Positions 1-25,351 of a stretch of 25,351 bases of DNA are shown here, in pieces. Position 1 is the stretch's first letter; every line of letters begins with the position of its first letter. Under the pieces are notes generated by a model. That model was not told where the DNA came from. It did not search any database and was given only the letters and a program-made list of their open reading frames with translations. The DNA comes from a virus. Both the position numbers and the translations under genes were made by a program. The stretch is from the IMG/VR virus record IMGVR_UViG_3300031224_000042, positions 1 to 25,351 of that record, one strand, 5' to 3'.

Positions 1-13
1 TTTCTTTTTCCAT
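1..13 (-). CDS. Possible start of next gene (truncated by window edge)
   Basis: An ATG on the minus strand at 13-11 begins a reading frame M-E-K-E that leaves the window. It starts one base after the stop codon of the preceding gene, the tight spacing used throughout this operon. Only four codons are visible, so no product can be named. Because the next gene upstream but one is NrdB, a ribonucleotide reductase large subunit is possible but not shown. Confidence 0.3.
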
Positions 14-14
14 G

Positions 15-221
15 TTATTCTAGTATTTCTAAAGGATTAGGTACAAATACAACATTAGTATTTATTTTCTCTCTATCTCCTTGATAATCCCATACCATGT
101 TATAAATATAATTCCATCCACCTGAAACTCTCATTACTTCCACATATTCATCTATATGTATAGTTGAATGTAATTCCATTTCATGTAGTTTATTTATATC
201 TACTTTTTCAAAATCTCTCAT
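15..221 (-). CDS. Small conserved-type phage protein, 68 aa, unknown function
   Basis: A 68-residue acidic protein starting at an ATG preceded by an A/T-rich leader and ending with TAA. It contains a stretch around residues 13-37 (HEMELHSTIHIDEYVEVMRV, then GGW) that resembles small proteins I associate with nucleotide-metabolism or replication operons of Bacteroidota phages. I do not recognise a domain. There are no cysteines or membrane segments. It follows nrdB by about 23 bases, so it is probably co-transcribed with it. A CTAAACAAAA motif lies 17 nt before its ATG, overlapping the nrdB stop codon. Both tryptophans are TGG. Confidence 0.75.
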   Translation of the reverse strand: MRDFEKVDINKLHEMELHSTIHIDEYVEVMRVSGGWNYIYNMVWDYQGDREKINTNVVFVPNPLEILE

Positions 222-238
222 TTAATTTAATTTAATAT

Positions 239-248
239 TTTTGTTTAG
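239..248 (-). promoter_or_regulatory. CTAAACAAAA leader motif before the 68-aa gene
   Basis: The minus-strand 10-mer CTAAACAAAA lies 17 nt before the ATG at 221 and contains the TAA stop of nrdB. The same 10-mer is found 17 nt before the start of the gene at 21163-21750 and 21 nt before RusA. A one-base variant lies 14 nt before the helicase start. It may be a translation-enhancing A-rich leader or part of a phage promoter; the sequence alone does not decide. Confidence 0.3.
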
Positions 249-1219
249 AAAAGGTCATCTTCTGTAATACTTTCTGATTTTTTATTATAGTCAATACTCT
301 TTTTGTAAAAGAAATCTCCTTCTTTGGTTGATTTAATTTCAACGTCAAACCACATTGTACTTTCTAACTTTTGAGTTTGGACCTCAAAAGCTTTACTCAT
401 TCCAATGCTTTCTAAGCTGTTGTTAAATCTGTTTTTAATAAATTCAGTAATTGTTTCCTTTGATAAGAAATCTAGTTCACCTTTTTCAAAAATCCAATCT
501 AAAACTTTACACTCGGCTTCTAAAGCCTTGACGCACGCAGATTTAATTATCTCTTCAAATTCTTCATCAAACCATCCAGGGTTTTCTTTTTTAATTATAT
601 TGATTAATTCAATACCAAAATTACCATGTACATCTTCTTCCTTGCTTGTTGCTTCTACTATATTTGATACACCCTTGAACAAATTAAGTTCTTTATTGAA
701 TGACATCATTATCAGAAACTGGCTAAATAAAGAAACATGTTCTATAAATAAGCTGAATAAAAGAATAGATTTTGTATACATCTTATTACTTTTACTCCTT
801 GTTCCATCAAGGTATTTGCTAAGGTAGTTAATTCTACCTTTAATAGCTGGTACTTCAGTAATTGTTTGAAATTCATCTTCTAATCCAAGAACCTCAAGTA
901 AATGTTTATAAGCATCAAAGTGCCTAGCTTCACTTTCACTAAATGTAGCTCCTATTGATTGAATTTCATATTTTGGTAGACGTTTATACAGATCACCCCA
1001 AAACGCTTTCACGTTAACTTCTATCTGAGCTATTGCAAGCATGGAACGCTTGATTGCCTCACGTTGACTGTCTGTAACTTTAGTCATAAAATCAGAGATG
1101 TCTTCTGTTATATTAAACTCACTATGTATTCAGTAAGAATGTCTTATAGCATTTTTATACTTTAAAAGTTCAGGATACTCATAAGGTAACACTGATTTTC
1201 TTTTTTCAAATATATTCAT
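245..1219 (-). CDS. nrdB: Ribonucleotide reductase class Ia small subunit (NrdB), with one in-frame TGA (Trp)
   Basis: The diiron/tyrosyl-radical subunit of aerobic ribonucleotide reductase, which with NrdA makes deoxynucleotides for phage replication. Visible metal-ligand signatures are ISDF (Asp), SEARH (Glu and His), FIEH (second helix Glu) and EEDVH (Glu-x-x-His). The radical tyrosine sits four residues after the first His (RHFDAY). The C-terminus ends in acidic-hydrophobic DDLF, typical of the NrdA-docking tail. The gene is 324 aa only if TGA at 1130-1132 is read as Trp. That codon lies in SYWIHSEFN, which aligns with SFFWRPEEV of E. coli NrdB, so it encodes the radical-transfer Trp48 equivalent. 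The start ATG overlaps the stop of the preceding gene (TAATG). With the standard code the gene would start at 1087 and lose its N-terminus. No NrdA gene is visible. Confidence 0.95.
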
Positions 1220-1401
1220 TATGCTATTAGTGTTTCTAATTTTGTCATTCTTGCATTAACAGCATCTTTTAGTTTAACAAAAGTTCCAACATGAATTTTA
1301 TTTATTGTTTTACCAGTACTAATCCAAGCTTCATATTTATTACTTCTATCAGCTCTTTTTGTTACTCCTTTAAATCCTGTGTTTGTTTTAATTTTACTCA
1401 T
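1219..1401 (-). CDS. AP2-like DNA-binding domain protein, 60 aa
   Basis: A 60-residue basic protein that is essentially one domain: GFKGVTKR, then YEAWIST, then IHVGTFVKLKDAVNARM. This beta-strand/helix pattern (G-hydrophobic, YxAxI, G-x-F, then a helix with D/E-A) matches the AP2/ERF-like DNA-binding domain often attached to phage HNH homing endonucleases. No nuclease motif is present, so it is either a stand-alone DNA-binding protein or the remnant of a homing endonuclease. It overlaps the nrdB start by one base and lies 18 bases after the MazG gene, consistent with one transcript. The family assignment is by pattern only. Confidence 0.7.
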   Translation of the reverse strand: MSKIKTNTGFKGVTKRADRSNKYEAWISTGKTINKIHVGTFVKLKDAVNARMTKLETLIA

Positions 1402-1419
1402 TTTTCTATCTTTTTATAT

Positions 1420-1722
1420 TTAATCGTTTTTTACAAATACTCCGTCTACCATTTTGCCATTGCGTTTACTTATAATATTATAAGCACTTTCTAGGCAATC
1501 TACTAGATCCATTTGTTGTAATTCTGCTTGTAATATAATAGTTACAAGAATATCGCCAAGTGCGTCCTTTATTTCCACTTGATCACCATTATTTATGGCA
1601 GCTAATAATTCATTGACTTCTTCAAGTGTTTTAATTGCTTGTCCCATCGGTGTTCCTTTTGCAAGGATTCCTTTTTCTTCTCCTCATTTTACTATAAGCT
1701 GTTGTAATTCACTATAATTCAT
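1420..1722 (-). CDS. MazG-like nucleotide pyrophosphohydrolase (one in-frame TGA)
   Basis: A 100-residue member of the all-alpha NTP pyrophosphohydrolase (MazG/dUTPase-like) family, which hydrolyses (d)NTPs to monophosphates and pyrophosphate. The metal-binding pattern E-E-x-x-E is seen as LEEVNELL and is followed by the second acidic helix DALGDILVTI. The N-terminus IVKWGEEKGILAKGTP matches the usual W-x-x-x-(K/R)GI start of phage MazG-like proteins, but its Trp is encoded by TGA at 1684-1686. Under the standard code the gene would be shortened to begin at the Met at 1647. Placed just before the AP2-like gene and nrdB, it fits a nucleotide-pool function. No fused second domain is present. 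Confidence 0.88.
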
Positions 1723-1748
1723 ATTTCTCTATTTAGAATTAAGTTTTG

Positions 1749-2327
1749 TTAAAATATATTATGTATATTTTCTAATTTAATCTTTTTTTCATTTTTAAAT
1801 TCATAAGTTTCATTTGATATATCTAATGTCTGACCAAGTTCACAGCCTTTTTTTAGCTTAACGCATAAGTCTATTTCCATTTTTTCTCTTAGCTTGTCTG
1901 ACTTATTAAATATATCATCAAATCTTTTTATTGTTGAATTTACAAATCCTGGTATTTTACCATATAATTCAATCCAATACTTTTTTACTTGCATTTTGTA
2001 ATCATTTGAAATTTCTGAATATTTACCTTTCATTAAATTTAATATATCCTTATAATATTCTTTTGGTATATCATACTCATAAAGTACATTTGAACCAACA
2101 GAATAAGATGTATTATATAATTCATTATCAGTAAGTATATTTTCTTTTTCTGTAAATGTTACATCCCTGTAATTAAAAGTGCATTCAATATAAAATTTAC
2201 CAATATTTAAATTTCTATTTGTAAATAAATAAGTATTAATAATATGAGATTGTATATTGACGTTTAAATCAACTCATTGTGATAATATAGGTAAAACATA
2301 ACCATGACTAATATTTTTTTTTTTCAT
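1749..2327 (-). CDS. Unknown phage protein, 192 aa (one in-frame TGA)
   Basis: A continuous 192-codon frame exists only if TGA at 2274-2276 is Trp (LSQWVDLN). The N-terminal half looks beta-rich, with many Tyr, Asn and Ile residues and TYLFTN / KFYIECTFNYR strands. The C-terminal half (from about residue 99, KGKYSEISNDYK) looks helical and ends with charged residues. No membrane segment or recognisable catalytic motif is seen. It begins three bases beyond the stop of the PD-(D/E)XK nuclease gene and so belongs to the same transcript. I associate the K-Y-S-x-x-S motif with hypothetical proteins of related phages, but I cannot assign a function. Confidence 0.75.
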
Positions 2328-2329
2328 AG

Positions 2330-3646
2330 TTATTTGTTATTTTTTTTATATTTATATTTATCTTTATTTAAATTTAAAATTTCTAATAAATTTTCATCAG
2401 TTATTAAACTTTTTCTTTCATTAGAAAAATTTGATTGAACTTTAGAATTAAAACTTAAACCTATTTCTTTTTTTTGTTCATTTAAGTCATTTATATTAAA
2501 TTCGTTTTTTTTTTTACGAAAATTAGTGTTATCATAAGTATTATTTGAAAAACTATTATGTTGTGGTAAAGGTACTTCCTCAAGTATTAACTCATCATTA
2601 TTTTCTAAATGATTTCTAAATGTTTTTACAAATCCAAACGTATTACCATTATTATTAATATTTTCTAATTTTTGATAACCATTTATATAATATTCATAAT
2701 CATATATAAATTTTTTGTTTTCTATATGATATTTTATTTTATTAACTATTTCATGTATTCCTAATATTGGATTATTATACATTGTAATACTACCTGTATA
2801 TGCAGAATAAATAGTTTCAGAAGTTATTTTAAATAAAAGAGGTTCTTCAAATGTATTTACAGCAACAATACAGGGTTCTAAAATACGATAATCTTTAAGT
2901 GATAAATTATTTTCTACATAATGATGTAAAGCAAGTGTGTAAATACATGCTTGTATATCATACCTATAATTATAATAACTTTTCTTAAAGTCCTTCATTA
3001 AAAACGAAGTATATTTTAAATCAATTTCTTGTATTGTTTTATTTTTATGATCAATATGAATATTGTCTAAATAAGATTTATATTTAATATTTTCATATTC
3101 AAATTTAATTAATATTTGATTTAAATTTTGAAAATCACCAGATGATTTATAATTAAAATACTTTTTAACATAAATATTTTCTTTTAACTTATTAGACATA
3201 TTTGTAATATCAATATAATTTTGTGAAGTAATTTTTATTTTACCTTCAGCTTTTATATTATCTAACATTATGTCTTTCACTTTACTAACCCTTTCTTGTA
3301 TTTTATTTTTGTTTGATATATCACTTACAAATAATTTATTTTCTTTGCAAATATCAAAACAAACGTTAAAGAATTCGTCATTGTTAATAAGCTTTTTTGA
3401 TATACTACCATCTAATTCTTTATAAATTAAATTTAAAAGATCACTCTCCATTGATGTTAATTTGGTACTATTATCACTTATATAATATATTTCTTCAAAA
3501 TTATTATAAACATAATCATCTAACATTTTACCTTTTGACAAGCCTTTTGTTTTTTTTTCTTTTTCAGTAATAAGGGAAGAAGGACCTTCTTGTATAAAGC
3601 GTAATATAGAACTATATGAATGATAATCTTTATCTTTGTTTAACAT
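2330..3646 (-). CDS. PD-(D/E)XK (RecB/Cas4-like) nuclease, 438 aa
   Basis: A likely DNA exonuclease or recombination nuclease of the RecB/RecE/lambda-exonuclease-like fold. The core lies near residues 180-245: YLDNIHID (motif Asp), then QEIDLKYTS (E-x-D-L-K, the (D/E)XK motif), then YRYDIQACIYTLAL, matching the downstream Q-x-x-x-Y helix of RecB-family nucleases. The N-terminus has the family's usual SYSSILRFIQEGPSSL opening followed by GKMLDDYVY. The last 90 or so residues are Asn/Lys/Ser-rich and probably disordered. Its start ATG directly follows the RusA stop (TAAATG), so the two recombination nucleases are probably translationally coupled. It contains no Trp, so it gives no information on TGA. 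Confidence 0.85.
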   Translation of the reverse strand: MLNKDKDYHSYSSILRFIQEGPSSLITEKEKKTKGLSKGKMLDDYVYNNFEEIYYISDNSTKLTSMESDLLNLIYKELDGSISKKLINNDEFFNVCFDICKENKLFVSDISNKNKIQERVSKVKDIMLDNIKAEGKIKITSQNYIDITNMSNKLKENIYVKKYFNYKSSGDFQNLNQILIKFEYENIKYKSYLDNIHIDHKNKTIQEIDLKYTSFLMKDFKKSYYNYRYDIQACIYTLALHHYVENNLSLKDYRILEPCIVAVNTFEEPLLFKITSETIYSAYTGSITMYNNPILGIHEIVNKIKYHIENKKFIYDYEYYINGYQKLENINNNGNTFGFVKTFRNHLENNDELILEEVPLPQHNSFSNNTYDNTNFRKKKNEFNINDLNEQKKEIGLSFNSKVQSNFSNERKSLITDENLLEILNLNKDKYKYKKNNK

Positions 3647-4024
3647 TTAATATACTTTTAAATAAAAACCAGGTTTTTCTTTATTATACCCAGTGTAATT
3701 TCCTTTAATTTTAAAAGGAAAAGGAACCATTTCTGTAATGTTGTCATCATCTATTCATCCAGCATGAGTCATCTCATCCTGAATTGTTTGAATAGGATTT
3801 ACCCAATCATATTTATGATGAGTACCTCTTATAAAATGTATTCCTATTTTGTAAGGTTTTTTTTTACCTTTTATCATTTGGTGAAAAGCGTTTTTATTAT
3901 CTTTCCACCATTGTGCAGTGTCTGTTTTTCATTTTTTAGTAGCTTTAGAAGCTATAAAATATTTACCAGTTCATCTGCGTCCATTTTTGCTTGATGGCAC
4001 TGAGCCATCACAAAATAACATCAT
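3647..4024 (-). CDS. RusA-like Holliday-junction resolvase, three in-frame TGA codons
   Basis: The 125-residue frame is visible only when TGA at 3755-3757, 3929-3931 and 3971-3973 are all read as Trp. No open frame longer than about 40 codons exists here under the standard code. The C-terminal region reads IGIHFIRGTHHKYDWVNPIQTIQDEM, then THAGWIDDDN. This corresponds to the RusA signature of a conserved Asp (here KYDWVN), a helix with D, and the A-G-x-(I/V)-x-D-D catalytic Asp pair. RusA-like enzymes resolve branched DNA during phage recombination and packaging. It lies directly before the PD-(D/E)XK nuclease. Three tryptophans are TGG and three TGA. Two tandem ATGs (4024 and 4021) could serve as start; I chose the first. 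Confidence 0.85.
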
Positions 4025-4025
4025 A

Positions 4026-4184
4026 CTATTTTTTAATTTTATCGTTTTTGTTTAGAAAAATTTTAAGAGTTCTAGAATCATCTTGAAATGATAATTCAAT
4101 ATCTTTAACTTTCATATTTACATAAGACCTTCCATTATTATCAATAACTTCTAGTCTTGTTATTTTATTTATATCACCTGCCAT
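4026..4184 (-). CDS. Small phage protein, 52 aa
   Basis: A 52-residue ATG-to-TAG frame between two tightly spaced genes. It reads ITRLEVIDNNGRSYVNMKV and then LSFQDDSRTLKIFL. The pattern (R-x-E-V-I-D, G-R-x-Y-V, S-x-Q-D-D-x-x-T-L-K-I-F) resembles very short conserved proteins I associate with crAss-like and other Bacteroidota phages; their function is unknown. It ends one base before the RusA start codon. It contains no Trp and is one of only two genes where I can see a TAG stop. Confidence 0.7.
   Translation of the reverse strand: MAGDINKITRLEVIDNNGRSYVNMKVKDIELSFQDDSRTLKIFLNKNDKIKK
4046..4055 (-). promoter_or_regulatory. CTAAACAAAA leader motif before RusA
   Basis: Exact copy of the 10-mer found before the genes starting at 221 and 21750. 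It sits 21 nt upstream of the RusA ATG and inside the 3' end of the 52-aa gene, so it is also coding. It may be coincidental here. Confidence 0.2.
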
Positions 4185-4192
4185 TTTATAAA

Positions 4193-4567
4193 TTATTTAT
4201 TTTTGTTATACCATTCTATAAATTCAATTACTGCTTGATAAACAGCTTTGATTTTAGATTTATCCCATTGAGAATTATCATAATCAATATTATAACCTAA
4301 AAATTCAACAATATATTGTTGTTTCATTTTACCAGCACTATAATAGTGAATATTAGAACTGCAAAATTGATTTTCTATTTTTTCAACTACAGGCATTAAC
4401 CAATCCCAAGATTTATGATATTTACTATCTGTAATATAAAAAGTAATCATTGATGAATTAGGTTCTTCTACATAACAATCTTCTATATCTTTACTATTCT
4501 TATATCTATTTTTATATAAAAACTCAGCTATTAATTTATTACCATTTAATACAAAATTCTTTTCCAT
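4193..4567 (-). CDS. Unknown phage protein, 124 aa
   Basis: A 124-residue protein containing KSWDWLMPVVEKIE near the middle and AVYQAVIEFIEWYN at the C-terminus. This pairing resembles a small hypothetical protein I associate with Bacteroidota phages; no function is known to me. All four Trp codons are TGG. The start codon lies inside the 3' end of the UDG-like gene (29-base overlap in another frame), suggesting translational coupling. No membrane segment or metal-binding cluster is seen. Confidence 0.8.
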   Translation of the reverse strand: MEKNFVLNGNKLIAEFLYKNRYKNSKDIEDCYVEEPNSSMITFYITDSKYHKSWDWLMPVVEKIENQFCSSNIHYYSAGKMKQQYIVEFLGYNIDYDNSQWDKSKIKAVYQAVIEFIEWYNKNK

Positions 4568-5243
4568 TGTTTTCTTTTATTAATTCATTAATTTGCTTAA
4601 AATGATTACAATTCCATTCTTCATTTCTTTTTGCAGCAAGTTCAGGATGTATACATTTTAAAGCATAGCAAAATTTTAATTTGTTTTCTGGAACAACTTC
4701 GTGAAAAGTTTTCATAACATCCTTTCCCCATAAACAAAATATTACACCTGGATTATTATCTATAATAGTATTAATAGTAACTTTAATAAAATTATCCCAT
4801 ATTTTTTGATGTGAGTTTACAATTCCAGCTTGAATTGTTAATGATGTGTTTAGAAGCATTACATTTTGTAAAGCCCAGTGTTTTAAAGTAACATCAAAAT
4901 TAATATCTAAACTATTATATGTTTGCTCAACCCGTTCTCTTATTTTAAATAAAGAAGGTGATATCCTAATAGTTTCATCACTATTAGCAAATGAAAAACC
5001 ATTTGCTGAAATATTAGGATTAGGAGTATTTCCTATTATCACCACTTTTACTTTATTATAAGGAACATATCTAAAAGCTCTAAATATATTTCTTTTTAAA
5101 GGAAATATAGTTTTTTTTTCATAACTTTTGTTTAAATAAATGATAAGCTCTTTAAAATAATCTGATTTAATCATATATAAAAAGCTTTCATCGTTAACCC
5201 ATTCACCAAAAGTTTTTTGAAAATTTATAATATTATTTTTCAA
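4539..5243 (-). CDS. Family-1 uracil-DNA-glycosylase-like protein lacking catalytic motifs
   Basis: At 234 aa it is close to the length of E. coli Ung (229 aa) and shows the same architecture. Near residues 67-77 it reads VVIIGNTPNPN where active enzymes have VV(I/L)GQDPYH, and NGFSFAN follows where active enzymes have HGLAFS. MLLNTSLT at 129-136 matches the L-L-L-N-T-x-L-T motif, and HPEL at 199-202 replaces the HPSPLS loop. The water-activating Asp and the stacking Tyr of motif A are gone (Thr and Asn instead), and the Ser-Pro loop is altered. It may therefore bind uracil or act as a replication accessory protein, as poxvirus D4 does, rather than excise bases. The start is TTG at 5243, overlapping the stop of the amidoligase gene; no earlier ATG gives the conserved N-terminus. 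All six Trp are TGG. Confidence 0.85.
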   Translation of the reverse strand: MKNNIINFQKTFGEWVNDESFLYMIKSDYFKELIIYLNKSYEKKTIFPLKRNIFRAFRYVPYNKVKVVIIGNTPNPNISANGFSFANSDETIRISPSLFKIRERVEQTYNSLDINFDVTLKHWALQNVMLLNTSLTIQAGIVNSHQKIWDNFIKVTINTIIDNNPGVIFCLWGKDVMKTFHEVVPENKLKFCYALKCIHPELAAKRNEEWNCNHFKQINELIKENNGKEFCIKW

Positions 5244-6747
5244 TTACTGAATCTGTAAAACTACTATAATAAGAATGTTCACTAAGACCTTTGGGATCTT
5301 TTTTGTTCATTTCTTTCATTACTTCAACTCTTTCATCAAAATATTTTTGATTACTATCACAAAGTAAATTACTAAATTCAGGAGCTTTTTTATTAAGAAG
5401 CTTTAAAAGTGAACTATATTTATTATTAAGTTTGCTAAAGGATTTTAAAAATTTAGGGTCATTAAATTTATTTTCTAACTTATTAGCAGAAACTACAATT
5501 ACAGATGACATTAACATAAAATGAAATATTTTAAAAAAATCAAAAGTATTGTTATGTTGTCTAAATTCAACAGTTTTCATATTAGTAAATATAATAGGTA
5601 TCATATTAAACCACACATACCTAGCTTTAATATTCCATTTAGAAGTACCATTAGGATCTTTAGGATGTTTATTTACATTGGCTAAATCTTCACCAAATTC
5701 GGAAAAAGTATAACCTCCTGATAAACCACTAAATAAATTATCAAAAGCAATTTGTTTAAGTTTTTTAATATCAGTATTTTTATAATCCATCATTATTTCT
5801 AATGAAGTAGTATTCATAGGACCACTATAATTTTTATTTTTATCATAATTTGTAGAAATTTCTTTATACAAAGGTTGTAAAGAATAAATATCACGTTCTA
5901 ATAAAGTTGATATATTATTAATAGCAAGAATATTATTAGGAGTTCTTTTAAGACCACCTAAATGAAGGTGTAATGAACAATTATAATCGTATTGTGTTCT
6001 TTCTTTTAACAGATTACAAATTTCCATAACATTGTATAAACCTTTTGTACCAGATAAAGGTACTGTTACATATTCTAAACCTGAAATACTACCATCTCTC
6101 AATGCTATTATTCCATGTTTATAACATAATCTATCTGGTAAATAACCTCTAGATGTTTCAAATTCAAGACCAAAAGTGATACCATTTTTTTCTAATAATA
6201 ATCCAAATTCTTCTACCATTTTATTTTTAGTGGAAGGTTTATAATAATCAGAATATGATTTTTCAATCATTTTACTAACAAATCTACTATCATAATTTAA
6301 AGTATTTTTATCTACAGGTGCTTTTCCAATTTTTTTAAAAGATGATTTTGACATCATATCTTTTTTGTAAAAAACACCAGTGTTATAATGCTCTAAGTAA
6401 TTATTATTTAATACATTTTTATTAATACATGTTTGAAAAGAAAATTTATCTAATGAAACTTTTATATTTTCAGTAACATTTGGACTAAAAAAACCTAATT
6501 CAAAAGTATCATCATCATTTATATTAATAATACCTTTTGTTAAAAGTTGTTTATTTACTAATACATAAGATTTATTTTCGTGATCATATTCAATAAGACC
6601 ATTATTAAATCTGTGATACTTATTATTTACTTTATAACATCCTCCACTATTTTTAACTTCAATATTACCTATTTCATAATATTCATTTTTAATTTTTCGA
6701 CATTTTAATTTATCGATATTTTTACCATTATAGGTTTTAACTATCAT
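5233..6747 (-). CDS. Putative amidoligase (Amidoligase_2 type), 504 aa
   Basis: A member of the COOH-NH2 ligase superfamily related to glutamine synthetase, enzymes predicted to use ATP to join an amino group to a carboxylate. The domain begins near residue 190 with ITFGLEFETSRGYLPDRL, followed by ALRDGSISGLEYVTVPL (217-231), CSLHLHLGG (257-265) and TVEFRQHNNTFDF near residue 405. These are the E-x-E, R-D-x-S, G-x-E, H-x-H and E-x-R positions typical of the family. About 185 N-terminal residues precede the domain and match nothing I know; they may bind the acceptor. The gene follows the class II amidotransferase by 13 bases and overlaps the UDG-like gene by 11, so it sits at the end of the ligase cassette. 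The substrate cannot be read from sequence. Confidence 0.85.
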   Translation of the reverse strand: MIVKTYNGKNIDKLKCRKIKNEYYEIGNIEVKNSGGCYKVNNKYHRFNNGLIEYDHENKSYVLVNKQLLTKGIININDDDTFELGFFSPNVTENIKVSLDKFSFQTCINKNVLNNNYLEHYNTGVFYKKDMMSKSSFKKIGKAPVDKNTLNYDSRFVSKMIEKSYSDYYKPSTKNKMVEEFGLLLEKNGITFGLEFETSRGYLPDRLCYKHGIIALRDGSISGLEYVTVPLSGTKGLYNVMEICNLLKERTQYDYNCSLHLHLGGLKRTPNNILAINNISTLLERDIYSLQPLYKEISTNYDKNKNYSGPMNTTSLEIMMDYKNTDIKKLKQIAFDNLFSGLSGGYTFSEFGEDLANVNKHPKDPNGTSKWNIKARYVWFNMIPIIFTNMKTVEFRQHNNTFDFFKIFHFMLMSSVIVVSANKLENKFNDPKFLKSFSKLNNKYSSLLKLLNKKAPEFSNLLCDSNQKYFDERVEVMKEMNKKDPKGLSEHSYYSSFTDSVIEK

Positions 6748-6760
6748 TTTATTATTTTTA

Positions 6761-8884
6761 TTAGTTACCAGTAGTATTAAATCGTTTTTGTTCTATAAAC
6801 ATTACTTCTTCATCATCATAATATTCATCATATTCATCAATTTCAAGATTATTATCCAAACTTAAATAATTATCTAACCATTTTTTCATAGGATTATAAA
6901 TATCTTCTAAATTTTGACAAAAATGAAATAAAGTCATTGCAACTTCATTATCATCATAATTATCATTAGATATTTCTACACCTAACTCTAATGCACTTTC
7001 TATAGTTTCTTTAAAATCCGATAATGAATATTTTAATTTATCTTTTTTATTATCATTTTCTAAAAATTCAATTTCTTCATCATCAATATTTTCATCTTTT
7101 ATTTTTTCACTAATTAAAGAATTTACATTAATTTCAAAAGTACCACTATTAGGATTTTTAATTACTACTGGTAATATAGGTTTATAAGCGTTTGTAACAT
7201 TTACTTTACCATTTTTTAAAACTTTATATTGTTTGGTACTATTCCATACTTGATTATAAAAAGAATTACTTATTATACCATCTTTTATTATATAAATGTA
7301 AGTAGAAGATATAGGTTGAATACTTTCAGATTTAACATACTTACCATTTCTTAAAATTTGATTTTTAGTAAGATTATGTTCTTTGTATAAAAGAGTATCT
7401 TTTTTATTTTTCAAATAAGATGGTTCATAATAACTAGTAATAGGATACATACTCATATGTGAAAGATCAATAACAGTATATTTATCAACACCTCTTTCTG
7501 TAATAATTTTATAATCAAGTTCTTTATTAAGTAAAATACCATCAACAATATAAAATAAATCTAAATCTGCATTATGTATAGTAACTAAAGAACTAGTTTC
7601 ACTATCTTTTATTGATAATTTCTTAAGTTTTTCTTTAGCTTCAGTAATACTTTTACTTAAGAAAACAAAACCATTATTATCAGAGTGAATATAAGCACCG
7701 TCAGCTGGAAATTTACCATTTTGTTTATATCTAAAATTTTCAAAATAAATTCTGTTATTTTTAACATTTTTTTCATTTCTAATAACTTTTTCATAAAAAA
7801 TACTTTTACATATATTAGCTTCTTCATTAGACATGTTAGAAATAACATTTTCTCTCATCTTTTCGCTTTCTGATTTATACATGATATTTTTAGATCTATT
7901 AGGTTGCTTATTAACATAAGTATCAGTTTTTCTAACAAAAATGTTTTTCTTTTTGTTATTATTTCTAGATTGAGATTTAAACTCATGCATACTAATATAC
8001 TTTTTGTTTTTAGATCTATCTATTTCATTCATACTTATTATAACACCTTTTTTAATAGTATATAAAACGTTTGATTTAAATGTAAATATGTTAGAATCTT
8101 TTTCATTGTGTTTTTTATTAGCAATAAGCTCAAGAGGTTCATAATCTGAAGAAAAATACATACTTGATTTAGAATTATTCCAGTAATGTAAAGGTCTTTC
8201 ATCTTGTATTTGAGAAGTACTATAATCAAACTTTTTAGATCTACCTCTATAAACATACATTATATCAGGATCTTTAGTAGAATGCATAACTAAAGCAGCT
8301 GCTCCTTTATATTCTTGTAAAACTTTAATATAATGAGGATTATCAGAAGTAGTTTTAGATATTATTTCTAATAATATTTCACTATCTACTTTAACTCTTC
8401 CATTATTATCTGTAAGTTTAATATCATATTTTTCAGCAAGAAAAACATGATTGTCAAGAGTACCATTATGAGCACCTATAAAATTATGATTATTTTCTAT
8501 TTCAAACATAAAAGGATGTGTATTATCTACACTTTTAATACCAGCTCTTGATGAATTTCTAGTATGACCAATTACAATTTTAGATTCTTTTTCAATTTTT
8601 AGTTTCTGATGAATCATCATATCTGTAAATAAAGCCTCGTTATTAGTTCCTATATTGTCACCCTTGTAAAGTTCTTCATTCATATATACACCACATGAAT
8701 CTTTACCTCTAGATTGGTTTAATATACCTAATATTTTAAATTTATCTATGTCAAATAATGAAGATTCAGAACCTGTCCATCCAAATATTCCACAAGAAAG
8801 TGTTTCTTTTTGTTTATTAATACTAAAAATATTTAATAACATTTGAAGTATTAAACATGTAAGTACTATATTAAATATTAACAT
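6761..8884 (-). CDS. Class II glutamine amidotransferase (Ntn) with long unknown C-terminal region, 707 aa
   Basis: The N-terminal domain is a PurF/GlmS-like glutaminase: nucleophile CGIFGW at residue 31, RGKDSCG at 59-65, GHTR at 106-109, HNG at 139-141 and DSE at 167-169. It should release ammonia from glutamine for a partner ligase. The nucleophilic Cys is not directly after Met. Translation from 8884 gives a 30-residue leader, and from the in-frame ATG at 8842 a 16-residue one, so autoprocessing as in B. subtilis PurF is likely. The leader is hydrophobic. After about residue 260 there is no synthetase domain that I recognise, only a long Lys/Asn-rich region, then DGAYIHSDNNGFVFLSK, and an acidic tail. 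It overlaps the phiEco32-type amidoligase by 14 bases, suggesting a complex with it. The four Trp are TGG. Confidence 0.88.
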   Translation of the reverse strand: MLIFNIVLTCLILQMLLNIFSINKQKETLSCGIFGWTGSESSLFDIDKFKILGILNQSRGKDSCGVYMNEELYKGDNIGTNNEALFTDMMIHQKLKIEKESKIVIGHTRNSSRAGIKSVDNTHPFMFEIENNHNFIGAHNGTLDNHVFLAEKYDIKLTDNNGRVKVDSEILLEIISKTTSDNPHYIKVLQEYKGAAALVMHSTKDPDIMYVYRGRSKKFDYSTSQIQDERPLHYWNNSKSSMYFSSDYEPLELIANKKHNEKDSNIFTFKSNVLYTIKKGVIISMNEIDRSKNKKYISMHEFKSQSRNNNKKKNIFVRKTDTYVNKQPNRSKNIMYKSESEKMRENVISNMSNEEANICKSIFYEKVIRNEKNVKNNRIYFENFRYKQNGKFPADGAYIHSDNNGFVFLSKSITEAKEKLKKLSIKDSETSSLVTIHNADLDLFYIVDGILLNKELDYKIITERGVDKYTVIDLSHMSMYPITSYYEPSYLKNKKDTLLYKEHNLTKNQILRNGKYVKSESIQPISSTYIYIIKDGIISNSFYNQVWNSTKQYKVLKNGKVNVTNAYKPILPVVIKNPNSGTFEINVNSLISEKIKDENIDDEEIEFLENDNKKDKLKYSLSDFKETIESALELGVEISNDNYDDNEVAMTLFHFCQNLEDIYNPMKKWLDNYLSLDNNLEIDEYDEYYDDEEVMFIEQKRFNTTGN

Positions 8885-9734
8885 ATTCTTTTATTTTGTA
8901 TTTTTGAATTAATTTTTTTATTTCGTATTTCTCAACAAGTATATTAATTTTATCTAAATCCAATTCTTCTTTTTCTGGATTTAAATATTTTAATATATCT
9001 TTTCTGAGATCTTCATTAGATATATCCCATTCTTCAGCCATTTTAACAGCCATTAAAGATCTATCCCATATGTTACTGATACTTTCTTCATCTTTTAAAA
9101 AATAACCTCCTAAAGATCTGCATTCAACACCATAATCTTTATCTCTAGAATCTCCAAATTTACCATATAAAGATCTTCTATTATAATAATCATTATCTTC
9201 TAAAATTAAAGGTAATGAAACTCCTAATTCAAACATCATACAAAGTCTGTCTCTCTGTTCTTCAGTTGGATTTTCCCAACCAAAATGAATATGAAAACCA
9301 GAAGATCTCATTTTTAATTTAGATGTATCTAAATCTTCCATATTAGAAGGTTTTTCAGTAATACAATTATATGATGAAGCACATCCAAATACATGAGCAG
9401 CTTTATCTTTTAAAATATCATTATTTACTTTTTCACTACTTGCATAATGAAGCTCTAAACCACGAGGTGCTATTATCAATTCAATATGCGATTTTGCATA
9501 ATTCATTGCACTAACAAACGCTTCTTTAGTTTTACAAGCTGGGATATTAAACTCAGCGAGTATATTATCTTCTTGAATAAAACAACCTTCACCAATTGAT
9601 AAAGGTTCTTCTTTTGTAGCATTGATGATACCTATTATAGATGCTAATTTTTTAGTTTTAACATCTCTAACAAAAATTTCAGGATCAGATCCAATTGTTA
9701 AATTTTTGTATTCATATTTTTTTTCTAAATTCAT
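8871..9734 (-). CDS. PhiEco32-like amidoligase (COOH-NH2 ligase type 2), 287 aa
   Basis: Recognised by LTIGSDPEIFVRD near residues 12-24, EFNIPACKTKEAFV near 61-74, the H-x-H segment SSGFHIHFGWENP around 144-156, and VECRSLGGYF around 204-213. This is the pattern of the phiEco32-type amidoligase within the glutamine-synthetase-like COOH-NH2 ligase superfamily. The role is ATP-dependent amide formation on an unknown acceptor. It starts one base after the stop of a C26 amidohydrolase gene and overlaps the class II amidotransferase. The family is known to co-occur with ATP-grasp, amidotransferase and GGCT genes, as here. The C-terminal 50 residues are a charged helical tail. Confidence 0.88.
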   Translation of the reverse strand: MNLEKKYEYKNLTIGSDPEIFVRDVKTKKLASIIGIINATKEEPLSIGEGCFIQEDNILAEFNIPACKTKEAFVSAMNYAKSHIELIIAPRGLELHYASSEKVNNDILKDKAAHVFGCASSYNCITEKPSNMEDLDTSKLKMRSSGFHIHFGWENPTEEQRDRLCMMFELGVSLPLILEDNDYYNRRSLYGKFGDSRDKDYGVECRSLGGYFLKDEESISNIWDRSLMAVKMAEEWDISNEDLRKDILKYLNPEKEELDLDKINILVEKYEIKKLIQKYKIKEYVNI

Positions 9735-9735
9735 A

Positions 9736-10383
9736 TTATAATAATTTGTCGATTAGGTTATAGCAATATTTTTTAAATTCATCAGTAGCATAATTAAATT
9801 CAGGATGACCTTGAATAGCAAGACTTTTTGTTTTATTATAATAAACAATTTCGCATTCTTTAAAATCCTTACTTAAATTAATTTCTTGATCATTACCATC
9901 AAGATATTTTTCAGAAATATTAATTTTAGAAGTTGCTATTATTTCATATTCAGATTTATCTAAATCAAAAGGATACATCATTTGATGATGAGTAGATGTA
10001 ACTTCAAAAATATTTTCTTCTTTATCTATAACATCATGACTTTGTCCGTGACCACTAACGTGTTGAATTAATCTACCATTATTCATCACAGTTAAAAATT
10101 GAGATCCTCTACAAATACCAACTTTTAAAATATGTGGTGATAAACTATTAAAAGCTTCTTGTTCTAAAGTATCTCTTTTAATATTAATAAAAGTACTTGA
10201 TCCAATACTTTCACCATAATAATCAGGATTAACATCTTCACCACCTGTAAATAAAGCAATGGTTATATCTTCTTCATTAGGATCTTCAGTTATTACAACG
10301 TCATATTTATCACTAAAAAAATCTAAATACTGTACAGTAAGATACGCATATAACGTAAATATTTTAATTTTCTCTTTTTTCAT
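9736..10383 (-). CDS. Class I glutamine amidotransferase-like hydrolase (peptidase C26/PuuD type), copy 2
   Basis: At 215 aa it carries the complete class I triad pattern: oxyanion region FTGGEDVNP at 45-53, nucleophile in GICRGSQ (Cys91), and QGHPEF with His193 and Glu195. THHQM at 131-135 matches the S-x-H-H-Q segment of PuuD-like gamma-glutamyl hydrolases. The family usually hydrolyses gamma-glutamyl amide bonds, so it may trim or recycle the product made by the ligases. It overlaps the first C26 gene by 20 bases and is followed by the phiEco32-type amidoligase. It differs substantially from copy 1, so it is not a recent duplication. Confidence 0.87.
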   Translation of the reverse strand: MKKEKIKIFTLYAYLTVQYLDFFSDKYDVVITEDPNEEDITIALFTGGEDVNPDYYGESIGSSTFINIKRDTLEQEAFNSLSPHILKVGICRGSQFLTVMNNGRLIQHVSGHGQSHDVIDKEENIFEVTSTHHQMMYPFDLDKSEYEIIATSKINISEKYLDGNDQEINLSKDFKECEIVYYNKTKSLAIQGHPEFNYATDEFKKYCYNLIDKLL

Positions 10384-11137
10384 TTTTTTGTATTCTATTT
10401 AATAATGTGTTAATAATACCAATTGCCACAAAAGGATTTTCTCTTTCTTCCGGATGAGATTGTTCAGCAGCTATAGGTAATTCTTTATGAATCATAAATT
10501 CAATATTACCATGTTTACAATCATAAGCTAATGGTAAAAAATGATCAGAAAGATTATGACTAAAAATTGCTTGATGATGAATTGAGTTAGTTTTAAATAA
10601 ACCAGGTATATTATATGTATAACTCAATTTTTCTTTTTTATTAAAAGGACTTTTTATGCCAATATAATCTTTTGGAAAATTTTCTACTACTGATTCTAAA
10701 TCATCAACAAGTTCTCCTCTAAATGTAGTTGATCTATCATTATTAACATGTTGAACTATTGTACCACCAAAGTGAACATTTAAATTCTGAAAACCTGCAC
10801 ATATACCATATATAGCAGTTAATCCTTTTTCAGCACGTTCAATATAACCATTTATAGCACCTAAATTTTTATCATAAAATGCTTCATATTCCATATCTGG
10901 AGAATCAGTCATATAATGTGGTCGTTCACCATATCTAAGTGGATTTACATCTCTACCTCCTGGTAAAATAAGAAGATCAACTGGAATAATAGATTCATTT
11001 TGAGCATCTATCATTATTACATCAGCATCAAAGCTTCTTGCAAAATGAATATAAGCTGCATTTTGACCATATCCTGGTTGATATTTACCAAAATGATTAT
11101 GAGCTAAAATTCCTACTACTGTTTTCTTTTTTGACAT
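10364..11137 (-). CDS. Class I glutamine amidotransferase-like hydrolase (peptidase C26/PuuD type), copy 1
   Basis: A 257-residue C26-type protein: LPGGRDVNPLRYG at 58-70, nucleophile elbow GICAGFQNLN (Cys113), SIHHQAIF at 185-192, and AEQSHPEE with His228 and Glu230. All triad residues are present, so hydrolase or glutaminase activity is expected. Like copy 2 it is most similar in pattern to gamma-glutamyl-GABA hydrolase (PuuD). It lies 10 bases after the 92-aa unknown gene and overlaps copy 2. Having two dissimilar C26 enzymes in one phage operon is unusual and suggests different substrates or a heterodimer. Confidence 0.87.
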   Translation of the reverse strand: MSKKKTVVGILAHNHFGKYQPGYGQNAAYIHFARSFDADVIMIDAQNESIIPVDLLILPGGRDVNPLRYGERPHYMTDSPDMEYEAFYDKNLGAINGYIERAEKGLTAIYGICAGFQNLNVHFGGTIVQHVNNDRSTTFRGELVDDLESVVENFPKDYIGIKSPFNKKEKLSYTYNIPGLFKTNSIHHQAIFSHNLSDHFLPLAYDCKHGNIEFMIHKELPIAAEQSHPEERENPFVAIGIINTLLNRIQKNEKREN

Positions 11138-11147
11138 TGTTTTTTCT

Positions 11148-11426
11148 TTATTTATTTTTAATATTAAATTTTCTTTTGTAATTATCTATAGCTTTAACTA
11201 TATAATTATCATTACTTAATTCTTTTCCATTTTCTTCTAAGTAAACTCTATCTTCACCAAAACTATAAATATTAGTTGTTGGTTTTATTCTAACAACTTC
11301 TTGTTTATAACCAAATAATCTTTCTATAAAATTAGGTCTTAAAGTAACTAAATAAATACCAGTTTCATAAAAAGATGTACTTTCTAAATTATCACCAATT
11401 TCTTTTATAATTTTAAATACTTTCAT
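11148..11426 (-). CDS. Unknown small protein inside the amidoligase cassette, 92 aa
   Basis: A 92-residue protein with a basic C-terminus (NYKRKFNIKNK). No domain is recognised. A mid-region of alternating hydrophobic residues (TGIYLVTLR, RVYLEENG) suggests a small beta-rich fold. The start codon lies within the 3' end of the ATP-grasp gene (14-base overlap in another frame), so it is translated with the cassette. It has no Trp and no Cys. It could be a carrier or acceptor peptide for the ligases, but this rests on position only. Confidence 0.7.
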   Translation of the reverse strand: MKVFKIIKEIGDNLESTSFYETGIYLVTLRPNFIERLFGYKQEVVRIKPTTNIYSFGEDRVYLEENGKELSNDNYIVKAIDNYKRKFNIKNK

Positions 11427-12300
11427 TATATTTATTTTTTAACATTACTGGTATATGCTCTATATATTTTTGTTCAGTAACTTCACCAAAACTTGGTGCT
11501 GAATTTATCTCTACTATAATAAATTCTGGTTCTTGTCTTTTATTACCATCTCTATCTGTAGAATTTTGTATTCTAAGATCAATAGCACCAAAATCAAGAC
11601 CAACAGCTTTTAAAGCTTTTACTGATTCATTAACAACATTATCCCAATTAGTAGGTTTATCAAATGCTTCATTATTTTCTAATATCCACACACAATTATC
11701 ATCGTTTCTATACCATTTGTTTTCATTAGGAGTATCTTTTTTCATCATTTTACGACAAGTATAAAAACAACCATTAGCATCAACATGTAGTCTGTATTCT
11801 CTTGAATAGTTATAATAACGTTCAAAAATACGATTACTTAAATCAACACCAGATCTTAGATAACTTGTAATTTCTTCTGTTGTGTTAAGTAAAGTATTAC
11901 CTTGACCTCTACTACCATATAATGATTTAGCAACTAATGGTAGTGGCATATCTTCTAAACGCACTCTTATTATTTCAGCTTTTGTTTGCAATAAAAACAT
12001 ATTATTGTCATTACTAGATCTATACCAGTCTGCTGATTTAACACTTGGTTCTGCGTTTTGAAAACAATTTTTCATACGAAGTTTACTACTACTATTACGA
12101 ACAGCTTCAATTGTATTAAGTTCTATTCTATTACCACCATTGGTAACAGTGTCTTCTTTATCAGTAGTAGAACCTAATCTTACTACTGATTTAAAGGGAA
12201 CTAATTCAATTTTAGCATTTTTTCTTCTTAAATTTGTATGAGAAGGATGCCTACTAAATATTACTGGTCTAAATTTAGTATATTTTTTTTTATTTTTCAT
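11413..12300 (-). CDS. ATP-grasp ligase, 295 aa
   Basis: The central and C-terminal parts show an ATP-grasp fold. PLVAKSLYGSRGQGN near 121-135 is the Lys plus Gly-rich loop binding ATP. REYRLHVD near 167-174 leads to the second ATP-binding strand. DFGAIDLRIQN near 235-245 and EFIIVEINSAPSFGE near 258-272 carry the metal-binding Glu and Asn (E-x-N). Such enzymes activate carboxylates as acyl-phosphates and join them to amines, as in RimK and peptide ligases. Its position between GGCT and the C26 genes, with overlapping reading frames, makes it the first of three predicted amide-forming enzymes in the operon. The N-terminal 100 residues are basic and lack a recognisable preATP-grasp motif. Four Trp, all TGG. 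Confidence 0.88.
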   Translation of the reverse strand: MKNKKKYTKFRPVIFSRHPSHTNLRRKNAKIELVPFKSVVRLGSTTDKEDTVTNGGNRIELNTIEAVRNSSSKLRMKNCFQNAEPSVKSADWYRSSNDNNMFLLQTKAEIIRVRLEDMPLPLVAKSLYGSRGQGNTLLNTTEEITSYLRSGVDLSNRIFERYYNYSREYRLHVDANGCFYTCRKMMKKDTPNENKWYRNDDNCVWILENNEAFDKPTNWDNVVNESVKALKAVGLDFGAIDLRIQNSTDRDGNKRQEPEFIIVEINSAPSFGEVTEQKYIEHIPVMLKNKYNESI

Positions 12301-12748
12301 TAATATATTTTTTATAAGCTTTGTTAATATTTTCTAAATTTGCAAATTCATGTTTAAAACCTTTTTCTTTCATTCTACTTTCAGTATTCCAAGGTTTATA
12401 ATCTAATTTCATTAAAAAAGGATATTTTTTATCTTTTTCATATCTTGGTATTGTAAAAACCAAAGCTTTAATATCAGGACAGTAAAATAATCTTGTTTTA
12501 TCTTCAAAAATTATTGTTTTAAAAACTATTTTTAAGTATTTATTCCATGTAATTGATTTATATTCAGTTTTTAATATATTATATATATCGTATATAGATC
12601 TATTTCTATTTCTACAACACTGAAGATTAGTAAAATTTTTATTAATATAACTAGTAGGTCTAACATTAATTAAATCAAGTAACATTAATTTAATTGAATT
12701 TCTTCTTCTTAAAGCTGTATATAATTTTTTATCTTTTATAATCTGCAT
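12290..12748 (-). CDS. Unknown basic protein inside the amidoligase cassette, 152 aa
   Basis: A Lys/Arg/Asn-rich protein. I chose ATG 12748 (MQIIKDKK) over an in-frame GTG two codons upstream at 12754. It overlaps the GGCT 3' end and runs 11 bases into the ATP-grasp gene. Features seen: a basic N-terminus with RRRNSIKLMLLDLINVRP, a Cys-Cys pair near residue 45 (LQCCRNRNRS), and KYPFLMKLDYKPWNTESRM near residue 112. No known domain is recognised. Given its charge it may bind nucleic acid, but there is no motif to prove it. Confidence 0.7.
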   Translation of the reverse strand: MQIIKDKKLYTALRRRNSIKLMLLDLINVRPTSYINKNFTNLQCCRNRNRSIYDIYNILKTEYKSITWNKYLKIVFKTIIFEDKTRLFYCPDIKALVFTIPRYEKDKKYPFLMKLDYKPWNTESRMKEKGFKHEFANLENINKAYKKYINEK

Positions 12749-13118
12749 AATCACCTGATTTAATTAAGGTTTGAGCACTTTTATTGCAGAAATACAAAGA
12801 AGCTTTAACTTTTTCATTATTATCCAAAGTGATGTCAATAGGTGATCTTTTATACCATGATCCATCATGGTCATTTGGGTTATAACCTTCAAGTCTATCA
12901 ACAGAAGGTATTTGTTCTGGTGTTACAGAATAAACTTCTACTCTGACGTTACTTGTTGGTTTTTCTTTGTTTACAAATGGAATACCATTTGCTGTAAGTT
13001 CGTACTTTTCTTTGGTCCAACCAGAACCAATTAGTTTGGAATTACCTAAAACACCGTGGTTGTGAAAACCAGTTCTAAGAGTTCCATATACTGCTACATT
13101 CATATTTTTTTTATTCAT
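12729..13118 (-). CDS. Gamma-glutamylcyclotransferase-like (GGCT/AIG2) protein
   Basis: At up to 129 aa it has the family signature VAVYGTLRTGFHNHGVL (residues 8-24) forming the substrate loop, and SVDRLEGYNP (72-81), where Glu77 is the expected general acid/base. Members convert gamma-glutamyl amines or peptides to 5-oxoproline plus free amine. It is the first gene of the ligase cassette in transcription order, overlapping the primase stop by 8 bases. An in-frame ATG five codons downstream (13103), with a very A-rich leader, matches the usual M-x-V-x-V-Y-G-T-L-R start and may be the true one. GGCT genes commonly accompany amidoligase operons, where the enzyme may process the gamma-linked product. 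Confidence 0.88.
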   Translation of the reverse strand: MNKKNMNVAVYGTLRTGFHNHGVLGNSKLIGSGWTKEKYELTANGIPFVNKEKPTSNVRVEVYSVTPEQIPSVDRLEGYNPNDHDGSWYKRSPIDITLDNNEKVKASLYFCNKSAQTLIKSGDYADYKR

Positions 13119-14151
13119 CTTTTTTGTTTATTTTTGAATTTAATAATTCTTTTGCAAAATTCTTTCCATGGTTTGCAACTAAATCAGAGAAATCTTTAGA
13201 TTTATATTCTTTTTCTATTAGTAAATTCTTGATCATGTAATCTCGGGATATTTCTTTCCCATTAATCTGTCCCCAGTTTTCTGATTTATCATAATCATTA
13301 TCAAATAATATAAAAACTCTATCAAACCTAACTTTTAATTCTTCTATTACTACATCTTTAGGATTAGCTTTTTCATTTTGTAAAGCTATTGCATTAAATC
13401 CAGTTGTAGCTTTTATTGACATAACATCCTTTAAAGATTTTGTTATAATTAAAACATCACCTCTGTTTGGAAGTTGTTGCCAACCTTGCCATACTGAATT
13501 ATCATTATCAGTTATCCATTTAAATTTACTAAATGGCTGATAAATTTTATGCGTAATCTTTCTATCCTTTGTTTCTATATATACATATGCATGTTTGTCA
13601 GCTGCAATAGGTCTTTTATTTAAGAATATATATCTTAAAGGAAAAACTCTGTATTTTATTAACATAGGTTTAGATATATTAAAAGAATTCCAATATTCTA
13701 AATCATGTGTCTGCCATTCCCTTTTAGTAACACCAATGTCACACTTAGCTTTTTTTTGTATTTGAATATTTTTGTCATATTTAATATTAGATTTAGTTTT
13801 ATCACTTGTAATATTTCTACTACAAATATATTTACTATCTAAATTAAAATCAACAGCAATTTGACTATATACGTCAAACCATTGTGAATAACCAAAAAGT
13901 TCTTTTACAAATTTATAGCAATCCCCACCACCAGTTACAAAATCATTATAAATGATTTTACTTTTTTTATTCAAAAAGAAACCAAAAGAAGGTGTTGGAT
14001 CATCTCTAAGAGGTGAACTCATTGCCGTGTTTAGTTTAAGATCAGATGTATTCATATAAAATGAATATATTTGACTATCAGTCAATTCTTGATCTAATAC
14101 TTTACTATTTATTAAAGGTTTAGGAACATGATTATTTAAATCTATATTCAT
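13111..14151 (-). CDS. DNA primase, TOPRIM type, 346 aa
   Basis: The N-terminal region SSPLRDDPTPSFGFFLN (about 45-61), followed by IIYNDFVTGGGDCYKFVKELFG, looks like a primase DNA-binding module with the zinc-ligand cysteines replaced. The TOPRIM core is VLIITKSLKDVMSIKA (about 233-248) and DRVFILFDNDYDKSENWG (about 278-295), supplying the D-x-D metal site. The usual TOPRIM Glu (E-G in most primases) appears as Lys-Ser here, a form I associate with this phage primase group. It should make RNA primers with the helicase encoded at 18137-19270. It begins downstream of a strong terminator that follows the SSB gene, so its transcription depends on readthrough or on a promoter in the short gap. 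Seven Trp, all TGG. Confidence 0.85.
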   Translation of the reverse strand: MNIDLNNHVPKPLINSKVLDQELTDSQIYSFYMNTSDLKLNTAMSSPLRDDPTPSFGFFLNKKSKIIYNDFVTGGGDCYKFVKELFGYSQWFDVYSQIAVDFNLDSKYICSRNITSDKTKSNIKYDKNIQIQKKAKCDIGVTKREWQTHDLEYWNSFNISKPMLIKYRVFPLRYIFLNKRPIAADKHAYVYIETKDRKITHKIYQPFSKFKWITDNDNSVWQGWQQLPNRGDVLIITKSLKDVMSIKATTGFNAIALQNEKANPKDVVIEELKVRFDRVFILFDNDYDKSENWGQINGKEISRDYMIKNLLIEKEYKSKDFSDLVANHGKNFAKELLNSKINKKDE

Positions 14152-14166
14152 ATTTTGTTTTATTAT

Positions 14167-14192
14167 AAAAAAAGAGGGGTTTCCCCCTCTTT
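14167..14192 (-). terminator. Intrinsic terminator after the SSB-like gene
   Basis: On the minus strand AAAGAGGGG, loop GAAA, CCCCTCTTT forms a perfect nine-pair stem (arms 14184-14192 and 14171-14179) with a GAAA tetraloop, followed by T residues. It lies 12 bases after the SSB stop codon and 15 bases before the primase start. It is the only strong GC stem plus T-tract I can see outside the intron. It may produce excess SSB mRNA relative to primase and the ligase cassette. Confidence 0.88.
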
Positions 14193-14204
14193 AATTTTGA
14201 CCTT

Positions 14205-14819
14205 CTAGAAAAAATCATCAGTTGCTTCATCATTAGCAGGAGAATTGTCCTTGCTTTGAAATACATCTTCATTATTATCTGGTTCAGGTCTTGACATAAT
14301 GTCATTATAACCAACCTTGGTTACATCTGTACTTTTAACTGCTTTTAATCTACTTAGTGACTCATCTTTTGAAGATGATTCAACAAAGTTGATTTTTCTA
14401 ACAGTTAAATAATTTTTCGGATACTGTTTTACACCATAATTAACAAATACATTTACTTTATGTCCTTGTTTACCAGCTTCATTAATTTTCTTCATTAGAA
14501 AATCTACTGCTGCTGTATAACTTGGAAAAGTTGGTAAAGCTACATCTTTACTTTCAGGATTTACTGCATGTAAAACTGTAACTAATCTTTTCAAGACAAA
14601 GCCTGGGTTGCCATCTGAATCTTGAGGGTAATAAATACCATCATTAACATCAGCACCATTTGCTTGTGTATAATGTATTTTATAATCAGGTGCATTTTGA
14701 TTATCTTCTGCGGTCTTCTTTTTAACAGATACAGACAAGTCTGTTACTCGTCCTGCGTCTCCGTTGTTAAAGATTAACACATCGTTATTTGTTTCCGAAA
14801 ATTCGTTTAAATCAATCAT
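14205..14819 (-). CDS. ssb: Probable single-stranded DNA-binding protein, 204 aa
   Basis: A 204-residue protein with an internal region of alternating strands (YKIHYTQANG, GFVLKRLVTVLHAV, VNVFVNYGV, YLTVRKINFVES). It is followed by a Ser/Asp/Asn-rich linker and an acidic tail ending DEATDDFF, as in SSB proteins that recruit partners through the tail. Its place between primase and the RecA-like ATPase supports this. It is not an obvious E. coli-type SSB, so the call rests on tail, size and neighbours. It has no Trp. A 20-nt element lies exactly 21 nt before the ATG and recurs before the ATPase gene. A strong terminator follows, consistent with high and separately controlled expression. The stop is TAG. 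Confidence 0.7.
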   Translation of the reverse strand: MIDLNEFSETNNDVLIFNNGDAGRVTDLSVSVKKKTAEDNQNAPDYKIHYTQANGADVNDGIYYPQDSDGNPGFVLKRLVTVLHAVNPESKDVALPTFPSYTAAVDFLMKKINEAGKQGHKVNVFVNYGVKQYPKNYLTVRKINFVESSSKDESLSRLKAVKSTDVTKVGYNDIMSRPEPDNNEDVFQSKDNSPANDEATDDFF

Positions 14820-14840
14820 TTATTTTTATATATAAGTTTA

Positions 14841-14860
14841 AAGTTGACATTGCTGACTTA
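14841..14860 (-). promoter_or_regulatory. 20-nt element upstream of SSB gene (copy 1)
   Basis: The minus strand reads TAAGTCAGCAATGTCAACTT. It differs at one position from the copy at 15572-15591, and both end exactly 21 nt before an ATG. Inside it is a spaced direct repeat (GTCAGC, ATT-side spacer, GTCAAC). Candidates are a phage promoter element, an operator, or an mRNA site for SSB autoregulation. Confidence 0.6.
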
Positions 14861-14875
14861 TATACAAACTAATGA

Positions 14876-15550
14876 TTAGTCATAGTATGCTCTAATTGTA
14901 TCATTTACTTCCACCAAATCATTTTCAATATAGTCTTCTTCAAACATATCCATTGGTGTTTTGCAAGTATCTGTAGAATCATTATGTGTTCTAAAAAGGT
15001 ATCTAGCTGGTTTTCCCGGCTCTTTTTTTACCTCTGTATATAACACTATACTACTAAAACTTTCAGGGCTTAATTTTGCTAATTGTTTACCTTGAACTGC
15101 TATTCGTTGATTCATAGTACCCATATCATCATATATTTTTTCTGGATGACAAAAGAAATAAACAATAATGTCGTTACGCATAATATCGTTAACATAGTTA
15201 ATCAATTTATATTGATTTCTAGCCATGTTAGCCCATGCTTGCATACCGTTTTTTGCATTGTTAAATTCATTACTCATTACAGAATCAGTCATAATACGTG
15301 ACCATGTATCTACTATAACAGTTTTGATATTTTCATTAGCATTAGCTTCTGAAAGTTTTCCAACTACATCTTTTATATTACTAGATTGTATATAATTACC
15401 TTTTTCTTCATTATATATTTGCTTGTATTTTCTAAAAGGTAGTGCTTTTTGATCCGTATTTACGATTACGGTTTCGTCAGGATTTAATTTCCTAAGACTT
15501 GTAGATTTACCAGTACCTGATTCACCTACAATGTATACTAAATGTGCCAT
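14876..15550 (-). CDS. RecA/Sak4-like P-loop ATPase, 224 aa
   Basis: MAHLVYIVGESGTGKSTSLRK opens with a Walker A motif at residues 9-16. TVIVDTWSR near 81-89 is the Walker B strand, and DIIVYFFCHPEK near 124-135 is the strand with sensor-like residues. Size and architecture fit the Sak4/RecA-like ATPases of phages that promote single-strand annealing with SSB; in crAss-like genomes they are annotated as AAA ATPases. I chose ATG 15550 rather than an in-frame TTG at 15565. The A-rich leader and the 20-nt element then have the same 21-nt spacing as before SSB, and the protein begins just ahead of its P-loop. It is followed by SSB after 56 bases, supporting a functional pair in recombination or replication. 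Two Trp, both TGG. Confidence 0.85.
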   Translation of the reverse strand: MAHLVYIVGESGTGKSTSLRKLNPDETVIVNTDQKALPFRKYKQIYNEEKGNYIQSSNIKDVVGKLSEANANENIKTVIVDTWSRIMTDSVMSNEFNNAKNGMQAWANMARNQYKLINYVNDIMRNDIIVYFFCHPEKIYDDMGTMNQRIAVQGKQLAKLSPESFSSIVLYTEVKKEPGKPARYLFRTHNDSTDTCKTPMDMFEEDYIENDLVEVNDTIRAYYD

Positions 15551-15571
15551 ATTGTTTTTATTCAATAAATT

Positions 15572-15591
15572 AAGTTGACATTGTTGACTTA
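15572..15591 (-). promoter_or_regulatory. 20-nt element upstream of ATPase gene (copy 2)
   Basis: The minus strand reads TAAGTCAACAATGTCAACTT with a perfect hexamer direct repeat GTCAAC spaced 9 bases start to start. It matches 19 of 20 bases with the copy at 14841-14860 and has the same 21-nt distance to the ATG (15550). Flanking spacer sequences do not match, so the element itself appears to be under constraint. Confidence 0.6.
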
Positions 15592-15605
15592 TTTAGTAGT
15601 ATTAA

Positions 15606-16175
15606 TTATTTAGAAATCATAAATTTTTTACATGATAACCATTTTTTATTAATTAATTTATTTTTGTGTTTAGGTATTATATTAGGATAAATATTAGAAT
15701 GATCTCCGTACATAGAATTTCTATTATTTAATTTAATAACACTATTTTTCAAACATTCCATTAAAAAATATAAACTCTCTTGTCTTTTTAAATTTTTCAT
15801 TATAGATTTATAAAATTTCTTGTTATTAAAACCTGAAGGTTTATGCCACAATGTTCTTATAAAATTTAACAAAACTAAATTTGTTTTATAACAACAGTTT
15901 TGAGAAAGATTCTGATTAAATATCTTATATTTAATTAAATTTTTATTATTAATATTTACTAATTTACATTCAGTTATATTATTAATTAAATTAACTAATC
16001 TTTTTAAATATTTAGTTTTAATTATACTTTTATGATCAATATAAATATAATCTTTATAAATATAATTTTTTATATCTGACCAACAAGCAGAAGAACATTT
16101 ATATAACCCACTGTTATTTATAATATAATAATGACATGAAAAATCATTAAATTCTTTATCTTTTTTAATTATCAT
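15606..16175 (-). CDS. Unknown Asn/Lys-rich protein, 189 aa
   Basis: A strongly basic 189-residue protein rich in Asn, Lys, Ile and Tyr, with scattered cysteines (SSACWSD, NCCYKT) that form no clear zinc motif. A segment LLNFIRTLWHKPSGFNNKKF near 102-121 may be a helix-turn unit. The start ATG overlaps the last codons of thymidylate synthase by 11 bases. No homologous family is recognised. Composition is more AT-biased than the neighbouring ATPase, suggesting a fast-evolving lineage-specific gene. Three Trp, all TGG. Confidence 0.7.
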   Translation of the reverse strand: MIIKKDKEFNDFSCHYYIINNSGLYKCSSACWSDIKNYIYKDYIYIDHKSIIKTKYLKRLVNLINNITECKLVNINNKNLIKYKIFNQNLSQNCCYKTNLVLLNFIRTLWHKPSGFNNKKFYKSIMKNLKRQESLYFLMECLKNSVIKLNNRNSMYGDHSNIYPNIIPKHKNKLINKKWLSCKKFMISK

Positions 16176-17031
16176 AAGCTAACATTTTTGCTTTAATTGC
16201 TGGATAAGATTTATAATTATCTAATTGAAAATTATCAATATTTAAATTATCTAAACAAGTATTAATTTTATTATGCTCTAAATTATTTAATCCTAATGAA
16301 CTAATATTTAATTCACATTTACCATGTTTATTAAGATCTCTAGACAACTGTTCTTTAACAGCATCCAAGTGATTTTCATAGATATGTACATTGCTAAGAT
16401 CACCTATAATAGCTTTCGGAACCATATTGGTCATCTTACCTATTATGTGTGCTAAAGTGGCGTAAGAAGCTATGTTAAATGGTAAACCTAAAAATGTGTC
16501 CACTGAACGTTGATGCCATTTTAAAGTAAATTTATATCTAGGTACATTTTTATTAGGATTTGGATTTTGAAAATTCATATCGCTAAAGGATACACCTTCA
16601 TACAATTTCATTAATATTTCAGTTTTAGATAAAGGCTCAACTAATATTTCAAAACTCCAATGACAAGGAGGTAAAGCCATATCATCTAACTCTGCAGGAT
16701 TCCAAGCAGTAACTATGTGTTTTGTACCCATAGGTGTTTCTTTTAATCCTTTTATAAGATTAGATATTTGATCTTTAAACCAAGTTACTCCAAAATTATC
16801 TTTACATTGCCAATCTCTCCATTGAGCACCATATACTCTACCTAAATCACCTAACACATAATTATCAAAATTATATCCAGTTTCATTGTTTTTTATAGCT
16901 TCAATAAAATCTTTTAAAGTTAGATTTTTTAACTCATACCATTCACCACTTAATTGTGATTTAAAATAATTATAAGCATCTTTATTCCAAATGTTTATAC
17001 CATTATCTACAAGATATTTAATATTAGTATC
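16165..17031 (-). CDS. thyA: Thymidylate synthase (ThyA-type), exon 2
   Basis: The C-terminal 288 codons of a split thymidylate synthase, joined after splicing to 17462-17674 for a 359-aa protein. Motifs: DTNIKYLVDNGINIW at the start, GDLGRVYGAQWRDW, the catalytic Cys in LPPCHWSFE, WHQRSVDTFLGLPFNIASYA (phosphate-binding Arg, Ser and Asp; the Asn selecting dUMP) and VHIYENH. The C-terminus is PAIKAKMLAYDN where most enzymes end near PAI. It is about 95 residues longer than E. coli ThyA, mainly through an insertion after PPCHWSFEILVEPL and a longer C-terminal part. The second Trp of the usual IWDEW motif is absent (IWNKDAY), so a dUMP hydroxymethylase is a less likely alternative. The ATG at 17034 is intronic sequence, not the native start. 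All Trp are TGG. Confidence 0.92.
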   Translation of the reverse strand, partial: DTNIKYLVDNGINIWNKDAYNYFKSQLSGEWYELKNLTLKDFIEAIKNNETGYNFDNYVLGDLGRVYGAQWRDWQCKDNFGVTWFKDQISNLIKGLKETPMGTKHIVTAWNPAELDDMALPPCHWSFEILVEPLSKTEILMKLYEGVSFSDMNFQNPNPNKNVPRYKFTLKWHQRSVDTFLGLPFNIASYATLAHIIGKMTNMVPKAIIGDLSNVHIYENHLDAVKEQLSRDLNKHGKCELNISSLGLNNLEHNKINTCLDNLNIDNFQLDNYKSYPAIKAKMLAYDN

Positions 17032-17461
17032 CATTTATATTCTATAAACAACGCAACTTGTTTATACGTTTAATTAACAATCATCACAATCATCATCATC
17101 ATCATCATTAATAGCACAATCTCCCATAAGTATAAACATTAATGATATTGCTATAATTCCTATACTTCCAATTGTTAATACTATTATTTTATAAGTTGTC
17201 ATGTTTTTTATTTTTAATTAATTAAACTGCTATACATTACTGTATAGATTAGACTATATCTTAACCTGTTCTAGGTTTCTGCCGTTTCCACAATCATAAG
17301 CTTATTGTGTACGCTCTTTTATGAGCTAGTCGTTGCACATTTATTTATAATTTTGTAATGATTTAAATTATAAAATTTAGTACAGGATTGTCCTATTAAT
17401 AGGAGATTCCCTGTTTAGACAGATTACGGTTAAGTATCCCTACTTAACTAGGCAATAATTC
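17032..17461 (-). ncRNA. Group I intron (td-like, subgroup IA) in thymidylate synthase gene
   Basis: About 430 nt between exons coding ...WFLRG and DTN.... Joining GGT (17464-17462) to GAT (17031-17029) restores FLRGDTN. The exon ends in U and the intron ends in G, the group I rule. GGU pairs with GCC at 17453-17451, giving the U-G wobble (P1), and UAUU next to it can pair with exon GAUA (P10). An eight-pair hairpin GTTAAGTA/TACTTAAC follows (P2). Core boxes: AATCTGTCTAAACAGGGAAT near 17426-17407, GACAATCCTGTACTAAAT, GTGCAACGACTAG at 17338-17326, and AAGATATAGTC at 17262-17252. Later stems are AACCT/AGGTT (P8), CTATAC/GTATAG (P9), and a nine-pair stem at 17043-17066. From memory the core closely resembles the T4 td intron, but the insertion site differs: T4's lies near GELG-PIYG, which is uninterrupted here. 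Confidence 0.92.
17074..17202 (-). CDS. 42-codon ORF inside the intron: possible small membrane protein
   Basis: ATG at 17202, stop TAA at 17074, lying in the peripheral 3' part of the intron after the P9-like stem. It predicts a short N-terminus, a hydrophobic segment of about 20 residues (IIVLTIGSIGIIAISLMFIL), then GDCAIN, a run of six Asp, and CDDC. The preceding AAAAATAAAAAAC resembles other leaders in this genome. It occupies a place where related introns carry homing endonuclease genes, but has no GIY-YIG, HNH or LAGLIDADG motif. The GAT-repeat tail could be slippage-prone. It may be a moron gene or chance; there is no homology evidence. Confidence 0.45.
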   Translation of the reverse strand: MTTYKIIVLTIGSIGIIAISLMFILMGDCAINDDDDDDCDDC

Positions 17462-17674
17462 ACCACGTAAAAACCATAATAATTCCCCAACAATTCCTTT
17501 CCAAAATAGTTTTTTAGTAGTCATTGCGGGAAAACCATCTGTAAAATTGTGTACCAGCGTGTAAGTTGGTATCTGATACCTAAATACACCTTTGCGATTA
17601 GGATCTTCATATTTAAATCTTTCATTTTTAATTTTTTGTAATAGTTTATGATATTCAACATCTATTTTTGCCAT
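17462..17674 (-). CDS. thyA: Thymidylate synthase (ThyA-type), exon 1
   Basis: The first 71 codons of the split gene. It contains [20 protein letters not shown], replacing the usual D-R-T-G-T-G-T segment, then [26 protein letters not shown], the conserved FP-x-x-T-T-K-K and ELLWFL-x-G motifs. Without splicing, translation would read five more codons (ELLPS) into the intron and stop at TAG/TAA. The gene starts six bases after the 130-aa unknown gene. Because FLRG is followed immediately by intron rather than DTN, the exon alone cannot form an active enzyme. Confidence 0.92.
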
Positions 17675-17680
17675 TTTTTT

Positions 17681-18073
17681 TTATTTTAATAGTTCTTCTA
17701 GTTTTTCAAGTTCAACTTTCATTCCTTGACATATTTCATAACTTTCTTTTTCAGAATAATGTCGAATTTGTCTTTTTAAATAATTTACTCTTGATAATAT
17801 ATTCATATCACCAACAATCATTTTTTTTCTTTCATTGAAAACACTTGAAGCAACAGTTACTTGTTCTTTATAGTTTAAACTACCATCAAATGCACTGTAT
17901 TCCCTTGTTATTATAGTAACTGGAATATCTTCTTCGTCATTTTCTGTTATAGTATGCCTTATACTACCTTTTTCGAGTATATTATCATTTTTAGAAAAAA
18001 AACTGTCCGTAGTTCTATTATTTTCAATAGATGACGTATCAAATGCTTTACCTATTATTTCTTTTGTAAACAT
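17681..18073 (-). CDS. Unknown protein, 130 aa
   Basis: A 130-residue charged protein. The first half is Asn/Asp/Thr-rich with short strands (DIPVTIITREYSAFDGSLNYK, a beta-hairpin-like stretch); the second half is helical, from RKKMIVGDMNILSRVNYLKRQIRHYSEKESYEICQGMK to an acidic-leucine end ELEKLEELLK that could be a coiled coil. It contains no Trp. It lies between the helicase and thymidylate synthase genes, separated by 63 and 6 bases, and could be a replisome accessory protein, but no motif proves it. Confidence 0.7.
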   Translation of the reverse strand: MFTKEIIGKAFDTSSIENNRTTDSFFSKNDNILEKGSIRHTITENDEEDIPVTIITREYSAFDGSLNYKEQVTVASSVFNERKKMIVGDMNILSRVNYLKRQIRHYSEKESYEICQGMKVELEKLEELLK

Positions 18074-18136
18074 ATCAAAATCTTGTTGTTATTTTTGAAA
18101 TTATTTTTAATAATATTCATAATTCCATATTTTTAA

Positions 18137-19270
18137 TTATTCTCTAATTTTGTTTAGCATATTATATGCTTTTCTCATTCCAACATCATCGTCGGTTGTT
18201 GATAATTCCTTGAAAAAATCCACTGCACCATCAAAATATAATGGACATACAGTATTACCACCACCATCTCTGGAAGCTAATATTTCAAGAAATCTTATGT
18301 TATCCTTAAATTTAATTATATTATAACCATCTTTTTCAGGGTATTGTTTAATACCATGCCTATAAGGACTAAATAATCCTAATGCTAAATCTACATCTCT
18401 ACTAGTTAACTTGTTATCTGCTATATCTACAAGGCTAGGTTTTAACCTATTAGCTTTCATATTATCAAGAGATTCAGAAGCTGCACTTTGCTGTTGAACA
18501 ATAACAGGACTGTGGTTGTATCTATTTCTAAGTTGTATGAAATACTTAGAAGATAAATCTGAAATTTCTTGATGTAAACTATTACCTTTTTTTGGATATA
18601 ATAAAGATATATGATCAACTATTATAATTACGTATTCATCTGGTTTATCAGGTTCATAATAATCAAAAACTTTATGTTCTTTACCTTCACCAGTGTTATT
18701 ATCATTAAAAGTAACTGTTTTGTAATGAATAGTACCATTTGCTTTAGCATAATCGTCCATATAACGAAATATACCATAAGCATGTTTTACATTGTCTATA
18801 AATGTTACAGTTTTATTAAAGAATTCAAAATATTCATCTTGATTATTTATTTCATTTAATATATCCTCACTTATAGGGTCACGTGTAGATTGTAATTTAA
18901 TAGGATCAATTCTTATATTACCTTTAGATGTTGTATATAATCTATTACAAGCTGCTTGTGTCATTTTCTGACGTTCAGACATCTCTAATGTAAAATATAC
19001 TATTTTTAATGTTATAGGACTATCTGGGTTATTTAACTTTCATTTAATTGGATTATACATATATAAATTATCTGTAATCTTAGTTTTACCTACTTTAGTA
19101 GATGCTGTAACTAATGTCATTTTACCTTGTTGTATACCAGGAACTACTTCTTCAAATCGAGGTAGTCCAAATGGTATACAATTAGCTTTACCAGATAATA
19201 TATTATCTCTTCTCTTTCACAAATGTTTTTTTAGTCTGCCATAATTATCTAATTTTTCATCTTCTTTCAT
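18137..19270 (-). CDS. DnaB-like replicative helicase, two in-frame TGA codons
   Basis: A 377-residue SF4 helicase core. A short N-terminus leads to KANCIPFGLPRFEEVVPGIQQGKMTLVTA, then Walker A ASTKVGKT at 56-63, YFTLEMSERQKM at 92-103 (the catalytic Glu region), YVIIIVDHISLLYP (Walker B), and VIVQQQSAASES followed by DVDLALGLFSPYR (H4 and arginine-finger region). It unwinds the phage fork with the primase and polymerase encoded nearby. The start at 19270 is reached only by reading TGA at 19217-19219 and 19040-19042 as Trp. The standard code would start at 18982 and delete the P-loop. Both Trp codons of this protein are TGA. There is no N-terminal DnaB dimerisation domain. A CTAAACCAAA variant precedes the start. 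Confidence 0.9.
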
Positions 19271-19306
19271 TTTTAATATTAAAATTTGGTTTAGTTAAAA
19301 AATGAT

Positions 19307-20017
19307 TTATTCATCATCTTCATCATCTTCGACGATATCATCATCTTCATCAACTTGTAGATCTTTTAATAGATTAATTACATAAACAATAATTTCATTA
19401 CCTGAATTTGGGTTATTAAGTCTAGTTGATGTAGTTTCAAATGTACTCATTACATCATCAATATCTTCAAAAAATTCATTTCCAGTTATAGATGTAGAAA
19501 AAATAACACCACCATATCCTAAATCTCTCATATATGATGTTAAAATCATTTGAAACATTCTATTAGTAATTTGTGTTATTTCAGCTTGAGTTAATTGATT
19601 CTCATCATTTAAATTATATCTAGAAAGAGAATTAATTATATTTGAATATACACGATTTATACCATGAACACCAATAAGACCACAACTAATACCAATATTT
19701 GTTTCTGTAAGATTTAAATGTGTTAATGTTTTTCTAACACCTCTTATTACTTCATAAGTAAATACATTATCATTTTTTGAAATACCATTTAATATATCAG
19801 CAATATTATTTCTAACTACTTGTGGTAAAATAGGTTGTGATTCAGGTACAGCTTTTATAACATTTTTAAATAAGTTTATACCATATTTAGTTCTTATATT
19901 ACGATCATTTTTTAAAATGTATCTTTTTTTGTTTTTAGGATCAATTTCAACTTCGTATTGATTACCTCTTGTAATACTGTAATTCATTGAATTTACGCAT
20001 TCTACTAATTTTGTCAT
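19307..20017 (-). CDS. Unknown protein with very acidic C-terminus, 236 aa
   Basis: A 236-residue protein with an ordered N-terminal two thirds (YSITRGNQYEVEIDPKNKKRY at the start, then helices such as PQVVRNNIADILNGI and TQAEITQITNRMFQMILTSYM). It ends with a 20-residue tail made almost entirely of Asp and Glu after NLLKDLQ. The acidic tail could contact SSB-binding partners or mimic DNA. It lies immediately before the helicase in the transcript, so a helicase-loader or replication role is possible but unproven. It has no Trp and no zinc motif. Confidence 0.75.
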   Translation of the reverse strand: MTKLVECVNSMNYSITRGNQYEVEIDPKNKKRYILKNDRNIRTKYGINLFKNVIKAVPESQPILPQVVRNNIADILNGISKNDNVFTYEVIRGVRKTLTHLNLTETNIGISCGLIGVHGINRVYSNIINSLSRYNLNDENQLTQAEITQITNRMFQMILTSYMRDLGYGGVIFSTSITGNEFFEDIDDVMSTFETTSTRLNNPNSGNEIIVYVINLLKDLQVDEDDDIVEDDEDDE

Positions 20018-20036
20018 TTTTTGTTTTTTTAATATG

Positions 20037-20966
20037 TTATATTATATTATATTCTTTTAATAATTTCTCAAATTTTATTACATTTTTATTAAATGCTTTA
20101 AAATCATGTTTTTTAACACTTTTCATTTTTTTAAATATATTGAAATACTTTTCTTGAAATAATAAATATTCTTTTATAAAAAGAACAGTTCCAATATTAC
20201 GTTTTGATGATACTGTTATTCTTGTATAATAAGTTAAAGTGTGACTTTCTCTTATATCATGTAAATGATAACATGCATTGCTATTTATAGCATCTATCCA
20301 TTGTTTTTTAGTTTTATTATTCATATAATATAAATTAATAGAGTTAGATGAATAATATCTTAAAAAATGCTTTGATGTTTCTTTATAAGATAAATTTAAT
20401 TTCGATTTTTGTAAAAAAAAGAGATATGTATTACATACAACCGATGGTAATACTATCTTATAATTATTACTAATATATTTATATTTAAATAAACAACCTT
20501 CAATAATTTCATAATATGATGATACAATAAAAATACATTGATAAATATTTTTCCTTGATTGACTATTATATTCTAAACATTTATTTAAAAACTTTTCACC
20601 ATCTTTAGCCATGTATGCTCTTATTATTCTCATAAAAAACATTCTTGCCATTAATGATTTAAATTTAAAGTTATAATAAAATAATGTTGTTTTTTCTTTT
20701 TTTTTTTTAATACATGTATAGCTTACTATATCTTTTAATTTAAAAATTATATTAGATAAGATAATACATTCTTCAAATTTAATAGAATCATCATTTTCAT
20801 TATAAAAAATTAAATCTAATGATTTTGAAGAAGGAAGATTTAATTTTGTTCTTTCAAAATATTTATCCCAACAAGATACTGCAAACCCTCTATTATTATT
20901 TTTAGTTATAAATTTATGTTTAAAACCAGGTATAATAAAATCTATTCTTTTTATTGTATTTTTCAT
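20037..20966 (-). CDS. Unknown basic protein, 309 aa
   Basis: A 309-residue Lys/Asn/Tyr/Phe-rich protein. Notable stretches are KHKFITKNNNRGFAVSCWDK, a helical FKSLMARMFFMRIIRAYMAKDGEKFL around 103-128, and RITVSSKRNIGTVLFIKEYL near 251-270. There are about eight scattered cysteines and no clear zinc knuckle. No domain is recognised. The strong AT bias of its codons resembles the 189-aa gene at 15606 and the 152-aa gene at 12290, but their sequences do not match it by eye. Two Trp, both TGG. Confidence 0.72.
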   Translation of the reverse strand: MKNTIKRIDFIIPGFKHKFITKNNNRGFAVSCWDKYFERTKLNLPSSKSLDLIFYNENDDSIKFEECIILSNIIFKLKDIVSYTCIKKKKEKTTLFYYNFKFKSLMARMFFMRIIRAYMAKDGEKFLNKCLEYNSQSRKNIYQCIFIVSSYYEIIEGCLFKYKYISNNYKIVLPSVVCNTYLFFLQKSKLNLSYKETSKHFLRYYSSNSINLYYMNNKTKKQWIDAINSNACYHLHDIRESHTLTYYTRITVSSKRNIGTVLFIKEYLLFQEKYFNIFKKMKSVKKHDFKAFNKNVIKFEKLLKEYNII

Positions 20967-20982
20967 TATTTATGTTTTGTTA

Positions 20983-21153
20983 TTATACTCTATTTATAAT
21001 ATAAATTTCAGGTTTAACTATTGTTTTTTTGTTAACACCTATTTTTTTATAAACTTTTTTTTTAATATCTTTAAATTGATCTTGTACATCAAATTTATCA
21101 GAAGTTATATTATTTATTGTACCGTTAACTAATACTTTCCATTCTGTAATCAT
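20983..21153 (-). CDS. Small basic protein, 56 aa
   Basis: A 56-codon frame from ATG 21153 to TAA filling the gap between two larger genes. It starts with ITEWKVLVNGTINNITSDKF, which suggests a beta-hairpin, followed by a Lys-rich middle and a hydrophobic C-terminal strand (KPEIYIINRV). Its leader is A-rich and both junctions are tight (9 bases after the upstream gene, 16 before the next), as expected for a real gene in this operon. The function is unknown. Confidence 0.65.
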   Translation of the reverse strand: MITEWKVLVNGTINNITSDKFDVQDQFKDIKKKVYKKIGVNKKTIVKPEIYIINRV

Positions 21154-21162
21154 TTTTTTTAA

Positions 21163-21750
21163 TTAAATTAATTCTGTTCTCCAATCTGAATTTTCAGGTT
21201 CTTTCATGGATTGTTCTAACCATATTTCTAGGTCAGATGTTTCTTCACCTTTATAATTTTGTTTATATATAAAGTAATCAGCTCTTTTTATATATTTAAA
21301 ACTATCATTAAAACTATCTATATACATTTCAGATGCATTAATGATTTCTTCAAAAGTTATTTCAGGATTATTATCCATAAACCTTTGTAATTTTTTTTTA
21401 GTAGAAATAGATGATCCCATTGATCCGACTTTAATATCTTTAAATAATGTTCTATACTTTTTAACTTGATTTTCAAGTTCTTCTTCTTTTCTACTGTCTT
21501 CTTTTATTTTAACAAATACTTTAACAACTTTTTTTCCTTTATCTCTAAGGTATATACCTTTAGAATCAGATATTAAATAGTTTTTGTTAATTAAATCATT
21601 TATATAAGGTTTACTTATATCATAATCAAAATAAATTTTGTTTGAGCTTAAATATATTTTTATAATACATAATATTTGGTTAATATTTATATCTAGTAAC
21701 TTTATGTCTTTAAAGTTAAATGATAAATTTTCTATATCTCATAATTTCAT
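21163..21750 (-). CDS. Winged-helix-like phage protein, possible replication accessory (one in-frame TGA)
   Basis: 195 residues when TGA at 21739-21741 is read as Trp (MKLWDIENLSF). The N-terminal 90 residues have a winged-helix look: INQILCIIKIYLSSNKIYFD, then ISKPYINDLINKNYLISDSKGIYLRDKGKKVV (recognition helix then wing). A coiled region RKEEELENQVKKYRTLF follows, then KLQRFMDNNPEITFEEIINASEMYI and a region with ADYFIYKQ. The C-terminal pattern recalls DnaD/replication-organizer-type phage proteins, but I cannot confirm that. Its place between the polymerase and helicase genes fits. The standard code would leave only an 85-aa C-terminal fragment. An exact CTAAACAAAA motif lies 17 nt before the ATG. 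Confidence 0.75.
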
Positions 21751-21767
21751 TTTAATATTTTAATTAA

Positions 21768-21777
21768 TTTTGTTTAG
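21768..21777 (-). promoter_or_regulatory. CTAAACAAAA leader motif before the winged-helix-like gene
   Basis: Exact 10-mer, intergenic here, 17 nt before the ATG at 21750. The spacing is identical to that of the copy at 239-248. Confidence 0.35.
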
Positions 21778-21779
21778 AT

Positions 21780-21944
21780 TTAATAATCCATATCTGTAAC
21801 ATCTATAAATAAATCTGAGTCTACTAAACCATTATTATCACAAGTATTACAATCTACGTAAATTAAACCATTTTTTTCAACTGTAGATTTCTGTGTCATG
21901 TACTTTTTACTACCACAACAAAGTGGGCATATTTGAGTGCTCAT
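21780..21944 (-). CDS. Small zinc-ribbon-like protein, 54 aa
   Basis: A 54-codon frame whose ATG lies directly after the polymerase stop codon. It contains CPLCCGS near residues 6-12 and CNTCDNNG near 32-39, two CxxC pairs separated by about 22 residues, the layout of a minimal zinc ribbon. The C-terminus is acidic (DSDLFIDVTDMDY). Such short zinc-ribbon proteins are common in phage replication operons; the partner is unknown. Confidence 0.75.
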   Translation of the reverse strand: MSTQICPLCCGSKKYMTQKSTVEKNGLIYVDCNTCDNNGLVDSDLFIDVTDMDY

Positions 21945-23882
21945 TTAATTTTTTATTACGTTAATAATTTTGTTTATTTCTCTTAAATAATAGTCATAAT
22001 TAATATTATAATTATCACTATCATAATATTTATTGAAAACTGTGCTATCATAACCAGCTTCTATACTTGATTCTCTATCACCCATATCAACTTCATTAAA
22101 GATATTAATTTGCATAGTAGGTGTTTTATCAGGTAATGGTGGTAATTTTTTAACAAGCATATTACCATCATTAGAAATATAATATCTTGTTACCTTACCT
22201 AACTTGTGATCTTCTGGTTGATAGTCTTTTACAATTCTTCTTACAAGCTTGTTTTGACCTGTCATTTTAACGGCTAAACAAAAGTCGTGTATTCCATAGT
22301 TTTTACAAAACTCATAATCAGATTTTACTATATCACTTTTAAACTTAGTTAAATGATTATATAATGTAAATTCAGGATCTACATTGTTTATAAAGTAGTT
22401 AGCTAAAGCAATAGGTACAATCCTTTTACTGTGATTCTTATTATAGTCCCTATCCATTTCAAAACAACCTTTATACTTAATATAACCAGTGTCTGTAACA
22501 CTCATATAATTATTAACATCACGTATAATCATTTTATCATAAATAGCATACTCCATAACAAGTTCAGTTTTCTTTTCCCATGCAGTTACTATCTTCTTCA
22601 TATATTCTACTTTATCTCTATCAATAAGAAAAGTAAAACCATCTGTATTAGATTGAAGAAATTCAATATCACTAACGTTACTGTTTATCTTTTCCATTAA
22701 CATTGCTAGTAATAACTGACCGTTAAGAGTTATGCTTAATAAACACTTAGGATCATATAAAAAACTATAAACATCATTCATCTTACCAAATGCACCATTG
22801 AGCATTAACTTACATGCAGCATTACGAGGATCTGATTTTGGAAATGTTTTCCTGAGCTCGTAAATACTTTTATAAATTTTACTAAATGCATCTCCTAAAT
22901 GTTGTGGTCTAAAACCATTGTTAATAGCTAAATTAGGATAATAACTTGCAACGTCAATATCTATAATAACTTTTTTGCTATCACTTTCATAAATACCAGA
23001 TTTAGTACAACCGTGAATACCACCTTGACCAAAGTCATTATATATATTACCAATTTTACCAGTAAACTTAAAGTCTCCCTTTGTATCTATTGCTCTATAG
23101 CTTTTAAATCCATCAAGAACGCTATTCATTTCAGGTGTTTCAAACTTAATATAATCAAGTATTATTTCACTAAAATCAATTCTTTTTCTGTAAGTACGCT
23201 TTTCTTTAAGTTCCTTTTTATCAATATTCATTTCCTTAGATAATAAATCTAAAAAGATCTCACTACCAATCTTAGGATCATTAGCATTAGTAAGATTTAA
23301 TCCATATTGTTTTGATAACTGCAACCTAAGCTCTATATCCTTTTCACAAAGCTTATAAAATAGATGTGTAGCATTAACATCATGATCACAATAAGATATT
23401 ATCTCATCCATCATTTCTCTTGTTAAAGAGTCTCCTGGTGGATAAGGTAAATCACGAATATCATTCATTCTCATAGCATATTCAAGCCATTTAAGAGATG
23501 TTCTACGTGCCTTGTTATCATAGTGCTTAATCCTAAATAAATCTATCTGAGGTATCTTTGTTTCACTATCCCATATAGCTGAATACTCTGCTTCAATGAT
23601 ATTTTGAGCTTCATAATATATATCTTCTGATGTTCATCTACGTTTACGTCTAAGTATTGTATTGTGTAATACAGGATAATCAAAGTTAACATTGTTATAA
23701 CCTATTAAAGTTATATTTCTTTGTTCAAGAAATTCATACAGTTTTTTAATTTCTGTTTTATATTTACTTATTTCAAATCTTCAAAATTCATTTGTATCAA
23801 TACATTTAAAAGTAGCAAGAAATAAATCTTTATATGTTTCTAAATCATATATGTAAGTTTTATTATTTCATTTTTTTTCCAT
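21945..23882 (-). CDS. Family B DNA polymerase with 3'-5' exonuclease, three in-frame TGA codons
   Basis: 645 residues when TGA at 23868-23870, 23781-23783 and 23634-23636 are Trp (residues 5, 34, 83). Exonuclease motifs are YDLET (Asp13, Glu15), GYNNVNFDYP (61-70) and YCDHD (164-168). Polymerase motif A is IDIDVASYYP near 308-317, motif B KLMLNGAFGK near 358-367, and motif C QSNTDGF near 410-416, the last with Asn-Thr-Asp where many enzymes have Asp-Thr-Asp. KYKGCFEMDR is the K-x-(Y/G) segment. It is compact and shaped like the phi29-like and crAss-like family B polymerases. Under the standard code the gene would begin at 23474 and lose exo I and II. The 3' end of the preceding gene overlaps its start by 20 bases. 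Confidence 0.93.
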
Positions 23883-24252
23883 TTTTTATTAATTTTAATG
23901 CTTCTTGTAATCCTATTTCTAAAGCTTCTTCATAAGTATATATAGATGTTTTACTTCTAAATTTACTAATCCATAAAGTTTTACCAAATTTAAAAACATT
24001 ACAATAAGCTGTATTTTTACCATTTATATACCCCCCTATTTGTACTTGAATATGTAAATTATGTTTTTCTCTTAAGTATTTTTGTAGTAGAGATTGTGTT
24101 GGTGCTTGTATTCCTATATTTTGTAAACCTTTATTATTTGCAAGACAATGATTATTATGTTGATCTAACAAATATCTTTTTAATTGTGGTATATCAAACC
24201 CTTTTTCTTTAGCTAATTTAGCTGTTTTAAAACTAATTATTTTGTCTTTCAT
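23863..24252 (-). CDS. Unknown conserved-type phage protein, 129 aa
   Basis: A 129-residue protein with ISFKTAKLAKEKGFDIP at the start, IQAPTQSLLQKYLREKHNLHIQV in the middle and YEEALEIGLQEALKLI at the end. This arrangement resembles a hypothetical protein I associate with phages of Bacteroidota. It has no known function, and the A-P-T-Q-S-x-L-Q-K motif is its hallmark. It overlaps the polymerase start by 20 bases in another frame, so its translation is probably coupled to the polymerase. The single Trp is TGG. Confidence 0.8.
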   Translation of the reverse strand: MKDKIISFKTAKLAKEKGFDIPQLKRYLLDQHNNHCLANNKGLQNIGIQAPTQSLLQKYLREKHNLHIQVQIGGYINGKNTAYCNVFKFGKTLWISKFRSKTSIYTYEEALEIGLQEALKLIKNGKKMK

Positions 24253-24296
24253 ATTTTTGTTTTTAAAAAGTCTAATAAAAAATTAACAACCTTAGT

Positions 24297-24617
24297 TTAA
24301 AGTCCTTTATCATAGTATATTGATGCTTCCAATAGTTTACCATCTTTAGTATATTTTGAAGTATAAACATTTTCAAAATTTTTATCCAAAATAGAACTAG
24401 ATTTATCAATAAATGATGATAATAATCTTTTATTATTATTATTGTTTTCAGCTTCAAATGAAACTAAAGCATATGTATAATCTTTACTTGTATCAGAATC
24501 CATATTTATATTAAACCCTGTTAATAAATTAAATATAGGTTTAATATTATTTATAAATGTTGATACGTTTACATCTAAAGTTTTTTTATTTTTATTATTA
24601 TTTATTTTTTTTGTCAT
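24297..24617 (-). CDS. Unknown small protein, possible paralogue A, 106 aa
   Basis: 106 residues with a Lys/Asn-rich start, then FINNIKPIFNLLTGFNINMD, DYTYALVSFE, an Asn-rich loop, and DKNFENVYTSKYTKDGKLLEAS. The order of a hydrophobic helix (IKPIxNxL), a strand (ALVSFE / VLVISY) and a final strand parallels the 97-aa protein at 24849-25142, so the two may descend from a duplication flanking the 75-aa gene. Similarity is weak by eye. No function is recognised. Confidence 0.65.
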   Translation of the reverse strand: MTKKINNNKNKKTLDVNVSTFINNIKPIFNLLTGFNINMDSDTSKDYTYALVSFEAENNNNNKRLLSSFIDKSSSILDKNFENVYTSKYTKDGKLLEASIYYDKGL

Positions 24618-24619
24618 AA

Positions 24620-24847
24620 TTAATTTATTTTTGATTTTTCAAAATCAAGACAACTGTAATTTTCATTTACATCATCACTAGTTAAATAACACCAAAGATT
24701 GGGTGATGATTTTAATTCTACTACATTAACACAATTAATACATGTATTTGATGTTGAAGAATTACTAGGTTGTTTTTTGTTTACTTTGTTAATTTCTTCT
24801 TTAGGTCCATCAAATGTAACCTTTAATAATGCTTTTAAAATATCCAT
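24620..24847 (-). CDS. Small Cys-containing protein, 75 aa
   Basis: A 75-residue protein with an N-terminal LLKVTFDGPKEEINK, a Ser/Asn linker and a C-terminal half carrying four cysteines (CINC, then NLWCYL, then YSCLDFEKSK). The CxxC plus two further Cys could bind zinc. The linker and motif order resemble very short phage zinc proteins with a C-x-x-C-x(n)-C-x(n)-C pattern. It sits between the two possible paralogues with 1-2 base gaps. The function is unknown. Confidence 0.65.
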   Translation of the reverse strand: MDILKALLKVTFDGPKEEINKVNKKQPSNSSTSNTCINCVNVVELKSSPNLWCYLTSDDVNENYSCLDFEKSKIN

Positions 24848-24848
24848 A

Positions 24849-25142
24849 TTATACGCTTATTATTATTTGAATATAGGGTTTTTTTTCATCTGAGTCTAAT
24901 GTAACATATATATTTTGAATATTTTTTTTAATAATATATTCTTTTATTGATTGTTTGTCGTATATTAAATCTGAATGTTGTACATATTGATAATAACTTA
25001 TAACTAAAACAAACATTGCTACTTGATTATCTTTAAATACTCTTACGTTTTCAAATATTATATTTTTTACATCAGTAGAAAGAATATTTAAAATTGGTTT
25101 TATTCTATCTATATTATTTACTATTTTTGTATCATTCTTCAT
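24849..25142 (-). CDS. Unknown small protein, possible paralogue B, 97 aa
   Basis: 97 residues: NNIDRIKPILNILSTDVKN, then AMFVLVISYYQYVQHSD, then a charged helix and the C-terminal strand KKPYIQIIISV. The IKPILNIL helix and the strand after it correspond to IKPIFNLL and ALVSFE of the gene at 24297-24617. It has no Trp and no Cys. A-rich sequence precedes its ATG. No domain is recognised. Confidence 0.65.
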   Translation of the reverse strand: MKNDTKIVNNIDRIKPILNILSTDVKNIIFENVRVFKDNQVAMFVLVISYYQYVQHSDLIYDKQSIKEYIIKKNIQNIYVTLDSDEKKPYIQIIISV

Positions 25143-25225
25143 TTGCTTTTATGTCTATTAGTTTTTTCATTACTTTATTTTACTTGCAATTTCTTTAATT
25201 TCTAATCTCGTTCGTTGTAAACAAT

Positions 25226-25351
25226 TTACCTGCTACTTATTGCCTGTTCTGCTGTTCCTTGTGCAATATCAAATACACAGCTTCCACAAAGTTCAGCGTG
25301 GTTTTTACCGCAGGACAAACAGTTCACAACACCAGATAAAGACAAATTTTC
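25226..25351 (-). CDS. C-terminal part of a zinc-ribbon-like protein (truncated by window edge)
   Basis: The last 41 codons of a gene entering from the right edge, ending with TAA. It contains CLSCGKNHAELCGSCVFD, two CxxC pairs about seven residues apart, typical of a small zinc ribbon, then an Ala/Gln/Ser-rich tail. Its GC content looks higher than that of the adjacent genes. The total length and start are outside the window. The 83 bases between it and the next gene hold no clear gene, apart from an 18-codon frame that I did not accept. Confidence 0.65.
   Translation of the reverse strand, partial: ENLSLSGVVNCLSCGKNHAELCGSCVFDIAQGTAEQAISSR

Follow-up and report, generated by a model that had tools for sequence, protein, structure and literature searches.

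A hydrophobic N-terminal extension on the class II glutaminase of a known phage amidoligase cassette in a crAss-like virus

What do the amide-bond enzymes of phage amidoligase cassettes make, and where in the cell do they act? We addressed this question in the window, i.e. the whole stretch of 25,351 nucleotides analysed here, which is a fragment of a crAss-like virus close to Cellulophaga phage phi14:2. Nine ORFs occupy positions 5233-13118 and overlap or nearly touch their neighbours, as a preliminary description of this DNA had reported; all are on the minus strand. That description had also placed them rightly in a phage replication operon. A DNA primase gene lies upstream and a uracil-DNA glycosylase (UDG) gene downstream. 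The operon runs past the last amidoligase into the UDG gene (4539-5243), i.e. the replication operon continues; this neighbour is also present in phi14:2 and cr108_1. The features are the following.

13111..14151, minus strand: DNA primase, adjoining the cassette on its upstream side (phrog_12622, E 6.3e-68)
12729..13118, minus strand: GGCT / gamma-glutamylamine cyclotransferase-like protein (AIG2/YtfP family), 129 aa (PF06094, E 1.4e-20; phrog_2520)
12290..12754, minus strand: U154, basic protein, 154 aa (no Pfam or PHROG match)
11413..12300, minus strand: RimK-like ATP-grasp amino-acid ligase, 295 aa (phrog_2599, E 1.6e-35; no Pfam match)
11148..11426, minus strand: U92, small protein, 92 aa (no match in the nearest relatives)
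10364..11137, minus strand: C26a, Peptidase_C26 / class I glutamine amidotransferase, 257 aa (PF07722, E 1.7e-19)
9736..10383, minus strand: C26b, Peptidase_C26 / class I glutamine amidotransferase, 215 aa (PF07722, E 1.3e-11; phrog_7218, E 4.8e-35)
8871..9734, minus strand: phiEco32-type COOH-NH2 ligase, 287 aa (PF14395, E 9.8e-7; phrog_3815, E 1.2e-58)
6761..8884, minus strand: class II glutamine amidotransferase (glutaminase), 707 aa (PF13522, E 4.4e-9; phrog_4736, E 1.7e-18)
8795..8884, minus strand: 30-residue extension of the glutaminase, MLIFNIVLTCLILQMLLNIFSINKQKETLS, a membrane-helix-like stretch and basic linker directly before the nucleophile Cys31
5233..6747, minus strand: Amidoligase_2, 504 aa (PF12224, E 1.5e-6; phrog_2443, E 6.8e-53)
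4539..5243, minus strand: uracil-DNA glycosylase (PF03167), overlapping the Amidoligase_2 gene

The enzyme assignments of the preliminary description were confirmed by these matches and by conserved active sites; the loss of catalytic residues, which it had named as a ground for doubting them, was looked for across the cassette, and the residues are kept in all seven enzymes. Of its two small proteins the one given as 152 aa is encoded by an ORF of 154 aa. In GGCT, whose solved relatives are YtfP, YkqA and AIG2-like proteins, E77 of the LEGY motif is invariant in 11 relatives. The profile of the ATP-grasp finds its matches among RimK alpha-L-glutamate ligases and in cyanophycin synthetase, and K73, E168, R170, H172, K184, D241, E264 and N266 are invariant. 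Both C26 proteins keep the Cys-His-Glu triad of the Peptidase C26/class I amidotransferases (GIC(A/R)G, HPE), as GICAG and SHPEE in C26a and as GICRG and GHPE in C26b; the nearest solved structures to C26a are Lin1909 (3fij) and the probable glutamine amidotransferases 7d4r, 7d50 and 7d53. The glutaminase motifs CGIFGW, GHTR, HNGT and VDSE are visible in an alignment with phi14:2 and the loci L003 and L005, the nearest relatives.

No solved relative of either amidoligase was found by sequence. The AlphaFold2 model of the COOH-NH2 ligase (pLDDT 92.5, pTM 0.90) has as best Foldseek matches glutamate-cysteine ligase (2gwc, E 2e-6), YbdK, GS and GmaS; as modelled, the fold is of the glutamine synthetase / gamma-glutamylcysteine ligase type, and the conserved metal/nucleotide residues are invariant. 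Amidoligase_2 carries an extra N-terminal domain of about 180 residues and the invariant motifs GxExE, DGS, HxH and EFR. The top Foldseek matches of its model (pLDDT 94.1) are all glutathione synthetase/GCL/GS and weak (best E 1.1e-3, none E <= 0.001).

This gene set is almost certainly the known phage amidoligase cassette, here in a crAss-like phage. It is not a chance assembly, because the same set recurs in phi14:2, in cr108_1 and in unrelated phages, and its core in 54 of 55 loci (see below). The preliminary description was right to point to the amidoligase clusters that Aravind and colleagues described in phages; the same enzyme families are co-located. The phage amidoligase or "peptidoglycan modification" cassette was predicted by Iyer 2009, as reported in later papers, and by Hardies 2013 for RIO-1; the same gene set bears the name of peptidoglycan modification cassette, as a prediction, in PSA-HP1 (PMC5498523) and in PMC11945000. 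The window shares with it GGCT, ATP-grasp, COOH-NH2 ligase, Amidoligase_2, class II glutaminase and class I amidotransferase, as well as the replication-region position. It differs by the crAss-like order (GGCT-ATP-grasp-C26-COOH-NH2-GAT-II-amidoligase-UDG), the lack of the phrog_4877 gene, the hydrophobic glutaminase N-terminus and the presence of two C26 proteins.

The cassette of phi14:2 (g037-g041; Crassvirales, Steigviridae, Asinivirinae) has the order of the window, with primase before and UDG after, and its glutaminase bears the same hydrophobic N-terminus; however, no C26 was detected and neither U92 nor U154 lies in the cassette (identity about 49% for the ligase and 54% for the ATP-grasp). 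The cassette of Leptolyngbya phage Lbo-JY46 has all the enzyme types, C26 included (three matches), but its neighbours, PncB and PrsA, are unrelated, its glutaminase starts MCGI and its ATP-grasp is extended.

The preliminary description had proposed a survey of gene neighbourhoods, which we carried out on 55 non-redundant viral loci with a COOH-NH2 ligase. Class II glutaminase and Amidoligase_2 accompany it in 54/55, this three-enzyme core lying together on one strand; ATP-grasp (49/55), C26 (45/55) and GGCT (34/55) are the other members. Two or more C26 proteins were found in 17/55 loci and two GGCT genes in some, so that the cassette of the window is not unusually complete, as had been thought. 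The cassette, which many phages with short tails possess, is common to very different phage groups, in two different gene orders. That of the window is set amid DNA replication genes and has its gene set in common with RIO-1, phiEco32-like and LUZ24-like phages. No gene fusion between cassette enzymes was found that could give a clue to partners. In cellular genomes homologues occur in only nine loci, all of them metagenome bins, and therefore offer no cellular model. A laboratory model exists, because two cassette carriers, KarlSchell (Bas89; identified by GGCT, ATP-grasp, glutaminase, amidoligase and COOH-NH2 ligase) and SkaterBoy (Bas90; cassette seen by its ligase), belong to an E. coli K-12 phage collection, isolated on K-12 with restored O-antigen (PMC11990801).

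While the cassette was already known, the hydrophobic extension of its glutaminase is a new observation. The window and 21 other viral loci carry a hydrophobic helix and basic linker, 24-43 residues together, before the catalytic Cys, which elsewhere is residue 2. As detected by hydropathy only, an N-terminal hydrophobic segment is present in 21/83 glutaminases, against 7/837 other ORFs of at least 200 aa and 0/355 other cassette ORFs. The preliminary description had overlooked this extension. A hydrophobic N-terminus suggested by the alignment start in Vibrio phage 1.208.B was discarded, the annotated protein starting MCGI.

Two ordinary readings of this N-terminus, a mis-called start or a classical signal/lipoprotein peptide exporting the enzyme, appear improbable. 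An ATG, GTG or TTG codon before the Cys was found in none of the 22 anchored loci, which argues against a wrong start. About half of these loci have Ser or Gly at position -1 to the Cys, which there fits lipoprotein processing, but the remaining ones have Asn, Tyr, Val or Phe. Moreover the first six residues hold at most two basic residues, mostly none, and one to four follow the helix; basic residues thus mostly come after the helix, the reverse of an export signal. As encoded, the Cys of the window is residue 31, not N-terminal, whereas a class II amidotransferase needs it at the mature N-terminus; removal of the extension is therefore required. This implies a tethered pro-enzyme with its catalytic domain in the cytoplasm, in which topology and self-cleavage are what we infer. 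That many crAss-like phages make such a membrane-anchored pro-enzyme, self-cleaved before the Cys and delivering ammonia at the inner membrane for lipid-linked wall precursors, is conceivable, if rather doubtful. The glutaminase tree requires at least ten gains or losses of the extension; membrane attachment therefore cannot be essential for the pathway. Some glutaminases with the same cassette partners lack it, and in the window's clade the extension is under no stronger selection than the enzyme domain.

The membrane-like segment hints that the cassette acts on cell-envelope precursors. As the best explanation, to be held tentatively, we propose that glutaminase, ligases, C26 proteins and GGCT modify such a precursor, most likely the peptidoglycan stem peptide; the cell wall is the leading, if unproven, target. 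During the replication phase the glutaminase would free ammonia from glutamine and perhaps channel it. The two amidoligases, with a GS-type fold in the COOH-NH2 ligase and perhaps in Amidoligase_2, and the RimK-like ligase would use ammonia or amino acids to amidate and extend carboxylates of the precursor, most likely a UDP-linked or lipid-linked stem peptide; alternatively, they might attach gamma-glutamyl groups to a membrane-linked envelope precursor. C26 proteins and GGCT would trim or edit gamma-glutamyl amides or add to the ammonia supply. In the window's branch the membrane segment would place the N-terminus outside and the catalytic domain in the cytoplasm, and a cut before Cys31, presumably by the enzyme itself, would free the N-terminal Cys and activate the glutaminase at the membrane, next to the lipid-linked precursor. 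The phage may thereby exclude other phages or alter the wall for its own lysis. A parallel is lipid II amidation by MurT-GatD in Staphylococcus aureus (PMC3267633), where a glutaminase and a ligase amidate the stem peptide; yet there the ligase, MurT, belongs to the Mur ligases and the glutaminase, GatD, to class I, and no Mur-ligase family appeared among the Pfam/PHROG matches of the cassette proteins. Arthrobacter phages carry just amidoligase and glutaminase. The wall of their host is of a different type; the substrate thus need not be one fixed wall chemistry. A literature search for an experiment on any such cassette found none.

Could the product be something other than an envelope precursor? 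RimK adds glutamate to ribosomal protein S6, and the ATP-grasp and amidoligases might likewise attach glutamate, or another amino acid, to a protein of the host or of the phage, C26 and GGCT acting as erasers. The ATP-grasp is indeed closest to ribosomal S6/alpha-L-glutamate ligases, R2K-type phage ATP-grasps have been proposed to modify host proteins (PMC4431377, which also cites Iyer 2009 for peptide modification of proteins), and small ORFs adjoin the ATP-grasp in podovirus cassettes. A conserved acceptor gene is lacking, however. The preliminary description had taken its two small proteins as candidate acceptors or carriers; they are poor candidates because neither is a conserved part of the cassette. 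No U92 homologue was found in the nearest relatives, L003 and L005, and L003 has no space for one (ATP-grasp ends at 8571, C26 starts at 8574). The U154 family is scattered at varied positions in the crAss-like replication modules of L003, L005, L019, L022, L031, L040, L041 and L046, and U154 is not a fixed part of the cassette. The search run detected no counterpart of the small podovirus ORFs in the cassettes of crAss-like phages. In podovirus cassettes the amidoligase gene is preceded by phrog_4877; profile comparisons gave no sign that it is a divergent C26, or that it has become a fused domain of the amidoligase or the glutaminase in crAss-like phages. Since the hydrophobic glutaminase N-terminus is also unexpected for a soluble protein target, we regard protein tagging as unlikely.

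A small-molecule product has a low probability too. It could be a gamma-glutamyl amide, a polyamine or a metabolite resembling glutathione, with a role in blocking a host defence or in nitrogen metabolism. In its fold the COOH-NH2 ligase is similar to glutamate-cysteine ligase and gamma-glutamylmethylamide synthetase, and a Planctomycetes phage whose genes are similar has been suggested to promote the use of nitrogen, although that claim comes from whole-phage growth tests (PMC10945688). Three ligases and two hydrolase families nevertheless look too many for one simple amide, and the cassette has neither a transporter nor a dedicated target gene linked to it. The resistance of Gordonclarkvirinae, which include cassette carriers, to restriction-modification has no known reason or modification pathway (PMC11990801); it would suit such a metabolite and also phage DNA in which a modified base carries amino acids or ammonia. 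The latter idea, raised in the preliminary description, would fit a replication operon with primase, thymidylate synthase and UDG. It has become very unlikely: among cassette-bearing phages, the DNA of LUZ24-like U17 is cut by 11/16 enzymes (PMC11945000) and that of tf by RsaI, HpaI, EcoRV, SmaI and HaeIII (PMC3517423), and the gene clusters listed link no known gene for base modification to the cassette.

The cassette, predicted in 2009, is carried by abundant crAss-like phages and recurs through hundreds of phage records. If true, a membrane-anchored pro-enzyme would be a form of class II amidotransferase of which the literature searches run found no earlier description. The hydrophobic N-terminus of the glutaminase is the first hint here of the place where the cassette acts in the cell, and it makes a vague cell-wall idea testable, by asking whether the enzyme is cleaved and located at the membrane and whether wall precursors are altered.

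The nine ORFs of the preliminary description were all found by ORF calling, on the minus strand of this virus record of 25,351 bases, and seven of them have clear family matches (Pfam/PHROG): GGCT, ATP-grasp, C26 (twice), COOH-NH2 ligase, class II glutaminase and Amidoligase_2. They are flanked by a primase on one side and a uracil-DNA glycosylase on the other, near Sak4, a thymidylate synthase, a DnaB-like helicase (a label taken from the phi14:2 counterpart), a DNA polymerase and a ribonucleotide reductase. The nearest annotated relative of the window, Cellulophaga phage phi14:2 (Crassvirales; Steigviridae; Asinivirinae), shares its gene order, with a DNA match (94%) that is short only.

5233-13118, minus strand: the cassette
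16165-17674, minus strand: split thymidylate synthase, insert at about 17034-17440
21945-23474: DNA polymerase ORF

The enzymes are intact: in alignments with 11 to 15 relatives the window copies keep the invariant residues. The COOH-NH2 ligase has G/D/E, HxH, RR..YGK and YGxExR, Amidoligase_2 has GxExE, DGS, HxH and EFR, ATP-grasp has K, E, R, H, K, D, E and N, each C26 protein has GIC(A/R)G and HPE, and GGCT has E77. Structure prediction gave a confident model of the COOH-NH2 ligase (pLDDT 92.5), with matches to glutamate-cysteine ligase, YbdK, glutamine synthetase and gamma-glutamylmethylamide synthetase; that of Amidoligase_2 is also confident (pLDDT 94.1), its matches to this fold type being weak. 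ATP-grasp is closest to alpha-L-glutamate ligases.

The catalytic residue of class II glutaminases is a Cys at the N-terminus. The window glutaminase shows the CGIFGW, GHTR, HNGT and VDSE motifs; its hydrophobic N-terminus had been overlooked. In most phages compared the protein begins MCG; in the window the Cys is residue 31, preceded by MLIFNIVLTCLILQMLLNIFSINKQKETLS, and alignment shows a similar arrangement in phi14:2 and two other viral loci (L003, L005). This type, a hydrophobic stretch followed by 1-4 basic residues and the Cys, occurs in 22 of 73 non-redundant glutaminases. None of the 22 has an ATG, GTG or TTG codon before the Cys, so we infer that the latter can become N-terminal by cleavage only. 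Hydrophobic N-termini were found in 21/83 glutaminase ORFs vs 7/837 other ORFs of at least 200 aa, and in none of 355 other cassette ORFs. The extension is labile, since 12 changes are needed on the catalytic-domain tree and well-supported branches force at least 10 of them; close relatives, e.g. L022 and L028, differ in status. The charge pattern suggests that the N-terminus would be outside and the enzyme inside. Export seems less likely because, judged by signal peptidase rules, the -1 residues before the Cys break these rules in half of the loci. Hydropathy was the sole detection method; topology and cleavage are inferences. In L025, L043, L067, L068, L071, L072, L076, L087 and L088, Amidoligase_2 is followed by a further class II glutaminase, a small one that starts MC(L/I/V)I.

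The thymidylate synthase of the window is split: its first part ends GELLWFLRG and the second begins DTNIKYL, about 400 bases apart. The gene is unbroken in L003 and phi14:2. The insert has no clear ORF and no call in an Rfam scan; it contains AAGATATAGTC, which resembles a group I intron core element. The polymerase ORF matches phrog_1252 from profile position 183 only, so about 180 N-terminal residues are elsewhere or missing; the annotation of the phi14:2 polymerase gene assembles it from two segments.

The two ORFs of unknown family, U92 and U154, had been proposed as acceptors or carriers. Neither looks like a dedicated carrier: U92 lacks a counterpart in L003 or L005 (in L003 the flanking genes nearly touch), and U154 is one of a crAss-like family whose members occupy several unrelated positions, with two of them in L046.

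By tblastn, the window COOH-NH2 ligase matched 316 of 50,697 phage records, a phiEco32-like ligase 305 and the PaP3 amidoligase 308; at least 537 stretches of viral contigs encode a relative. Neighbourhoods were compared in 55 non-redundant loci with 6 kb on either side; these were chosen by the COOH-NH2 ligase, the window's best matches first, and the counts are conditional on it. The glutaminase and Amidoligase_2 are both on the same strand in 54/55 loci; ATP-grasp is present in 49, C26 in 45 (two or more in 17), GGCT in 34 and all six families in 27. Two layouts recur, the window's crAss-like order and a podovirus order, in which a family of about 200 aa (phrog_4877 in PaP3; conserved R..KGL, YKG..VG pattern) directly precedes Amidoligase_2.

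Podovirus layout: COOH-NH2, phrog_4877, Amidoligase_2, GAT-II (the glutaminase), ATP-grasp, GGCT
phrog_4877-type members: L008:6773-7396, L009:8799-9398, L010:8819-9424, L012:5577-6194, and relatives

Within the stretch examined, five contigs of 155-353 kb (L024, L037, L054, L065, L085) have C26, COOH-NH2, glutaminase and Amidoligase_2 only. Arthrobacter phage Shrooms has an amidoligase and a glutaminase alone. L078, L082 and L084 are exceptions to the conserved core, with C26 and COOH-NH2 ligase (GGCT in two of the three) and no glutaminase or Amidoligase_2 in the stretch examined. The cyanophage Lbo-JY46 of Leptolyngbya (L011, 4270-17028) has the full cassette adjoining PncB and PrsA genes; it includes three C26-like proteins, in one of which the active site is degenerate. 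Among the full-cassette phages listed, the hosts, where named, are all Gram-negative.

The membrane-like segment of the glutaminase, together with the peptidoglycan-type role proposed by Hardies 2013 and Iyer 2009, as PMC5498523 and PMC11945000 report, leads us to suggest, tentatively and at somewhat under even chances, that the cassette acts on an envelope precursor linked to the membrane, with peptidoglycan the most probable. The glutaminase would supply ammonia, the GS-fold ligases and ATP-grasp would form amide or gamma-glutamyl bonds, and C26 and GGCT would cut gamma-glutamyl amides or contribute ammonia. The phage might gain superinfection exclusion, or a wall altered for lysis.

Protein tagging and a small-molecule product are alternatives of lower, about equal probability. 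Modification of DNA is the least likely: although Gordonclarkvirinae withstand restriction systems for an unexplained reason, the DNA of the cassette-bearing phage U17 is cut by 11 of 16 enzymes and that of phage tf by at least five.

In the limited collection of literature searched, we found no paper linking crAss-like phages with amidoligase and no description of a hydrophobic, apparently cleavable glutaminase N-terminus. The cassette itself is already known, crAss-like examples with the same annotations being present in phi14:2 and cr108_1.
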